A stretch of 64,000 nucleotides of DNA from contig NZ_CP093312.1 of the NCBI RefSeq assembly GCF_023213175.1, forward strand, positions 1,364,001 to 1,428,000. The letters are read 5' to 3'. Each line of letters begins with the position of its first letter. Positions within the stretch are counted from its first letter, which is position 1. This DNA is from Sulfurovum sp. XGS-02. Its GTDB lineage: Bacteria; Campylobacterota; Campylobacteria; Campylobacterales; Sulfurovaceae. Positions 1 through 64,000 of this stretch are shown here, piece by piece. Both the position numbers and the translations under genes were made by a program. Under the pieces are notes generated by a model. It searched no databases, was not told the DNA's origin, and worked only from the letters and a program-made list of their open reading frames with translations.

Positions 1-1818
1 ACTGTTCGTATCTGCATCTCTTGTAGCTACTCCTGCTGCAGAGAAGTAACCTTCCCTGTAAAGCCATTTATAGATATCTGCGGTGATAGGGCCTGCCGTA
101 CTACCGCCATGGCCTCCATGTTCCACCAATACTGTAACAATGTATTTAGGGTCTTCATACGGAGCATAGGTCGTGATCCAGGCATGGGAACGATGAAAAT
201 ATTCCAGCTCCTCCTCTTTTAAACGTTTTTGTGTCGATTGAGGGATAGAGGTGACTTGTGAAGTACCTGTCTTACCGGCAACAACGATAGGGAGTTTGCT
301 CATGGTTCTATAGGCCGTTCCACGTCGTACATTACATACATCATACATCCCTTTTCTGATCTCGTTCAAATAGTAGGTGTTAAACTTCAAAGGCTTCAAT
401 TCAGGCTCGATCCTCTTGCCATCCACTTCCTTTGCAATAAACGGCTTTACAAGTGATCCTGTAGCGATCAAGCCTGTATAACGTGCCACCTGCAAAGGTG
501 TTACCAAGTCATACCCCTGTCCTATGGATGAGATCACTGTCTCACCCATATACCAAGGCTGTTTATAGCGTTTCATCTTCCATGCCTTGTCCGGCATGAC
601 TCCAGAATATTCACGCGGTAGATCTACACCTGTTTTTACCCCCAGCCCAAAAGTACGAATATACTTGGCCATCGCATCGATCCCTACTTTTAAGCTTTTA
701 TTGTAAAAATAGACATCACAACTCTCTCGTATCGCTTTTCTTAGATCGACCTTGCCATGTCCCCATCGTGACCAGCACCTGAACTTATGCTTACTGGTAC
801 CCAGTGTAATATGTCCACCACAATATTCTTCTGCACCAAGAGAATTAGGCAATGCTTTGGAAAAAGCCAAGGCCATACCCATTTTGATCGTTGAACCAGG
901 AGGATAGGTTCCATGAATAAATTTGTTCGTAAAAGGATAGTTGACATCCTCCTGCAGTGCTTTCCACTCTTTAGAGCTGATACCGCCTACAAAAAGATTA
1001 GGGTCATATGAAGGGTAGCTGACCGCTGCCAAGACCTCACCGTTGGTACGCATAACCACTGCAACACCCGTATCCTCACCAAAACGCTCATAGATCATTT
1101 TTTGGAGCTCTATGTCTATATTCAGCTGTATATTCTTGTTGTCTTTCGGGAGTTCCTTCTCGAGTACCTCTATGGCTTTGTTGGTTGCCGTTACTTTACT
1201 GATCTCATAGCCCAGTTCACCTTCGAGCACTTTATTATAATAGCGTTCCAGGCCACTTTTTCCTATCTTTCCGACTTCATTGGCTACGGGGTCTTTTTCA
1301 TTTTCTTTTTGATTGGACCTTCCCGTGTAGCCAACTATATGTGCGGCATACTTTCCATAAGGATAGTAACGTTTCGTTTCTGCTTCTATTTTAATATTCT
1401 CTATGAGACTCAGCTTTGGATAAGCACCCATCATATCTGCATAGTGTATAAAATCAACAACCTTGATATACTTATGGTTGTAAGGTGAATTGTGTTTTTT
1501 ATAGACTTTCAACATCACTGTTTTATTGAGGTCAGGAAACGTTTCAAGCAGTTGTGCGATGACATTTTCGAGCTGATGGTTCTTCACTTTCAAGTGTGGG
1601 GCAATAGAGAGTGAAAATCCGATCTGGTTCATCGCCAGCAGATTTCCGCGGACATCTGTTATCTCGCCTCTAACGGGTTTGATAAATTGTTTTCTCTCTA
1701 TATTCTCTTTTGCCAACCCCTCGTAGTAGAAATTGGATTTGATACTGACATGATAGAGTCGTGTGATCATCACACCCCAGAAGATAAGGAAAACTAAAAC
1801 AATAAACTTATATCTCAT
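1..1818 (-). CDS. mrdA: Penicillin-binding protein 2 (peptidoglycan transpeptidase), C-terminus cut by window edge
   Basis: Class B PBP that cross-links peptidoglycan during lateral wall elongation, with RodA and the Mre proteins. The frame is open from an ATG at 1818 to base 1, giving 606 residues, so only a short C-terminal piece is missing. One N-terminal membrane anchor (about residues 4-22) is followed by the PBP dimerisation region and the transpeptidase domain. The active-site motifs are visible: STIK near residue 309 (acyl-ester serine), SCD near 366 and KTG near 516. The SxD form of the second motif is known from PBP2 enzymes. The start codon overlaps the stop of the upstream mreD-like gene by ATGA, which indicates translational coupling. 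The enzyme type is secure. Confidence 0.95.
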   Translation of the reverse strand, partial: MRYKFIVLVFLIFWGVMITRLYHVSIKSNFYYEGLAKENIERKQFIKPVRGEITDVRGNLLAMNQIGFSLSIAPHLKVKNHQLENVIAQLLETFPDLNKTVMLKVYKKHNSPYNHKYIKVVDFIHYADMMGAYPKLSLIENIKIEAETKRYYPYGKYAAHIVGYTGRSNQKENEKDPVANEVGKIGKSGLERYYNKVLEGELGYEISKVTATNKAIEVLEKELPKDNKNIQLNIDIELQKMIYERFGEDTGVAVVMRTNGEVLAAVSYPSYDPNLFVGGISSKEWKALQEDVNYPFTNKFIHGTYPPGSTIKMGMALAFSKALPNSLGAEEYCGGHITLGTSKHKFRCWSRWGHGKVDLRKAIRESCDVYFYNKSLKVGIDAMAKYIRTFGLGVKTGVDLPREYSGVMPDKAWKMKRYKQPWYMGETVISSIGQGYDLVTPLQVARYTGLIATGSLVKPFIAKEVDGKRIEPELKPLKFNTYYLNEIRKGMYDVCNVRRGTAYRTMSKLPIVVAGKTGTSQVTSIPQSTQKRLKEEELEYFHRSHAWITTYAPYEDPKYIVTVLVEHGGHGGSTAGPITADIYKWLYREGYFSAAGVATRDADTNS

Positions 1819-2273
1819 AGGATTACCACCACTAACATATCAACGATAAGGGTATAGAGAAGGATCTCATCGAGGATAATACTCTGGGTCTGAAAGATAA
1901 AATCATAGGTGAATAGGCATCCCAGATACATAAGATCTAACAAAAGTACACTTAGAAGTGCTCTACATATGATACATCTTCTGAAATGCTTTAAAGAGGG
2001 ATAGAGCAGCACGTAGAAGAGCAAAGAAGAGATCACTGTAAGAAAAATCGGCAACGAGAGATTGACCTCCAAATTCACCATATAGACGATAGAAAGTAAA
2101 ATAAAGAGTGTTTTTTCTCTCTCTAATCCCTGTACCAGCATATACCCCATGGCCCCTATCAAGAGGGGTAAAAACACATAGATAGAGATAAGCATAGGAT
2201 AAAAAAAGATAAAGGTAGCGGAAAACAACCAAAAGAACAGGCCATGCTGGGCTTGTGTTACATGATCCATCAA
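1815..2273 (-). CDS. MreD-like integral membrane protein
   Basis: A 152-residue, very hydrophobic protein with about four or five predicted membrane segments and few charged residues. Its place directly upstream of the PBP2 gene, with a 4-base overlap, matches mreD, whose product is a membrane part of the elongation machinery. MreD sequences diverge strongly, so the call rests on size, topology and position rather than on a motif. C. jejuni, as I recall, has a similar hypothetical membrane gene here. No mreB or mreC is present beside it, which fits Campylobacterota, where these lie elsewhere. Confidence 0.6.
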   Translation of the reverse strand: MMDHVTQAQHGLFFWLFSATFIFFYPMLISIYVFLPLLIGAMGYMLVQGLEREKTLFILLSIVYMVNLEVNLSLPIFLTVISSLLFYVLLYPSLKHFRRCIICRALLSVLLLDLMYLGCLFTYDFIFQTQSIILDEILLYTLIVDMLVVVIL

Positions 2274-2283
2274 AAAACCCAGA

Positions 2284-2748
2284 TTACGCTAATTTGTAGA
2301 CCAATGCTACTTCATTACAGATAGGGAAGTGGATACACTTGATACAATCCGCCCAGATCTTATGTTCAGGTATCACCTCTTTATCGATCTCTTTAAAGTT
2401 TAATTTTAAAAAGAACTGAGGAAGATAGGTTAAGACCAGTACATCCTCTTCTACACCGATATTTTTTGCTTCTTCCAGTGTAAACTGTACCATTCTTTGA
2501 CCTACATTTTGTCCACGGTAGCCTTCGTCTACGATAAGGCTTCGGATCTCAGCCAATCTTCTTGAGTGTATATGCAGGGCTGTATACCCAACAAGTTTGT
2601 CACCGTCTTTTGCCAGGACATAAGAGCGTATATTGGTTGCGACTTCATCTTCTGTTCGATTCAGGATGATCCCGTCCTTTACTTCGGGTGCAACCAATGC
2701 CTGCATTGCAGGAATATCACTCAGTTTTGCTTTAACAAGTTCGATCAC
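2284..2748 (-). CDS. GNAT-family N-acetyltransferase, short ArgA-like (N-acetylglutamate synthase type)
   Basis: A 154-residue single-domain GNAT acetyltransferase that would transfer acetyl from acetyl-CoA to an amino group. The central strand followed by YRGQNVGQRM (about residues 77-86) is the acetyl-CoA pyrophosphate-binding motif A (Q/RxxGxG/A type). The C-terminal part contains WADCIKCIHFPICNE, a cysteine pattern I associate with stand-alone ArgA-type N-acetylglutamate synthases, which would place it in arginine biosynthesis. The start overlaps the stop of ysxC by 4 bases. The fold is certain; the substrate is inferred. Confidence 0.8.
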   Translation of the reverse strand: MIELVKAKLSDIPAMQALVAPEVKDGIILNRTEDEVATNIRSYVLAKDGDKLVGYTALHIHSRRLAEIRSLIVDEGYRGQNVGQRMVQFTLEEAKNIGVEEDVLVLTYLPQFFLKLNFKEIDKEVIPEHKIWADCIKCIHFPICNEVALVYKLA

Positions 2749-3401
2749 TCTTTTTCCTCATTCTCTTGGACTGTATCATTCTTACTTTTAGCTTCGTTAC
2801 CGACACCGAAAATCGTTTCCAGTATCATTTGATGTACCCTGTCATGGCCGTTCTTCTTCAGGTTTGAGAGCGTAATAGAACCCGGGAAGTCTCTTTTAAG
2901 CTTTGCTCTCTCTTTTTGATTGAGTTTATCGATCTTTGTAAATACTGTCAGGTATTTCTGATCCGGACGAATAAATTCAGAGATATACGCTTCCACATCA
3001 TCATCGATCTTGGCATGCGGATGGCGGGCATCACGAAGATGGATAAAAAGACGTATAGAGACACGATGCTGAATAAATTCAACAAGGTTCTTCTGCCACA
3101 CTTCTTTCAAAGATTTAGAGACCTTTGCATACCCAAATCCGGGCAAATCCACAAAACGTACAGGGTAACTCTCGTCATTATACAAATATCTCGTTTCAAA
3201 AAAGTTGATCAGTTGTGTTTTTCCCGGCGTAGCTGAACTTTTGGCCAGATTCTTTCTTTGTGTTAATGAATTCAGTGTGGAACTTTTCCCTACATTGGAA
3301 CGTCCTAAAAAAACCACTTCGCTCATATCTTCAGGTAAAGAATCCGCAATACTCTGCGCAGACTTGATAAATGCCGCTTCTACTACTCGGGGTATACTCA
3401 C
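2745..3401 (-). CDS. ysxC: Ribosome biogenesis GTPase YsxC/EngB
   Basis: TRAFAC-class GTPase needed for maturation of the large ribosomal subunit. Of its 218 residues, GRSNVGKSS at about 33-41 is the P-loop (G1), DLPGFGYA is G3 (DxPG) and TKID is G4 (N/TKxD). The C-terminal tail past about residue 198 is highly charged and probably disordered. The gene is coupled to both neighbours: its start overlaps the lptA stop by ATGA and its stop overlaps the acetyltransferase start. C. jejuni has engB in the same place next to its lptA homologue, which supports orthology. Confidence 0.95.
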   Translation of the reverse strand: MSIPRVVEAAFIKSAQSIADSLPEDMSEVVFLGRSNVGKSSTLNSLTQRKNLAKSSATPGKTQLINFFETRYLYNDESYPVRFVDLPGFGYAKVSKSLKEVWQKNLVEFIQHRVSIRLFIHLRDARHPHAKIDDDVEAYISEFIRPDQKYLTVFTKIDKLNQKERAKLKRDFPGSITLSNLKKNGHDRVHQMILETIFGVGNEAKSKNDTVQENEEKE

Positions 3402-3862
3402 TGTTTGTCCTTCATCTCAAAAATAAACTTCGCAGGCTTTTTACGGTTACCTTTCACATCTACACTTCCTGTAGACATATCAAGAGTGATCTTATCACCA
3501 TTGAGATGACTACTCTTAACCAGGTCGTTCAAAATTGCTTTACCGATCAACACATAAAGTGATTTCATAATATTGTACTCCACTTTATCTGCACTTCCTT
3601 TGAAATGTTTTTCATCCTTTTTAAACTCAAATTTGACGGATCCCATGGCTTCATATTTTTTTGTTTCATTATTGTCATCAAAGTAGACGATAACCCTGTC
3701 AGCATGTATCCAGTCATCCCCTTTTTTTATCTTTGCATTGCCTATGAAGTGTACCTCTTTCTTGAGCTCCTCTGCCTCCATAGATGTAGAAGTGATCTCT
3801 ACCTTTTCAGCAAAAAGTGCCTGTGTGAGCATCACCAAAAGTATTATTTTCAAAACATGCAT
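3398..3862 (-). CDS. lptA: LptA-like periplasmic LPS transport protein (OstA N-terminal domain)
   Basis: Periplasmic bridge protein that carries lipopolysaccharide from the LptBFGC inner-membrane complex to LptD. I chose the ATG at 3862 because AGGGA lies just upstream and the product then begins with a clean signal peptide ending near AEK. The frame stays open upstream to an ATG at 3970, but that start would bury the signal peptide and overlap lptC. The product is 154 residues. The OstA/LptA beta-jellyroll pattern follows the signal, with alternating hydrophobic strands and a GNAKIKKGDDWIHAD stretch typical of the family. It sits 40 bases after lptC, as expected for the pathway. Confidence 0.88.
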   Translation of the reverse strand: MHVLKIILLVMLTQALFAEKVEITSTSMEAEELKKEVHFIGNAKIKKGDDWIHADRVIVYFDDNNETKKYEAMGSVKFEFKKDEKHFKGSADKVEYNIMKSLYVLIGKAILNDLVKSSHLNGDKITLDMSTGSVDVKGNRKKPAKFIFEMKDKQ

Positions 3863-3902
3863 CGCGTCCCTTTGTGACCTAGTTAAATATTGTACCACGA
3901 TA

Positions 3903-4415
3903 TTACTTGTCAGGGGTATAAAATACTGTATCAACAGTCTGACCGGTAGCCTTTTTCTGGCGAGTATCATACTCCAAACTTTTTCCTTTGATCATATTTT
4001 GACCCCTTACCGCGGTAAAAGGTTTTGTGATATTTAATATTTCGCTCTTTTTATCATAGGTGGCATGTTCCGTTTTATAGGTATAACCACCTTGTTCCTT
4101 CATGACCACATGACCCTCTAACTGAAGTATGTCACCTTCAAGTTTACCTTTGTCCGCAGAAAGTGACTCTATATTATCATCAAAATAGCGTATATTCTCT
4201 ACCCTCAATACACCCTTGTCTCTCGCACCGTATGTACCATATATACGACTGTTCATATTGTCAGTATCCACTTCCGTCAAAGTGGTACCCGTAAATTCAA
4301 GTTCTTTGGTAAATGCTTTAGTTGTTGCAGGTGCATTGCCTAATTTTAACATGAGGGTCCCGGCTATGATCCCGATGATCGCAATGGTCAATATGTATTC
4401 TAATTTTATTCCCAT
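3903..4415 (-). CDS. lptC: LptC-like LPS export protein
   Basis: A 170-residue bitopic inner-membrane protein. It has an uncleaved N-terminal segment (about residues 7-25) followed by a periplasmic LptC/OstA-like beta domain with the pattern YDKKSEILNI...KPFTAVRG. LptC takes LPS from LptFG and passes it to LptA. The start lies inside the 3' end of kdsC (10-base overlap) and lptA follows, so kdsC-lptC-lptA forms a late-LPS unit. LptC sequences are divergent; the call combines fold pattern and position. Confidence 0.85.
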   Translation of the reverse strand: MGIKLEYILTIAIIGIIAGTLMLKLGNAPATTKAFTKELEFTGTTLTEVDTDNMNSRIYGTYGARDKGVLRVENIRYFDDNIESLSADKGKLEGDILQLEGHVVMKEQGGYTYKTEHATYDKKSEILNITKPFTAVRGQNMIKGKSLEYDTRQKKATGQTVDTVFYTPDK

Positions 4416-4903
4416 AGCTCCAGATACTTCTTCTCAAGACCTTCTTTGACGATGAGATATTCTATCATTTCACGTACTGCACCATCCCCGCCTCTTTTGG
4501 AAAGTACTACAGTAGCGATCTTATCTACATACGCACTTGCATCTCTTGGTACGAATGAAATTTGAGCTGCTTTCAACATTGGCAGGTCATTCAGGTCATC
4601 TCCTATGGCTGCTACATTTTCCATGGTGAGGTCAAGCTTTTCAAGAAGCGATTCCAACACTTCTTTTTTATTGTCAATACCCTGATAGAAGTGTTCTATA
4701 TGCAGCTCTTTTGCACGACGTGCAACGATCTTTGAAGATCTTCCCGTAATGATGGCTACCTGTTTTCCAAGTCTTCTCCATGATGATATAGCCAACCCAT
4801 CTTTCACATTAAAAGACTTGATCTCATCACCGTGTTCACTGTAAGTGATATGACTGTCCGTCATAGTACCGTCTACATCAAGTACGATCAATTCAATACT
4901 CAC
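4406..4903 (-). CDS. kdsC: 3-deoxy-D-manno-octulosonate 8-phosphate phosphatase (HAD superfamily)
   Basis: Dephosphorylates Kdo-8-phosphate to Kdo, an inner-core LPS sugar. This 165-residue HAD subclass C0 protein lacks a cap domain, as KdsC does, and works as a tetramer in characterised relatives. Motif I is DVDGTMTD, with nucleophile Asp9 and acid/base Asp11. Motif II is the threonine in AIITGRSS. A lysine near KKEVL and GDDLNDLPM supply motifs III and IV for magnesium binding. The start overlaps the stop of hisB by 4 bases and its 3' end overlaps lptC by 10. Confidence 0.93.
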   Translation of the reverse strand: MSIELIVLDVDGTMTDSHITYSEHGDEIKSFNVKDGLAISSWRRLGKQVAIITGRSSKIVARRAKELHIEHFYQGIDNKKEVLESLLEKLDLTMENVAAIGDDLNDLPMLKAAQISFVPRDASAYVDKIATVVLSKRGGDGAVREMIEYLIVKEGLEKKYLELWE

Positions 4904-5472
4904 AGTACACCCTTTGTACTTGGAATACCGGCATTCTCATTCACCGCTACCGCCCTTCGAAGCGCTACGGCAAGTGCTTTAAATGCAGCCTCTATGATGT
5001 GGTGTTTGTTTTTACCACGGTTATAGATCAGATGAAGTGTCAAAGGAAGATTGAATGCAAACGCTTTAAAGAACTCTTCTACGAGTTCCACATCAAAGTT
5101 CCCTACTTTACCGCCGATAGGAAGTTCAAATACAAGATACCCTCGGTTGGATAGATCGATATCACAGGTCACACTTGCTTCATCCATGACCACGGTTGCA
5201 TTACCAAAACGCTCTATGCTCTGTACAGGGTAGATGGCTTTTTTAAGTGCCTGACCTATGACGATACCTACATCCTCAACCGTATGGTGGTCATCTATAT
5301 GGGTATCACCCGTACATTGTACTTCCATATCGATATGTGCATGTTTTGTAAATGCTTCGAGCATATGGTCGTAAAAACCTACACCGGTGTTTATTTTGGC
5401 TTTTCCCGAACCATAAAGGTTGAGTTTGACTGAAATCTGTGTCTCTTTGGTTTCTCTTGTTACTTCTATCAT
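4900..5472 (-). CDS. hisB: Imidazoleglycerol-phosphate dehydratase
   Basis: Catalyses the sixth step of histidine synthesis, from imidazole-glycerol phosphate to imidazole-acetol phosphate. It is a monofunctional HisB of 190 residues, without the phosphatase domain fused in enterobacteria. The metal-binding histidine motifs are visible: FYDHMLEAFTKHAHID, DDHHTVEDVG and, in the second half, KNKHHIIEAAFKALA. It is the only his gene here, inserted between rlpA and kdsC, with its stop overlapping the kdsC start. Its presence in an LPS/cell-wall operon reflects scattered his genes rather than a related role. Confidence 0.96.
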   Translation of the reverse strand: MIEVTRETKETQISVKLNLYGSGKAKINTGVGFYDHMLEAFTKHAHIDMEVQCTGDTHIDDHHTVEDVGIVIGQALKKAIYPVQSIERFGNATVVMDEASVTCDIDLSNRGYLVFELPIGGKVGNFDVELVEEFFKAFAFNLPLTLHLIYNRGKNKHHIIEAAFKALAVALRRAVAVNENAGIPSTKGVL

Positions 5473-5496
5473 CTTTTTTCTTTCTTCCTACATTGA

Positions 5497-6279
5497 TTAA
5501 TTTCTTACGATAAATGCACCCTCTAGGTCATGATGAGCCTTGAAGTCCCTCGCTTCATCTTCAGACCTGTATCCCATAAGCCATACACGGTAGAGGGGTG
5601 CGCCATCTATATCGTTAAAACGTCTTATGATCGTATTATAGCGTCTATATAGGGCGCTATATTTTCTTTGATAGATTTTAGCACCTTCATGAAGCCTGAA
5701 TGCCCCTACCTGTACACCAAAATTAGAGAGTACGATACGTTTTTGGGTATGCTCTCTTTTCTGTCTGGCGATCGCAGCGGCTGACTCGACCTTTCCTGCA
5801 AATCCGACTACTTCCAGAGATACTTTTGCGATCCCCATTTTATCAAGTCCTATTTCTTTACCCGCAGTATAACTACAGTCAATGACACGTCCTCTCACAA
5901 AAGGTCCCCTATCATTGATACGTACGATCGTGCTTTTACCGTTTTGAAGGTTCTTTACTTTTACCATCGTATCCATAGGCCATGTTTTGTGTGCTGCAGT
6001 TCTTGCATGCATATTATAGACTTCACCGTTACTTGTCTGTTTACCATGGAAGTTAGGTCCATACCAGCTTGAGATGCCATGCATCACCTGTCCTACTTCC
6101 ACATACGTCGGATTGTAACGTTTGCCCAATACCTTATATGAGCGCATGGTAGCTTTATGTCTGGCTGCACTTGTATATTTTGTGGCCTTAGCATCTCTAG
6201 GTTCCGGTCCACACCCTGTAATAAGGGTGCTAACCCCCAAAATAACGATCAATAATATTGGGGATGTAAGTCTCTTCAT
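5497..6279 (-). CDS. rlpA: RlpA-like septal-ring lytic transglycosylase lipoprotein with SPOR domain
   Basis: An enzyme that cleaves denuded peptidoglycan glycan strands at the septum. The ATG at 6279 has GAGG just upstream and gives 260 residues; an in-frame ATG at 6297 lacks this. A lipobox (ITGC, near residue 23) predicts a lipoprotein. The double-psi beta-barrel follows with GISSWYGPNFHGKQTSNGE and ARTAAHKTWPM, then RINDRGPF containing the catalytic-type Asp. The last 70 or so residues (VQVGAFR...) form a SPOR domain that binds denuded glycan. C. jejuni has rlpA at the same place beside a soluble lytic transglycosylase gene. Confidence 0.93.
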   Translation of the reverse strand: MKRLTSPILLIVILGVSTLITGCGPEPRDAKATKYTSAARHKATMRSYKVLGKRYNPTYVEVGQVMHGISSWYGPNFHGKQTSNGEVYNMHARTAAHKTWPMDTMVKVKNLQNGKSTIVRINDRGPFVRGRVIDCSYTAGKEIGLDKMGIAKVSLEVVGFAGKVESAAAIARQKREHTQKRIVLSNFGVQVGAFRLHEGAKIYQRKYSALYRRYNTIIRRFNDIDGAPLYRVWLMGYRSEDEARDFKAHHDLEGAFIVRN

Positions 6280-6350
6280 ACTACCTCGGAAATGCATTTA
6301 TATTCAGGTAGGTATTATCACTTTATTTGACTTTGTTTTTGCTTGATAGT

Positions 6351-8225
6351 CTAAGAGTTACAATGCGCTTTGATGATCATTTTTAACGCTTCTATATCCA
6401 GTGGCTTCACGGCATAATCATCCATACCTTCAGCCATATACTTCTCTTTCTCTCCAGCAGAAGTATTCGCAGTGAGCGCAATGATAGGAACATGTTTCAA
6501 CTGCTCTTTGGTTTCGTGTTCCAAAATATGCTTACAGGCTTCGACACCGTCCATGATAGGCATTTCAATATCCATAAATATAATGTCATAGTCATTTTTT
6601 GTAGCCATATCCACAGCATCTTTTCCGTCATTCACTACAGTCACTTCCAGACCAAGATTCTCCAAAATGATCTTTATGAGTTTACAGTTTATCTTATTAT
6701 CATCTGCTACAAGCGCATGGAGTCCTTGAAACTGTTCGGTATTTTCTACTGTATCAGAGGTGAGTATCTTCTCTTTCTTATGCTCACTTGCGTTGGTTAA
6801 GATCCTGATCGTTTTTGCCAGGCTTATAGGTGTTAGGACCACATCGGTAAAATGATGTTGTTGGGGATTGACACGCGCCCTTAAACTACCATTGGTCAAA
6901 AGTACAGATTTGCACTCCAGCGCAGCACACTGTTCCAACTCTCCCGGCAGCCTCGCATAGTGATGATCAAATATCATAATATCAGGTAAAGTCAGAGGGG
7001 TCTCTGACTCAAATAGCTCTTCATAATAGTAGAAAGAAAACCTTGCACCAAGGTGTTCTATATAGGTTTGAAGATTGATATCCAACTGGCGGTTGATACT
7101 CTTGACAGGCAGTGCAAGACCTACAGAGAGATTGGAAAAGTCTGTATATACACTAGGTTCATGGTCTTTGTTTTTTTCTAATGGAAGCGTAAAGAAGAAG
7201 GTGGTTCCTTCATTTTCTTTACTTTCAACTTCAAGTTCTCCCCCCATAAGCTGGACCATCTTACGCGAGATAGTGAGTCCGAGTCCTGTACCTCCGTATT
7301 TTCGGCTTGTACCTGCCGTTGCCTGTCCATAGGCTTCAAAAATGGTCTTTTGTTGCGCTTCACTCAGTCCGATACCATTGTCACTCACAGAAAACTTTAA
7401 TCCTGTGTGATCTTTGTCGCTACTTACCCCTTCAACAAAAAGGTTGATCTTGCCGTAAGCATCCGTAAATTTAATGGCATTCCCTATAAGGTTTGTCAAT
7501 ATTTGAGAAAGTTTCGTAGGATCGCCGATCACATAAGGCGATAGAGTCGGATCGACCAATACCCCGAACTCAATGTCCTTTTGATCAGCCATTTGTGCAA
7601 AAGATGCTACGGTCAGATCGATGGTCTCGAATAGATGAAACGGGATAGATTCGATCTCCATTTTTTCTGCATTCATTTTCGAAAGGTCCAAAACATCATT
7701 CACAATAGAGATAAGATTATTTGATGAATTTTCGATCAAAGAGATGAACTCCTTCTGGTCTTCTGTACTTTCCATCTCTTTTAGAAGTTTTGTAAAACCC
7801 AGAATTCCGTTGAGCGGTGTACGAATTTCGTGAGACATGGTAGATAGGAATTGACTTTTTGCCTCTGCCTCCTCTTTGATCTCTTTTCCTTTTTCCTCTA
7901 AAAGGATAAAAAGGTGTGCAATATAGTTGTAGACTTCTTCTCTTTGTTTTGTAATGACCCCTTTCTCAATATCTGCCAAATGATCGATACTGTCCAACAC
8001 GGAGACCAGTGCCCTGGTCTCTCTTTCTTCTCTGCGATGATCAAACCATACATATATCAGGGACAAGAGACTCAACACTACGATCACCAATAAAGAGACA
8101 AAAAGCCCTGTATCGGAAGGATCGATCCTTTTCCATTCTCTATAACTCCAGTAACTACTAAGCATCAACAAAAAAATAAGAGGAGCGCTACGGACAGATA
8201 TATCTAGCAGATTTTTTTTCATCAT
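6351..8225 (-). CDS. Membrane hybrid histidine kinase with two receiver-type domains
   Basis: A 624-residue sensor kinase. Two membrane segments (about 12-28 and 41-60) enclose only a short periplasmic loop, so there is no obvious extracytoplasmic sensor domain. A coiled-coil linker leads to HisKA with phosphoacceptor His132 in SHEIRTPLNG, then HATPase_c with N, DNGIGLS and GGTGLGL boxes. A degenerate receiver-like segment (about 370-470) lacks a clear acceptor motif. The C-terminal receiver has acidic DD, acceptor Asp552 in MDIEMP, and KP. No HPt domain is present, which makes the separate HPt protein at 10265-10882 a likely relay partner. Signal and output are unknown. Confidence 0.93.
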   Translation of the reverse strand: MMKKNLLDISVRSAPLIFLLMLSSYWSYREWKRIDPSDTGLFVSLLVIVVLSLLSLIYVWFDHRREERETRALVSVLDSIDHLADIEKGVITKQREEVYNYIAHLFILLEEKGKEIKEEAEAKSQFLSTMSHEIRTPLNGILGFTKLLKEMESTEDQKEFISLIENSSNNLISIVNDVLDLSKMNAEKMEIESIPFHLFETIDLTVASFAQMADQKDIEFGVLVDPTLSPYVIGDPTKLSQILTNLIGNAIKFTDAYGKINLFVEGVSSDKDHTGLKFSVSDNGIGLSEAQQKTIFEAYGQATAGTSRKYGGTGLGLTISRKMVQLMGGELEVESKENEGTTFFFTLPLEKNKDHEPSVYTDFSNLSVGLALPVKSINRQLDINLQTYIEHLGARFSFYYYEELFESETPLTLPDIMIFDHHYARLPGELEQCAALECKSVLLTNGSLRARVNPQQHHFTDVVLTPISLAKTIRILTNASEHKKEKILTSDTVENTEQFQGLHALVADDNKINCKLIKIILENLGLEVTVVNDGKDAVDMATKNDYDIIFMDIEMPIMDGVEACKHILEHETKEQLKHVPIIALTANTSAGEKEKYMAEGMDDYAVKPLDIEALKMIIKAHCNS

Positions 8226-8264
8226 TCTTTCCCTTTTATCACTCTAAAAAAATATAATAAATTC

Positions 8265-9368
8265 TTATTTTATTATTTTATCAAATGTTTTCTTGTTTAC
8301 GGGAATCACTAACAAACTATCTAAAACAAGAAAGTCATTTTTTAAATGATTAGAGGTGATGATCTCCTCTGTATCTACATCATATAATTTGGCAATACTC
8401 TCTACGGTTTCTCCCAGAGCAACAGTGTGAGAGACCATATGTGACCTGAAGACCTTCTTTTTATCCTGTAACTGATAACGCAAGTAAAAGGCATACACTT
8501 TTTCTATAGGAATCGTAATCTTATACGTGGTCCTCCCTTGAGGTACTCTGCCATCTTTGAAACTTTTGTTCAGACTTAAAAGTTTCTCTTCTTTCATTTT
8601 CAATAATGTTGCAATCTTTTGGAGTGATATCCCGGCAGCTACATTGACCTCTATAAGAGCATTTTCCAGCTTCTCATCTGTGCCATTACCAAAGTCTAAA
8701 GTCTCATTTTCACCTATCATGGCAAGAAGAAGGATCTTTTTCATATACTGGCGTGTTTCACGAGGCAGATATTTCAAATCTTCATTCATCAACACACTTA
8801 AATCATCTGTCCCCGCACGTTTAATTGCCCTGCTGACACAACCTTCTCCACAATTATAGGCCATAGCGGACAGATACCATTTTCCAAACTCTTTATAGAG
8901 TCTATTAAGATAGTTAATGGCTGCAGATGTTGCACTCACCGTATCGCACCGTTCATCATAGCCATGGTATACAGTAAGATTATACTCTTTGGCCGTTGCA
9001 GGCATGAACTGCCATAGACCTACCGCTTTTTTGGGAGAAACGGCATCTGTGGAAAACCCCGATTCCACCATAGAGAGATAGATAAAAAGGTCACTCACAC
9101 CATCTTCTACAAGCAGTCCCTGCATCGTGGGTAATATCTCTTTGCCTCGAAGTAAGGAGTCTCTGTAAAATAATCGCAACTTTTTTTCATGCTTTGAAAC
9201 AAAAGAGATAAACGCTTCATTATAGAGATAAGACTCATCCACATCAAATTCATGAAACACATATGTATAACTTGGGTACTTATCTGCCAATGGGACTCCA
9301 TAAACGGACCCTATGGAGAGTATGGTTAAAAATAAAATACGTTTAACATATCTTATTCCTCTATACAT
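8265..9368 (-). CDS. mltD: MltD-like membrane-bound lytic murein transglycosylase with LysM domain
   Basis: Cleaves the MurNAc-GlcNAc bond of peptidoglycan to give 1,6-anhydro products. It has 367 residues with an N-terminal signal sequence (about 9-25) without an obvious lipobox. The SLT domain has catalytic Glu102 in MVESGF, followed by AVGLWQFMPATA and the MAYNCGEG motif. A LysM-like peptidoglycan-binding repeat lies near residues 310-355 (HTVALGETVESIAKLYDV). It belongs to the tatD-mltD-kinase-rlpA run. The family is certain; MltD rather than another SLT type is based on the LysM architecture. Confidence 0.9.
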   Translation of the reverse strand: MYRGIRYVKRILFLTILSIGSVYGVPLADKYPSYTYVFHEFDVDESYLYNEAFISFVSKHEKKLRLFYRDSLLRGKEILPTMQGLLVEDGVSDLFIYLSMVESGFSTDAVSPKKAVGLWQFMPATAKEYNLTVYHGYDERCDTVSATSAAINYLNRLYKEFGKWYLSAMAYNCGEGCVSRAIKRAGTDDLSVLMNEDLKYLPRETRQYMKKILLLAMIGENETLDFGNGTDEKLENALIEVNVAAGISLQKIATLLKMKEEKLLSLNKSFKDGRVPQGRTTYKITIPIEKVYAFYLRYQLQDKKKVFRSHMVSHTVALGETVESIAKLYDVDTEEIITSNHLKNDFLVLDSLLVIPVNKKTFDKIIK

Positions 9369-9373
9369 CTGTA

Positions 9374-10144
9374 TCAGAACCTAAAAAGTCTTTGGGCATT
9401 TTGCGTACTTGACGCTTCGATCTCTTTCCTGCTGAGCGAAGAGAGTTCAGCCATTTTATCTGCTACGAATGTCGTATAACTGGGTTCATTTCTTTCACCA
9501 CGGTGAGGGTGCGGCGTAAGATACGGTGCATCCGTCTCTATGACTAGTTTATCCAGAGGGATTTTAGGGTACACATTGATGAGTTTTCTTGCATTTTTAA
9601 ATGTCAAGACCCCGCCTATACCGTAATAGAAATTCTTTTTTGCGAGTTTGAGCAGTGACTCATCTGCATTGTAACAATGCAATACACCACCCTCTTCTCC
9701 CGCATGATGATCAAGCATCTCCAAACAATCCGGGCTTGATTCTCTCACATGGACAATAAGCGGTTTTTGAAGCTCTTTGGCCCACAGTATTTGGTCTAAA
9801 AAGACCTCTTTTTGCAATTTTTTCTCTTTTTCGATCTCATCTTCCGACTCCGGTAGTCTGAAATAATCCAATCCGCATTCGCCAATCGCAACACACTTGG
9901 GATGCGTCACATAGGGTTCCAAATAGCTTCTGTCATACTCATGGGCATCATAAGGATGTACACCTACTGCAAAATAGATGCTTTCATACCGTTCAGCCAG
10001 ATCAACCGCCTTCTGCAGCGTTTTTGGGTCTGCGCCTGGTATAATGAACTTCTCTACACCTTTTTCTCTGGCATTTTCCAAAACCTGTTCTATATCATCA
10101 TCATACCGATCATCATCCAAATGACAATGTGTGTCTATTAACAT
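9374..10144 (-). CDS. TatD-family metal-dependent hydrolase (YcfH-type nuclease)
   Basis: A 256-residue TIM-barrel amidohydrolase-fold protein with metal ligands typical of TatD nucleases: IDTHCHLDD (His6, His8), GECGLDY with the bridging Glu, a VHVRE histidine, a LHCY histidine and IETDAPYLTPHP with the catalytic Asp. Members act as 3'-5' exonucleases in DNA repair or RNA turnover, but the cellular substrate of this bacterial group is not well settled. The gene is 5 bases from mltD and is the first of the long minus-strand run. The TatD gene of C. jejuni lies in the same neighbourhood. Confidence 0.93.
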   Translation of the reverse strand: MLIDTHCHLDDDRYDDDIEQVLENAREKGVEKFIIPGADPKTLQKAVDLAERYESIYFAVGVHPYDAHEYDRSYLEPYVTHPKCVAIGECGLDYFRLPESEDEIEKEKKLQKEVFLDQILWAKELQKPLIVHVRESSPDCLEMLDHHAGEEGGVLHCYNADESLLKLAKKNFYYGIGGVLTFKNARKLINVYPKIPLDKLVIETDAPYLTPHPHRGERNEPSYTTFVADKMAELSSLSRKEIEASSTQNAQRLFRF

Positions 10145-10264
10145 CTATACTCTGTCCTTTTTTATACATTATAACAAATTTCTTCTCTATTCACTATGCA
10201 AACACCTGAATCTAACTTTCAATCGGTTATAGTTAAACATACATCATTATTCAGGAAGGAAGCT

Positions 10265-10882
10265 ATGTCTGCTTTAACCATCTTATCTATTTTTGTTTTT
10301 TTTGTTGTGTTGTTTATCTTTCTGGAATACAGAAATGAAAAAAAGTACCAGAAAGAGAGACGCAGAAAACAGCAGAAAACAGCTCCTGATACAAGGACCG
10401 CACCTTCAAAAGAACAAAAGAAAGCTACACCAAAGCCTGAACCAAAACCAGAGAAAGAAGCTGAACCGACGACCGAGCCGGAACCGGAAATAGCACTTGA
10501 ACCCGAAGAACCTCAAACTGAATCCATAATAGAGACAAAACAACTGCCTGAGGCGAATTATCCCCCGTTTACCCATGTTCGTCTAGTGGAAATGGGACTT
10601 TCTGACGAGGAAGCAAAAGAGTTTGTAGCTGAACTTATCCCGCAGATCGAAACAGAGATCCCTCTCATAGAAGCAGCGATAGAAGAAGGGGATTTTCACA
10701 AAATAGAAAAATTGACACATGGTATCAAAGGTTCAGCGACCAATCTGGGTACAGGTGGCGTCTCAGATCTTTTAACGGATTACAATACCTATGTGAAAAC
10801 GGGAACAGATGTTGATATTACCAACGCCTACCTTGAACATCTCAAACACTACACCAATGAGCTCAAGGCACAATATACCTAA
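10265..10882 (+). CDS. Membrane-anchored HPt (histidine phosphotransfer) protein
   Basis: Start chosen at the ATG at 10265, preceded by AGGAAGG; the longer frame from 10196 has no ribosome-binding site. It encodes 205 residues: one membrane segment (about 5-20), a basic stretch, a Pro/Glu/Lys-rich linker (about 40-95) and a C-terminal HPt four-helix domain with phosphoacceptor His152 in THGIKGSATNLG. It is the only plus-strand gene between two minus-strand blocks and converges on recN with a 4-base overlap of the ends. HPt domains relay phosphate between receivers; the nearby hybrid kinase lacks one, so a relay pairing is inferred. Tethering an HPt to the membrane by a charged linker is unusual. 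Confidence 0.88.
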   Translation: MSALTILSIFVFFVVLFIFLEYRNEKKYQKERRRKQQKTAPDTRTAPSKEQKKATPKPEPKPEKEAEPTTEPEPEIALEPEEPQTESIIETKQLPEANYPPFTHVRLVEMGLSDEEAKEFVAELIPQIETEIPLIEAAIEEGDFHKIEKLTHGIKGSATNLGTGGVSDLLTDYNTYVKTGTDVDITNAYLEHLKHYTNELKAQYT

Positions 10883-12408
10883 GCTCTTAACTTTTTGGCA
10901 AACTCCAATGCTTCATCCGTAGGATTTTCTCCTGCGATGATCCTTGCTATCTCAGAAACACGGCTCACATCATTCAAGACTTCCACCTGACTCTTTTGCC
11001 CTGCTTTTGTTACGACAACATGCTGTCCCGCTTTTGCTGTCAGATGCGGCTGATGAGAGATCGCAAAAACCTGGTACACTGAGGAGAGCTTATGGATCAT
11101 CTCTGCTATGGCAATGGATTCATCTCCGCTCACATTGGCGTCTATCTCATCGAGAATAAGAACCCCCTGTTTACTCTTATCTTCAGGGATCGTCGTTGCC
11201 ATCAGTGCCAAACGTACACGGTTAAATTCTCCTCCACTGAGTGTAGCGGTTTTTGATGAGCCGAGCATCACTTCTACACTGTCCATTCCACCTTCTGTCA
11301 AAGTGCCAGAAGAGAACACAAACGTAAGTGCAGGAAGTTTAAGTGTCGTCAGATACTCAGCTAAAGATCTTTCCAATATCTTTGCCTCTTTCTGGCGCGA
11401 CTGAGAGAGTTTTGAAGCGATGATCTGTAACTCTGAAAACTCTAAAGCCAAAAACGACTCCAGCATACTCTTGTCCTGTTCTATATTCTGATAGCCGGAA
11501 AGTTCTTTCTCTTTAGATTCTTTATAGGCTAATGCTTCTTCTATACTGCCGTAACGGTTCTTCAGTGTGGTGAGGTCAGCCAGACGGTCCAGTACTTCTT
11601 CTACATTGACCTCTTCAAGTTCATCTGCAAGATTTTCCGTCTCTTCAAAATCAGCACGAAGTTGGTTCATCGCATCGCTAAATATGGACCCGTCTTTATC
11701 TAATAGTCTATAGACCTCTTCCACATTTGCTTCTAAGGAAAATATCTCTGAAGCGCTTGAAAGTGCATCTTTTATCTTGTCAATACGTGAAAGCTGCTGT
11801 TTGATCTTGAGCAATTCCTCTTCTTCACCTACCTGCGGGTTGATAGAAGCTATTTTTTCTACTTCATAGGTCGCATACTCTATGAGTTCAGCAAGCTTTG
11901 CTTCATCTTCTTTTATCTTTGCGAGCTGTGAAGCTTTTTCTTTATAATTTCTATAACGTTTTCTGTACTCTTTGCGTAACTGTTTAAACGTTTTATTTTT
12001 ACTTAGAAGCTGATCATCGATCATCTCTAAAAGTGTTTCAGACTCAAAACCGCCTTTGTCGCGTACAGAGAGATACTTGACATAAGGCAGAAACATGTCA
12101 TTCAAAGCTTTTTTAGAGATATTCTGGCCATCGATAAAGTAACGAAGCTTCTCTTTTTTAAGTGTTTTTACCGTCAGATCATTCTCCAGTTCAAAGGCAT
12201 CACTTTGTAACTGTTCAGGCTTTAGCAAGTTCACTTCACACAATGCTGCAGCCCCTTGCGTACTGTACCCAAAACTCGAAAGTATCGCAGACATCAGTAC
12301 AGACTTACCTGCACCGCTGGGTCCGGTTAAAACCACCAATCCATTTTCAAACTCTAATTCTACTTCATCAAAAGTAACAAGATCGCGCAAATATAAACGT
12401 TCTATCAA
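10879..12408 (-). CDS. recN: DNA repair protein RecN (SMC-like ATPase)
   Basis: Structural-maintenance-of-chromosomes-like ATPase acting in double-strand-break repair. A TTG start at 12408 overlaps the nadK stop as TTGA, giving 509 residues that begin in register with other RecN proteins; an ATG at 12423 would add five residues. Walker A (GPSGAGKS) is near residue 32. A long central coiled coil (about 150-350) is followed by the ABC signature LSGGEFNR, Walker B VLILDEIDANVSGDE and the H-loop AISHQPH. Campylobacterota RecN is slightly shorter than the 550 or so residues of E. coli. The nadK-recN coupling is conserved with C. jejuni. Confidence 0.95.
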   Translation of the reverse strand: MIERLYLRDLVTFDEVELEFENGLVVLTGPSGAGKSVLMSAILSSFGYSTQGAAALCEVNLLKPEQLQSDAFELENDLTVKTLKKEKLRYFIDGQNISKKALNDMFLPYVKYLSVRDKGGFESETLLEMIDDQLLSKNKTFKQLRKEYRKRYRNYKEKASQLAKIKEDEAKLAELIEYATYEVEKIASINPQVGEEEELLKIKQQLSRIDKIKDALSSASEIFSLEANVEEVYRLLDKDGSIFSDAMNQLRADFEETENLADELEEVNVEEVLDRLADLTTLKNRYGSIEEALAYKESKEKELSGYQNIEQDKSMLESFLALEFSELQIIASKLSQSRQKEAKILERSLAEYLTTLKLPALTFVFSSGTLTEGGMDSVEVMLGSSKTATLSGGEFNRVRLALMATTIPEDKSKQGVLILDEIDANVSGDESIAIAEMIHKLSSVYQVFAISHQPHLTAKAGQHVVVTKAGQKSQVEVLNDVSRVSEIARIIAGENPTDEALEFAKKLRA

Positions 12409-13277
12409 TTCCCGGCACCCCATGAAAGTTTTTCTCTCAAGACAGAGAAATAATTGCGTTCTTTTCTATGCAGAAGTTTTGCACCGCGTTCTGCACCCCT
12501 GATCACCAGTACATCTTCGGGAACCATCTCATAATCATCCTGTCCGTCTATCACTGCAATGACACGTTCTTCGGGAGAAGAGAGTTCGATCGTAAAATCT
12601 GCAGGTACCACGAGAGGACGCTGTGTTAAAGAGTGTGCCAGTATGGGGGTCATAATGAGTGCCTGTGTCAGCGGATACATCACAGGACCGCCCGCAGCAA
12701 GGTTATATGCCGTTGATCCTGTAGGTGTCGCAATGATCAGTCCGTCCCCTTTATAGGTGTTAAATCTTTCTCCATCAATGGATGCATATATGGTTGAGAT
12801 CTTGGAGACTACCGGACGTGTGATCACCACATCGTTAAAAGCAAAAAACGGCTCTTTTTGACCATTTTTTCTTTGTATATACCCTTCTATCATCATACGT
12901 TCATCAATGCGATATTCATCTCTGATTAGTTGTTCTAAAAACAACTCTACATCATCGATGGTCACATCAGCCAAAAATCCTAAATTACCGGCATTGATAC
13001 CCACAACAGGTTTATCATGCCCATGAGAGCGGCGTACCAGGGAAAGCAGTGTACCATCTCCGCCCAAAGAGACCAAAAAGTCTGATTTTTCACACATTTT
13101 TTCAAAGGGCATACCTTCCAGACCTACTCTCTGCGCCGAACGTTCTGCCAGGATCACAGAAATACCTTTAGACTCGAACTGTGCCTTGATCCGTTCATAC
13201 AATGCTTTTATCTCTGGGTCATTGGGTTTTAAAATAAACCCTGCAGTTTTTATCTGCGATAATTTTTCATTACTCAT
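12405..13277 (-). CDS. nadK: NAD kinase
   Basis: Phosphorylates NAD to NADP, the only de novo NADP source in most bacteria. The protein has 290 residues. GGDGTLL (about 72-78) carries the catalytic Asp, and NAGNLGFL plus the Gly-rich TPTGSTAYNLAAGGP segment form the NAD site. The stop codon overlaps the recN start by four bases. The two are presumably transcribed together from upstream of 13277, divergently from aspS. Confidence 0.96.
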   Translation of the reverse strand: MSNEKLSQIKTAGFILKPNDPEIKALYERIKAQFESKGISVILAERSAQRVGLEGMPFEKMCEKSDFLVSLGGDGTLLSLVRRSHGHDKPVVGINAGNLGFLADVTIDDVELFLEQLIRDEYRIDERMMIEGYIQRKNGQKEPFFAFNDVVITRPVVSKISTIYASIDGERFNTYKGDGLIIATPTGSTAYNLAAGGPVMYPLTQALIMTPILAHSLTQRPLVVPADFTIELSSPEERVIAVIDGQDDYEMVPEDVLVIRGAERGAKLLHRKERNYFSVLREKLSWGAGN

Positions 13278-13400
13278 CTTTTTCCTGACTCTATTTAAGA
13301 AATATAATTGTTAGAGTAGCATAAATGTACTGTTAGTATTTGAAAATATTTCATATTGCCATATTTTTGTAAGTGAATTTAACCCTAAACTACTTTTTGA

Positions 13401-13406
13401 TATAAT
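13401..13406 (+). promoter_or_regulatory. Predicted -10 box for aspS-adk
   Basis: A TATAAT hexamer preceded by TGA (extended -10 like) lies 28 bases before the aspS start in an AT-rich intergenic region. No good -35 is seen, which is normal for sigma-70 promoters of Campylobacterota. Confidence 0.6.
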
Positions 13407-13434
13407 CGCGCCATTATAAACAGATAGGATAGTC

Positions 13435-15186
13435 ATGAGAACACATTATTGTGCAGAAGTAAATGAAGAACATATTGGACAGGAAGTTACCGTTGCGGGT
13501 TGGGTCTCTTCACGTAGAGACCATGGTGGACTTATATTCATCGACCTTAGAGACAAAGATGAAGTAGTACAGCTTGTGTGTGATCCGGCAGACGATGCAA
13601 ATGCGCATAAAATAGCTGAAGAGGTCAGAGATCAGTTTGTATTGATCGCTAAAGGTAAAGTACGTGCCAGAGGTGAAGGGCTGGAGAACCCTAAACTAAA
13701 AACCGGGAAGATAGAGATCGTAGTGAACGACCTTAATATAGAAAACCGTTCTAAACCTATGCCTTTTGACCTCAATGATGACAAAGTAAATGAAGAGATC
13801 AAACTGAAGCACCGTTACTTAGAACTACGTACACAAAAATCTTACGATATCTTCAAGCTGCGTTCAAAAGCAACGATCGCTGCACGTAACTCACTTGATG
13901 CACTAGACTTCCTTGAAGTTGAAACACCTATTATTACTAAATCTACACCCGAAGGTGCCAGAGATTACCTTGTACCTTCACGTGTACATCCTGGTGAATT
14001 CTATGCACTTCCACAATCTCCGCAGCTTTTCAAGCAGCTTTTGATGGTGGGCGGTTTTGACCGTTACTTCCAGATAGCAAAATGTTTCAGAGATGAAGAC
14101 TTAAGAGCAGACAGACAACCTGAGTTCACGCAAATAGATGTTGAAATGTCTTTCTGTGACCAGGAAGAGGTGATTGCCGTTGCAGAAAAACTGATACACG
14201 ATGTATTTTCTGCATGCGGTTTTGACATTCCTACTACATTTAAACGTATGCCTCACTTTGAAGCGATGGAAAAATACGGTTCAGACAAACCGGATATGCG
14301 TTATGATCTGGCTATGGTAGATGTGATCGATATTTTTGAAAGATGTGACAATGAGATCTTCTCGAATATCGCAAAATCACCGAAGAAAAACCGTATCAAA
14401 GCACTCAAGGTACCAAAAGGTGATGAGATCTTCTCAAAACGTCAAATGAAAGGTTTTGAAGATTACGTTCGTAAATTCGGTGCATCCGGTCTGGGTTATT
14501 TCCAGATGAAAGAAGATGGTCTTAAAGGACCTCTTACTAAATTCTTTACAGAAGAAGATATTCAGGCGATCATTGAGAGATGTGGACTTGAAGTAGGTGA
14601 TGCTGTCTTCTTTGGTGCAGGTGAGAAAAAACTGGTATGGGATTATATGGGTCGTTTCCGTATCTATCTTGCAGAAACCATGGATATCATTCCTAAAGAT
14701 ACATTTGAGTTCTTATGGGTCATGGACTTCCCTATGTTCGAAGTAGAAGATGGAAAGGTCAAAGCACTTCACCATCCATTTACACAGCCAAAATCATTGG
14801 ATTATGAAGATATCGAAGAGATTGAATCGATCGCCTATGATATAGTACTGAACGGTACAGAGCTTGGTGGTGGATCGATCCGTATCCATAAAGAAGATGT
14901 GCAGGCAGAGATCTTTAAACTCCTTGGTATCGATGAAGAAGAAGCACAAGAGAAGTTCGGGTTCTTACTTGATGCACTCAAATTCGGTGCACCGCCACAT
15001 GGTGGTTTTGCCCTCGGTCTTGACAGACTTATCATGCTAATGACCGGTGCTTCAAGTATCCGTGAGGTTATCGCATTCCCTAAAACACAAAAAGCACAGT
15101 GTCTTCTTACACAAGCACCAAGCGTTGTAGATGCAGAACAGCTTAAAGACCTGAGCCTTAGAATCAGACAAACACCAACAGCATAA
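13435..15186 (+). CDS. aspS: Aspartyl-tRNA synthetase (probably non-discriminating, Asp/Asn)
   Basis: A class II aminoacyl-tRNA synthetase of 583 residues, bacterial type. The N-terminal OB-fold anticodon-binding domain (about 1-105, [20 protein letters not shown]) is followed by the class II core: motif 2 ([18 protein letters not shown]), the inserted GAD domain (about 290-410), and motif 3 [11 protein letters not shown]. In Campylobacterota this enzyme usually charges both tRNA-Asp and tRNA-Asn, with GatCAB converting Asp-tRNA-Asn; that is family knowledge, not visible here. adk follows after 20 bases and is likely cotranscribed. Confidence 0.96.
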
Positions 15187-15206
15187 AACAAAGGAAAGAA
15201 AAAACT

Positions 15207-15800
15207 ATGAAAAAACTATTTTTAATCATTGGCGCACCGGGTTCAGGAAAAACAACAGATGCAAGTATCATCGCTGAAAAGAACAGTGACACTATCGTAC
15301 ACTACTCAACCGGTGATATGCTTAGAGAAGAAGTGGCAAGCGGAAGCGAACTGGGTCAAACGATAGAAAGCTATATCTCAAAAGGTGCCCTTGTACCACT
15401 TAAAATCATTGTGGACACTATCGTATCTGCTATCAAAAATGCACCTGTAGACAATGTACTTATCGATGGTTACCCAAGAAGTACGGAACAAATGACAGCT
15501 TTTGATGAACTTGTATCTAAAGAAGATGACATTGAGCTTGCGTCAGTGATCGAAGTAAGAGTGAGCGAGCAAGTAGCCAGAGAGAGAATTTTAGGCCGTC
15601 GTGCAGAAGCAGCACCTGGTGAAGAGAGAAGTGATGACAGTGAAGAGGTATTCAACGATAGAATGAAAATCTATACTGATCCATTGGCTGAGATTCAAGC
15701 ATTTTATACTGAGAAGAACCTATTAGAAGTGATTTCTGGTGAAAGAACGCTTGAAGAAGTGGTTGCAGATATGGAAGCATTTGTAAAGAGCAAGATCTAA
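15207..15800 (+). CDS. adk: Adenylate kinase
   Basis: Interconverts ATP + AMP and 2 ADP. Of its 197 residues, the P-loop GAPGSGKTT is at about 8-16, STGDMLREE is the AMP-binding segment and IDGYPRS the NMP/core motif. The LID is short (LGRRAEAAPGEERSDDSEEVFNDR) and lacks the four-cysteine zinc site of long-type enzymes. It follows aspS by 20 bases and is closed by a terminator-like hairpin. The aspS-adk order matches C. jejuni. Confidence 0.95.
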   Translation: MKKLFLIIGAPGSGKTTDASIIAEKNSDTIVHYSTGDMLREEVASGSELGQTIESYISKGALVPLKIIVDTIVSAIKNAPVDNVLIDGYPRSTEQMTAFDELVSKEDDIELASVIEVRVSEQVARERILGRRAEAAPGEERSDDSEEVFNDRMKIYTDPLAEIQAFYTEKNLLEVISGERTLEEVVADMEAFVKSKI

Positions 15801-15806
15801 AACCAA

Positions 15807-15840
15807 CGCCCACTCTTCTGGTGGGTAGCCCCAGACTCTT
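15807..15840 (+). terminator. Probable Rho-independent terminator after adk
   Basis: GCCCAC and GTGGGT form a GC-rich stem around a TCTTCT loop, seven bases after the adk stop, with a T-rich stretch (CTTTTTATTTT) about ten bases further on. The gap between stem and T-tract weakens the call. Confidence 0.5.
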
Positions 15841-16013
15841 TTTATTTTCTTATTCAACACATAACCTCATATAATCTATATTCTCCTCACTATTTTATTA
15901 CAAAAACAAATCCTACTCAATTAATAAAAAACATAGAATATATTGCTAAATATCCTTTAATATTTAATATATTTTAGCTACTATAGGTTTACATTTACTA
16001 TAAGGACAAGGGA

Positions 16014-17240
16014 ATGAACGTAAAGACAACAAGAACCTTAGGGAAATTGATCACACTTTCACTTATCACTTCAACGATGATACATGCAACAAACGGAGAC
16101 AACCTTATTTCTGTAGGTGCTAAAGCCAGAGGTATGGGTGGTGTCGGGATCGCTATGGCACATGGTGCAGAATCTGGATTGAGCAACGGTGCACTGATCA
16201 CAAGTGTAGAGAGCAGTGAAATCGGATTTGGTGGTACACTCTTTATGCCTGACATTGAAACTCAAATAAATGGCTTTGGAGATCCGGCTTATACCAGTGA
16301 TGCAGATATGAATGTGATCCCTGAAGTGTCACTTGCACATAAGATCGATGAAAATTGGTATATCGGTGTTGGTATGTGGGGGACTGGTGGAATGGGTACA
16401 GATTACAGCAAAGCATCTGGTGGTGCATTTAATAACTTTAATATGGTAACCAACTTACAATTGATGCAATTTGCTGTACCTATTGCCTATAAAACGGGAG
16501 GCTTGAGTCTTTCGGTCACACCTGTACTTCAGTATGGGAATTTAGATATAAATTATATTATCGGACCAAATCCTCTAAACATTCCAGCAGGTTCTGTAGG
16601 CGCAGGTTTAGCACAAGACTTTGGCTTTGGATATAATGTAGGACTTGCCTATGACCTATCATCAAATGGTATCAGTGGTCTTACTTTTGGTGCTATGTAT
16701 AAATCTGCCATAGAGATGGACTATGATGGTCAACTTACTACAGCTTCAGCACCTTTTGGACTTACACTTCCTAACGGAGATACACTTGAACAACCTGAAG
16801 AGTATGGTGTAGGTCTTGCCTATGCTATGGGTCAACATACGATAGCTTTTGACTATAAAAAAATAAAATGGTCTGATGCTAAAGGGTATAGTGACTACGG
16901 TTGGGAAGATTCCAATGTCTATGCAGTCGGTTACCAATATACAGAGAATGAATGGACCATAAGACTTGGTTACAATCATGCATCTTCTGCTGTAGTAGAA
17001 GTAGCGGATCCAAGACTTAACTTCTTTAACCTTCTTGGTTTTCCGGCAACTGCAGAAGATCACTATACAGTAGGGGCTAGCTACGAGTTTACACATGCAT
17101 TTTCTCTTGACTTAGCCTATGTCTATCAAGACAATAATAACGAAACATTTGATGTAAGTACATTATTTGGACCAGGTGCAACTGTAAGTACTGATCACGC
17201 AGAAGACAGTGTTTCTTTCCAGTTAGCCTATAAGTTTTAA
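16014..17240 (+). CDS. FadL/OmpP1/TodX-family outer-membrane porin
   Basis: An outer-membrane beta-barrel for hydrophobic compounds. A signal peptide (about 1-25, cleaving after IHA) is followed by the family N-terminal hatch pattern VGAKARGMGGVGIAMAHG, then alternating amphipathic strands, and the protein ends in a C-terminal aromatic residue (QLAYKF), the usual barrel-assembly signal. It has 408 residues, within the normal FadL range. Substrate may be fatty acids or aromatic/alkane hydrocarbons; the sequence does not decide. It stands alone, with its own upstream AT-rich region and a hairpin over its stop. Confidence 0.9.
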   Translation: MNVKTTRTLGKLITLSLITSTMIHATNGDNLISVGAKARGMGGVGIAMAHGAESGLSNGALITSVESSEIGFGGTLFMPDIETQINGFGDPAYTSDADMNVIPEVSLAHKIDENWYIGVGMWGTGGMGTDYSKASGGAFNNFNMVTNLQLMQFAVPIAYKTGGLSLSVTPVLQYGNLDINYIIGPNPLNIPAGSVGAGLAQDFGFGYNVGLAYDLSSNGISGLTFGAMYKSAIEMDYDGQLTTASAPFGLTLPNGDTLEQPEEYGVGLAYAMGQHTIAFDYKKIKWSDAKGYSDYGWEDSNVYAVGYQYTENEWTIRLGYNHASSAVVEVADPRLNFFNLLGFPATAEDHYTVGASYEFTHAFSLDLAYVYQDNNNETFDVSTLFGPGATVSTDHAEDSVSFQLAYKF

Positions 17241-17255
17241 TCCCTGTTAAAACTT
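17232..17255. terminator. Hairpin between converging genes, possible terminator
   Basis: A perfect 9-base stem (AAGTTTTAA / TTAAAACTT) with loop TCCCTG covers the FadL stop codon and ends at the last base before the deacetylase stop. The stem is AT-rich and no long T-tract follows on either strand, so termination strength is uncertain. Confidence 0.45.
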
Positions 17256-18179
17256 TTAGGAAGAGGTGCTTTTCAGCATCTCTTCCAGTGTCACCTTGAC
17301 ATTCTCCCCCAAAGCATTGACATTGTAACCCCCTTCTAAAAAAAACACAAAGGGAACATCCGCACTATCCAGTATGATCCTAACAATACGTCTTATACCT
17401 TCCGTAGTGATATTCAATTGTGCCAAAGGGTCACTTTCATGCAGATCATACCCTGCAGAAACCAAAATGATGTCAGGTTTAAAGTCGTTGACAAGTGAAG
17501 GAAGCTCATTTTCATAGATATCAAGTAAATCGTTGTCTGAACTTCCCGCCATCACTGGAAAGTTTGCAGTATATCCCCTGCCTTTACCCTCTCCTTTCTC
17601 TAACTGGGCACCTGTACCGGGGAATATATACGCCTGATGTGATGAGAAATAAAATACAGAGTCATCTTCATAAAAGGTGTCTTGTGTACCATTACCATGA
17701 TGGACATCAAAATCGACGATCATCACTTTTTCATATCCTATGCTCTGTGCATACCGTGCAGCTATGGCAATATTATTGAAAAGGCAAAAGCCCATGGCTT
17801 GTGCGGGTCTGGCATGATGTCCTGGAGGTCTTACGGCACAAAAAGCCCGTTCAAATTCCCCAGACTTTATACCATCCAATGCTACGACTCCTGCTCCCAC
17901 TGCCATCCTTGCTGCATCAAATGAATCCACACTGCAGACAGTATCCGAATCAATACTTCCTTCATAGGCACAAACATTTTTAATAGTCTCTATATGATCA
18001 GGAGAGTGTACAAGTTCAAGTATACTTTCTGAAGCACTTATCGGAGAGGTAAATGTCAAAAATGAATGCAGTTCTTCAATAGCTTTATTGATCGCTCTAA
18101 GGCGCTCTGGAGACTCCGGATGCATTGCACCGGTATGATGCTGTAGATAGATATCATCAGTTATATATGCTACTTTCAT
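17256..18179 (-). CDS. Histone-deacetylase-superfamily protein (AcuC/APAH-like)
   Basis: A zinc-dependent deacetylase fold of 307 residues. HH at about 121-122 are the active-site histidines, DFDVHHGNGTQ near 156-166 gives zinc ligands Asp158 and His160, and the SAGYDLHESDPL segment supplies the further Asp. The GGYN near the C-terminus has the family position of the catalytic tyrosine loop (GGY). Bacterial members remove acetyl groups from proteins such as acetyl-CoA synthetase, or from acetylpolyamines; the substrate is not determined here. It converges with the porin gene and lies 7 bases after the small coiled-coil gene. Confidence 0.9.
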   Translation of the reverse strand: MKVAYITDDIYLQHHTGAMHPESPERLRAINKAIEELHSFLTFTSPISASESILELVHSPDHIETIKNVCAYEGSIDSDTVCSVDSFDAARMAVGAGVVALDGIKSGEFERAFCAVRPPGHHARPAQAMGFCLFNNIAIAARYAQSIGYEKVMIVDFDVHHGNGTQDTFYEDDSVFYFSSHQAYIFPGTGAQLEKGEGKGRGYTANFPVMAGSSDNDLLDIYENELPSLVNDFKPDIILVSAGYDLHESDPLAQLNITTEGIRRIVRIILDSADVPFVFFLEGGYNVNALGENVKVTLEEMLKSTSS

Positions 18180-18186
18180 CCCACTA

Positions 18187-18471
18187 TTATACTCTCTTTT
18201 TCAGTTGAGCGATCTCCTTTTTTAATTCTTCTATCTCTTTTTTCAGTCTTGCATTCTCTTTACGTAAGCTATAGGGTTCTTTATTTTCTTCTTTCAAGAT
18301 AGACTTTTGAACCTCTTTTTCAACCGTATCATCCAGTAAGATATAGACGACATCTTTACCGTTCTCTACGACTGTTTCTGTTGGAACTTGACCTGATTTT
18401 GTCATTTTTACCACATTGAATATACTCAGTTTATGTTTTGTAGCATATGCCTTAACCGTTAATTTTTCCAT
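18187..18471 (-). CDS. Small protein with C-terminal coiled coil, function unknown
   Basis: The ATG at 18471 has AGGA seven bases upstream and gives 94 residues; a longer frame to 18558 would run into the promoter of the divergent SYLF gene. Residues 1-45 (TVKAYATKHKLSIFNVVKMTKSGQVPTE) resemble a small winged-helix/excisionase-like motif, and 63-94 form a Lys/Glu-Leu heptad coiled coil. A DNA-binding adaptor role is possible but not shown. It may be cotranscribed with the deacetylase. Confidence 0.7.
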   Translation of the reverse strand: MEKLTVKAYATKHKLSIFNVVKMTKSGQVPTETVVENGKDVVYILLDDTVEKEVQKSILKEENKEPYSLRKENARLKKEIEELKKEIAQLKKRV

Positions 18472-18505
18472 GAGAATCCTACACATTTTTTTTACTTTTC
18501 TAAGA

Positions 18506-18511
18506 TATAAT
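18506..18511 (+). promoter_or_regulatory. Predicted -10 box for the SYLF gene
   Basis: TATAAT (within AGATATAATATG) lies 27 bases before the ATG at 18538, in a T-rich stretch typical of promoters in this phylum. Confidence 0.5.
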
Positions 18512-18537
18512 ATGACAAATTTCATAAGGATTACAAC

Positions 18538-19089
18538 ATGTACAGTAAAAAATTGCACCCAATGATGCTATTGCTTCTTATCTCTCTTGCTTTTACTCAA
18601 TTTTCATTTGCAAAACCAGCTGCCCAGCTGAATGCAGATGTTGATGCAGCCATCAAAAAATTTGAAAAAGAAGTGGTAGGGGGACCAGAATTTCTTTCAA
18701 AAGTAAAAGGTTATCTTGTCTTTCCTTCTGTCATAAAAGGTGGATTTATCCTTGGAGGAGAATATGGTGAAGGTGCCCTTCGTATCAATGGTACGACCAA
18801 ACACTTTTACAGTATGACATCCGCTTCCATAGGATACCAAGCCGGTGTGCAAGAGCATTCAGTCCTCATCGCCTTTCTTTCAGAAGCTTCTTTAAACAAT
18901 TTTATTCGAAGTAACGGATGGGAAGCCGGTGTAGATGGTTCTATTACTGTAGCGGACTGGGGAAAAAATAAAGATATCACCTCTATCAGTTATGAAAAAC
19001 CTATTGTTGCATTTATCTATGGTGCAGAAGGTTTGATGTTAGGTGTCAGTATAGAAGGTACCAAATTCCAAAGGATCATACCTAATTAA
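18538..19089 (+). CDS. SYLF-domain (Ysc84-like) secreted lipid-binding protein
   Basis: A 183-residue protein with an N-terminal signal peptide (about 1-25, ending FAKPA). The rest is one SYLF domain: VKGYLVFPSVIKGGFILGGEYGEG, SASIGYQAGVQEHS and a conserved Gly-rich C-terminal half. SYLF domains bind phosphoinositides in eukaryotes; bacterial versions are periplasmic and of unclear role. The strand faces away from the small coiled-coil gene, and its 3' end overlaps the converging radical SAM gene by 4 bases. Confidence 0.85.
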   Translation: MYSKKLHPMMLLLLISLAFTQFSFAKPAAQLNADVDAAIKKFEKEVVGGPEFLSKVKGYLVFPSVIKGGFILGGEYGEGALRINGTTKHFYSMTSASIGYQAGVQEHSVLIAFLSEASLNNFIRSNGWEAGVDGSITVADWGKNKDITSISYEKPIVAFIYGAEGLMLGVSIEGTKFQRIIPN

Positions 19090-19955
19090 TCGTTGAAACG
19101 ATCCTTATAAGAACACTTCTGGCAAAGTTCTTCAACGGCTTTGCCCTCTTTAAACCCCTCCAGCATATTGACAGCACGTTTTGCAGTTAAGATCTCATCC
19201 AAACTATTTTCATGCAAATCGCCAAGTTCTATGACACCGTCACAGTCCAAACAACAAGGTACCACTTTCCCACTGGCCAGGATAGCCACATGCGACTGTA
19301 GTCCCTGGCATGTACCATGACCGTATATTTTGTTCTTTAAAGAAGGCCATTCAAAATAGTTATCAAAATGTACAAGTACTTTAGAGGCTAAACGTATGGA
19401 CTTTGGTTTCTCTTTATATATGCTATTAAGATCAAGTTTTGTATCAAAGCTAGACGAAAGTTTTTCAAAGAGTGTTTCATTAAATGTTCGTTCACTCATC
19501 ATCTCATCCAGATTCCAAACACGTAAATTAATAAAAATATCTTCTTCTCTCTTCAGCTTGGCTTCACATAATGCAAGTACGGGGTTCATATACTGTTCAA
19601 AGGTGATAGAAGTATCATTTTTATTGAAACTGTTGAGTGAAATGTTAATCTGTTTTACACAGGGATGAAAAAGTGTATCATAAGCATGCTTCTTTAAAAA
19701 ATATCCGCTGGTCGTGAGCATCGCTTTAAGCCCATGCTTGTGGATAATATCCAAATAGGCATTCAGATTGGACAGTGTGAGGGGATCTCCAACCACATGA
19801 CAAGCGATCTCCTTGGTATACGCTTTGGCCTGGTTTACGATGGATTCAAAAAAATCCAGGTCCATCTCTTTAGTGGGTAGCGCCTTTGTAGGACAAAAAC
19901 TGCAGGAGAGTCCACATACATTGGTAAGCTCTATGTAAATACGGTAAAATTTCAT
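19086..19955 (-). CDS. Radical SAM / SPASM-domain enzyme
   Basis: A 289-residue radical SAM protein. Cys14, Cys18 and Cys21 form the CxxxCxxC motif that binds the [4Fe-4S] cluster and S-adenosylmethionine. The C-terminal part has further cysteines (VPCCLDCDG and ELCQKCSYKD) in the pattern of a SPASM auxiliary-cluster domain. Such enzymes modify peptides, nucleotides or cofactors; no substrate peptide is obvious nearby. The next gene upstream (19961-20986) is 5 bases away and may be an operon partner. Confidence 0.85.
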   Translation of the reverse strand: MKFYRIYIELTNVCGLSCSFCPTKALPTKEMDLDFFESIVNQAKAYTKEIACHVVGDPLTLSNLNAYLDIIHKHGLKAMLTTSGYFLKKHAYDTLFHPCVKQINISLNSFNKNDTSITFEQYMNPVLALCEAKLKREEDIFINLRVWNLDEMMSERTFNETLFEKLSSSFDTKLDLNSIYKEKPKSIRLASKVLVHFDNYFEWPSLKNKIYGHGTCQGLQSHVAILASGKVVPCCLDCDGVIELGDLHENSLDEILTAKRAVNMLEGFKEGKAVEELCQKCSYKDRFND

Positions 19956-19960
19956 GATGA

Positions 19961-20986
19961 TTATTTCATACAGCTAGAAAGGTCAGTCATATTTTTTGCA
20001 CGATTCACACAGGGGATGCGAGATTGTAACGCTATGATTTCATCTTCTATTTTATCGAGTATTATATCTTTTTGTTTCTCATCCCAAAGTGTAATCTCTT
20101 CATGCTTCTCTCCTGACATTTGTACCTTGATCTGATTACAATATTCCATACATTGGTTGGCTGTAGCAGGGTCTTCGACTGTCTGTAGACATTCGCGTGT
20201 TTTCTTCATAGATCTTAAGAGCTTGGGTAAGAGTTTCTTTTGTCTTTTATACATATCTTTAGACATACGATTAATAAACTTTATCCTCTCTTCATCGCTA
20301 CTGTCACTTGTATTTATGTCACTAACACCCAAAGCAGCTTCTTGTAATATTTTATAGACATTTTCGGATTTATATCTGTTCTTTGTTTTAATTTTATCTT
20401 TAAAAAGTGCAAACTCTTGTACAGGGAAATCAGGCAGGAGATACGCCTCGGAAGAAGTATTACTATCAAAAATGACCTTCGTTGCCTCTTTTACATACAT
20501 AACATCAAATATATGGGCTTCTAACTTAAGAACTATGTTTTTATAAATGCATTTTTTTACACCTGAACCTTCCCATATATCACAAGAGACACCGGCAACT
20601 GTTTCCTCTCCTGTTTTTCTCAAAGAGAGTGTTTCATCATCACTATTGATATCATAAGAGCTTTTTTTACGTTCCAAAAGTTGTTCATTTGCATAATCAG
20701 CAGTAATGACCGTATCTTTTGTATGTTTTACAAATCTCTTTACCTGCTGTTTATGTTTAAGAGCGCCCGTAGTCACTACGACTCCGCTCTCTTCTTCCAA
20801 CTTCACTTCACCCCAGTCCTTAAAACGTAATGTTGCCTTACCTTGTATACTGAGATTTGTTTCAGGTGTCAGTTGTGTCCCGCCACTGATCTCATAAAGG
20901 ACCATACCTGACTCTACATCAAAAGGATGCGGTAACATTTCTGCATGCAGAAGCGTTGCCAGTCCAAAAAATAAAATTGTTTTCAT
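19961..20986 (-). CDS. Predicted exported protein of unknown function
   Basis: The ATG at 20986 follows AGGACA and gives 341 residues starting with a signal peptide that cleaves near LHAEM. I do not recognise a domain in the mature part. It has a beta-rich first half with the phrase VESGMVLYEISGG, and an alpha-helical, charged C-terminal half containing several cysteines (RECLQ, NQCMEYC, IPCVNR, SSCMK) that could form disulphides in the periplasm. Cotranscription with the radical SAM gene is likely from the 5-base gap, but no functional link can be drawn. Confidence 0.75.
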   Translation of the reverse strand: MKTILFFGLATLLHAEMLPHPFDVESGMVLYEISGGTQLTPETNLSIQGKATLRFKDWGEVKLEEESGVVVTTGALKHKQQVKRFVKHTKDTVITADYANEQLLERKKSSYDINSDDETLSLRKTGEETVAGVSCDIWEGSGVKKCIYKNIVLKLEAHIFDVMYVKEATKVIFDSNTSSEAYLLPDFPVQEFALFKDKIKTKNRYKSENVYKILQEAALGVSDINTSDSSDEERIKFINRMSKDMYKRQKKLLPKLLRSMKKTRECLQTVEDPATANQCMEYCNQIKVQMSGEKHEEITLWDEKQKDIILDKIEDEIIALQSRIPCVNRAKNMTDLSSCMK

Positions 20987-21121
20987 ATAATGTCCTATAG
21001 ACATAAGCACCCTTGCCACTAGATGATCATTTGATTACAGTATTGTAACATAATAATAAACTATAAAAGATATCTACACACCATACTCTAATGCCATACT
21101 ATTCCAAAAGTAGATAAAGGA

Positions 21122-24100
21122 TCACACTTTTCCTTTTTCATACCATTTTCTCAGCCATGCATCCATCGGGTACATGATACGGTAAATTGCAGGGACCACC
21201 AACAGTGTCAAAATAGTCGAACTCATAAGCCCTCCGATGATCGCCAGTGCCATAGGAGCATTACTCTCATGCCCTGCTCCGCCTCCAAATGCCAGAGGGA
21301 GCATCGCACCGATCATGGCAAAAGTGGTCATTAAGATAGGACGAAGTCTTTTTTCTCCTGCTTCCAAGATGGCTTCATTGACCTCTTTCCCTTCTTTGAT
21401 CGCCTGATTGGCAAAGTCAACGACCAGGATCGCATTCTTCCCTACCATACCAAGCAGGAGAATGATACCGATCATAACAAAGAGAGAGAAATTGTTCCCC
21501 GTTAAGTAGAGTGCCACGATCACCCCCGTAAAGGAAAGCGGCATCGCCACCATGATAATGAACGGCTGGATGATAGACTCATAGAGTGCTGCAAGTATCA
21601 GATAGATCAAAATAATTGCAAGCAGTACAGCAGCACCAAACGCGGCATTGGTATCGGCCATATTCTCAATATCTCCCGTATAACGGTAATTATACCCTGC
21701 AGGTAGGATCTCTCCAATTTTGTCATCAACCACGTTCATGATCACATCCAAACTGGTCTCGTACATCCCTGATGTCACCATGACCTTACGCTCACGGTCA
21801 TAGCGGTTTATGGATGCGGTACCGGTATGCTCCTCAAATGTGATCAATCCTTCAAGCGAAACAAATTCACCGTCACGGTTTTTGACCTGAAGTTTTTTAA
21901 TATCATCGATCGTACTTCGATATTGATCTTCAAAACGCAGGGTAATATCAAACTCTCGGCCGTTCTCTTCATAGTAGGATATCGCTCTGTCACTGGAGTA
22001 CGCGCTTGAAAGAATACCGGCTATCTCGTTAGCACTCACCCCTGAACGCTGTGCATTCTCTCTTAAAATATCTATTTTTATTTCCGGTTTTCCACTCTCA
22101 TAGTCTCTGTCTATACCTACTGCCCCTTTGGTTGCTTTGAGTAGATCCATCAACTTTTGTGTCGTTTCGTTCAGCACATCAAGATCATCTCCTGTGACAA
22201 CGATCTGTACGGGTGCATTGCTGCTGCCCGTATCAAACGGTGCAACCTCTTCAACGGTAACGACCATATCCTTTATTGTTTTAAATGTATCGGCATACTG
22301 CTGCACCACATCCTCTTGTGAAACAGACCTCTGATCTACAGGCTTAAGCTTGGCATAGATCTTGGCCTTGTGGATCTCTTTAGCACTGTTATACCCAATG
22401 GAGAGTACTGTATACTCTATGTTCTCATCATGCTCCATTTTCTCAAGCATAGGCTTCATTTTTTTCTTCATCTCTTCCAGGCTTGTTCCTACAGGAGCCT
22501 TTGTAAATACCTGAAACTCACTGTTGTCCTGCATCGGTACGAAGTCCATTCCTGTAGAGAGTTTGGTTGAGGAAACCAGCAATCCTATCGTGACAAGGAT
22601 AGTGATCCATTTAAAACGGATCAAGGGTTTAAGTATCGCTACATAAGCTCTGTCAAGCCTCACAAAAATGGGCTCTGTCATATGGAAAAATCTGCTCTCC
22701 TTGGCACGCAATACCCGTGCTCCGACCGTCGGGATGAACATTACTGCAACCAGGTAAGATATCACAACCCCTGAAGCTACAGTCATGGCAAAAGAGTTAA
22801 AGAACATACCCACGATCCCGTCCATAAAAGCTACAGGTACGAATACGGCAAGCAATACTGAAGAGATCGCCAAGATGGAAAATGATACCTCTTTGATCCC
22901 TTCAAAGGATGCCTTGAACGGCTCCATTCCTGCTTCCATCTTTTTAGTGATGTTTTCGATCACAACGATCGCATCATCAATGAAGATACCGATCGCAAGG
23001 GTAAGTCCTATAAGTGTCAACTTATTCAGGTCATACCCCAACCAGTCAATAATCGCAAACGTACCAATGATCGATGTAGGAATTGCCAATGCAGACACGA
23101 TCGTCGCAGTCACATTTCTAAGAAAGAAAAAGACAATAATGATCGCCAATATGGAACCATAAATGAGGTCAAAGGTCACATTATCTATATTCACCATGAT
23201 CTTGTCGCTCTGGTCCTGCAGCAGTTGCAGTTCATAATCATCCCCGGCTATGGTTTCGAGACGTGGCATCACCGATTTGACTCCGTTGATGATATCCAGT
23301 ACATTTTCTCCGGAGATCTTTTTGACCTCGAGCATGACACCTTGATTTCCGTTGTACGAAGAGAAACTGCTGCTGTCACTCAAACCATCTACCACCCGTG
23401 CCACATCTTTCAGTTTAATTCCCGGTTTGATGATCAATTCTTTAAGATCCTCAACACTGATGGCATCCGCTTTCACTTTGATCACAGTCTCTTTTTGATC
23501 ACTGATAAGCTTACCAGCTCCCTGGTTGATGTTCTGGGCAGCAACGATATTTTGTACATCTAGCGGTGTAAGATCGTATTTATTGAGCTTGAACGGGTCA
23601 ACAAAAATACGTATCTCTCTGTCCTGATACCCAATGATATTGACTTCGCCCACACCTTTGATACGTTGAAGTATAGGCTTGATCTTTTCATCAGACATTC
23701 GCATCAGTGCAGTGACATCACCTGTTTTACTTGCAATAAAAAGATCGATCACCACGCCGCTTGCACCCAGTTTTTTTACGATGGGTTTCTCTACTTCATT
23801 TGGAAGTACTACCGAACCGATCTTGTCACGTACATCATTAGTGGCTTCATCGATATCCTTAAAAAGCTCAAACTGTATGGTTACCGTACTAAATCCTTCA
23901 TAAGAGGTTGACATCAGTTTGTCGATCCCATCGATCCCGCTGACCGCTTCTTCGAGTTTATCGGTTACTTTGGTTTCCACTGTACTGGCATCTGCACCAT
24001 CATAGTTCGTTTGAATGGTCACGACAGGGAAATCGACATTGGGGAAAAGATTGACAGGCATCGTGTTATAGGACATCAATCCAAATACAATGAAAGACAA

Positions 24101-24151
24101 TACCCCCATCAATGTTGTGATAGGTCTGTTTATGGCAAATTTATACATCAC
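21122..24151 (-). CDS. RND-family (HAE1/AcrB-like) efflux transporter
   Basis: A 1009-residue inner-membrane proton antiporter that exports drugs or other hydrophobic compounds through a tripartite pump. One N-terminal membrane segment (about 12-28) and two blocks of membrane helices (about 330-540 and 850-1000) flank two large periplasmic loops. The TM4 proton-relay pair is visible in GIFIDDAIVVIEN. The family's GMVGKNAILVVDFAN segment is in TM10. The second residue is also Met, so the true start may be 24148. It follows its adaptor gene by 3 bases in the tetR-tolC-adaptor-RND operon. Confidence 0.95.
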   Translation of the reverse strand: MMYKFAINRPITTLMGVLSFIVFGLMSYNTMPVNLFPNVDFPVVTIQTNYDGADASTVETKVTDKLEEAVSGIDGIDKLMSTSYEGFSTVTIQFELFKDIDEATNDVRDKIGSVVLPNEVEKPIVKKLGASGVVIDLFIASKTGDVTALMRMSDEKIKPILQRIKGVGEVNIIGYQDREIRIFVDPFKLNKYDLTPLDVQNIVAAQNINQGAGKLISDQKETVIKVKADAISVEDLKELIIKPGIKLKDVARVVDGLSDSSSFSSYNGNQGVMLEVKKISGENVLDIINGVKSVMPRLETIAGDDYELQLLQDQSDKIMVNIDNVTFDLIYGSILAIIIVFFFLRNVTATIVSALAIPTSIIGTFAIIDWLGYDLNKLTLIGLTLAIGIFIDDAIVVIENITKKMEAGMEPFKASFEGIKEVSFSILAISSVLLAVFVPVAFMDGIVGMFFNSFAMTVASGVVISYLVAVMFIPTVGARVLRAKESRFFHMTEPIFVRLDRAYVAILKPLIRFKWITILVTIGLLVSSTKLSTGMDFVPMQDNSEFQVFTKAPVGTSLEEMKKKMKPMLEKMEHDENIEYTVLSIGYNSAKEIHKAKIYAKLKPVDQRSVSQEDVVQQYADTFKTIKDMVVTVEEVAPFDTGSSNAPVQIVVTGDDLDVLNETTQKLMDLLKATKGAVGIDRDYESGKPEIKIDILRENAQRSGVSANEIAGILSSAYSSDRAISYYEENGREFDITLRFEDQYRSTIDDIKKLQVKNRDGEFVSLEGLITFEEHTGTASINRYDRERKVMVTSGMYETSLDVIMNVVDDKIGEILPAGYNYRYTGDIENMADTNAAFGAAVLLAIILIYLILAALYESIIQPFIIMVAMPLSFTGVIVALYLTGNNFSLFVMIGIILLLGMVGKNAILVVDFANQAIKEGKEVNEAILEAGEKRLRPILMTTFAMIGAMLPLAFGGGAGHESNAPMALAIIGGLMSSTILTLLVVPAIYRIMYPMDAWLRKWYEKGKV

Positions 24152-24154
24152 TTC

Positions 24155-24853
24155 CTACTTTACTGTAATATATCCATCACCAAAGAGACCCGCAGGAAAA
24201 CTCTCTGCTTTGACCTCGGCCAACATCTTTCGTGATTTTGTATCTATGGTCGGGTAGATCTTGTAAATCGTCCCCTCGTACACGCTATCATCCCCGTCAA
24301 CTTTGTATTTAAAATGATCACCGACTTTCACTTTACCGTGATATTTCTGATCAAAATTGAGTATCAGTTTTCTTGCTTTTAGACTTTGTATATCATAAAC
24401 CTCCGTGATCATTTGTCCGCTGACCACATCTCCGACTTCAATATGTTTTGAGGTGATGATACCGTCGAATGGAGCACGAAGATAGGTTTTTGCTAAAAGT
24501 GCTTCTTGATACTTGAGTTGAACTTTTGCATTGTCATACTTGTAGGCATAACTTTCAAACAGGGAGACATTAATATGCTGCTGAACCTTTTTTTGTCGTT
24601 CATAATCACTCTGTGCATATTTCAAGGCCACTTTTGAAACTTCAACCATCGCCTCAATGTCATCATTCAGTAATTCTGCCAGCAAATCATCTTTTTTCAC
24701 GACTGAGCCGATATCTACCCTCATCTCTCCAACTATACCACTGCTGCTAAAAGCCAGGGATGCACTCTTTTCGGCTTTCACTTCAAATGTAGCATAGATC
24801 TCCTCTGCATTCAACTGTAATACCATGAATAATAAAAATACAATCTTTCTCAT
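24155..24853 (-). CDS. RND efflux periplasmic adaptor (membrane fusion protein)
   Basis: A short adaptor of 232 residues with a signal peptide (about 1-17) and no lipobox. It has the lipoyl/biotinyl-like half motifs (SGIVGEMRVDIGSVVKKDDLLAEL and FDGIITSKHIEVGDVV), with a helical hairpin between them, and a beta-barrel region after that. At 232 residues it is well below the 350-400 typical of AcrA, with the C-terminal membrane-proximal domain much reduced. Its start overlaps the TolC-like gene by ATGA. Confidence 0.92.
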   Translation of the reverse strand: MRKIVFLLFMVLQLNAEEIYATFEVKAEKSASLAFSSSGIVGEMRVDIGSVVKKDDLLAELLNDDIEAMVEVSKVALKYAQSDYERQKKVQQHINVSLFESYAYKYDNAKVQLKYQEALLAKTYLRAPFDGIITSKHIEVGDVVSGQMITEVYDIQSLKARKLILNFDQKYHGKVKVGDHFKYKVDGDDSVYEGTIYKIYPTIDTKSRKMLAEVKAESFPAGLFGDGYITVK

Positions 24854-26097
24854 CTAATAAACTCCTTTGGGTCTTTCCCTGCATAATAGTAATAGATCGA
24901 CTTACCGATCTCATAATCATAAAGTGTCTCTTTGTAACGTGACTGGGCAACTGTTTTTTCTGTCAGTGCATCAAGAAAAGCAATATTGTCGATCAATCCG
25001 ACCTCAAATTTGTTTTTGAGCACCGCATAGGTACTGTTTGCAGCACGTAAAGCACTTTGGGCACTTTTAAGTCTTGTACGTATCGTCTCCAGACTTTTTT
25101 GTGACAAGTTATAATTCATCATTTGTTCATTTTTTGCATAATCGATCTCTGAGAGCAGTGCCATTTTCTGATACTTCACTGCTTCACTCTCTTTTGCTAT
25201 TTTCCCTTTGTCAAAAAGTCGCATATTCACTGAGATCATCACTTTGTTCTGATGATCCAACAATAATCCGTCTCCACTCAGGTCACCCATGGAAACGGTA
25301 TCGTCAAAACGTGATCTGTTATAGGTATCAGATATATTGATCTGAGGTCCGTATCCTGCATTGATAGCCTGTGAATTTTCACCTACGGCATTGGCATTGG
25401 CCTGAAGCATTTTAATGTTTTCAAAGATTTCAAACTCTACATTTTCAGGTTCTTTAAAAGTGTTCTTTTTTAACCCTGTCACAGGCAACCCGCTAAGAAG
25501 TTCCAGATTTCTTTCACTTCTTAAAAGTTCCAGCTTTGTATTGGCCATGGTATAGTTATTGCTGTCATATTCTGCCTGCAGTTTATCCACTTCCTCCTGT
25601 GTAGAGAGGCCTGCACTCTTAAACTTTTTTATACGTTTGATCTGTGCCTGCAGTTCAATCGATCGTTCTTTCAGTGCCTGCAGTGTTGCTCTGAGTTTCT
25701 GCAATCCATAATAATGACGTACGATCTCAAGCGTGATGCTTTTTTCAAATGCACGTTTTTCAAAAAGCGCTGCTTCATGTTCATATCGTTTGGCATCCAA
25801 CAGTGCACTTTTTCTACCGCCGTCATATATCTCCAGGTTCACCGTAGCAAATGCGCTTGACGTCTGCCCCGGGTTCACTATATTTGTTGGAGAGACATAG
25901 CTATGGCTTGCTCCGACGTCTATGGTTGGCCAGTAAGCACTTTTGGCTGCCTCCACCTCTTCTTGTTTTGCCTTGATACGTATCTCTTTTGCTGTGATCA
26001 ATCCGTTCTCTTTATTGGCATTTTCCACCAACGTTCTTAAACCATAACTTTGAGCAAATATACATAAAGGTAATAACAATCCTAAAACAATTCTCAT
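24850..26097 (-). CDS. TolC-family outer-membrane efflux protein
   Basis: Outer-membrane channel of the pump: 415 residues with a signal peptide cleaving near IFAQS, and two OEP repeats of long alpha-helices separated by short beta segments, the TolC pattern. The first repeat begins with ANKENGLITAKEIRIKAKQEEVEAAK-type helices, and the second runs from about residue 290. The gene lies 10 bases after tetR and overlaps the adaptor gene by 4 bases. Confidence 0.92.
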   Translation of the reverse strand: MRIVLGLLLPLCIFAQSYGLRTLVENANKENGLITAKEIRIKAKQEEVEAAKSAYWPTIDVGASHSYVSPTNIVNPGQTSSAFATVNLEIYDGGRKSALLDAKRYEHEAALFEKRAFEKSITLEIVRHYYGLQKLRATLQALKERSIELQAQIKRIKKFKSAGLSTQEEVDKLQAEYDSNNYTMANTKLELLRSERNLELLSGLPVTGLKKNTFKEPENVEFEIFENIKMLQANANAVGENSQAINAGYGPQINISDTYNRSRFDDTVSMGDLSGDGLLLDHQNKVMISVNMRLFDKGKIAKESEAVKYQKMALLSEIDYAKNEQMMNYNLSQKSLETIRTRLKSAQSALRAANSTYAVLKNKFEVGLIDNIAFLDALTEKTVAQSRYKETLYDYEIGKSIYYYYAGKDPKEFIR

Positions 26098-26107
26098 CTA
26101 CCCCTCC

Positions 26108-26689
26108 TTATTTAGATGGCAAGATCATGTCCAAAAACAGATCTATCTCTTTTTTAATGTCACATGACTCCAAACGGGAATCCACGACCAAACCTGTAGC
26201 AAACAAAGTTAAAGAACTGGAAGAGATAGGCATACTCTTCTCAATTTCTCCTGAGGCTTTGCCTGCTTCTAAAATCAGATCCAGTATCATGGTAAATTTC
26301 TTTCTACACTCTTCACTGAAAACCAGCATTGCCTCTGGTTCACTAGAGAGTGAAATAGCAAGAAATTCCTGATACACATTAAGATGCTTTCCTGCTATCT
26401 CATTTTCAAACAAGAAATAGAGGAAATGAAATAGTTTTTCTCTTGTTGTTATGGGTGAATCCACTAATGCCAATAACTCTTTTTCATGATCGGCAATAAA
26501 GGTTGTAATGATTTCAAAAACAATATCTTCCTTGTTTTCAAAATACTCATAAATCGTTCCTTTCCCTACACCTGCAGTTTTTGCGATCTGAGATATGGTA
26601 AGTGAATTTATCCCATGTTCCAAGAGTAATTCTCTACATGAAAGCGCAATATTTCTACGCTTTTCTTCCTTATTTACGATAATTGCCAT
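26108..26689 (-). CDS. TetR-family transcriptional regulator of the RND efflux operon
   Basis: A 193-residue repressor type. The N-terminal helix-turn-helix is LTISQIAKTAGVGKGTIYEYFENKEDI (about 25-51), with a ligand-binding all-helical domain after it. It is the first gene of the efflux operon, and a perfect palindrome lies just upstream of its start. The expected logic is repression of its own operon, relieved when a pump substrate binds the C-terminal domain. The inducer is unknown. Confidence 0.93.
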   Translation of the reverse strand: MAIIVNKEEKRRNIALSCRELLLEHGINSLTISQIAKTAGVGKGTIYEYFENKEDIVFEIITTFIADHEKELLALVDSPITTREKLFHFLYFLFENEIAGKHLNVYQEFLAISLSSEPEAMLVFSEECRKKFTMILDLILEAGKASGEIEKSMPISSSSLTLFATGLVVDSRLESCDIKKEIDLFLDMILPSK

Positions 26690-26707
26690 AATATTCCTTT
26701 ATATGAC

Positions 26708-26720
26708 TGACCGTCGGTCA
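26708..26720. promoter_or_regulatory. Predicted TetR operator
   Basis: A perfect 13-base palindrome, TGACCG-T-CGGTCA, 19 bases upstream of the tetR ATG and starting about 9 bases downstream of the -10 box. A repressor bound here would sit over the transcription start. TetR-family operators of this form are common. Confidence 0.75.
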
Positions 26721-26728
26721 ATAAAGAA

Positions 26729-26757
26729 AGTATAGCATATTTTATTTATAATTACAA
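26729..26757 (-). promoter_or_regulatory. Predicted sigma-70 promoter of the tetR-efflux operon
   Basis: On the minus strand TTGTAA and TATACT are separated by 17 bases, an unusually complete sigma-70 promoter for this phylum. The palindromic operator follows directly. Confidence 0.65.
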
Positions 26758-26803
26758 TTTGACTCTGTTATATATCTCTACTGACTGTTTTATTATGTTT
26801 TAA

Positions 26804-26823
26804 GTATTCTATTTTAAGAATAC
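26804..26823 (-). terminator. Hairpin downstream of the PAP2 gene, possible terminator
   Basis: GTATTCT and AGAATAC pair perfectly around ATTTTA, just after the PAP2 stop. The stem is AT-rich and the sequence that follows is only partly T-rich, so this is a moderate call for the end of the MFS-PAP2 transcript. Confidence 0.4.
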
Positions 26824-26826
26824 AGA

Positions 26827-27474
26827 TTAATCCACTAAGTTCTTAAACCTATTTATCAATTCGACTAAAGTGACCCAAAACACTCCCAGCCCTATGCCCG
26901 TGATTACATCACTAAACCAATGTACATCCAGATAGACTCTGGAAAAAGCGATGATAAGTGGCCATACGATACAACTTATCAATAAGAGTGACCGTAAAGC
27001 TATGGTATTCACTCTTTTAGCAAGTATAAAATAGAGCGCCAGTGCCATAGCTGTTGCCATTGTGGCATGACCTGAGGGGAAAGAGGAAGTTGCTATCGAA
27101 AGTAACTCTGAACTCGGCCTGGCACGCTGTACGATAAGTTTGATAGCAATATAAGCGATATTTGCACCAGACACAGAAAGAATATAGAACAAAAGATCGT
27201 TATACCATCGTTTGTAGATCAAGAAAAGTATCATACATAGTGAAAAGATAAAAATACCCATAGCACCGTTGAAATGGGTCAGTGTAACCATAAATGTATT
27301 CCATAATGGGGTCTGTATAGTATTGATATACGTCTCTACCCATCGATCGATCACAAGAATAGACTCTTTTTCTGTCACATCTTCTGCCATTTTTGCAAAG
27401 AGATAGAAACCTAGGATATTCATTATGATCACTACTTTGTTTTGTAAAATAAATGTGAGTACTCTAGTTTTCAT
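26827..27474 (-). CDS. PAP2-family membrane phosphatase
   Basis: A 215-residue protein with six predicted membrane segments and the three-part PAP2 signature: KLIVQRARP (motif 1), SFPSGHATM (motif 2, with catalytic His) and SRVYLDVHWFSDV (motif 3). Family members dephosphorylate lipid phosphates such as undecaprenyl pyrophosphate or phosphatidate at the outer face of the inner membrane. Its start overlaps the 3' end of the MFS gene by 11 bases. Substrate is not determined. Confidence 0.9.
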   Translation of the reverse strand: MKTRVLTFILQNKVVIIMNILGFYLFAKMAEDVTEKESILVIDRWVETYINTIQTPLWNTFMVTLTHFNGAMGIFIFSLCMILFLIYKRWYNDLLFYILSVSGANIAYIAIKLIVQRARPSSELLSIATSSFPSGHATMATAMALALYFILAKRVNTIALRSLLLISCIVWPLIIAFSRVYLDVHWFSDVITGIGLGVFWVTLVELINRFKNLVD

Positions 27475-28621
27475 GACTACCCTTCATCAAAAGAAACAGC
27501 AATGTCAGTACTAATGTCCCCGCCAATGAGTATATCAATGCACTCTGCATATTCCAGTGTTCCCATATGAACCCAGCGATATATGCACCCAATGCCCCAA
27601 AGAGTGCTACTCCTGCGTAAAAAACACCATAGACTGATCCTTTATTGGTTGCACTTCGTGCTATAAAAGCACGGTTGGCATTCAGGGAAGCCACAGTGAA
27701 GAGTCCCAGAAAAGCATAGGCAATCCAAGTAAAAAAAGGACTCTGAAACATTAAAAGTCCTTGCGCAGCAACGCCGCAGGCATAAGAGAATGCCAAAACC
27801 CGTTTCACACCGAATCGATCAATGAGTATGCCAAAAAGATAACTGCTCAGTGTCTGTACACCAGAAGAGACAACAAAGAGCAAAGGGATGACAGCTGTGG
27901 CAATGCCAACCATTTTGGCTTGCATCGTAAAAAAAGAAGGACTGAAGACAAAAAGCAAAAATAGAAAATAAAAGAAGAGTGCAGCGATCGTTTTTTTGTC
28001 ATTCTGTGTCAATGTAAACGATTGTTTGGGGTGTCTGATCGGTTTAGGGACATCACGTACAAAAAATGTAACGATCACAACTCCTATGATACCGGGGACA
28101 AAAGTAGCATAAAAGATGTTACGCATGACCATTTCACTCTGACCAAAGTACCAAAGCAGTACAAAGAGCAACAACGCACCGCTCAGCTCTCCTGCGATAT
28201 CCATCATCTTATGAAAACCAAAGGTTTTACCTGTTGCGCGTTCTGTGCTATACTGGACGATCATCACATCTTTAGGCGCAGAACGCAGCCCTTTCCCCAA
28301 TCTCTCCGCTACCTGCAAACCAGCTACAGTTTTATATCCCTGTGTCAATCCTATCAGAGGCTTGCTCAACGCAGAAAAAGCATATCCAGCTACCACCAAG
28401 GGCTTGACAATGCCATATCTGTCGGAAATATAACCCGATACCAAACGAAGCGCATAAGAAGCAAAAGTAGATATCGCTACGATAATACCCAGTTTGTCCA
28501 TCCCCTCCTCTAAGACCAAGATGACGAAAATAGGTAAAATAGGCATGATCATTGCAGAAGCCATATCGGTAAAAAAACTTACCCAACCTAGCATTATGAC
28601 ATTTTTATTGAGATGTTTCAT
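27464..28621 (-). CDS. Major facilitator superfamily transporter
   Basis: A 385-residue protein with about 12 membrane helices. The loop 2-3 signature appears as SGYISDRYG and the equivalent loop in the second half as FGILIDRFGVKRVL. The AERLGKGLRSAPKDVMI stretch after helix 4 is shared by a group of MFS permeases of unknown substrate. It is coupled to the PAP2 gene by overlap, which suggests related roles, perhaps lipid or phosphate-ester handling, but that is inference. Confidence 0.88.
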   Translation of the reverse strand: MKHLNKNVIMLGWVSFFTDMASAMIMPILPIFVILVLEEGMDKLGIIVAISTFASYALRLVSGYISDRYGIVKPLVVAGYAFSALSKPLIGLTQGYKTVAGLQVAERLGKGLRSAPKDVMIVQYSTERATGKTFGFHKMMDIAGELSGALLLFVLLWYFGQSEMVMRNIFYATFVPGIIGVVIVTFFVRDVPKPIRHPKQSFTLTQNDKKTIAALFFYFLFLLFVFSPSFFTMQAKMVGIATAVIPLLFVVSSGVQTLSSYLFGILIDRFGVKRVLAFSYACGVAAQGLLMFQSPFFTWIAYAFLGLFTVASLNANRAFIARSATNKGSVYGVFYAGVALFGALGAYIAGFIWEHWNMQSALIYSLAGTLVLTLLFLLMKGSHEN

Positions 28622-28720
28622 GCTCTTGAATAATTCTCATGTGTACTCAAATCTGTCATCCTCTTTTCCTCACCCCACACTATGGGTCTATCTACTCAGT
28701 AAAGCAAGCAGCAAAACATA

Positions 28721-29284
28721 CTAAAGTTCCCTGACTCCTCTGGCCACATCTTCTTCCAGTTGTGCAAATGCTCTGTCCATAGCATTGACTATACTGCCGG
28801 CATCTTCATTCGTTGGCACCGTTGTACTAAATAATTTAAGCACTTTTTTGTCTGTTCGTATATTTCTTACTTCCCAGCTTGCATCAAGATATACAGTACC
28901 TTCCTGGGCAATAAAACGTGATACTTGCACGTTTATTTTGATGTCCGGCTGACCATCTGTACCCCAGGGATATGCATATACACCAGGCTGTTTGAACTTT
29001 TTTTGCAAGAAGGAGATCAGCCTTCGTGTCAATCCTGCATCCATATCTTCGGCCCATGCTGATCCCCCTAAAAATATGACATGGTTCGATGATTTGGCAA
29101 CAGCGATCTCTCTTTTAAAAAGATACTTGGGTACCTCAACCTTCTCAACCCCTATCACTTGAGACTTGTAAGGATAGAGCTCTTTGGGTTGTGAAGCTGT
29201 AGAAAGGACATAATAGTTATTCAAAGCACAGCCGCTTACGATAAAAAGAGCACACACTGTTAATAGTAGTTTGATCCTGGTCAT
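28721..29284 (-). CDS. pqiC: PqiC-like outer-membrane lipoprotein (ABC-type transport auxiliary)
   Basis: A 187-residue lipoprotein: signal peptide with lipobox VSGC at about residue 19, then a DUF330/ABC_trans_aux domain with IGVEKVEVPKYLFKREIAV. PqiC is thought to anchor the PqiB tube at the outer membrane. The gene starts in the stop of pqiB (1-base overlap at 29284) and closes the pqiA-pqiA-pqiB-pqiC operon, the usual order. Confidence 0.88.
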   Translation of the reverse strand: MTRIKLLLTVCALFIVSGCALNNYYVLSTASQPKELYPYKSQVIGVEKVEVPKYLFKREIAVAKSSNHVIFLGGSAWAEDMDAGLTRRLISFLQKKFKQPGVYAYPWGTDGQPDIKINVQVSRFIAQEGTVYLDASWEVRNIRTDKKVLKLFSTTVPTNEDAGSIVNAMDRAFAQLEEDVARGVREL

Positions 29285-30876
29285 TATTTATCTCCAAAAA
29301 TAAGTGAATTTGGTTTACGGTTCAACATTTTCAGGAACTCCTCCATCTCTTGAGATGTTTCCGTCACCTCTTTGAGTGTTTGAGAAATTTGATGTGTTAA
29401 GAGTGAATTACTGTCATACCCTTTGAGCACCTTTTTCGCTGTACGGAGTGTTGTTGTCAACTCTTTCATGGCTTTATTCATCTCATCCGGCATCGTTTTA
29501 AAGGTTTTTGCTTCTGTCATTGCATTAAGATTATTCACGGTCTGTTGCAGGTCTGCCACTATTTTCTGTATAGGCTCTTCATTCTCATCGACCACTCTGT
29601 TCAGAGAAGCGACCAGTTTTTCAACCCCATCAACTATGCCTCTTGTATCATTGGGAACAGAAGGAAGACGTACAAAATGCTCTCCCTGTATAATATCTCT
29701 TTGTGTTGTGTTCGTATCAAACACCAAGTCAACAAAGAGTGTACCTGTAAAAGGGTCTGCTGAAGATATTTTCGCACTTAATCCCTCTTCTAAAGCCTGA
29801 TAGAATTTCTGTTGGCAACTTGTGATATCATCACGCTTTGTGGCAAAAGAGGAGAGGTCTATGTCAACAAGGATCTTCCCCAGTATCTTATGTGTATCCT
29901 TATTGTAGGAGAGTTTAATATCTTTTACACGTCCTACTTCATACCCTTCATACTGTACCAATGCACCTTTTTTGAGTTTAGCGATAGAGTCTTCGGTCAG
30001 GATTTCAAAGGTATTGATAAAATCCCCGCCTTTCCCGATCACTTGTCCTTCAGCCAGATTAGCATTTTTGTAAAGACGGAAAACGAATTTGTCAGGTACC
30101 CTGTCAGAAGTATTTACTCCTGCTGAGGAGAACTCGATACCCCCTTGTACCAAATGCGTCACAGGTGCTACATTGACATCAAGCCTTCCATGGGCCAGAC
30201 TCATCTCGAGCGCACTCATCACCCAGAACTTGGAACTTCTGTGCACATAAGGAACATAGAGTTTGTTGATAAAGACCACAAACTCAACCCCCTGCCCATC
30301 CAAAGAGATGTTCACATGTTCCACCTGACCCGCTTCAATATTCTTAAAATAGACAGGTGTACCTTTTTTGACATTATAGCTTGAGGGTGCACTAAGCTGA
30401 AAGTACATACCGTCTTCCGTATAACGATACGCCTGTGTCAAGCCATGAAAAGATTTTTTGGGTTCTCCGCCTTTAGCAGAAAACATATCGATATAGGTTC
30501 CAGATATCAAAGTCTCAAGACCTGAAATACCGGAGATCCCTACTACAGGCTTGACGATCCAGAATTTTGCATGGGTATTCAAATAAGGGGTGGCAGATTT
30601 TTCCATTCTTGCGATCACTGTCACACCTTCACCCTCTTCTTGCAAGACGATCTTTTTTACTGTACCTATAGGTACATTTCTATATTTGATCTGACTCTGT
30701 CCCGCATGCAATCCTGCATTTTCAGGAAAAACAATTTCTATTTCAGGTCCTAGTTCAGAAAAATACTGATATGCCAGCCAGCCAGCTATAATGAGTGCGA
30801 TAAACGGCACGATCCATATGGAGGTAATAAGGTTGAATTTACTTGATTCTTCTATTGTAGGTCGCTGTGTTGACAT
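29284..30876 (-). CDS. pqiB: PqiB, MCE-domain lipid-transport tube protein
   Basis: A 530-residue bitopic protein with one N-terminal membrane segment (about 18-37), three consecutive MCE/MlaD domains (about 45-140, 165-270 and 285-390) and a C-terminal helical region (about 420-520). In E. coli PqiB the MCE rings and the C-terminal coiled coils build a tunnel across the periplasm. The length is close to E. coli PqiB (546). It lies between pqiA and pqiC with no gaps. Confidence 0.93.
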   Translation of the reverse strand: MSTQRPTIEESSKFNLITSIWIVPFIALIIAGWLAYQYFSELGPEIEIVFPENAGLHAGQSQIKYRNVPIGTVKKIVLQEEGEGVTVIARMEKSATPYLNTHAKFWIVKPVVGISGISGLETLISGTYIDMFSAKGGEPKKSFHGLTQAYRYTEDGMYFQLSAPSSYNVKKGTPVYFKNIEAGQVEHVNISLDGQGVEFVVFINKLYVPYVHRSSKFWVMSALEMSLAHGRLDVNVAPVTHLVQGGIEFSSAGVNTSDRVPDKFVFRLYKNANLAEGQVIGKGGDFINTFEILTEDSIAKLKKGALVQYEGYEVGRVKDIKLSYNKDTHKILGKILVDIDLSSFATKRDDITSCQQKFYQALEEGLSAKISSADPFTGTLFVDLVFDTNTTQRDIIQGEHFVRLPSVPNDTRGIVDGVEKLVASLNRVVDENEEPIQKIVADLQQTVNNLNAMTEAKTFKTMPDEMNKAMKELTTTLRTAKKVLKGYDSNSLLTHQISQTLKEVTETSQEMEEFLKMLNRKPNSLIFGDK

Positions 30877-31476
30877 TTATTGATATCCCTTAATTAGACG
30901 TTCATTAAAAGCATGTGCTGCTAAAAGTGTAAAAAATACTGAGAGTGCAAAAGCCGTCGCTGCCATTCCCGCAATGATCTCAATATTTGCAAGATGAATA
31001 AGTGCGGCAAGTATGGCTACCACAAAAACATCGATCATAGACCATGGACCAATGACCTCTGTCATATAATACAATTTATGCTTATTGACTTTCTTATCTT
31101 TCCCTATAGGGTATTTTACACTAATCAACAAATAAATCAAAACAAGAAACTTGAGTACAGGTATCAGAATGGATGCAACAAAGATGATCATGGCTATAGG
31201 GTAGGAACCATGTTCCCATAACATGACAACACCGCCCAGTAGTGTATTGCCCTCCTCGCTTCCAAACTGTTTAGTGATAAGCATTGGATAGATATTGGCC
31301 GGTATATAGGCGATCATAGCTGTGATAAGGAATGCCCAGGATTTTTCTGTACTAAAACGTTTATGGTGATAAATAGCAGAATTACAACGTCGGCATCTGT
31401 TCTTTCTACCCTTATCTAGATTCACAGCCCCGCATATCGGACATCTTATGAGTTTATCTTTATCTATTTCTATCAC
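30877..31476 (-). CDS. pqiA: PqiA-like membrane protein, second half-unit
   Basis: A GTG start at 31476 is preferred: it follows AAAGGAGG by six bases and overlaps the stop of the upstream half-unit as GTGA. The frame is also open to an ATG at 31518. It gives 199 residues: a zinc-ribbon-like CPICG...CRRC at the N-terminus and four membrane helices of the PqiA fold. E. coli PqiA is one protein with two such units. Here they are separate coupled genes, so the complete membrane part is probably a complex of the two. It feeds lipids to PqiB. Confidence 0.88.
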   Translation of the reverse strand: MIEIDKDKLIRCPICGAVNLDKGRKNRCRRCNSAIYHHKRFSTEKSWAFLITAMIAYIPANIYPMLITKQFGSEEGNTLLGGVVMLWEHGSYPIAMIIFVASILIPVLKFLVLIYLLISVKYPIGKDKKVNKHKLYYMTEVIGPWSMIDVFVVAILAALIHLANIEIIAGMAATAFALSVFFTLLAAHAFNERLIKGYQ

Positions 31477-32117
31477 TTTGCATCCTCCTTTAACAGGATT
31501 CTTTTTCGCAGCATCCATAGGTCAAAGAGATGCATACGTTTGACTATGTAGAGGTCGATCAGTACAAAGATCATAAGTGCCCAAAATGCAATGCCCATAT
31601 GGATCTGAGCATACCCGATCAATTTCACCAGTGCAACGAGTATACTGATCAGAAAGATATCTGTCATACTCCAAGGCTTGATATGTGCAAGCAAAACAAG
31701 AAGTTCTTTGGTTAACTTCTTACCCCGTTTCATCTTTAAAAGCGTAAAAAGCAGCATATTGATAGTAAAGACCATAAAAGGAAAAATAAAAATGAGAAAG
31801 GTACAAAGGATCCCTACAAAATAAAACCCATATTCAAACAGAGAAAAGATCGTTTTAGGGACCGTAATGAACTGTCCGTGCCCTAGTATCTCTATCTGCA
31901 CCAAAGGAAAGAGATTGGCAAGTATAAAAAACACAAGGCCTGTGACACTCAATGCCAGACCATGATCGATCAGTTTACTGTCATATCTGTAAAGTACTGC
32001 CCCGCATGCTGAACAGCATGCCTTCGTACCGTCTTCAAGAGGTAACTCTTCATGCAGTGTAAAACATTGCTCACAGAGTATAAGGTCATCAAGTGCATCT
32101 TCATTTTCAAGTTTCAT
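31473..32117 (-). CDS. pqiA: PqiA-like membrane protein, first half-unit
   Basis: A 214-residue protein with a zinc-ribbon-like ILCEQC...CSACG motif (about 13-40) and four predicted membrane helices, homologous to one half of the double-unit PqiA of E. coli. It is first in the operon, with the next half-unit starting in its stop codon. Divergent from the diacylglycerol-kinase-like gene, with only 35 bases between starts that must hold both promoters. Confidence 0.88.
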   Translation of the reverse strand: MKLENEDALDDLILCEQCFTLHEELPLEDGTKACCSACGAVLYRYDSKLIDHGLALSVTGLVFFILANLFPLVQIEILGHGQFITVPKTIFSLFEYGFYFVGILCTFLIFIFPFMVFTINMLLFTLLKMKRGKKLTKELLVLLAHIKPWSMTDIFLISILVALVKLIGYAQIHMGIAFWALMIFVLIDLYIVKRMHLFDLWMLRKRILLKEDAK

Positions 32118-32152
32118 AGATATAATTATAGCTGATATAACTAAGGACCATA

Positions 32153-32833
32153 ATGCGTATTCTCTCTATAGGTAAAACACTGCAACATAATAAACTCGAA
32201 ATAGTATCTATAGAAGGGGCATCCCTACATACACTGATAAATATAGAAACATTTGACTACATCATCATCTCTGGTGGTGATGGTACGATCAGACGTGTTA
32301 TCAAACAACTTCACACGATGACATACTCGGCACGTTTCATACTCAACCCCATAGGTTCCTTTAATGTTGTCGCAAAACTTCACAAAGTACCAAAGCTCCA
32401 GACACTGCTTGATGCTTTGGCAAACGGTGAAACCCTTCCTACACAAAAACACCCTTACTTTACGATCAATGAGGAGGTCTTTCTCTTCTCTGCAGGGAAT
32501 ATGGGTGATCTGCAGCATATCTTCCTTTCTGAAACACTGCGTTTTGGCCTCCTGAAAAACAACATGGGAAAATATCTGCTTGCTTTTCTTTTCTTACTGC
32601 CGCTGCACCTCATCATGACACCCTTCATGCTTATGAGTTCGAACCGTTTTTTCATCTTCACCCCTGCATCATTCATCAAAAAATTCGGTAGTTTTTACGG
32701 AGAGGTGAAAGAGATGAATATCCAATTGGAAGATACCTATAACCACATAGAACTCGATGGTGACATTGTCACGATCACAGATAATCTTCTTCACATCAAA
32801 CCCGCCGGGCATATTCATATCGTGACACTATAA
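32153..32833 (+). CDS. Diacylglycerol-kinase catalytic-domain protein
   Basis: A 226-residue member of the NAD-kinase/DAGK fold, with GGDGTIRRV (about 43-51) as the nucleotide-binding and catalytic motif and NPIGSFNVVAK after it. It is shorter than DgkB/YegS-type lipid kinases (about 300 residues), with a reduced N-terminal lobe. A predicted hydrophobic helix near 140-160 suggests membrane association. The substrate is presumably a membrane lipid but is not shown. It converges with the giant signalling gene. Confidence 0.8.
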   Translation: MRILSIGKTLQHNKLEIVSIEGASLHTLINIETFDYIIISGGDGTIRRVIKQLHTMTYSARFILNPIGSFNVVAKLHKVPKLQTLLDALANGETLPTQKHPYFTINEEVFLFSAGNMGDLQHIFLSETLRFGLLKNNMGKYLLAFLFLLPLHLIMTPFMLMSSNRFFIFTPASFIKKFGSFYGEVKEMNIQLEDTYNHIELDGDIVTITDNLLHIKPAGHIHIVTL

Positions 32834-32841
32834 ACGATCTT

Positions 32842-35800
32842 CTATCTTCTATACTTTTCCTTGTAGGCAACAACTTTATTTTTACCAGATCTTTTTGCTT
32901 CATACAAAGCATTATCTGCTTTATTGATGGCAACTTCTATATTATTATCGGCTACCAGATCAACCATTGATACACCTACACTTATGGTCACTTGTAATTG
33001 CCTCTCCTGATCATATGTTATCACCATCTTTTCAACCAATTCCCATATATTCTGTGCAATTTGCATACTGCTTTCTAAGTCTGTATCCGGGAGAAGTATG
33101 ATATATTCTTCTCCTCCAAACCGACAGACTATGTCACTTTTTCTTGTATGTTCCAATAAAATATTCGCAACTCCAATGATTACTTTATCACCAATATGAT
33201 GACCATAGGTGTCATTCACACTTTTGAAATCATCAATATCAAACATGATCAATGAGATTTCATTGTTTGTTCTTTGGTTCATATTGAAAATATCTTCAGA
33301 TATCTCTGAAAAATAGCGTCTATTGTAGAGTTTTGTCATTGGATCAATGGAAGCTAAAAGTTTTAACTCCTCTTTACTTACTTCTAGATCTTGCGTACGC
33401 TGTTTGATCTTCTCCTCGAGTCTACTGTATACCATTGTATTTTCAATGGAGATAACGATCTGCCCACTTAAATGCTGTAAGAACCTTACTTTATCTCCAG
33501 TAAAGACTGAAGATACCAGATTATTTTCCAGATAGATGATCCCTCTGAGTTCCCCCTGTAAGATCAAAGGTGCACAAAAAAGAGATTTTATCAACCTCGT
33601 TGATACATAAGATGTATCAAAAATGTTATTTTGGGTCATATCATCGATCACGATCGACTCTTTTGTACGTAAGACATAATTGATAATAGGATGTACGATC
33701 ATATCGACATCTGTATATGGGATTTCCTGCATCACATCTACAACAGAAAAATCTTCGTTTGCAGAAGCTTGAACCACAAAACCACTGTCTTCTTTCAAGA
33801 GTAAATGGCCATGCTGCGCTCCGGCACTCTCCATAATGATACGTATCAATGTCTTAAGCAGACTGGAAAACTCATGCTCTTGGGCAATCACCTCTGATAC
33901 CTTGATCAATGTTTTAACATCAAAGCTCAAATTCTCTTCTTCACCTGTATATTCTATATAGTTGATACCCCATTTATTGAAATTTCTTAGTGATTCATCT
34001 TTATATATCTTTACAGCTCTTTTTTGACCCAAAGTCTCATAAAGTTCTGCAGCGAGTCTATTGGTGATTGCTCTCAAGTGTCTCTGCCCATAAATTTGAG
34101 CAAGATCTATTGCCTTCTCATAATATAAAAATGCTTCTTTATAATTATTTTCTATACGATAGAGTTCTGCCTGCAGGATATTTGCCCTGACCAAAAAGTT
34201 TTCAGCACATTCGCCTGCCCACTTCACAAATTTTTTCTTTACATTTTCTATAGTATTTTTATATTTTCTTCGTGTCAATATATCTTTTGTCTCGATCAAC
34301 TTCGCTAAGATCATAGCATCATAAAATAGATATTCAGTATGGTGTAACATACCTTTTGATGATTTTGCAAACTTTTTTCCCTGCAGGCTTATCTGATGTG
34401 CCTCTTTATACGCTTGCTGTAGATAGAGTGCAGTCATTTTATTGACATAGTAGTAATGTGCAAAGTGTTCAGACTCATAATCTTCAAGGCTTTCTACATA
34501 AGAAGATTCATCAAAATTATCACTGTCGTAAGAATGCAGTGTTTTCGTTTTTCCTGTAAGATTCAATATGGTTTGTTTTACACTCAAGATAGCACCATAC
34601 TGTTCTTTTGCACCGATATCCAAAATGATTTTTTCAAAATCCTTTATCTGTATCAAAATATCTTCAAAAGCCACACCTCTCATAAACATACTCTGAATAA
34701 TACCTGCAGCAGCACAGCCTGTATGAAACCAATCCCCGATCTCCAAACCGTTTTTATAGGCGTTATGCCATACTTCTTCAGTTTCCATAGCCGGTCGTAT
34801 CCATGAGATCCCAAAATAACCACACACAAATTGAACTTCAGCATGTTGTGTTGTATTTTCAAATCTTTTAAGCATATCAAATGAAAACCGACTATATGCA
34901 TACCCTAATTTATGGTTACGTAGAATTCCACCTTCGAAAATAACACCATAGACTGTAAATCCTATGACAGATTCTTTGGTCAATCCATGTTCTAAACAGA
35001 GTTTTACAATGATCATTGCATTGGCAACGCATAATGCTGGGCGTATTTGATAGGCTGCCTGCAAAATGTTTGCCATGATCTTAATGGTCATTTTAAAATT
35101 TTCATCATTTGATTCAGGAAGCTCTATAAGGTCTTCCACACTATATCTACGTAATTTAAGTTTTAAACCTAAGAACTCTGAAATAAAAAGAGGCGGGACA
35201 AATGTTTTTGGTATGAGAATACCAAAACTTTCTGCAGCCACACGCCCCACTTCGTAGGCGTTCTTAAATTGTGCAATATCTGAATAGAGTTTAATAAGTA
35301 ACTCATATATCTCACCTTTTTGCAATATTGTTTGGGCAACTTCAAGTGCTTTTTCATAATACTCTATAGCCACACCACTATGATTGCATAAATGTTCACA
35401 TTCAGCCCTCTGCTTTAAAATCAACACGGTATTTTCAACAGAATGGTTGAAACAATAAAATTCCATAGCTTTTTTAATATACTTCAATGCACTTTCAAAA
35501 TCACCACTTTTCTTTGCATAGATCGACGCATCCAAGTTCAGCTTAGCAAGATATTTTTTATCCCTTACATAGGCTGAGCCTATGTTCAAATGATTGACAC
35601 ACTCAAGCAAATTTTGATGATCCTGAACCTCTCTACTTTGTTCTTGCTGGCACCCTATTTTATAATGGACCTTATGCAGTACCTTTCCCAAAAGTAAATT
35701 ATGTATAGCATGTTGCATTTTATCATGTAAAAACCGATAACGCTTCTCATCTAACGTGTTTGTATGATCAATAACTATCCATCCTGACGCTAATGCCAAA

Positions 35801-37458
35801 GCCAAAGATTTCTCAAATAGTTCATCCTGATTAAATACGTTTTTCAACAGTTCATGGGAAAAAGTATTTCCCATACATGACGCTATACATAACAGGTTTC
35901 GTACATAGGGTGACAATGAGTCAATATTATTTGATAACATATCAAAAACGTTATCAGAAATTTGCAATGCATTAATTTTGTGCAGATCACATCTCCATTC
36001 TAATTGCTGCATATCAAACCATATGACATCATCCTTATAGAGTTGCTTCAAATACTCTTTTACAAAAAAAGGATTTCCTCTAGTTCGCTCAAAGATGATA
36101 TCTGCCACCTCTTTTCCTACTTCCAGCTGTATATTATCTCTGATCAATGTTTCTATGTGATCTTTAGAGAGTGGTGACATAGTCATCTCGTATATCTTTA
36201 GATCAAAAACCTTCAGTTCCTGTAACACAGTACCAAAAAGAGGATTGTCTGAGATTTCCGTCTCATCATCTCTATACGCCATAAATACTATGACATTTTC
36301 TAAATTCAGTATGACACTCTTGATCCATTGCAATGTAACAACATCAGCCCATTGGATATCATCTGCAAAAATACATAACGGTCTTTCATCGAGCAGAAAG
36401 ATCTGCATAAAACGTACCAAAAGATTATCCAGATTAACTTTTTGTTCTTTGTTCTTTACATGTTCAGTAGAAGGATCTTGACCTAATATCATATGTATTT
36501 CGGGAATGACCTCTGTCAGCATATATGCTTGTTCTCCCAAGCTGCTTAACAATTTATTTCTATACCGTTTTAAGGTTTTTTCGTCTTGTGAGATGATCTC
36601 TCTGACCATCGTACTTAGTGTAATATAGAGTATCTGGTAAGGCGTACTCTGCTCACCTGAGTCAAGTTTAAACTTACATATATGAGAAAAATTATTTTTA
36701 TTTTTATCTATCACTTTGTTAATAAATGATGATTTCCCCATACCTGACTTGCCTTGTACCAGTATGATCTTGTTTACGTTATCGCTCTTTAAATCAATAT
36801 GGTACTGTAGCTTCTCTTCTTCTTTCTCTCTGCCATATATCATCTCACTTGTATGTAGGTCTTGTATATTTTGAAACGTATCCAACTGAAAATCAGGAAA
36901 TTCATTGTTGTTAAAGGCACGCTGTAATTTAGACAAGTCGATTAAAACTGACCGGATATCTTTATAACGGTCCAATTGACTGGTCGCAACCATTTTATCT
37001 ATGATCATAGAGAGTATATGAGGTACATTTTTATTTTTATCGGAAACAAAATCTATTTTTTGTGTGATTATTGCATGATTAAACTCAAGCGCATCATCGT
37101 ATCTATACGGTAATTCACCAATAAGAAGTTCATAAAAAATGATCCCTAAAACATATATATCAGATGATTGGTTGATAGATATTAGATCATGCAAAGCATG
37201 CTCTGGTGACAAATAATCTAAAGTTACCTCTCTGTCATCCAATAGTGTGATATGAGAGATTTTTACCTCTTCTTTTTCGTTTATCAAAATCGTTGAAGGG
37301 CTAAGATGATTAAAAAGAAAATTTTGTTTATGTAGTGCATAAATACCTTGACATATCTCTATGGCAATATGTAAAAATCTATCTATATCAAGAGGTTTCT
37401 TCTTCACATATTCATTTAATGGGTGATATTGATTACTTGTCATGCTCAACTGCTTCAA
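32842..37458 (-). CDS. Large signalling protein: pseudokinase, AAA-type ATPase, helical repeats, GAF and GGDEF
   Basis: A 1538-residue cytoplasmic protein. Residues 1-190 resemble the C-lobe of a Ser/Thr kinase, but the HRDLKPxN loop reads FNHLSPST (about 49-56) and DFG reads HIT. The N-lobe glycine loop and lysine are missing too, so catalysis is very unlikely. A PknK/MalT-like ATPase follows, with Walker A GKSGMGKSS near 236-244 and FADDIQWAD as Walker B. About 600-1170 are TPR-like helices, then a GAF domain (about 1190-1340) and a GGDEF domain with GGEEY and an RxxD inhibitory site (RKSD) five residues before it. It probably makes c-di-GMP under control of a ligand. Its start overlaps the cytochrome gene by ATGA. 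Confidence 0.9.
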   Translation of the reverse strand: MKQLSMTSNQYHPLNEYVKKKPLDIDRFLHIAIEICQGIYALHKQNFLFNHLSPSTILINEKEEVKISHITLLDDREVTLDYLSPEHALHDLISINQSSDIYVLGIIFYELLIGELPYRYDDALEFNHAIITQKIDFVSDKNKNVPHILSMIIDKMVATSQLDRYKDIRSVLIDLSKLQRAFNNNEFPDFQLDTFQNIQDLHTSEMIYGREKEEEKLQYHIDLKSDNVNKIILVQGKSGMGKSSFINKVIDKNKNNFSHICKFKLDSGEQSTPYQILYITLSTMVREIISQDEKTLKRYRNKLLSSLGEQAYMLTEVIPEIHMILGQDPSTEHVKNKEQKVNLDNLLVRFMQIFLLDERPLCIFADDIQWADVVTLQWIKSVILNLENVIVFMAYRDDETEISDNPLFGTVLQELKVFDLKIYEMTMSPLSKDHIETLIRDNIQLEVGKEVADIIFERTRGNPFFVKEYLKQLYKDDVIWFDMQQLEWRCDLHKINALQISDNVFDMLSNNIDSLSPYVRNLLCIASCMGNTFSHELLKNVFNQDELFEKSLALALASGWIVIDHTNTLDEKRYRFLHDKMQHAIHNLLLGKVLHKVHYKIGCQQEQSREVQDHQNLLECVNHLNIGSAYVRDKKYLAKLNLDASIYAKKSGDFESALKYIKKAMEFYCFNHSVENTVLILKQRAECEHLCNHSGVAIEYYEKALEVAQTILQKGEIYELLIKLYSDIAQFKNAYEVGRVAAESFGILIPKTFVPPLFISEFLGLKLKLRRYSVEDLIELPESNDENFKMTIKIMANILQAAYQIRPALCVANAMIIVKLCLEHGLTKESVIGFTVYGVIFEGGILRNHKLGYAYSRFSFDMLKRFENTTQHAEVQFVCGYFGISWIRPAMETEEVWHNAYKNGLEIGDWFHTGCAAAGIIQSMFMRGVAFEDILIQIKDFEKIILDIGAKEQYGAILSVKQTILNLTGKTKTLHSYDSDNFDESSYVESLEDYESEHFAHYYYVNKMTALYLQQAYKEAHQISLQGKKFAKSSKGMLHHTEYLFYDAMILAKLIETKDILTRRKYKNTIENVKKKFVKWAGECAENFLVRANILQAELYRIENNYKEAFLYYEKAIDLAQIYGQRHLRAITNRLAAELYETLGQKRAVKIYKDESLRNFNKWGINYIEYTGEEENLSFDVKTLIKVSEVIAQEHEFSSLLKTLIRIIMESAGAQHGHLLLKEDSGFVVQASANEDFSVVDVMQEIPYTDVDMIVHPIINYVLRTKESIVIDDMTQNNIFDTSYVSTRLIKSLFCAPLILQGELRGIIYLENNLVSSVFTGDKVRFLQHLSGQIVISIENTMVYSRLEEKIKQRTQDLEVSKEELKLLASIDPMTKLYNRRYFSEISEDIFNMNQRTNNEISLIMFDIDDFKSVNDTYGHHIGDKVIIGVANILLEHTRKSDIVCRFGGEEYIILLPDTDLESSMQIAQNIWELVEKMVITYDQERQLQVTISVGVSMVDLVADNNIEVAINKADNALYEAKRSGKNKVVAYKEKYRR

Positions 37459-38846
37459 TGTTTAGAAAAACTTCTATACGCTTTCCATTTTAAAAACATC
37501 TCTTGACCTACATCGTTTTCATCCATAGTTTCAGCAGCATAGTTCATAAGTACTGCTTCCAAGAATGTACTATAATCCAAAGCGATCGCGCCTTTCTCTT
37601 GACTTTGCGGTACATCTCCTGCCCTGTCCTGGAACCATTCATTCCATGTGTCAGAACCTGGTGTATACATTTTCCAAGGCTGATTTTTATACGCTTTCGC
37701 AGGGTATAAAAATGTATTCATATGAAAATTATTTGGCAGATAACTGGAAGTACCATGACAACTGAGACATGAAGAACTTCTTAGTGCCTTGACCATGGTA
37801 CCATTTACTTCTACATTATATTTTACAGCGATATCAAACGGTCCGGACATTCTACCGCCATACCCCAGGGTCACTTTGGTCCATGCCGGTGCATTTGGGT
37901 TAATATAGTTTTCCATCAGCTCCTGATCAGGGTTCTTTGCTGAATTTACAACCGGATCATTCCCCCAGATTGCACCTAAAGGTACCATCCTGTCCCATAC
38001 ACTCTCACCACTGGCATTGGCATCATAGACCAGTGTTGAAAATACCCACCCGGTCTTTGGTGATGCTACAGAGTCTTTTACGATAATATCAAAGATACCA
38101 ACCCTAAGGTCTGTCACTTTGGGTTGGGCATCTATAATGGTACCATTGAGATCAAAAGGTTTTCTATAGACTTGCCATTTTGCTGCATCTTTCAGAACCG
38201 GCCACTCTTCAGGTGTTGCTGTCACTCCGGCTGCCTTGATCACAATGGCACCTTCTTGAAACTGTGCCTCATTGTTCATCACACTGGGGACACACTCTTT
38301 TGTTTTTTCATCACATGCTTCCCATACCTTATGCAGGGTATACGCTGCCGCCTCGTTATAGTATATCCCGGCATGATTACGTATGTCTACAGTCAGTCCA
38401 TACTCACTATAGACCTCTTTTGCCATGATCTGTCCTGTGTAGGTGCCATAGATCGCATCACGACCTTCCCAGCCTGTCTTTTCAACAGAATCACCTGCCC
38501 ACAGCATCCCATACCAGCCTTTTTGGGAACTTTTATTCCATTGTTCAGGATTTTCCAAAAAGTCTTTAGCAGACTTCTTGACATATTTTTTCAATGCCAG
38601 AACATAGTCATATGCATTCTCTTTTGTAAGGTGTTTTCCCTTTAACACATCACGCCAAGGCATGGGGAGCGTTTTTTTATAGATTTTAGGATAATCAGCA
38701 TGTAAGCTATACAGTGTACCGTTGTATTCAGATACAGAAGGGATAGATCCGTTATTCACCGCGAAAGGATCAACGATTTTTTCTTCCCCCGACAGAGCGA
38801 TAGTGCTCAATAGTATATTCATACCTATAACAAGTAGTTTATGCAT
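37455..38846 (-). CDS. Periplasmic single-heme c-type cytochrome-like protein, function unknown
   Basis: The ATG at 38846 follows AAGGGGAA and begins a signal peptide (cleaving near LSGEE); upstream in-frame ATGs lack this. The product has 463 residues with one CxxCH heme site (SSCLSCHG, about 365-372) in the C-terminal third. The remaining domain I do not recognise. The heme could be catalytic, electron-carrying or a sensor. The stop is coupled to the start of the pseudokinase-GGDEF gene, so a periplasmic redox or ligand sensor feeding cytoplasmic signalling is a reasonable but unproven idea. Confidence 0.8.
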   Translation of the reverse strand: MHKLLVIGMNILLSTIALSGEEKIVDPFAVNNGSIPSVSEYNGTLYSLHADYPKIYKKTLPMPWRDVLKGKHLTKENAYDYVLALKKYVKKSAKDFLENPEQWNKSSQKGWYGMLWAGDSVEKTGWEGRDAIYGTYTGQIMAKEVYSEYGLTVDIRNHAGIYYNEAAAYTLHKVWEACDEKTKECVPSVMNNEAQFQEGAIVIKAAGVTATPEEWPVLKDAAKWQVYRKPFDLNGTIIDAQPKVTDLRVGIFDIIVKDSVASPKTGWVFSTLVYDANASGESVWDRMVPLGAIWGNDPVVNSAKNPDQELMENYINPNAPAWTKVTLGYGGRMSGPFDIAVKYNVEVNGTMVKALRSSSCLSCHGTSSYLPNNFHMNTFLYPAKAYKNQPWKMYTPGSDTWNEWFQDRAGDVPQSQEKGAIALDYSTFLEAVLMNYAAETMDENDVGQEMFLKWKAYRSFSKH

Positions 38847-38908
38847 TGGTATTCCCCTTCCCAATTCCATAATATATATTTTTCTTTTAAGATAACAAAA
38901 AGTCATAT

Positions 38909-38914
38909 ATTATA
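38909..38914 (-). promoter_or_regulatory. Predicted -10 box for the cytochrome-pseudokinase operon
   Basis: TATAAT on the minus strand (AGTATAATATATG), about 63 bases before the cytochrome start and about 80 bases after the helicase stop, in AT-rich sequence. Confidence 0.45.
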
Positions 38915-38993
38915 CTATTTAGTGATTATATAAACCTAACGAGCACAGGAGAAGTAGATAAAAAACAGGTTGGAGCGCTTTACAATGATATAT

Positions 38994-40274
38994 TTAAATC
39001 AGATTTTTATAATATTCCACCACTCTATCATCCACATGAATGACCCTTTTGAGATACTGTGTCAGATCTCCCCTGTTAAAATCTATCTTCAGATTTTTGG
39101 GGTTGATCGCACGGGATATAGCCACATAGAATTGGCTGGGTGCGAAGATGTTGTCCACATTGCAGACTAGATTATCTATGCTCATACCCTGGCTTTTGTG
39201 TATGGTCACCGCATAGGCTAGCTTCAGAGGAAACTGTGAAAGTGTCGCAAGGGACATCGTCTCAACGGTACCGTCATCTTTTACCAGCATATCGACCAGA
39301 TCAAAGTCATGTCTTTCGACACGCACGAACTCATCCTCTTTCTCTACAATGAGATGGTCCTCTTCTATCTTTCTGAGTATCCCTCTCTCCCCGTTCACGA
39401 ACTTTCCCCATTTGTTCACAGTAAACAAGATGGGAACACCCTCTTTGAGCGTCAAATGTTCGGAGATAGGCAGCATATTTTTCCAGCCTGCCAGTTTCTT
39501 TTCATGGACCGAACCGAACATCTCTATATTTGCAAAAAGTATGGTCTCTTCGGTATCAAGTTCATTGATCTTGGCCCTGTTGGTCCGTTCCACTTCCAGG
39601 TTACGGCCAAAGAGATAGGTCGGGTCTTTCTCCAACCCTTCATTGTTCCAAAGTTTTGTCATGTACTGGATCACTTCTTCATCACATTGCCCTTTGCGGA
39701 CCTTGGAGAGGATATGCGTGAACTCTGCATCTGTGGTACGTTTCATCTTGGTAAGTTCAATGACAGTCAGATCAAAACGTTCCCAGGCCATACTCTCAAA
39801 GGCATAGAGCTTTTCTCCAAAGACATCCTGTCTATTGGGCTGTTTTTGCACCGGTGGCAACTGAAAGAAATCTCCCACAAACAGCACTTTCCCCAGATAG
39901 CCGTAGTGGTTCAGCCTATAGGCTATCATATCCATCAAGTCCGTACTTACCATGGAAATTTCATCGATGATGATAAGGTCCGTGGCTTTGAGTACTTTTT
40001 TGAGGTCTGAAAGCCGACCCTTCGCCCGTTTGTCTCCCGCAGCCAACTCTTCAAAATTATTGGCGATACCGAAGACAAAAAAACTGTGTACGGTAAAACC
40101 TCCGATGTTCACAGCACTTACCCCAGTAGAGCCCAAAGAGACAACCTGTTTCCCTCTTTTTCGGTAGTCAGAGATCACCTCATTGGTTATATAGCTCTTT
40201 CCGACCCCTGCACCACCTGTCAAGAAAACATTGGAGTGTTTTAGTGCTTCTAATACATCGACTTTATCGCTCAA
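38994..40274 (-). CDS. PIF1-like/RecD-like superfamily 1 DNA helicase
   Basis: A 426-residue SF1B-type helicase. Walker A TGGAGVGKSYIT lies near 18-29, motif II IIDEISMV near 97-104, then GDFFQLPPV (motif III) and near the C-terminus AYAVTIHKSQGMSID (motif V) and VAISRA (motif VI). Domain order and size fit the short bacterial PIF1 group that unwinds forks or G-quadruplexes. Its start overlaps the RNase T2 stop by 4 bases, an odd partnership. Confidence 0.92.
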   Translation of the reverse strand: MSDKVDVLEALKHSNVFLTGGAGVGKSYITNEVISDYRKRGKQVVSLGSTGVSAVNIGGFTVHSFFVFGIANNFEELAAGDKRAKGRLSDLKKVLKATDLIIIDEISMVSTDLMDMIAYRLNHYGYLGKVLFVGDFFQLPPVQKQPNRQDVFGEKLYAFESMAWERFDLTVIELTKMKRTTDAEFTHILSKVRKGQCDEEVIQYMTKLWNNEGLEKDPTYLFGRNLEVERTNRAKINELDTEETILFANIEMFGSVHEKKLAGWKNMLPISEHLTLKEGVPILFTVNKWGKFVNGERGILRKIEEDHLIVEKEDEFVRVERHDFDLVDMLVKDDGTVETMSLATLSQFPLKLAYAVTIHKSQGMSIDNLVCNVDNIFAPSQFYVAISRAINPKNLKIDFNRGDLTQYLKRVIHVDDRVVEYYKNLI

Positions 40275-41260
40275 AACCCAGCCTTATCCACAAATCCGCC
40301 CTGGCAGCGGCTTCGTGTCTGTTTTCCCTCTGTTAACAGTGCGCCTAGATCATCACTTCCAGACCCTACATGCAGCCAGAGTTCCGTGATAAGTCCCTTA
40401 TGACATTTTAACTCTACCCGTTTTCCTGCACCCACTCCGAAGCTCCTGTCAAATACAGTACGGACCTGTTGAAACGTCACATATTTACCTATCTGTTTTT
40501 TGAAAAAATCTCCTACCCTGGAATCATTGACCTGTTCTACCATTTTAATAGCATCTGCATAATATCTCTCTGCCCCTGTACCGTAACAGGTACCGTGTTT
40601 GATCCATTCATGTTTATGCAGATTTGAAGCCACCCCCGGCATCACTTTTTGCAGACGTTTTTTGACCTCATCACTTAAAGGAATATCTGGAAGTCTGTTC
40701 CATTGTTTATGTTTGTCCATAGCCACAGTATGACTGTCCACACCACAATAGTTTTTATTTTTAGGCTGTGGCCAGAGTCCGTGGAGTACAAAATGTTTTT
40801 CACTGTAGTTGGGTCTTCCAAAAGCAAACAAACTTCTTTTACACTCTTTCTTTACCCTGTGAGTTTCACAAAAAGCATTGTGCCAGGAGAGGGTCAAAAT
40901 GTTTTGTTTTGAGATATTTCTATAGTCATATTTTTGCGTTTGATCAAGCCCATTATCGATACCAATAACCTTACTCTCAACCCTTTGGACATTGAGGGGG
41001 TTGGAAGATTCTGAACGTTTGGGGAAACACTGCTCATCCACCCATCTCTGAGCCGGATGTTCACCTTTTACTACTATGAGGTTTTGTCCTTTATAGTGTC
41101 TGAGTATCGTATATTTTTTTTCTTTATCCAAATGTACGCTATGGGTATTTTGCGTATGTTTCATGTTATTAAATGCAGGGCATTCCTGTGTAGGGAACAT
41201 CTCTTCTCTTGCAAGAAGCGAAACAGAAAAAAAGATCAATATGAGGATGAGTCGGTTCAT
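40271..41260 (-). CDS. Secreted RNase T2-family ribonuclease with N-terminal extension
   Basis: A 329-residue endoribonuclease with a signal peptide (about 1-17). The conserved segments are FVLHGLWPQ (CAS I, His160) and HEWIKHGTC (CAS II, His217 and His222), the histidines of the 2',3'-cyclising mechanism. The first 100 mature residues lie outside the RNase fold and look SH3-like (YTILRHYKGQN... PAQRWVDEQC). It would degrade RNA in the periplasm or outside. Translation is coupled to the PIF1-like helicase by a 4-base overlap. Confidence 0.9.
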   Translation of the reverse strand: MNRLILILIFFSVSLLAREEMFPTQECPAFNNMKHTQNTHSVHLDKEKKYTILRHYKGQNLIVVKGEHPAQRWVDEQCFPKRSESSNPLNVQRVESKVIGIDNGLDQTQKYDYRNISKQNILTLSWHNAFCETHRVKKECKRSLFAFGRPNYSEKHFVLHGLWPQPKNKNYCGVDSHTVAMDKHKQWNRLPDIPLSDEVKKRLQKVMPGVASNLHKHEWIKHGTCYGTGAERYYADAIKMVEQVNDSRVGDFFKKQIGKYVTFQQVRTVFDRSFGVGAGKRVELKCHKGLITELWLHVGSGSDDLGALLTEGKQTRSRCQGGFVDKAGF

Positions 41261-41336
41261 GCTATGCCACCCTGGATTTTTTTAAAGTATTATACTGTAA
41301 CAAACTTTTGCCGCTTTCAATACCCCGGATCCCCCA

Positions 41337-41837
41337 TCAAATATACAACGCGCCAAATCTATCACGGTAGGTCAGATAAAGCCTCAGATCAAATTCAAGC
41401 TGATGGTATGCCGGTTCTATATGGGTACAGAGTTTATAGAACGCTTTGTTATGTTCTTTCTCTTTGATATGTGCCAGTTCATGTACCACTATCATCCGTA
41501 AAAAGGCTTCAGGGACTTTTTTAAAAAGATGTGAGATATGTATTTCATTTTTGGCTTTAAGCTTCCCGCCTTGTACGCGTGATACAAAGGTATGTGTCCC
41601 AAGTGCAGCGTGAATATCGCGTATCTTCGTATCGTAAAGTACTTTGGAAATGGGCGCGGCATTTCGCATGTGGGTATGTTTCAGTGCCTGAACATAGCTG
41701 TAGAGACTTTTATCGGTAGTATACTCATGCAATGTGGGGTACTTTGAGAGAAGATACTCGCCGAGTTTATCCTGATCTATAAGGTTTTGCACCTGTGCTT
41801 TCAACTGGGTATCGTAACCATTAAGGTATTTTAACAT
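41337..41837 (-). CDS. YgjP/DUF45-type metalloprotease-like protein
   Basis: A 166-residue zinc-peptidase-like protein. VVHELAHIKEKEH supplies HExxH with its third ligand downstream (His in HNKAFY). The family is similar to SprT and WLM proteases, with no well-proven substrate. It is divergent from the citrate-lyase-like gene with 45 bases between starts. Confidence 0.82.
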   Translation of the reverse strand: MLKYLNGYDTQLKAQVQNLIDQDKLGEYLLSKYPTLHEYTTDKSLYSYVQALKHTHMRNAAPISKVLYDTKIRDIHAALGTHTFVSRVQGGKLKAKNEIHISHLFKKVPEAFLRMIVVHELAHIKEKEHNKAFYKLCTHIEPAYHQLEFDLRLYLTYRDRFGALYI

Positions 41838-41882
41838 GGGAAATTATATCTCTTTTGAGTTAATTTTAGATACTATAACAGT

Positions 41883-42779
41883 ATGATATTTGATAATTTA
41901 GAGACACTCCCTACAACCTTTGGAAATAAAAGAAAAACCCCTGCCGTAAAACCTACCCACCGTTCCAACATGATGCTCAACCCGCTTAACCTCAAGCATC
42001 TCAACCGTATAGATGAGCATGATGCAGATATGATCACCCTCAACCTTGAAGATGCCATCGCCCCCTCACGTAAAAAAGAAGCCCTGCATAACATCGCTCT
42101 TTTTCTCTCATATATGGAACACGCCAACTCCTTCATTATTGTGCGTACCAATCCTTTAGATGAAGGCGGTGCGGAAGAGATAGCCTTTTTGAATGATTTT
42201 GGCTTTGATGCAGTCCGTGTGGCAAAAGTAAAAAACCAGACTGAGATTGCCCAGGCACTTACCCTTCTAAGTGCAGATAAGGAGCTGCATATCTCACTGG
42301 AGACAAAAGAGGCCTTTGAAAGCTTGAGTTCACTGCGTATAGATGGACGCCTTACCACAGCGAACCTAGGTATCCTGGATCTTCTCACCTCTTTAGGATT
42401 GCCCCAGTCTTTAGTAACGCTGAATAATCCTACCATAGACTACATTCTCTCCAAATTTTTGGTAGATGCAAAAACTGCAGGCATACACCCTATCTCATTT
42501 ATGTTCCAGGAGTATAATGACACAGAGACCTTCAAAGCATGGTGTGAAAGGGAAAAGATGATGGGGTTTGACACCAAAGCATGTATGGGTCCCAAACAGG
42601 TTCAGATAGCCAATGAAATATTTAATACCAACAGAGATGAGATAGCAAGGGCTTTGCATATCAAAGAGGCTTTTGAAACCCATGCCGCACAAGGTATCAA
42701 TGGATTCATGGATGAGAAATACGGATTCATAGACGAGCCCATCTACCGTGACAGCCTGTTGGTTCTCAATCATAGTTAA
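41883..42779 (+). CDS. HpcH/HpaI aldolase / citrate lyase beta (CitE-like) family protein
   Basis: A 298-residue TIM-barrel of the CoA-ester lyase superfamily. LNLEDAIAPSRK (about 53-64) holds the acidic metal-binding segment, followed by IVRTNPLD with the conserved arginine and, near the end, the KACMGPKQVQIANEIF substrate-loop type segment. Members cleave malyl-, citramalyl- or citryl-CoA-type substrates. No CitF, CitD or other lyase subunit is nearby, so this is a stand-alone enzyme whose substrate cannot be read from sequence. Confidence 0.87.
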   Translation: MIFDNLETLPTTFGNKRKTPAVKPTHRSNMMLNPLNLKHLNRIDEHDADMITLNLEDAIAPSRKKEALHNIALFLSYMEHANSFIIVRTNPLDEGGAEEIAFLNDFGFDAVRVAKVKNQTEIAQALTLLSADKELHISLETKEAFESLSSLRIDGRLTTANLGILDLLTSLGLPQSLVTLNNPTIDYILSKFLVDAKTAGIHPISFMFQEYNDTETFKAWCEREKMMGFDTKACMGPKQVQIANEIFNTNRDEIARALHIKEAFETHAAQGINGFMDEKYGFIDEPIYRDSLLVLNHS

Positions 42780-42788
42780 GGCGAGAAG

Positions 42789-43805
42789 TTGAGATCTGTT
42801 ACACTAATATTACTCACCATACTTTTACCATATTTTCTGTCTGCAAATGATGATCGTCCTCCCATTCCGTATGATTTCCTAGCCAAAAAAGAGGTCAAGT
42901 CATTCATCAATAAAATGGTAAAAAAACATCATTTCACACACCGCTATATAACTGCTGTACTAAAGAGTGCGAAACTTGACCGCGACACACTGGCACGATA
43001 TACAGGAAAATACAAAGTAGGCAGCACGAATGGTCCCTGGGAACGATACAAAGCACATGTACTTGACCCGGTCACTCTAGACAAAGCCAAAGCGTTTAAA
43101 AAGAGATACTATAAAACACTCCTAAAAGCAAGTCGAGAATATCGGGTTGACATGGAGTACATTGTGGGGTTTATTGGAGTGGAAAGCAAATTTGGAGAAT
43201 ACAGCGGAGACTATAATGTATTGGATGCTTTGAGCACCCTTGCCTTTCATAAAAACCGTATGAAGAAATTTTTCAAGTCCGAGTTGGAACATCTCTTTTT
43301 GATGGCCAGAGAACAGAACTATGATATCACTACACTGCAGGGTTCTTTTGCCGGAGCTATGGGCATGGTACAGCAAATGCCTTCGGTCTTCAGAAAGTTT
43401 GGTATGGACTATAACCGTGACGGGGAAAAGGACCCGTGGGACTTGGAGGATGCCATTGGGATCATTGCAAAATTTATGCATAAGAATGGCTGGAAAAAAG
43501 GAGCCCAGGTCGCTATCCCGACCAAATTTAAAGGAAAGCGCTATACAAAGCTCAAAACAAGCCACAGAAGACCCCTGCCATTAAAGACGATCTTAAAGCA
43601 TGGTATCACACCTTTAAAGCGCTTTAATGAACCTAAAGCCTATCTGCTTAAAAACCGTAACCTTACCCATGATGACATCTGGCTGGGGGCCAAAAACTTC
43701 CGTGTACTGACACGTTACAATAATTCAACAAGCTATGGTATGGCCATACACCTTATTGCACAGGCTGTCAAGTACAAATATATTTCTCCTCAAATGCCGT
43801 TTTAG
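42789..43805 (+). CDS. mltB: MltB-like lytic murein transglycosylase
   Basis: TTG start at 42789 with AAGG about 8 bases upstream. The 338 residues begin with a signal peptide (cleaving near SAN) without lipobox. The SLT_2 domain has catalytic Glu132 in GVESKFGEYSGDY and the AGAMGMVQQMPS segment. MltB cleaves glycan strands exolytically to 1,6-anhydro-muropeptides. It follows the CitE-like gene by 9 bases. Its 3' end overlaps the converging GGDEF-EAL gene by 38 bases. Confidence 0.92.
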   Translation: MRSVTLILLTILLPYFLSANDDRPPIPYDFLAKKEVKSFINKMVKKHHFTHRYITAVLKSAKLDRDTLARYTGKYKVGSTNGPWERYKAHVLDPVTLDKAKAFKKRYYKTLLKASREYRVDMEYIVGFIGVESKFGEYSGDYNVLDALSTLAFHKNRMKKFFKSELEHLFLMAREQNYDITTLQGSFAGAMGMVQQMPSVFRKFGMDYNRDGEKDPWDLEDAIGIIAKFMHKNGWKKGAQVAIPTKFKGKRYTKLKTSHRRPLPLKTILKHGITPLKRFNEPKAYLLKNRNLTHDDIWLGAKNFRVLTRYNNSTSYGMAIHLIAQAVKYKYISPQMPF

Positions 43806-45621
43806 AGAGTGGCTCCTCGAAATAAAATCCCTGAAACACATCACACTCTATTTTGATCAAGAAGAGAAGCTGTTCAAATTTTTCTATACCCTCAGCCACA
43901 ATATTCAGATCAAAATTCTTTGCTATGGAGATGATCGTACTGATCATCTTCTTATCATCTTGACCGTCATCCAAACGCGCTACGAATGTTCTATCTATTT
44001 TTACTTCATCGATGGGTAACATTTTTAAATTACTGAGTGAAGAGTACCCCGTACCAAAGTCATCAATGGAAAATGAAATACCGATCTCTTTTAATCTGTT
44101 CATCATATTGATCACTTTTTTCATATCTTCAGCGAATACATGCTCTGTAATCTCAAAAATAATTTTTTGTCCGCTCTCTTTTTTAGGAAAATAGATTTTG
44201 ATCAAACGATCTACTTCATTGACAAATGTCTCGCATAACAGTTGTCTCATACTGATATTCACCGAAATAGAACTTAATTTCCTACCTTTTGCATTCCATC
44301 TATTGATACTTTCAAATGTCTCTTTTAGCACATAGCTGCCGACCTCTAAGATCAACCCAGTATTTTCCACTATGGGAATGAACTCCTCAGGGCCCACTCT
44401 ACCCAATTCATCGTCATCCCATCTGATCAGTGCCTCACAACCCATTACTTCTTCATCTTTGTCAAACTGCGGCTGATAAAATACCTCTATTTTATTTTCA
44501 TTCAGTGCATAATGTAGTTTCTGCTCTATAAGAAGATGTCTCTCAACCCTCTTTGCAAGGTCCTGGTTAAAGACGATTACACCGTCTCTGCCTTGAGCCT
44601 TTGCTTCATACATCGCTATATCTGCTTCCCTAATAAAGTTTTTACTATAGATGAATGAAGGGTTGATTTGATGTACACCGATACTAGCACTGATATGAAG
44701 ATGATGGCCATCAATACTATAAGGTTTTCGAATGACCTTGAGCAATCCTTCCGAAAAACCATATGCAAGATCCCTTTTGAACACTTCTTCATTGAACTCT
44801 TTGCTTATAAGGATAAACTCATCACCTCCTAAACGCGCTACTATATGTGTATCTTTGGCATACGCTTTAAGACGTTCGGAAACTTCTATCAACAACTTAT
44901 CACCGATATCATGTCCCAAAGAGTCATTAATGGTTTTAAAATGATCCAGATCTATCAAAAACATACATGCAGTTTTCTGATTTACGGCCAATCTTTCAAT
45001 CAAAGACTCCATGTACTCCATAAAATAGCGTCGGTTATAGAGCCCTGTCAGAATGTCATGCTGCGCTTGGGAATAATTCTTCTGTAATAATCTGTTGGTA
45101 TTAAAGGATGCATACAATAAGACAAATAAAAATATAAGAGAAAAGAGGGAGAGTATATATCCATACCATGTATCGATAAATGCAAAATAGACGGTCAACG
45201 GCAGCATCAGGGTAACCAAAATAGGCACAAACAGTTTTTTATCAGAGATAAGCAGGGTTGATGCAACAACTGCAGCACCCAACTGTGTAAAAATGGCTAT
45301 GTAGTGTATATGGTATTTGTCATATCCGACATACATTACAAATACCAATGACCAGACAGAAAAGATCATATACATGAACCATGTAAGTTTTTTATACCAT
45401 TTTTTTAAATGATTTTCATCCATTTTGTATGTAGCAAATTCATTATATAGCGTCCACCCATACAATGAAATACATAACAATATACCATACCATACCAATG
45501 CAGGAGTAACAATATGAAAAATCCAACCAACAATGACATACACAAGCCCGGGAATAAGAGAAAGCCCGATCATTAGAAGAATTTGTTTTTGAAGAAATGT
45601 ATAATATTTTTGATGCTTCAT
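43768..45621 (-). CDS. Membrane GGDEF-EAL protein (c-di-GMP synthesis/degradation)
   Basis: 617 residues from the ATG at 45621 (a TTG at 45636 is also in frame). Six or so membrane helices (about 10-185) replace a recognisable sensor domain. The GGDEF domain has ARLGGDEF intact, without an RxxD inhibitory site (KDTH instead). The EAL domain has EALIRW, NISMRQL, FEITEH, DDFGTGYSSL and KIDRTF, so phosphodiesterase activity is likely. It may act as phosphodiesterase, cyclase or both. It lies 27 bases after hspR, and a TATAAT box at 45628-45633 sits just before its start, so cotranscription with cbpA-hspR is uncertain. Confidence 0.93.
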   Translation of the reverse strand: MKHQKYYTFLQKQILLMIGLSLIPGLVYVIVGWIFHIVTPALVWYGILLCISLYGWTLYNEFATYKMDENHLKKWYKKLTWFMYMIFSVWSLVFVMYVGYDKYHIHYIAIFTQLGAAVVASTLLISDKKLFVPILVTLMLPLTVYFAFIDTWYGYILSLFSLIFLFVLLYASFNTNRLLQKNYSQAQHDILTGLYNRRYFMEYMESLIERLAVNQKTACMFLIDLDHFKTINDSLGHDIGDKLLIEVSERLKAYAKDTHIVARLGGDEFILISKEFNEEVFKRDLAYGFSEGLLKVIRKPYSIDGHHLHISASIGVHQINPSFIYSKNFIREADIAMYEAKAQGRDGVIVFNQDLAKRVERHLLIEQKLHYALNENKIEVFYQPQFDKDEEVMGCEALIRWDDDELGRVGPEEFIPIVENTGLILEVGSYVLKETFESINRWNAKGRKLSSISVNISMRQLLCETFVNEVDRLIKIYFPKKESGQKIIFEITEHVFAEDMKKVINMMNRLKEIGISFSIDDFGTGYSSLSNLKMLPIDEVKIDRTFVARLDDGQDDKKMISTIISIAKNFDLNIVAEGIEKFEQLLFLIKIECDVFQGFYFEEPLSKTAFEEKYICT

Positions 45622-45647
45622 ATATCTATTATACAATAATTTTGATC

Positions 45648-46019
45648 TTAATCCTCGAAGATAATAATATCATAGGAACTTTTTGTAACCAATGCCTTAC
45701 TTGAATGTACAGAACCATTACGATTTACTTTACTGAGTTCTTCACGTAATTGGTCTATCTCTTCTTGCATTGCATCTATCTGTTCTTTAAGCTGCAGCAC
45801 AATGTCGACCCCGGCAAGGTTCACACCCATTTGACGTGTTAAACGCAAAATGAGTTTCATTCGTTCAATGTCACGTTGTGAATAAAGCCGCATACGTCCC
45901 TGCGTACGAGAAGGCTCAACCAAACCTTCACGTTCATACTGTCTCAGTGTCTGGGGATGTATGTCTAGCATGCTAGCCACTACAGAGATTAGGTACACGG
46001 GTTCATCATAACTGTGCAT
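45648..46019 (-). CDS. hspR: HspR, MerR-family heat-shock repressor
   Basis: A 123-residue MerR-type regulator with the N-terminal winged helix LISVVASMLDIHPQTLRQYEREGLVEPSRT (about 6-35), then a coiled coil (about 80-105). HspR binds HAIR inverted repeats and represses chaperone genes. In Helicobacter and Campylobacter it is cotranscribed with cbpA, as here (10-base gap). A HAIR-like site lies over the cbpA promoter at 46938-46958. Confidence 0.92.
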   Translation of the reverse strand: MHSYDEPVYLISVVASMLDIHPQTLRQYEREGLVEPSRTQGRMRLYSQRDIERMKLILRLTRQMGVNLAGVDIVLQLKEQIDAMQEEIDQLREELSKVNRNGSVHSSKALVTKSSYDIIIFED

Positions 46020-46029
46020 AGAATATCCT

Positions 46030-46887
46030 TTAGAGTTTTGCTTCGATCATCGCTTTAAGTTCATCATCCAATGTATCTACATCAGGTAAAACCACATTTG
46101 CTACAAGGTACAAGTCACCTTTCAATGCCGTTTTTCTGTCAGCGACACCTTTGCCTTTCAGTCTGAATTTCTGACCGTTCTTCGTATTTTTAGGTACTTT
46201 GAGCGACACCTCTTTTTCCGGTGTATCTATGGCGATCTTACCTCCAAAAAGTGCATCTTTTAAAGGCACATCAAATGTTTTATAGAGGTTGTCGCCTTTT
46301 CTTTCATATTCATCGGAAGCTGCAACTTCTACCTGAATAAGGAGGTCTCCTACATGTCCTTGGTATTGTTTACCTTTACCGCGTACACGCATAGTTTCAC
46401 CGCTTTTGATCCCTGCTGGGATCTTGATGTCAAAATTTTGTCCATTGGCAGAGACATTGTGTTTGCCACCGTTGATCGCTACCATGAATGGTACGGTGAT
46501 ACGTGCCTGCAGATCAAGGTCAGGCATACCAAAACCGCCAAAACCGCCTTGTGCCCCGCCAAAACCGCCACTGAAGCCTCCACCGCCTCCACCGAACATT
46601 TGTCTGAGAATCTCATCGAGGTCAACACCTCCGCCTTGTCTCTGTGCAAAATCATGGAAATTCTGCCCGCCGAACATTTGATCTCCAAACTGGTCATATT
46701 GCGCTTTTTTCTCAGGATCTGAGAGTACTTCATAGGCTGCATTGATCTCTTTGAACTTATCTACGGCACTCTCATCTTTGTTAATGTCAGGGTGGTATTT
46801 TCTTGCGAGTTTTCTATAAGACTTTTTAATTTCATCGGCAGAAGCATTTTCACTTACACCGAGTGTTTCATATAAACTTTTTGACAT
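46030..46887 (-). CDS. cbpA: CbpA-type DnaJ co-chaperone
   Basis: A 285-residue Hsp40. The J-domain (about 1-68) has the HPD tripeptide. A Gly/Phe-rich linker (about 70-118) follows, then the two CTD beta domains, with no zinc-finger cysteines, so this is type II (CbpA-like). It stimulates DnaK and may bind DNA. It is the first gene of the hspR operon, preceded by a strong promoter overlapped by a HAIR-like repeat. Confidence 0.94.
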
Positions 46888-46923
46888 GGTATTCCTAAAA
46901 TAATGGTTTTTTTATTTTAAAAA

Positions 46924-46958
46924 ATTATATCAGAAAAGTTTAGTCAATGTCAATCAAG
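46924..46958 (-). promoter_or_regulatory. cbpA-hspR promoter with overlapping HAIR-like HspR operator
   Basis: Minus strand: TTGACA (46948-46953), 18-base spacer, TATAAT (46924-46929), both perfect. The 21-base segment 46938-46958 reads CTTGATT-N7-ACTAAAC, matching the HAIR consensus CTTGAGT-N7-ACTCAAG at 6 of 7 and 5 of 7 positions with exact spacing. It covers the -35 box, consistent with HspR autorepression. Confidence 0.7.
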
Positions 46959-46968
46959 TTAGATGGAA

Positions 46969-47364
46969 TCATGGTTGATACGGTACTGTTTTATAGCCTT
47001 CGTGTATCATCTTCATAATACCGCCTTTCAAATTAGTGACCTTGTAGCCTAACCTTTCAGATAAAAATTCGGAAACGATTCCCGTACGACTTCCCACTCT
47101 GCATATGAGTGCAAAAGGCTCATCTTTTTTAACAACCCTCTCTAACTGTTCCAAAAAATCCGGAACATTGAAATTCCCTTTTTCATCAAAAAACATGATC
47201 GTATAGGAACCTTTTACGATCCCTGTTTCTCTCCATTCTGCAGGTGTACGGATATCGATGATCTTCATATTTTTTTCAGCAAACTCAGGTGTTGCCCAAA
47301 CCTGATATAACTCTGCCATCAATGATACTGTCATAAGACATAAACCGATCACTATTCTCTTCAT
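46969..47364 (-). CDS. Exported rhodanese-domain protein
   Basis: A 131-residue single-domain sulfurtransferase. A signal peptide (about 1-17) precedes the rhodanese fold: IIDIRTPAEW and the active loop CRVGSR with persulfide-forming Cys88. Periplasmic rhodaneses handle sulfane sulfur or thiosulfate, which would suit a sulfur-oxidising host, but the substrate is not known. Single gene upstream of the cbpA promoter. Confidence 0.87.
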   Translation of the reverse strand: MKRIVIGLCLMTVSLMAELYQVWATPEFAEKNMKIIDIRTPAEWRETGIVKGSYTIMFFDEKGNFNVPDFLEQLERVVKKDEPFALICRVGSRTGIVSEFLSERLGYKVTNLKGGIMKMIHEGYKTVPYQP

Positions 47365-47466
47365 CTCTGTTCCTTATCTTCATCATCATACGAGTCTAGT
47401 ATTTAATATTGTAACAAATTAGGGTGTAGTAACCGTGGATTTTATACCCTTAGAGTACAATGCATT

Positions 47467-48246
47467 ATGAATTTTATACATATCAGTGACATAAACATAC
47501 CAGAACTCGACATTTACCATCAGTTAAGAGACAAAGCTTTTACCTCTGACAACAGTTTTATAGCAGACAGTCCCAAAGTAGTGAACCTGCTTCTAAAGAC
47601 AGATATCACAGTAAAAAGTATACTGGCTACACAAGAGTATTATGATACCTATGCACCGCTCATCAAAGAGAAAAAGATTCCTCAACTCTTTGTCGCAAGT
47701 AAAGCTCTTATGCAGAAGATCGTAGGGCACAAGATACACCATAATGTCATGATGCATGGTATACGTCCCGAACAGACGCCCCTTGGCGACCTTGATAATC
47801 AGATCATTATGCTCGATGAGATAAGTTCTACACAAAATATAGGCTCCATCGCACGCTCAGCTGCTGCCATAGGTATAAACTCATACCTCCTCCCTGCGTA
47901 TGGACCGCACCCCTACTCCAGACGGGCACTTAGAGTCTCCATGGGGCATATAAGTATGCTCAAAACACATCTCTATGATGATTTACATAAGACCATCATG
48001 ACACTTAAAGAAAATGGCTACCGCATCTATGCGGCAGAAGTCACGGATGATTCGACGCCTCTTGCCTCTGTCAAAGTCGCAGAGAAATGGGTACTGCTTA
48101 TGGGCCATGAGGGTTTAGGTTTGTCAGATGAGATATTGGATCTCTGTGATGAAGTGGTCACGATAGAGATGACAAAAGGTGTGAAGAGTTTTAATGTAGG
48201 CGTTGCAGCTTCTATTATGATGTATCAATTCAAACACACCATTTAA
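47467..48246 (+). CDS. SpoU/TrmH-family RNA methyltransferase
   Basis: A 259-residue SPOUT methyltransferase. The trefoil-knot motifs are: motif 1 STQNIGSIARSAAAIG, motif 2 LLMGHEGLGLSDEI, motif 3 FNVGVAASIMMYQ. It methylates a ribose 2'-O in tRNA or rRNA; the N-terminal 90 residues resemble the substrate-binding domain of TrmH/RlmB. Which RNA is modified is unclear. Confidence 0.9.
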   Translation: MNFIHISDINIPELDIYHQLRDKAFTSDNSFIADSPKVVNLLLKTDITVKSILATQEYYDTYAPLIKEKKIPQLFVASKALMQKIVGHKIHHNVMMHGIRPEQTPLGDLDNQIIMLDEISSTQNIGSIARSAAAIGINSYLLPAYGPHPYSRRALRVSMGHISMLKTHLYDDLHKTIMTLKENGYRIYAAEVTDDSTPLASVKVAEKWVLLMGHEGLGLSDEILDLCDEVVTIEMTKGVKSFNVGVAASIMMYQFKHTI

Positions 48247-48312
48247 TATTATAATCAATAATATTTATACATAAAATTAAAAAATAATGTTGTATGTTAA
48301 TTGTATTTTTGA

Positions 48313-48318
48313 TATACT
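48313..48318 (+). promoter_or_regulatory. Predicted -10 box for the export operon
   Basis: TATACT (within TGATATACTC, extended -10) lies 33 bases before the Wza-like ATG, in a very AT-rich region. Confidence 0.5.
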
Positions 48319-48351
48319 CAAAATATATTAAATTTCAAGAAAGGGTATATC

Positions 48352-49110
48352 ATGAAACGTGTAGTATTGTTTATCATAGCTGCTCTTGCAATGGCAGGGT
48401 GTTCAACTAAATCCGATTTAGTCCTATTTCATGACACAAATGTAAGTAATGAGCAGGCACAGAAAAGTGTCACAGTAATAGGCAGTGAAGGTATGTACGA
48501 ATATAGAATCCGTCCACATGACAGGATCTCTATCACGATGTATAACCATCCGGAACTTGGTACAACCAGTATCAATAGCCAAAGACAAGATACTACAGGT
48601 GTCCTGGTTGATTCCAAAGGCTATGTAAGACTGCCGCTTGTCAAGTCTATACATATTGCAGGGCTTACACAGCCGGCTGCACAAGCAAAGATAGAAAAGG
48701 CATATAAAGCGTATCTCGAAGATGCAGAGCTCAACTTGCAAGTACTCAACAAGAGAGCCTATGTACTGGGAGAAGTCAACAAACCAGGAGAAGTAAATCT
48801 CTTTAACGAAAGAGCCACTCTTTTGCAAGTCCTGGCTGGAGCAGGAGACTTAACAAATTATGCCAATAGACATGCTATCGTCATTATGAAACAGAGAAAG
48901 AACACCGTAGTGACAGAAACTGTAGACCTTACCGGTGCGAATTCGATTAAAATGGCCAACTTAATGATCTATCCTGGTGATACCATTTATGTAGCACCGA
49001 ATGGTGTAAGAGCATTTAACATAGGTGTAAGTGAAGTCACTCCAGTCTTTGACCTAGCAGGAAGAATTACACAACCGATAGTGAATGTTGAATATTTAAG
49101 AGATAGATAG
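48352..49110 (+). CDS. Wza-like polysaccharide export lipoprotein
   Basis: A 252-residue lipoprotein with lipobox MAGC at about residue 17. The PES domain (YRIRPHDRISITMYNHPELGT, about 47-67) is followed by an SLBB domain (YVLGEVNKPGEV). It forms the periplasmic/outer-membrane pore for capsule or exopolysaccharide. It is shorter than E. coli Wza (379). Followed after 10 bases by the Wzc-like gene, the expected pair. Confidence 0.93.
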   Translation: MKRVVLFIIAALAMAGCSTKSDLVLFHDTNVSNEQAQKSVTVIGSEGMYEYRIRPHDRISITMYNHPELGTTSINSQRQDTTGVLVDSKGYVRLPLVKSIHIAGLTQPAAQAKIEKAYKAYLEDAELNLQVLNKRAYVLGEVNKPGEVNLFNERATLLQVLAGAGDLTNYANRHAIVIMKQRKNTVVTETVDLTGANSIKMANLMIYPGDTIYVAPNGVRAFNIGVSEVTPVFDLAGRITQPIVNVEYLRDR

Positions 49111-49120
49111 ATAACAGATC

Positions 49121-51472
49121 ATGAAGACCACAAATGATTTCAAGATTGAAAACCTTGACATCGATATAAAGGAAGTATTTAAAACAATCTTCCAGTATAA
49201 GTGGTCTACCCTGATCATTACTCTCTCAGTACTGTTCATCACATCTCTCTTTCTTTATTTCAAAGCACCCCATTACATCTCCAGTGCACTTATTGAAGTA
49301 AAGACGGACACAAAACAAAATATACAGCAAGAAGACTTTTTGAGGAGTGCTTTCTCCAATTTTGGTAATGAAAAGCTCGATAAAGAGATTGAAATCCTTA
49401 AGACCTTTCATATCAATAACCATGCACTCAGCACATTAGACTTCGAGGTACAGTATTTTGTCTATGAATGGTTTAAAAAAGTTGAACTCTATCATAAGAG
49501 TCCTATAGAAGTCAAAAATATAAAAATCATTTATCAGGATGATCTGAATATCATTGGGACCGTGATAAAGCTGACTCCAGTTAAAAATGGCTATCAACTT
49601 CAAGTAAAGAATTCATTCTTAAAGAAAATACTCTATTTTCTATTGAACAAAGAGATCATAGAATTGGATGATGAGAAGGTCTATCACTATGGAGACCGGG
49701 TTGAGAGTGAGTATTTTGAATTCACGATCGAACAAAAAATGACGGTTGATGAACCGATCTATTTTGTTCTCAAGGGTGATAACAGACAGATATTTGAAGG
49801 AATGATCAATAAAAACCTTCAAGTGAATCAACCCAATCCCTCTGCCCCATTGATACAAATTACCTATAAAGATACCATTCACCGAAGAGCCAATGCATAT
49901 GTAGATGCACTCAGTAAAAGCTTCATACTTCAAAGTGTGACAGATAAAAGCAGACAAACCAATCAAATCATCGATTTTATCAATAAGCAGCTCAGTGACA
50001 TGAAAACAAAACTGGATGAGTCTGAGGAAAAACTTGAAAGATACAGAATAGAATATCAAGCGATCGATCCGTCACTGCAAGCTGAAACTTTCATTACAGA
50101 GTTAAGCCGCATCGAAGTCCAACTCTCACAAAATAAATTAAACGAAGAGATTATGGAAAACCTCCTTCCTTTTGTACAAAAAGGTAAAAATATCGATGCG
50201 ATCGCACCTTCATTAATGGAGATGAATGATCAGTCGACACTAGAGCTTATTACCAGGCTGCAGGAAGCACAGATCAGAGAAGAAGGATTAAGGATCGAGT
50301 ACTCTGGTAGACATCCGGGTTTAGTTGCTGTCCGTAAGCAGATAAAGCATATTAAGAATAAAATCCTTTTAAGCATTGAAAATTTAAAATCCAGCATGAC
50401 GCATAGAAATAAAAATCTGCAAAAGCTGAAAGCGTTATATGAGAAAAACCTTGAGTCATTGCCAACACAAGAGAGGACACTCATCAATCTCAAACGAGAC
50501 TATCAAGTAAGCTCTGAAACCTATAATTATCTTCTTAAGAAAAAATCTGAAAATGAGATGCTGAAAGTGGCGATACTCTCAGATTATAGGATCGTTGATC
50601 ATGCCTACAGCAATGGTAAACCTATTGGGATCAAGACCCCTATTCTTCTTCTTATTGCTCTTCTATCTGGTATCATTTTGGGTATTTTACAGGCTTTAGT
50701 TCGTAACCTGATGAATGACAAGATACAGACAAGACATGATATTGAGAACCTTACCACATTGCCAATTTATGGTATTCTTCCTACCTTAAACCAAAAAGCG
50801 CTTAAACTGGAGGTTTTTAAAGATCAAAGGTCGCCGTTTACAGAGAGTTATCGAAGCTTACGTACCAATTTACAATTTGCCAGAAAAGAGAATCAAGCCA
50901 ATGTTATTCTTGTGACTTCAACTGTCTCAGGAGAAGGAAAAAGTACGATCGTGGCGAACTTAGGTGCCATTTTCCAAATGGCGAACATTAAATCGATCGT
51001 AGTTAATTTAGACTTGAGGAAACCTACACTTCATCATTATTTTAATGTATCCAACAGTACCGGGATAAGTACCTATCTGAGCGGGCGAAACAGGATCGGC
51101 GAGATCATTCAATCCACTGAATATAAAAACTTGGACATTATTTCCTCCGGTCCTATCCCACCGAATCCTTCAGAACTCATTCTCACGCATAAACTGGATG
51201 AGTTGATCGAGGCGTTAAAAGAGGAATATGATTATATCTTCATAGACAGCGCTCCGCTTGGATTAGTAACAGATACGATGCATCTCATGCAGTATGCCGA
51301 TATAAGTCTGATCGTGTTCAGAGAAAATTATGCAAAAAAATCATTTGTGACAGACTTAAATGACCTGGTCACAAAACATGATCTTAAACATATCGGTTTA
51401 GTCATCAATTCCGTAGATGCATCTTCGGGAGCCTATGGATATGGGTATGGGTACGGATATGGAAATAAGTGA
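49121..51472 (+). CDS. Wzc-like tyrosine autokinase / polysaccharide copolymerase
   Basis: A 783-residue protein of the Wzz-BY-kinase class. Two membrane segments (about 30-50 and 505-525) flank a periplasmic coiled-coil domain. The cytoplasmic BY-kinase has Walker A SGEGKST, Walker A' LDLRKPT, and Walker B IFIDSAP. The C-terminus ends in an alternating Gly-Tyr tail (YGYGYGYG), the usual autophosphorylation cluster. It regulates chain length and export with the Wza-like protein. Length and architecture are normal. Confidence 0.95.
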   Translation: MKTTNDFKIENLDIDIKEVFKTIFQYKWSTLIITLSVLFITSLFLYFKAPHYISSALIEVKTDTKQNIQQEDFLRSAFSNFGNEKLDKEIEILKTFHINNHALSTLDFEVQYFVYEWFKKVELYHKSPIEVKNIKIIYQDDLNIIGTVIKLTPVKNGYQLQVKNSFLKKILYFLLNKEIIELDDEKVYHYGDRVESEYFEFTIEQKMTVDEPIYFVLKGDNRQIFEGMINKNLQVNQPNPSAPLIQITYKDTIHRRANAYVDALSKSFILQSVTDKSRQTNQIIDFINKQLSDMKTKLDESEEKLERYRIEYQAIDPSLQAETFITELSRIEVQLSQNKLNEEIMENLLPFVQKGKNIDAIAPSLMEMNDQSTLELITRLQEAQIREEGLRIEYSGRHPGLVAVRKQIKHIKNKILLSIENLKSSMTHRNKNLQKLKALYEKNLESLPTQERTLINLKRDYQVSSETYNYLLKKKSENEMLKVAILSDYRIVDHAYSNGKPIGIKTPILLLIALLSGIILGILQALVRNLMNDKIQTRHDIENLTTLPIYGILPTLNQKALKLEVFKDQRSPFTESYRSLRTNLQFARKENQANVILVTSTVSGEGKSTIVANLGAIFQMANIKSIVVNLDLRKPTLHHYFNVSNSTGISTYLSGRNRIGEIIQSTEYKNLDIISSGPIPPNPSELILTHKLDELIEALKEEYDYIFIDSAPLGLVTDTMHLMQYADISLIVFRENYAKKSFVTDLNDLVTKHDLKHIGLVINSVDASSGAYGYGYGYGYGNK

Positions 51473-51568
51473 TAGGATAGACTTTTTTACCTTATGAATT
51501 TTACACTCCTTTGTTAAGGACCTCCCATCTCCCCTCTCTCATCATCAATCAACGTATTGAAATTAACA

Positions 51569-52564
51569 TCAATGACGTCTTTTCAACCGTTGATCGAATA
51601 AATTTAAATAGATAGAGAACAACAATATGAACAGGATCAAAGAGAGAAAATCACTTGCCTGACTTACCTGGTATCCTATAATGGAAAATATCATTTGCAT
51701 CATCGCCAAGATGATGACCGTATAGCGGATATCTCCTTTTACATTGAACAAAAAATGGTGCATATGGTTTTTATCTGCGTGAAACGGTGATATGTGACGT
51801 TGCATGCGCCGTATCATTACGATAAAGGTATCTAAAACAGGCAGTGCAACGATAAACAAAATAGATATGGGTGTAATGTACTGCGTCGATTGTATACCTA
51901 AAATGGATATCACCATACCTAATGAGAGTGAACCGCTGTCACCCATAAATACTTTTGCAGGGTTCCAGTTAAACAATAAAAATGCAAGAAGTGTAACGAT
52001 GAAGCATGACGATAGTAAAATAATAAACGCGTCACCATGTACTAAACCTATAGCCAAAAAAGTAACAAGGATCACGATAGAGATCGATGCTGCCAATCCA
52101 TCCAAACCATCCATTAAATTCAATGCATTGGTGTACCCTGCTATGGCAAAAAAGGTAAAAGGGAACACCAGCCAACCCGGTAAGATGATTTCATAACCCA
52201 AATACGTTCCCAAAGAAAATATAGCAACATCATTGAGATATAATATGAGTGAAGAAAAAAAGATAAAGATGAATTTTACTTTTGGTGAAATATTTTGTAG
52301 ATCATCCCATACCCCTGCTACAAACACTAATCCGATAGCTGCATAAATATAATAATATGTTTTCAAATGCCCAAGATCAAAGAGAAATAATGTGATCACT
52401 ATAGCCATAACAAAAGCGACCCCTGCACCTCGTGGTATAGGTTTTTTATGTACACTTCTTTCATTGGGGATATCTATCAATCCTACTCTCTTCGCAAAGA
52501 TCATGAGTAGAACCATACCTGCCAGAGAAGTCAAAAAAATACTGCTTAATAATGAAATATCCAT
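51569..52564 (-). CDS. WecA/MraY-family undecaprenyl-phosphate sugar-1-phosphate transferase
   Basis: A 331-residue protein with about ten membrane helices. The catalytic acidic motif WDDLQNISPKVK, the NLMDGLDGLAA segment and FMGDSGSLSLG, and the HADKNHMHH cytoplasmic loop are all characteristic. It starts a polysaccharide by transferring HexNAc-1-phosphate (or similar) to undecaprenyl phosphate. It is on the strand opposite to the export genes. WecA-like versus Pgl-like substrate is undecided. Confidence 0.92.
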   Translation of the reverse strand: MDISLLSSIFLTSLAGMVLLMIFAKRVGLIDIPNERSVHKKPIPRGAGVAFVMAIVITLFLFDLGHLKTYYYIYAAIGLVFVAGVWDDLQNISPKVKFIFIFFSSLILYLNDVAIFSLGTYLGYEIILPGWLVFPFTFFAIAGYTNALNLMDGLDGLAASISIVILVTFLAIGLVHGDAFIILLSSCFIVTLLAFLLFNWNPAKVFMGDSGSLSLGMVISILGIQSTQYITPISILFIVALPVLDTFIVMIRRMQRHISPFHADKNHMHHFLFNVKGDIRYTVIILAMMQMIFSIIGYQVSQASDFLSLILFILLFSIYLNLFDQRLKRRH

Positions 52565-52610
52565 AAATGAATCCTTTAGGTTATTTTCATATTCTGTCCA
52601 TTTCTAATCA

Positions 52611-52638
52611 TACTATAAAAAAATATTTTTTTATAGTA
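52611..52638. repeat. Perfect AT-rich palindrome between divergent genes
   Basis: A 28-base perfect inverted repeat (TACTAT, seven A, TA, seven T, ATAGTA) between the divergent transferase and LamG genes. It lies 20 bases upstream of the -35 of the LamG promoter, so it could be an operator or an intrinsic DNA bend. Divergent genes rule out a simple terminator. Confidence 0.55.
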
Positions 52639-52657
52639 TTTGTAAAATAAATAGAGT

Positions 52658-52686
52658 TTGATTTATATTTTATTTTGTTGTATACT
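52658..52686 (+). promoter_or_regulatory. Predicted promoter of the LamG-protein gene
   Basis: TTGATT and TATACT are separated by 17 bases. Transcription would begin near 52693 and leave a leader of about 130 bases that includes a small hairpin (ATTAAG/CTTAAT) and stretches able to pair, but no recognised riboswitch. Confidence 0.55.
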
Positions 52687-52822
52687 TTAAATGTTAGTGA
52701 AATATTAAGCTAAAACTTAATAACAAGGAGTGCTGATTACCTCAAGTCTCTTTTTATACTAAAGTCAAATCCTTAAAGGGGCTATTGGTTTATATACATA
52801 TATTTAATAACAGGAGTATATT

Positions 52823-53992
52823 ATGCGAGATAATAAAGTCAATGTGTTAAAAAAGATGTTAGGAATGCTTCTAGTGACGCCAATATTGCTGTCACTATCA
52901 CTTTTTGCAGCGAATCCGGTTCACCATTGGAAACTGGATGAAACCGCTGGATCAATCTATGAAGATACTGGTACTATCGGTGATGCCAACGGGACATGTA
53001 CATCCCCGGACAGTTGTCCTACTCCTAGTGACGGTCAAGTCTATGGTGCACAGAGTTTTGATGGCAATGACACGATCGAGATTGCAAATACAGTAGACTT
53101 TGATTGGGCTCCCGATGCCAATGTCACCATAGAGTTCTGGATGAAGTCATCAAATATACCTGAGGGAATATTATATGGTGATATGATGATAGGACGTGCG
53201 ACTAGTGTTGTCAAATGGTATGTGGGGGTAGATCCTTTAGTAGGAGCTATTAGAGCTCAGGTAGCCGATGGAAACCTTGGAAATGGTGTAACCGGTACTG
53301 CGATCATAGCCAATGGTCAATGGAATCACATAGCATACGTCCTTAAACCGGGTCAGGTAAGGGTCTATGTCAACGGTGAAAATGATTTTAATATAAGTAG
53401 AACAGCCACTGACTTGACATGTGATACAAATGTAACGATCGGTACGCTAGATTATACAACTACTATTGATTGGTCATATACAGGCCAACTTGACGATATC
53501 AAATTTTATGCTACCGACCTGAATGGAACTACGATCAAAGAGCATTATATGGATGGATTGAAACCACATTTGCTTGAAGTCACACCGGTTCCAACCCCGA
53601 CTGATAATGATACACCGGACTATACTTTCTCTTCAGATAAAAATGGGACCATCGAAATAAGTGGTTGTATGTCTGCAACTGCAACACCGGCAATTGCAAT
53701 AGGTGACACCGATACAACCATCACATTTGACCCGCTTTTTGATGGAACATATGACGATTGTAACATCACCGTGACATCTACAGAAACAGATTCAAACGGC
53801 ACTGTTTCAGATCCGTTGGCAGTATCCAGCTTTGTCGTAGACACTACAGTACCAGCACCAGAGCCAACTGTATCTAGCGGTGGTGGCGGTGGTTGTACAT
53901 ACAACCCTGACAGTAAGCACTTTGATATGGTGTTCTTGCTGATGATCGCATTGGGACTCTTCTATCCAGTTAGAAGAAGATTCATCAAGTAA
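52823..53992 (+). CDS. Secreted LamG-domain protein with C-terminal sorting-type anchor
   Basis: A 389-residue exported protein. The signal peptide (about 10-30) is followed by a LamG/concanavalin-like domain (about 35-235: VHHWKLDETAGS..., NGQWNHIAYVLKPGQVRVYVNG) and an Ig-like segment (about 245-345). The end carries a Gly-Gly-Gly-Gly-Gly-Cys-Thr motif, then a membrane helix and RRRFIK, like CTERM protein-sorting signals (JDVT/MYXO type as I recall). Likely a surface or matrix protein. Closed by a strong terminator. Confidence 0.85.
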   Translation: MRDNKVNVLKKMLGMLLVTPILLSLSLFAANPVHHWKLDETAGSIYEDTGTIGDANGTCTSPDSCPTPSDGQVYGAQSFDGNDTIEIANTVDFDWAPDANVTIEFWMKSSNIPEGILYGDMMIGRATSVVKWYVGVDPLVGAIRAQVADGNLGNGVTGTAIIANGQWNHIAYVLKPGQVRVYVNGENDFNISRTATDLTCDTNVTIGTLDYTTTIDWSYTGQLDDIKFYATDLNGTTIKEHYMDGLKPHLLEVTPVPTPTDNDTPDYTFSSDKNGTIEISGCMSATATPAIAIGDTDTTITFDPLFDGTYDDCNITVTSTETDSNGTVSDPLAVSSFVVDTTVPAPEPTVSSGGGGGCTYNPDSKHFDMVFLLMIALGLFYPVRRRFIK

Positions 53993-54022
53993 TCTCTTCT
54001 CTACATAGAATAAGCGTTCCAC

Positions 54023-54060
54023 ACGGAGCAGCCATCTGTGCTGCTCCGTATTTTTCTTCT
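54023..54060 (+). terminator. Rho-independent terminator after the LamG gene
   Basis: ACGGAGCAGC and GCTGCTCCGT form a perfect 10-base stem around CATCTGT, directly followed by ATTTTTCTTCT. This separates the LamG gene from the riboswitch region. Confidence 0.92.
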
Positions 54061-54209
54061 TCCGGATATCACTCTCCCTCAACATTCATCTCATCAAAAC
54101 AAAAGATCAAAAATCACACTTCATCAAACAAATTGATGATAAACATATATTTTAATTTTATATTATTTTCAGTTTAATTGTGTATTATTCCGGTATGACT
54201 ATGACTTAA

Positions 54210-54215
54210 GATACT
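54210..54215 (+). promoter_or_regulatory. Possible -10 box for riboswitch copy 1
   Basis: GATACT (4 of 6 to TATAAT) lies 15 bases before the first P1 base of riboswitch copy 1, in AT-rich sequence. Weak by sequence alone; supported by better boxes in the same place before copies 2 and 3. Confidence 0.3.
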
Positions 54216-54229
54216 ACTAAATCATAAGT

Positions 54230-54332
54230 GATAGTAATAAAAGTATTAGGCCAAACCTGTTGTGAAGCAGGGACGGAAAGCTTCAGGTCTTTTGAAAAAA
54301 AGATAGCTGGGTTGCATTTATTGAGAACTATC
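54230..54332 (+). promoter_or_regulatory. GEMM-I (c-di-GMP-I type) riboswitch, copy 1 of 3
   Basis: The core reads GCCAAACC, P2 CCTGTT-GTGA-AGCAGG (GNRA loop), GGACGGAAAGC, P3 with GTCTTTT-GAAA-AAAAGAT, and TAGCTGGGTTGC, in the order of class I c-di-GMP riboswitches. P1 closes it: GATAGT/AATAAA (54230-54241) pairs with TTTATT (54317-54322) and ACTATC (54327-54332). No gene follows before copy 2, so the two are in tandem. Two positions differ from the Vc2 consensus as I remember it (see findings), so the ligand is not certain. Confidence 0.85.
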
Positions 54333-54358
54333 GTATCCCAAACGGTGACTCTTCATAA

Positions 54359-54386
54359 ATTATAACTTTTATAGAAAGTTTATAAT
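54359..54386 (+). other. Hairpin between riboswitch copies 1 and 2
   Basis: ATTATAACTTT pairs with AAAG-T-TTATAAT around TATAG: an 11-base AT-rich stem with one bulged T, 27 bases after riboswitch 1. No T-tract follows. It may be part of the expression platform of copy 1, or a processing site. Confidence 0.5.
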
Positions 54387-54442
54387 CCTAATCTTAATAA
54401 AAATTCAGGCATGTGGGTAATATTGAGGTAATGCTCTTTCAA

Positions 54443-54448
54443 TATAAT
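54443..54448 (+). promoter_or_regulatory. Predicted -10 box for riboswitch copy 2
   Basis: A perfect TATAAT lies 22 bases before the GCCAAACC core of copy 2 and after copy 1, which suggests that copy 2 also has its own transcription start. Confidence 0.55.
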
Positions 54449-54460
54449 GCTCATCAAGTT

Positions 54461-54558
54461 AGTGAGAAAAGCCAAACCTATTGTGAAGTAGGGACGGAAA
54501 GCCAAGGGTCTCATAATATTAATAAAAATAGTGAGATAGCCTAGTTGCCTTTGTTGCA
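54461..54558 (+). promoter_or_regulatory. GEMM-I (c-di-GMP-I type) riboswitch, copy 2 of 3
   Basis: Same order of elements as copy 1: GCCAAACC (54471), P2 CCTATT-GTGA-AGTAGG (54477-54492), GGACGGAAAGCC, P3 with TCTCA/TGAGA and a longer A/T-rich end loop, GATAGCCTAGTTGCC. P2 changes from copy 1 by a compensating pair (G-C to A-T). It lies about 125 bases before the start of the 535-residue lipoprotein gene, and its 3' side merges into the hairpin at 54549-54568. Confidence 0.87.
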
Positions 54559-54568
54559 TACAACAAAG
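54549..54568 (+). other. Hairpin at the 3' edge of riboswitch copy 2
   Basis: CTTTGTTG and CAACAAAG form a perfect 8-base stem around CATA. Its 5' arm overlaps the 3' strand of riboswitch P1, so the two may be mutually exclusive and act as a switch. No T-tract follows, which argues against a simple terminator. Confidence 0.55.
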
Positions 54569-54683
54569 TAATGCTATATTTATAGTGGTTTATTCCATTC
54601 TTCATAGAAGATATCCCTCCCATACTTTTCAATATATTTTCTTCACAACGATATACGTTCATACACAGAAGGAATATAAACCA

Positions 54684-56291
54684 ATGTTTAGACTTAACAA
54701 TATCAAACAAAATCTACTTATACTGTCTTTTGCAACACTGCTTGCAGGTTGTGGCGGTGGAGGAACAACTGCAACAGATGCAGCGACAACAGACTTAACG
54801 ACAACATCAACACCAAAAAGAGTACAGATAGATATCAGTGCCGTGACTACAGAAGATTCTGCCACTATCAATTGGACACCATATGGTTATACTACAAAAT
54901 CAGTAGAGTACGGTACAACGAATAAGTATGGTTCAGAAGTTTCAGTACAAGAAGAAGGTACTGTTACCTTATACAATTTACAGGCAAATACAGAATATCA
55001 TTATAGAATAGTCTCTGAAGATGAAAAAGGCAGACCTGTTGTAAGTAATGACAACATTTTTACAACACTTGCAGAAAGTACTCAGCCCATCGTAACTGAA
55101 CCGGCACCAACAGATCCGGTTGTAACCGATCCGATCGTAACTGAACCGGCACCAACTGATCCAGTTGTAACTGATCCGATCGTAACTGAACCAGCACCAA
55201 CTGACCCAGTCATCACTGATCCGATCGTAACTGAACCGGCACCAACTGACCCAGTCGTCACTGATCCGATCGTAACTGAACCGGCACCTGTTTGCCAAAG
55301 TGGGCCTGCCATGCAGCAAGGACAGGTTAAGGATAGTGTTTCAGGTACGGGTCTAGCAAATGTTACAGTGACGATCAATGGATGTGTCACTCAGACCGAT
55401 GCACAAGGTTTTTACGCACTAAATGACATTGCTGTTAGCGACAGAGCAGTGGTCACATTTGAACTCGATGGGTATTATATGAACAGTGAGATCATCGCTA
55501 TTCAAGAATATTCAGATGGCACTACCCTCTCTCCAAACTATCTTGAATTCTCTCTGGATAAGTATGATGACCAAAATACTGCAGACAGCCAGAATGGAAA
55601 ACTCTGGTCATATTTCTTTGGTATCGACATAGCCGGTGGGATCTATACAGATACTGCAGGAAATCCTTATAGCGGGAATGCCACTGCCCAAGTTGCTTAT
55701 GAAGATGTAGCGACAGAGAAAGGTCGTGAAGTTTTCCCTGGTGCATATGAAGGGAAAAACGCTTATGGGGATATGGTTCCATTTGTCTCTTATGGATTGA
55801 TGGTGGTAGACCTGAAAGATGAGTCAGGTAATGCATTAAATATATCTGATGACATCACTTTAAGATTCCATACAGCCACAGGAGCGACAGCTGAAATCGT
55901 CCCTCTATGGTACTACGACTATGCACAGGGGATCTGGATCGAAGAAGGTTATGCAACACGTCTGGCAGATGGAAAGTATGAAGGTACTATATCGCATCCT
56001 GGAACATGGAGCCTGAGCCAGCCTGTTGAAGAGGCTTTAGGTATCTATACCGATCGTATCCTCTACCCTGATGGTACACCGGCGAAAAATCTGCATATTC
56101 ATGCCATTGGTGACAACTGGATCAGAACCGATCTTAGCACCGATGAGAATGGTGAATTTGAAATTGAAGTGATCCCGGGAAAAGCATTCACACTCAAAGC
56201 GTATCACTCTACAGATAAGTACACTGCTACATACAACGGGACAATCTCCGCTGTTGCTTCGGGTGAAATAGTTAATAACTCAAGCTTATAA
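54684..56291 (+). CDS. Lipoprotein with FN3-like domain, TEPAPTDP repeats and carboxypeptidase-regulatory-like domains
   Basis: The ATG at 54684 (with AAGGA upstream) begins a lipoprotein signal with lipobox LAGC at about residue 22; the frame open to 54585 lies in the leader. The 535 residues contain an FN3/purple-acid-phosphatase-like domain (about 48-130), a Pro/Thr-rich repeat tract (about 137-202), a CarboxypepD_reg-like domain (about 210-275), a beta-rich region and a second small beta domain at the C-terminus (about 450-530) that recurs in the next lipoprotein. Two riboswitch copies lie upstream. Likely a matrix or adhesion protein; no enzyme motif is seen. Confidence 0.85.
   Translation: MFRLNNIKQNLLILSFATLLAGCGGGGTTATDAATTDLTTTSTPKRVQIDISAVTTEDSATINWTPYGYTTKSVEYGTTNKYGSEVSVQEEGTVTLYNLQANTEYHYRIVSEDEKGRPVVSNDNIFTTLAESTQPIVTEPAPTDPVVTDPIVTEPAPTDPVVTDPIVTEPAPTDPVITDPIVTEPAPTDPVVTDPIVTEPAPVCQSGPAMQQGQVKDSVSGTGLANVTVTINGCVTQTDAQGFYALNDIAVSDRAVVTFELDGYYMNSEIIAIQEYSDGTTLSPNYLEFSLDKYDDQNTADSQNGKLWSYFFGIDIAGGIYTDTAGNPYSGNATAQVAYEDVATEKGREVFPGAYEGKNAYGDMVPFVSYGLMVVDLKDESGNALNISDDITLRFHTATGATAEIVPLWYYDYAQGIWIEEGYATRLADGKYEGTISHPGTWSLSQPVEEALGIYTDRILYPDGTPAKNLHIHAIGDNWIRTDLSTDENGEFEIEVIPGKAFTLKAYHSTDKYTATYNGTISAVASGEIVNNSSL
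55092..55288 (+). repeat. 45-base tandem repeat coding for a 15-residue Pro/Thr-rich unit
   Basis: Four units of 45 bases start at 55092, 55137, 55182 and 55227, with a partial fifth from 55272. Each codes for V/I-TEPAPTDPVVTDPI-type sequence; units differ at only a few bases (for example GTTGTAACC, GTCATCACT). It is in-frame, so copy-number change would lengthen or shorten a flexible stalk. Confidence 0.93.
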
Positions 56292-56327
56292 TTAGAAAAT
56301 GAATAAGTAATATATGGGTAACACTCT

Positions 56328-56333
56328 TATACT
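56328..56333 (+). promoter_or_regulatory. Predicted -10 box for riboswitch copy 3
   Basis: TATACT lies 19 bases before the GCCAAAC core of copy 3 and 36 bases after the previous stop. Confidence 0.5.
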
Positions 56334-56339
56334 ACAATT

Positions 56340-56425
56340 TGAACACTGAAAAAGCCAAACTTGTTGTGAAGCAAGGACGGAAAGCTTAGGACCTCAACTA
56401 ATGAGATGGCCGGGCTGCCTATATG
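56340..56425 (+). promoter_or_regulatory. GEMM-I (c-di-GMP-I type) riboswitch, copy 3 of 3
   Basis: GCCAAAC at 56353, P2 CTTGTT-GTGA-AGCAAG (56360-56375), GGACGGAAAGC, a short P3 CTCA-ACTAA-TGAG, then GATGGCCGGGCTGCC. P2 again varies by compensating pairs relative to copies 1 and 2. P3 is shorter than in copy 1. A hairpin (TGAGAA/TTCTCA, 56436-56452) follows before the ATG at 56506. It precedes the smaller lipoprotein gene and, through it, the secreted-protein gene. Confidence 0.85.
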
Positions 56426-56505
56426 CTCCGTTTTCTGAGAAGTACATTCTCACATGTTTCACAACACGCTTTTATCATATTTATAAAGAAAAAGGTAATA
56501 CACAA

Positions 56506-56868
56506 ATGTACTTAAACAAAACAACACTGGGTATCTTTATGGTGATGCTTGTAACGTTATTCACCGGATGTGGTGGAGGAAGTGGAACTTCATCTATAGA
56601 AGCAGAAGATTATTATACCGATTACACTATATATACCGATCGTATCATAGATACTAATCAGAAAGCAATACCAAACCTAAGAGTAGATGCTATTAGTGAC
56701 AACTGGGTCAGAACCGATCTTTCTACCGATGAGAATGGTGAATTTGAAATTGAAGTTATACCCGGAGAAAAGTTCACATTACAGGTATATGACTCTGATA
56801 AAAATACTTATGCCACATATTCTGGTAAAATAACAGTAGATGCTGCAGGCGACATTGTTAGCCTATAA
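56506..56868 (+). CDS. Small lipoprotein related to the C-terminal module of the 54684-56291 protein
   Basis: The ATG at 56506, with AAGG upstream, begins a lipoprotein signal with lipobox FTGC at about residue 22; a longer frame from 56401 would start inside riboswitch copy 3 and is rejected. The 120 residues contain one beta module whose sequence (TDRI, DNW-RTDLSTDENGEFEIEV, PG) is nearly the same as the end of the preceding lipoprotein, including long identical DNA. Gene and riboswitch appear to have been duplicated together. Confidence 0.82.
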   Translation: MYLNKTTLGIFMVMLVTLFTGCGGGSGTSSIEAEDYYTDYTIYTDRIIDTNQKAIPNLRVDAISDNWVRTDLSTDENGEFEIEVIPGEKFTLQVYDSDKNTYATYSGKITVDAAGDIVSL

Positions 56869-56894
56869 ATATTAATTAAAAAAAGGATTGAATT

Positions 56895-57812
56895 ATGAAA
56901 AAAATACTTTTACTCTTGATCACTTCACTTGCAATGCTCATGGCAGATTTTACATTGGAAGGAGATACATTAACTCCTGTGTCAGGAACGGTAACAACAG
57001 TTACGGATCCTACTCCACCGTCTACAACAACTGACCCGGTCAGTACATCAGGTGTACTACCTAATAGTTTAAATCTTATATGGGATGACCTATATGGACC
57101 TAATATTGGGTACACTTCCCAAACAAATTCTGGATATCCGCAATTTTCTGGCGGTGTAGCCAGAGATTTTCCAAATATGGATGTCGCCAGTGTAAATGCA
57201 TGGTATGAGATAGAAGAGCAGGGAAATGGAAGCAGTTGTTCTCCAAGTATCAATCAAGCTACCAATACAGTTGTTGAAGCAGGATATCTAAGAGCATGGG
57301 TACTCTACGCAGATGGCGAGTGGAGACAATATGAAAACACCATAGATCATGAAGGAATGAACATGCCAAGTGCAGGTGATCCTTTTGCCGGTGACAACTT
57401 TAGAGGATGTGGTACGATCTACAACCCAATAAGACTAGCTAACCCACTGGATACTCGTGAAGGAATATCTGCAAATGGTTTTGGTCTCTACAAACCTGAG
57501 CATTACTGGGTATGGCATGGATGGGGACATACGATCCATCAATTGGTCAAGCCGCATAAAGCAGTATTTGTACAGTTGTATCTGAGACTTGCTGTTCAGA
57601 ATCCTAATCTACCGGATGATAGACACTTGGCAAACTATGTAGCGCATATAGGTTCTGATTACAAGAACTCAAGTTATATTACGCTTGGTGATGTCGGTAT
57701 CAGCAGATTCAAGAAAATCACAAATGACTGGCAACCGTTCAACCTCATCACAGGTGGAATTACGAAAGCGGAACTTGAAGCTAACCCACCGCCGTTTGTT
57801 AGTGCACCATAA
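56895..57812 (+). CDS. Secreted protein of unknown function
   Basis: A 305-residue protein with a signal peptide (about 1-17, cleaving near LMADF). A Thr/Pro/Ser-rich linker (about 25-53) is followed by a domain rich in Trp, Tyr, His and Gly (EHYWVWHGWGHTIHQL near 198-213, two Cys pairs), which I do not recognise; the aromatic pattern suggests carbohydrate binding or a metal site. It follows the small lipoprotein after 26 bases and has no other promoter in sight, so it is probably under riboswitch copy 3 too. Confidence 0.78.
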   Translation: MKKILLLLITSLAMLMADFTLEGDTLTPVSGTVTTVTDPTPPSTTTDPVSTSGVLPNSLNLIWDDLYGPNIGYTSQTNSGYPQFSGGVARDFPNMDVASVNAWYEIEEQGNGSSCSPSINQATNTVVEAGYLRAWVLYADGEWRQYENTIDHEGMNMPSAGDPFAGDNFRGCGTIYNPIRLANPLDTREGISANGFGLYKPEHYWVWHGWGHTIHQLVKPHKAVFVQLYLRLAVQNPNLPDDRHLANYVAHIGSDYKNSSYITLGDVGISRFKKITNDWQPFNLITGGITKAELEANPPPFVSAP

Positions 57813-58020
57813 AGGAAGACGTACTAAAAACGTCTCCCTACCCTACTGCACCGTTACCTGTAGCGGTGTATCAAAGAGCATCAAATTTACATGAAGCCCC
57901 TTTTTATACCATCTATCAATATTATGATCAAAACACATCATTCACTCTAAAACAAATATTAAAAAATAACTTTTTATTTTACTTTGGTTATAATGAATTA
58001 CTATTTTAAAGTAGGAAGCA

Positions 58021-59109
58021 ATGAAAACAAAAGTTTATACAATCGGGATCCAAGGATTGCCGGCAAAGTATGGTGGATTTGAAACATTTGCAGATTATTT
58101 AAGCCAATATATCAGTGATGATTTTGATCTAACTGTTTTTTGCAGCTCCAACCTCTATGAAGATAAAATAGATACATACCAGAAAGCAAAGTTACAATAT
58201 ATACCGCTTAATGCCAATGGTGTACAAAGTGTACCCTATGATATAGTATCTATTCTTCTTTCCCTAAAAGACAGTCATAACAGTAAAGATGTCCTTCTTT
58301 TGCTTGGATCTTCTGGTGCTATCATTCTTCCATTTATCTCACTCTTTACAAAAAGGAATATCGTTTTCAACATGGCAGGCCTGGAGTGGAAAAGATCAAA
58401 ATGGAATAGATTTGCACGTTGGTTTTTGAAATATTCTGAAAAGATAGCAGTAAAATATTCTGATGCAATCGTGGCTGATAATAAAGGACTTCAAGATTAC
58501 ATTGCTTCTGAATACGGTGCAGAAAGTCATATGATCGCTTATGGTGGTGACCATGCAACAAAATTGGATCTGACGGATGAAGTCATTACAACATACCCAT
58601 TCTTAAAAGAGCCGTATTATATTGGCGTTGCCAGGGCACAGCCTGACAATAATATCGATGTGATCTTAGAAGCATTTAAACAAATACCCGAAAAAAATCT
58701 TGTCTTTGTTGCGAATTGGAATGTGAGTGATTACGGTAGATCATTAAAAGAAAAATATTCTCAAATATCCAATATTCATTTAGTTGATGCCATATATGAC
58801 TTACAGATATTGGATCAACTACGATCAAATTGTGTTGCGTATATCCATGCCCAGAGTTCAGGGGGAACAAATCCGTCGCTAGTGGAAGCGATGCATTTAG
58901 AACTACCCATTATCGCAACTGATGTTAATTTTAATCGATATACGACACAAGATAAAGCATTTTATTTTTCTAATATACCTGAATTAATTGATCATATCCA
59001 GTATAATAAAAAAGAGTCTTATGATGGTTGTAGGGAAAACATGAAAGAGATTGCTGAGAAAATTTATACATGGAAATATATAGTTAAGGAATACGAAAAA
59101 CTGTTTTAA
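58021..59109 (+). CDS. Family 4/1-type glycosyltransferase with DUF1972 N-terminus
   Basis: A 362-residue GT-B glycosyltransferase. The N-terminal DUF1972 signature (GIQGLPAKYGGFETFADYL) is typical of rhamnosyl- or galactosyl-transferases in exopolysaccharide clusters; the C-terminal domain carries the donor-binding pattern (SGGTNPSLVEAMHLELPIIATD). The sugar is not predictable. A 209-base gap separates it from the secreted-protein gene and holds two weak hairpins without a T-tract. Confidence 0.9.
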   Translation: MKTKVYTIGIQGLPAKYGGFETFADYLSQYISDDFDLTVFCSSNLYEDKIDTYQKAKLQYIPLNANGVQSVPYDIVSILLSLKDSHNSKDVLLLLGSSGAIILPFISLFTKRNIVFNMAGLEWKRSKWNRFARWFLKYSEKIAVKYSDAIVADNKGLQDYIASEYGAESHMIAYGGDHATKLDLTDEVITTYPFLKEPYYIGVARAQPDNNIDVILEAFKQIPEKNLVFVANWNVSDYGRSLKEKYSQISNIHLVDAIYDLQILDQLRSNCVAYIHAQSSGGTNPSLVEAMHLELPIIATDVNFNRYTTQDKAFYFSNIPELIDHIQYNKKESYDGCRENMKEIAEKIYTWKYIVKEYEKLF

Positions 59110-59130
59110 ATAAAAGAAAGGGATTCACAT

Positions 59131-60150
59131 ATGAAAAATATAGCATTGATTGGTATTGGAAAGATGGGCATGTCACATTTGGCAATTGCTAACCAGACAC
59201 CGGGGATAGAAGTCAAAGCTATTTGTGATACTTCCAAACCCTTATTGAGATTTTTAGAAAAAAACACTAAATTCGCAGCCTATACTGATTATAAAAAAAT
59301 GATCGATGAAGTACCTCTTGATGGGGTAATGGTACTTGTCCCCAATGCATTTCACTTCGACCTTGCAAAGTATTGTATCGAGAGGGGTATCGATTTGTTT
59401 GTCGAGAAGCCTTTTACATTAAGCTATGCCGACAGCAAATCTTTGGTCGAACTGGCGAATGCACATAATGTCAAAGGACAGGTAGGTTATGTAAACCGCT
59501 TTAATCCGATCTTCCAACATGTCAAAAAACTACTAGATCAGAATGTGATCGGTGAGGTCAGTAACTATCTCAATCGTATGACCGGTGGTGTTATCTTGAA
59601 AGAAAACAGTGAGGGATGGCGGAATGATTATAAAAAAGGTGGCGGATGTCTTTTTGATTATGGTCCACACTGTTTTGATCTATCCACCTATTTTTTTGGT
59701 ACAGATGTAAAAGTACAGTCATCCGCACTCAAAAAAGTATTCTCCACTGCAGTCGATGATATTGTCTATTCCACACTATTACATGGTGATAAAGTTGTTG
59801 GTCTTAACTATATCAACTGGTCTGACAGCTCTGTACGAAAAGCTACCAACAGTATTGAGATCATGGGGAGCAAAGGGAAAATAAGTGCAAGTAAACAGGA
59901 ACTTGGTATCTTTCTTACAGAAGCCAACACCCAATTGAATTTGGAAAAAGGTTGGAATAAGATCTATGTAACAGATGAAAATACCAATGTGCCTTATTAT
60001 CTCAGAGGTGAAGACTTCTCCCGTCAACTAATGGAATTCTCAAGTCTACTCCACGGTGAGATCGATGAGGCAACATCTTCATTTTACACTGCCAGTGTAA
60101 CTGATAGACTGCTTGAAGAGACAAAAGAACTTTCTGGAGGGTTACTATAA
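59131..60150 (+). CDS. Gfo/Idh/MocA-family oxidoreductase
   Basis: A 339-residue NAD(P)-dependent dehydrogenase. The N-terminal Rossmann fold begins IALIGIGKMGMSH, and VEKPF (near 92-96) carries the catalytic lysine of the family. It would oxidise or reduce a sugar (often a UDP-sugar at C3 in polysaccharide clusters). It is coupled to the next gene by a 1-base stop-start overlap (TAATG). Confidence 0.92.
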   Translation: MKNIALIGIGKMGMSHLAIANQTPGIEVKAICDTSKPLLRFLEKNTKFAAYTDYKKMIDEVPLDGVMVLVPNAFHFDLAKYCIERGIDLFVEKPFTLSYADSKSLVELANAHNVKGQVGYVNRFNPIFQHVKKLLDQNVIGEVSNYLNRMTGGVILKENSEGWRNDYKKGGGCLFDYGPHCFDLSTYFFGTDVKVQSSALKKVFSTAVDDIVYSTLLHGDKVVGLNYINWSDSSVRKATNSIEIMGSKGKISASKQELGIFLTEANTQLNLEKGWNKIYVTDENTNVPYYLRGEDFSRQLMEFSSLLHGEIDEATSSFYTASVTDRLLEETKELSGGLL

Positions 60151-61007
60151 TGGATAAGATTATTTTTGGAGACAATCAGTTTTTTGGTGTAAACCATATG
60201 TCAGAAGAGACAGCAATTAAACAAGCCCAAAAGTTTAGAACAGCCGAAGATATTTACAAGATATTGGAATATGTAAATGATATCGGCATCAAGAGTTTTA
60301 TGTTTACAACACATAATCAGCTAGAACCAGTGTTTGAAATGATGAAACAGAATTCAAAATTTGATGACTTCAAATTATACCCAAGTATGCCGTATGCGCA
60401 TAAGTATGCAGATGCTATGGTTGAATTAGGTATCTTTGAAGCGATTAATAAATTTACCCCCGGAAACAAGATCATGGCTGGGATCAAAGGTGCAGGTTCG
60501 TTGATCACTGCAAATCCTGTGCCGATCATGCAATTGTTGGTTGATTCAGAAATGAAATTGCTCAAAGGGATGAATGTGCAGGGAATATTTCTTCTTAACA
60601 TCGTGACTGACCTATTGTTAGGATTGGAAATGTATGATATTCTGTATGAGTTTTCTAAATACACAGAAGAAAAATATAATGTAAAAGCTGGTTTTTTTAC
60701 GATGAACTATGTCAAACTGCATGATGTTCTGGTAAATAAACTTGGATTGGTAGATCCGATTATTGTAAGTGATATCGATAAGATCGGTTTCAGAATGAAT
60801 CCTTCACAAGCAGAGGTTGAAAATACGTTAAAGAAGAATGACAGTTATAATATTGCGATGTCGTTTTTGGCATCAGGGGCTATCAAACCTGAAGAAGCCG
60901 TTGAGTATATCGGTTCTCTGGAAGGAAGTGTGAAGTCTGTACTGTTTGGAGCCTCATCTCCTTCACATATAAAAGATACCAAAGAACTTTTGGAAACTGT
61001 GCTGTAG
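60150..61007 (+). CDS. Uncharacterised TIM-barrel-like protein beside a sugar oxidoreductase
   Basis: A 285-residue soluble protein. It alternates hydrophobic strands and helices as in a beta/alpha barrel; the first strand (IIFGDNQFFGVNHMSEE) and last turns (SVLFGASSPSHIKDTKELL) recall aldo/keto reductases, but the catalytic Asp/Tyr/Lys/His set is not evident. Coupled to the Gfo/Idh gene, so it may act on the same sugar. Function unknown. Confidence 0.75.
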   Translation: MDKIIFGDNQFFGVNHMSEETAIKQAQKFRTAEDIYKILEYVNDIGIKSFMFTTHNQLEPVFEMMKQNSKFDDFKLYPSMPYAHKYADAMVELGIFEAINKFTPGNKIMAGIKGAGSLITANPVPIMQLLVDSEMKLLKGMNVQGIFLLNIVTDLLLGLEMYDILYEFSKYTEEKYNVKAGFFTMNYVKLHDVLVNKLGLVDPIIVSDIDKIGFRMNPSQAEVENTLKKNDSYNIAMSFLASGAIKPEEAVEYIGSLEGSVKSVLFGASSPSHIKDTKELLETVL

Positions 61008-61019
61008 CCATCTTTTTTT

Positions 61020-61065
61020 GTAGATGAATAGAATGGATTTTTTGTCCAGTTTCATCTACTTTTTT
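61020..61065 (+). terminator. Terminator after the barrel-protein gene
   Basis: GTAGATGAA and TTCATCTAC pair perfectly, with an inner TGGA/TCCA stem, followed by six T. It covers the end of the converging reductase gene and is probably the transcript end of the 58021-61007 set. Confidence 0.75.
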
Positions 61066-61916
61066 AAATACTCTATATATTCTGCAAGTGCCACTTCCCA
61101 TTCCTGCATGACATCAAGGCCTAACAGATCCAACTTATAATTTATTGCTGATTCATTATGAGATACAGGAGCAACTCTTGTGTACATGCCTTCCGGGGCT
61201 TTTTTCACTTCACATTTTAAGTCAAACAATTCACCGATCTTTTTAACATAATGATATCTTGAAATATTTTGGGCATGATCGACACAATTATAAAGTCCAT
61301 AGATCTTTGATGAGATCAACACCTCTATCTGTTTGACCAAATTTTTGACATAGGTTGGATTTCCGATCTGGGAAGCGACTGAATAATTCACATCACTATC
61401 CTTCAAATCCAGATATCTTTTATACACATAATTCTTTGCATGTGTCTTATCACCGCCGTACAACCAGCCTGTCCTCAATATAAGATATCTGTTAAGATGG
61501 TTTTGAACGATCTTTTCAGCCTCGTACTTTGAGGTATGATGTACTGTAGTGGGATGTACACTGTCAAATTCCGTATAGGCAATATCCTTCTGTTTCCCAT
61601 AGATTCCTGTACTGGAAATATATATAAATAAAATATTATGCTCTAAAGCATAATTGACAAGATTCTGTGTACCTATCGTGTTTATCAAATACGCTTTATC
61701 GGTCTCCACTTCGCATGCTTCTACATTCGTAAAGGCTGCTGTATGAATGATAATATCAGGTTTTTCAGATGTGAGTACATCTCGTACGATAGTAGAATCC
61801 GTAATATCAAGGTCACTGTGTGAAAAGCCGATCACATCCTTATATGATATAAACTTTAAAATGTTCGAACCTAGCATACCGTTTGCACCAGTAACCAAAA
61901 CTTTTTTATCACTCAT
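61056..61916 (-). CDS. RmlD-like dTDP-4-dehydrorhamnose reductase family protein
   Basis: A 286-residue extended-SDR-type reductase. TGANGMLGSN (about 8-17) binds NAD(P), and TNVEACE and SSTGIYG are family segments. The catalytic YxxxK reads HHTSK at about residues 127-131, so the lysine is kept but the usual tyrosine is His. RmlD makes dTDP-L-rhamnose; the other rml genes are not in the window. The Tyr-to-His change leaves activity open. Confidence 0.82.
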   Translation of the reverse strand: MSDKKVLVTGANGMLGSNILKFISYKDVIGFSHSDLDITDSTIVRDVLTSEKPDIIIHTAAFTNVEACEVETDKAYLINTIGTQNLVNYALEHNILFIYISSTGIYGKQKDIAYTEFDSVHPTTVHHTSKYEAEKIVQNHLNRYLILRTGWLYGGDKTHAKNYVYKRYLDLKDSDVNYSVASQIGNPTYVKNLVKQIEVLISSKIYGLYNCVDHAQNISRYHYVKKIGELFDLKCEVKKAPEGMYTRVAPVSHNESAINYKLDLLGLDVMQEWEVALAEYIEYLKK

Positions 61917-62075
61917 ATATCACAACCTTTTATCTTATAAATAACACTGACTACCCTATGTTAAGATCGATTTGAGATCCATTCAATATGTATTTATGAC
62001 ATAATAAAATATTATTCAAACTACAAATATATTGTAATAATAATAACATATTCAAACTTTATGGCAAAGGGGAAT

Positions 62076-63311
62076 CTAAGGTCGATCAGTTAAGAGTTTT
62101 TGATATATTTTTAAAAGTTCATGGTAATGTTTGTTTTCGTTAAAATGTTCCTCTGCAAAATTTCGTGCATTTTCTCCAAGTGACCTATACGCATCATTTG
62201 AAATACTTTGAGCTTTTTGCACTGCACCCGTTAAATCATCTAAATCTCCACTATCAAAGAGATAACCGTTAAATCCCTCCTTTATCAATTCAGGAATACC
62301 TCCTATTCTTGCTCCTATCACCGGTTTCCCAAGAGCAAAACCTTCGATGACCGTCATGGGATTATTTTCGTACCATTCAGATGGCACAAATAGGAATTTT
62401 GACCTTTTAACAACATCAAACAACGCATCGCCATTCAAAAAACCGACAAACTCGACATTTGACATGTTATGCTTCGCAATATACTGTTTGGCCTCTTCTT
62501 CAACTTCCCCGGTACCAACTATCTTTAAATGTACATGAGGAAATTTTCTCCATACATTGAGAAGTGTCATGACCCCTTTTTCACGAGACAATCTACCAAA
62601 ATACAAATAGTAATCTTCATGTGAGAAATGAGGAGAATACTTGTCAAGATCAATAAAATTATAAACATGTTCGCTTTTGGATTTCATAGATGGTTTATAT
62701 TGGATATGTTTATCGAGGATAAACCGGCTCACCATAATAAATCTATCTATATACTTTTCATAGGAGAAAAACTGATCTCTTACAAAACATTCCATTGCTG
62801 CAATTGAACTGTAGACCAGGCTATGCTTTGTACATTTTCCAATAATACAACTGAGGTAGTTCCCCTCAGCACATTTTTCACAGATCTTGCCTTCACTGTC
62901 TCGCATCACATTGGCCGGGCATAGCATTCTGTAGTCATGAACAGACATGACAGTGGGAATATTGTATTTAGCCAAAACAGGTAGAATCGATGATGTTATG
63001 TGACCGTAAAAAATATGTAGATGTGCTATATCCGGTTTTTCATTTTTGATAAGCAATTCCAAATTATCACGTGCTTCTTTATTGTATAGAAATTGTGCTG
63101 CCAATTTAATTTTATGTAAAGTACCTGTATTTTCATAATTGAAAGGCTGTATAAAATACTTATCACTGTAATGCGCCTCAGACATTTCATCTTTGACACT
63201 GAAAAATAGAACATTATGACCATTTTTTTCCAATAGTTTGGAGGTCTCAAAATATACACGGTCCGAACCACCTCTTACATGGTGATAATTGTTAATTTGT
63301 AAAATTTTCAT
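62076..63311 (-). CDS. Glycosyltransferase family 4 protein
   Basis: The ATG at 63311, after AAGGGAAG, gives 411 residues; an upstream ATG at 63329 overlaps that ribosome-binding site. GT-B fold: acceptor half with GGSDRVYFE at the start and a cysteine-rich insertion (near CPANVMRDSEGKICEKC) seen in some GT4 enzymes. The donor half has FGRLSREKGVMTLL and the EGFALGKPVIG motif with catalytic-type Glu. Adds a sugar to the growing surface polysaccharide; specificity unknown. Confidence 0.92.
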   Translation of the reverse strand: MKILQINNYHHVRGGSDRVYFETSKLLEKNGHNVLFFSVKDEMSEAHYSDKYFIQPFNYENTGTLHKIKLAAQFLYNKEARDNLELLIKNEKPDIAHLHIFYGHITSSILPVLAKYNIPTVMSVHDYRMLCPANVMRDSEGKICEKCAEGNYLSCIIGKCTKHSLVYSSIAAMECFVRDQFFSYEKYIDRFIMVSRFILDKHIQYKPSMKSKSEHVYNFIDLDKYSPHFSHEDYYLYFGRLSREKGVMTLLNVWRKFPHVHLKIVGTGEVEEEAKQYIAKHNMSNVEFVGFLNGDALFDVVKRSKFLFVPSEWYENNPMTVIEGFALGKPVIGARIGGIPELIKEGFNGYLFDSGDLDDLTGAVQKAQSISNDAYRSLGENARNFAEEHFNENKHYHELLKIYQKLLTDRP

Positions 63312-63350
63312 TTTCTTCCCTTCCACCACTATAAAACCTTATGTACAATC

Positions 63351-64000
63351 TCACATTAACACTTTTTTATTTGTTTGAAGTGCTTTCATCACACATATTA
63401 ATCCTGCAAAAAGATATAAATATATATGGTTATCCGGAGGTTGTACCAAAAACATAGAACCTATGATAAGTAATATTCCTATCAGGGTAGGCAAAAGATA
63501 ATAGTGTCTATGAGATCTTTTATAGAGGTTCAGAGCTGTCTTTATTAAAAAATAATAAAATAACAAATAGAGTAAAGTCCCAATGAGACCAACTTCCAGG
63601 ATGATCCAGAAATAATAATTATCTATGGCATAAAAATCAAATTTGGTTACGAAATTTCTCTCTTTTCCAAACCCAAAAAAAGGTGCCTCTTGTATTTTAT
63701 CATACACAGCCACATATTGAAGTGCCCTGGAAGTTGAACTTCTTACTTCTTCCCCTCCACTAAGCAGGTCAAAACGGCCATGAAAATTCATGATTAACAT
63801 ATGGATATAATTGAATAGAAAATAGAAAACCACACCAATCACAATAACATTTAACATGTGTGCAATCAATCTATACTCTTTACCCCTTCTATAGATGTTT
63901 AGGACCAAATAGATATAAACCAGGATCATTGACATTACAATAGCCGATCGTGACCCAGTTGAATAGATTGCGAATATGAACAATAGTAGATAGATCATTT
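63351..64000 (-). CDS. O-antigen ligase/polymerase-like membrane protein, N-terminus cut by window edge
   Basis: The frame is open to the edge; an ATG at 63998 lies inside a hydrophobic helix and is unlikely to be the true start. The visible 215 residues have several membrane helices and the large periplasmic loop typical of Wzy/WaaL proteins, with GSRSA near the first visible helix and FGFGKERNF in the loop. These polymerise or ligate polysaccharide repeat units. It lies 39 bases after the GT4 start in the same direction of transcription, so it is upstream of that gene. Confidence 0.8.
   Translation of the reverse strand, partial: MIYLLLFIFAIYSTGSRSAIVMSMILVYIYLVLNIYRRGKEYRLIAHMLNVIVIGVVFYFLFNYIHMLIMNFHGRFDLLSGGEEVRSSTSRALQYVAVYDKIQEAPFFGFGKERNFVTKFDFYAIDNYYFWIILEVGLIGTLLYLLFYYFLIKTALNLYKRSHRHYYLLPTLIGILLIIGSMFLVQPPDNHIYLYLFAGLICVMKALQTNKKVLM

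Follow-up and report, generated by a model that had tools for sequence, protein, structure and literature searches.

Class I c-di-GMP riboswitch aptamers upstream of surface lipoprotein genes in Sulfurovum sp. XGS-02

The 64,000-nt stretch of Sulfurovum sp. XGS-02 DNA analysed here (the window) contains three copies of an RNA motif that resembles the c-di-GMP riboswitch, each placed ahead of a gene for a surface lipoprotein. The locus raises the question of whether these elements are genuine sensors of the second messenger and, if so, whether they form a single multi-aptamer device or separate switches, and in which direction they would act on the genes that follow.

Identity and fold of the three aptamers

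Searched with cmscan against Rfam 15, the entire window gave full-length, plus-strand matches to the c-di-GMP-I family (RF01051) for all three copies, well above the curated cut-off of 35 bits that defines membership (Table 1), and no match to any other Rfam entry. Each copy runs in the order GCCAAAC, a P2 helix capped by a GTGA loop of the GNRA class, GGACGGAAAGC, a variable P3 and G(C/T)TGC. When the model was mapped to the Vc2 RNA, the ligand contacts at positions 20, 47 and 92 of that RNA were G20, A47 and C92 in every copy. The P2 helix also covaries, as pair 4 is G-C in copy 1 and A-U in copy 2, and pair 2 changes from C-G in copy 1 to U-A in copy 3. Indeed all six P2 pairs vary among the 21 copies in the genome, with a single non-pairing cell in 126, and changes of pair type were seen in these 21 and in 59 distinct aptamers; pair 22-45, for example, takes the form C-G in 13 of the genome's copies and U-A in the other eight. 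This explicit tally applies to P2, while the P3 helix is supported by the covariance model alone. Because the model, the ligand-contact nucleotides and the covariation agree, the three elements are genuine class I c-di-GMP riboswitch aptamers and ordinary members of a known family. A sequence-only reading of this DNA had described them as three GEMM-I-type riboswitches, had taken the covariation of P2 as support for an RNA fold and had placed the copies before surface lipoproteins and a secreted protein. The identification is borne out, and the positions, motif order and gene order that it gave were correct on inspection.

The copies share with the RF01051 consensus the full length of the model, the three contact bases, a GNRA-capped P2 and a site before surface genes. 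The consensus, however, has a GAAA loop and an 11-nt receptor, whereas the copies lack that receptor and their GUGA loop faces a short, helical P3 that has a CU:AG step and into which the loop may dock. Pair 21-46, moreover, is flipped to C-G in every copy examined, including 21/21 in the genome. The P2 loop in these 21 is GUGA in 18, GCGA in two and GUAA in one, and the CU step in P3 is always present.

Table 1. Features of the lipoprotein locus, numbered from the first letter of the window
Feature	Position	Strand	Evidence or remark
Candidate -10 box TATTAT, promoter upstream of copy 1	54183-54188	+	Consensus match 61 nt before G20; in 5/6 aligned loci, absent from G451
c-di-GMP-I aptamer, copy 1	54240-54319	+	RF01051, 63.9 bits, E 3.4e-10; G20, A47, C92
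Hairpin right after C92 of copy 1 (ATTTAT...ATAAAT)	54316-54360	+	Six-genome alignment; overlaps 3' strand of a possible P1 (AATAAA/TTTATT)
TATAAT -10 box between copies 1 and 2, within GTAATATTGAGGTAATnCTCTTTCAATATAAT	54443-54448	+	TATAAT in 5/6 loci, TATCAT in the sixth; always 22 nt before copy-2 G20
c-di-GMP-I aptamer, copy 2	54461-54552	+	RF01051, 58.5 bits, E 7.2e-9; G20, A47, C92
Hairpin right after C92 of copy 2, CTTTGTTG-cata-CAACAAAG	54549-54568	+	Kept in 6/6 loci; arm CAACAAAG at 54561-54568
CTTCACAAC, exact complement of copy-1 P2 hairpin GTTGTGAAG	54641-54649	+	9-nt match, shuffle p=0.010; 8/9 for copy 2 (8 nt, p=0.045)
Ribosome-binding site GAAGGAA of 535-aa lipoprotein gene	54668-54674	+	Sequence; predicted unpaired 0.48 free, 0.11 with aptamer 2 formed
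Lipoprotein gene, 535 aa	54684-56291	+	fn3-like and CarboxypepD_reg domains, PT-rich repeat; homologues adjoin c-di-GMP-I riboswitches in the genus
Candidate -10 box TATACT of copy 3	56328-56333	+	20-21 nt before G20 in the window (20 nt) and two orthologues
c-di-GMP-I aptamer, copy 3	56344-56422	+	RF01051, 55.0 bits, E 5.2e-8; G20, A47, C92
TTCACAACA, complement of copy-3 P2 hairpin	56458-56466	+	9 nt, p=0.015; 12 nt in G399, p=0.005; lost in G435
Second lipoprotein gene, 120 aa	56506-56868	+	Resembles C-terminal ~80 aa of the 535-aa lipoprotein, 57% identity
Secreted protein gene, 305 aa	56895-57812	+	No known family; first ~51 aa common to neighbours' third gene, remainder different

Copies 1 and 2 precede the gene for the 535-residue lipoprotein, and copy 3 those for the 120-residue lipoprotein and the 305-residue secreted protein. 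Between 55095 and 55285 the larger lipoprotein repeats the segment EPAPTDPV(V/I)TDPIVT, of which related but diverged repeats occur in G399. Beyond the residues that the secreted protein has in common with the third gene of G435 and G399, the sequence has been swapped for a different, larger one; a PDB sequence search with this protein gave no convincing match, and its single-sequence structure prediction reached a pLDDT of only 33.

Leader folding and the direction of control

No intrinsic terminator was found after copies 1, 2 or 3 on the plus strand between 53900 and 58100. The only terminator-like site in that region (54023-54049) lies before the first promoter and closes the gene directly upstream (52823-53992), which encodes a Laminin-G-like protein with a JDVT-CTERM sorting signal. 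Transcription termination was thus rejected as the level of control, which is most likely translational. Folding models in which the bound aptamer was constrained gave lower predicted access to the ribosome-binding site at copy 2 (Table 1) and at copy 3, where it fell from 0.51 to 0.32. For copies 2 and 3 and both copy-3 orthologues the fall was greater than in all 60 shuffled leaders, while in the copy-2 orthologues the change was not clearly beyond chance, so that at this position the effect exceeds chance in the window copy only. A uniform switch of this kind across the genome's riboswitches was also considered and set aside, as most showed no consistent direction. The models, in giving less access when the aptamer is bound, weakly suggest an OFF-switch that hides the ribosome-binding site, and tip an almost even balance slightly towards it.

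It could also be proposed that c-di-GMP turns the genes on, an alternative that we consider a serious one if somewhat the less probable. High c-di-GMP usually favours surface adhesion, which would suit such a response. On this model a hairpin immediately after C92 would, without ligand, capture the 3' strand of P1, leaving the aptamer open and expression low, and c-di-GMP would displace the hairpin and raise expression. Candidate hairpins of this type recur across the genus with unrelated sequences in different loci, and those with a 5' arm beginning no more than three bases from C92 are over-represented relative to shuffled tails (37% of 62 aptamers at p<0.05; combined p 6e-18, a value inflated by relatedness, since the 62 are not independent and include orthologues and tandem partners). 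The hairpin of copy 2 carries a compensatory change at pair 7, from T-A to A-T, in G467 and G451. That of copy 1 is also conserved, with p=0.19 on the window sequence alone; in G399 and G467 it extends to 11 bp, and G316 has a 10-bp hairpin of unrelated sequence. For copy 3 neither a convincing P1 nor a hairpin next to C92 was found, and the P1 test was significant in some loci and weak in the window copies. The ON-switch is retained as a candidate because the hairpins resemble that of the Geobacter pilM riboswitch, which likewise overlaps the 3' strand of P1 beside the C92 position and, by pairing the C92-equivalent base, yields an ON-switch (PMC9262584). The pilM RNA, however, responds to cGAMP, and its hairpin acts as a terminator (PMC9262584), whereas the window copies carry a c-di-GMP signature and their hairpins lack a U-tract, which leaves a hairpin here without an obvious way to reduce expression. 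Leader folding, furthermore, points the opposite way.

Downstream segments complementary to the P2 hairpins were also found (CTTCACAAC and TTCACAACA; the matches were spotted first and shuffle-tested afterwards). The complementarity of CTTCACAAC is kept in four relatives and shrinks to 6 nt in G451. As a general switch this anti-P2 pairing was rejected, being weak or absent in G451, at copy 3 of G435 and in the rest of the genome; at the window locus it is a lead.

Promoters and the tandem question

The three copies are arranged in two leader regions 1.8 kb apart, the first holding copies 1 and 2, which are separated by 141 nt with a promoter-like element between them. Each intact aptamer, with its three contact bases, lies between a conserved -10-like box and a lipoprotein gene. 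A general promoter scan found no more sites than in shuffled sequence, and the case for separate promoters therefore rests on position and conservation. Single-copy riboswitches mostly have a TATAAT-like box 15-30 nt before G20, and the longer motif around the copy-2 box also precedes single copies in G468, G467 and G408; most other second copies of tandems have no -10 box at that position. The simplest reading is thus three separate promoters, one for each copy. Because a conserved -10 box at single-copy spacing precedes copy 2, a short transcript holding only this aptamer is likely, and a longer one may carry both copies 1 and 2. Between the copy-1 promoter and its aptamer (54197-54235) lies a dyad, ACTATGACTTAAGAT...ATCATAAGTGATAGT, in which GAT/ATC becomes GGT/ACC in G435 but some of the pairing has gone in G399 and G468.

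The whole arrangement is common to G399 and G435. In G468, G467 and G451 a tandem pair and a single copy stand beside related lipoprotein genes in varying order. The layout and the non-coding linker are kept in G399, G435, G468 and G467, and less closely in G451; the G399 versions of aptamers 1 and 2 hardly differ from those of the window, and conservation in the second half of the linker between them exceeds that of the coding sequence. At least one aptamer lies upstream, on the same strand, in 15/16 strong homologues of the lipoprotein (E<1e-70) by our own tabulation, the exception being G406.

These observations bear on whether one transcript carries copies 1 and 2 as a true tandem whose members jointly sharpen the response, an idea that we regard as unlikely though far from negligible. 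The two copies lie within one leader, and all six aligned genomes retain the pair. Among tandem riboswitches c-di-GMP-I arrays are the most frequent, a 2022 survey listing 347 doublets and 12 triplets (PMC9481103). Three further tandem pairs occur in the genome, their second copies mostly without a -10 box. In Bacillus thuringiensis the triple tandem Bc3-5, which resembles the window in having three class I aptamers at one locus, gives a more digital response (PMC4759541). In Bc3-5, however, a single leader has a terminator for each copy (PMC4759541), whereas here no terminator was found after any copy, and there are two distant leaders and a promoter-like element before each copy. Published tandems, as far as the available parts of the surveys describe them, similarly place two aptamers of the same class in one leader; the window differs in the conserved -10 box between the copies, which permits a transcript without copy 1, and no Campylobacterota example is named there. 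The locus is thus unlike a pseudo-cooperative array, in which one transcript carries a terminator platform for each copy. As each copy is inferred to have its own promoter, a single tandem device does not fully describe copies 1 and 2, and we read the locus as three separately initiated sensors rather than a triple-tandem switch. The sequence-only reading had called two of the copies tandem and suggested that such copies sharpen or combine responses. They do stand side by side before one gene, but the conserved promoter-like box parts them, and the proposed joint response is weakened by the -10 boxes of copies 2 and 3. Its further remark that it knew of no described triple arrangement in Campylobacterota agrees with the open literature, in which we found none, but overstated the novelty of the architecture, tandem arrays being common.

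Copy 1 could also be a remnant or a spacer that no longer has a function, as 364 nt and a further promoter-like box separate it from the start codon. This is improbable, however, since its ligand contacts are intact and its sequence is near-identical in five genomes (the window, G399, G435, G468 and G467) whose lipoproteins have diverged to 54-70% protein identity.

Ligand class and distribution in the genus

The retention of G20, A47 and C92 leads us to expect c-di-GMP as the ligand of all three copies. The cGAMP type of GEMM-I, with A at position 20, was ruled out by G20 in every copy. The c-di-GMP-I-GGC family (RF03167), which the window copies resemble in their short P3, scored 58.7, 57.8 and 55.0 bits for copies 1, 2 and 3 at a permissive threshold, just under its cut-off of 59, and was likewise excluded. 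A variant specificity of either type is thus very improbable: although the scores approach the cut-off and some relatives' aptamers exceed it, the consensus of RF03167 has G47 (taken as the class-defining base from the model consensus), whereas all three copies, and 62/62 aptamers examined, have A47 and G20. The near match arises because short P3 and overall form, not base 47, are common to both. Several relatives' aptamers (L084, L085, L087 and L092-L097) lie over the RF03167 cut-off despite A47; the boundary of that Rfam family seems to track overall form rather than base 47.

The genome contains 21 RF01051 matches in 2.19 Mb, all above the cut-off and including four close pairs. The genes downstream encode DUF4382-like and other lipoproteins, a subtilase, an L,D-transpeptidase, PAS proteins, a membrane histidine kinase, an ABC transporter, an outer-membrane barrel protein, threonine synthase and a GGDEF-EAL protein, the labels without a Pfam hit being our own reading of the sequence. 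The riboswitch before the GGDEF-EAL gene may provide feedback, and that before threonine synthase lies in a 250-nt leader. GGDEF matches number 18 in the genome. The window holds two such domains, in a GGDEF-EAL protein (43768-45636, minus strand) and a kinase-AAA-GAF-GGDEF protein (32842-37458, minus strand), local c-di-GMP enzymes encoded upstream of a polysaccharide locus.

Three copies alone would be ordinary. What is unusual is the size of the regulon: in the genus Sulfurovum 72/78 genomes have RF01051 matches, with up to 21 per genome, compared with 42/397 genomes passing the cut-off in a sample of the phylum, where 13/68 genera have a match at E<=0.001 and, as few candidates were scored per genome, per-genome counts are minima. 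A 2025 survey reports c-di-GMP tandems to be enriched in Thermodesulfobacteriota and Deinococcota, and a search of it by term found no mention of Campylobacterota (PMC12452182). In the open literature, the body searched, we found no description of c-di-GMP riboswitches in Campylobacterota, Epsilonproteobacteria or Sulfurovum. The family is known, yet the genus holds a large and apparently undescribed set of its members.

The explanation that we favour, with reasonable but qualified confidence, is that of three cis-acting class I c-di-GMP riboswitches with their own promoters and, most likely, translational control. The upstream promoter would yield a leader with both sensors and the inner promoter one with copy 2 only, while copy 3 would separately govern the smaller lipoprotein and the secreted protein. 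Formation of the c-di-GMP-bound aptamer would refold the leader around the ribosome-binding site and, by a narrow margin of probability, lower rather than raise access to it, and the hairpins after C92 of copies 1 and 2, in competing for the 3' strand that would close P1, may tune the response to the ligand. The cell would in this way match its surface lipoproteins, encoded beside a polysaccharide locus, to the level of c-di-GMP. Control by c-di-GMP of surface lipoproteins, a subtilase, PAS proteins and a GGDEF-EAL enzyme would amount to a large RNA-based regulon, of which we found no description in this group. More speculatively, the choice between outer and inner promoter may decide whether the lipoprotein mRNA carries two sensors or one and so set the steepness of the response, and class I riboswitches may be a main c-di-GMP output of Sulfurovum-type bacteria. 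The inner promoter would offer a natural test of whether one sensor rather than two alters the response.
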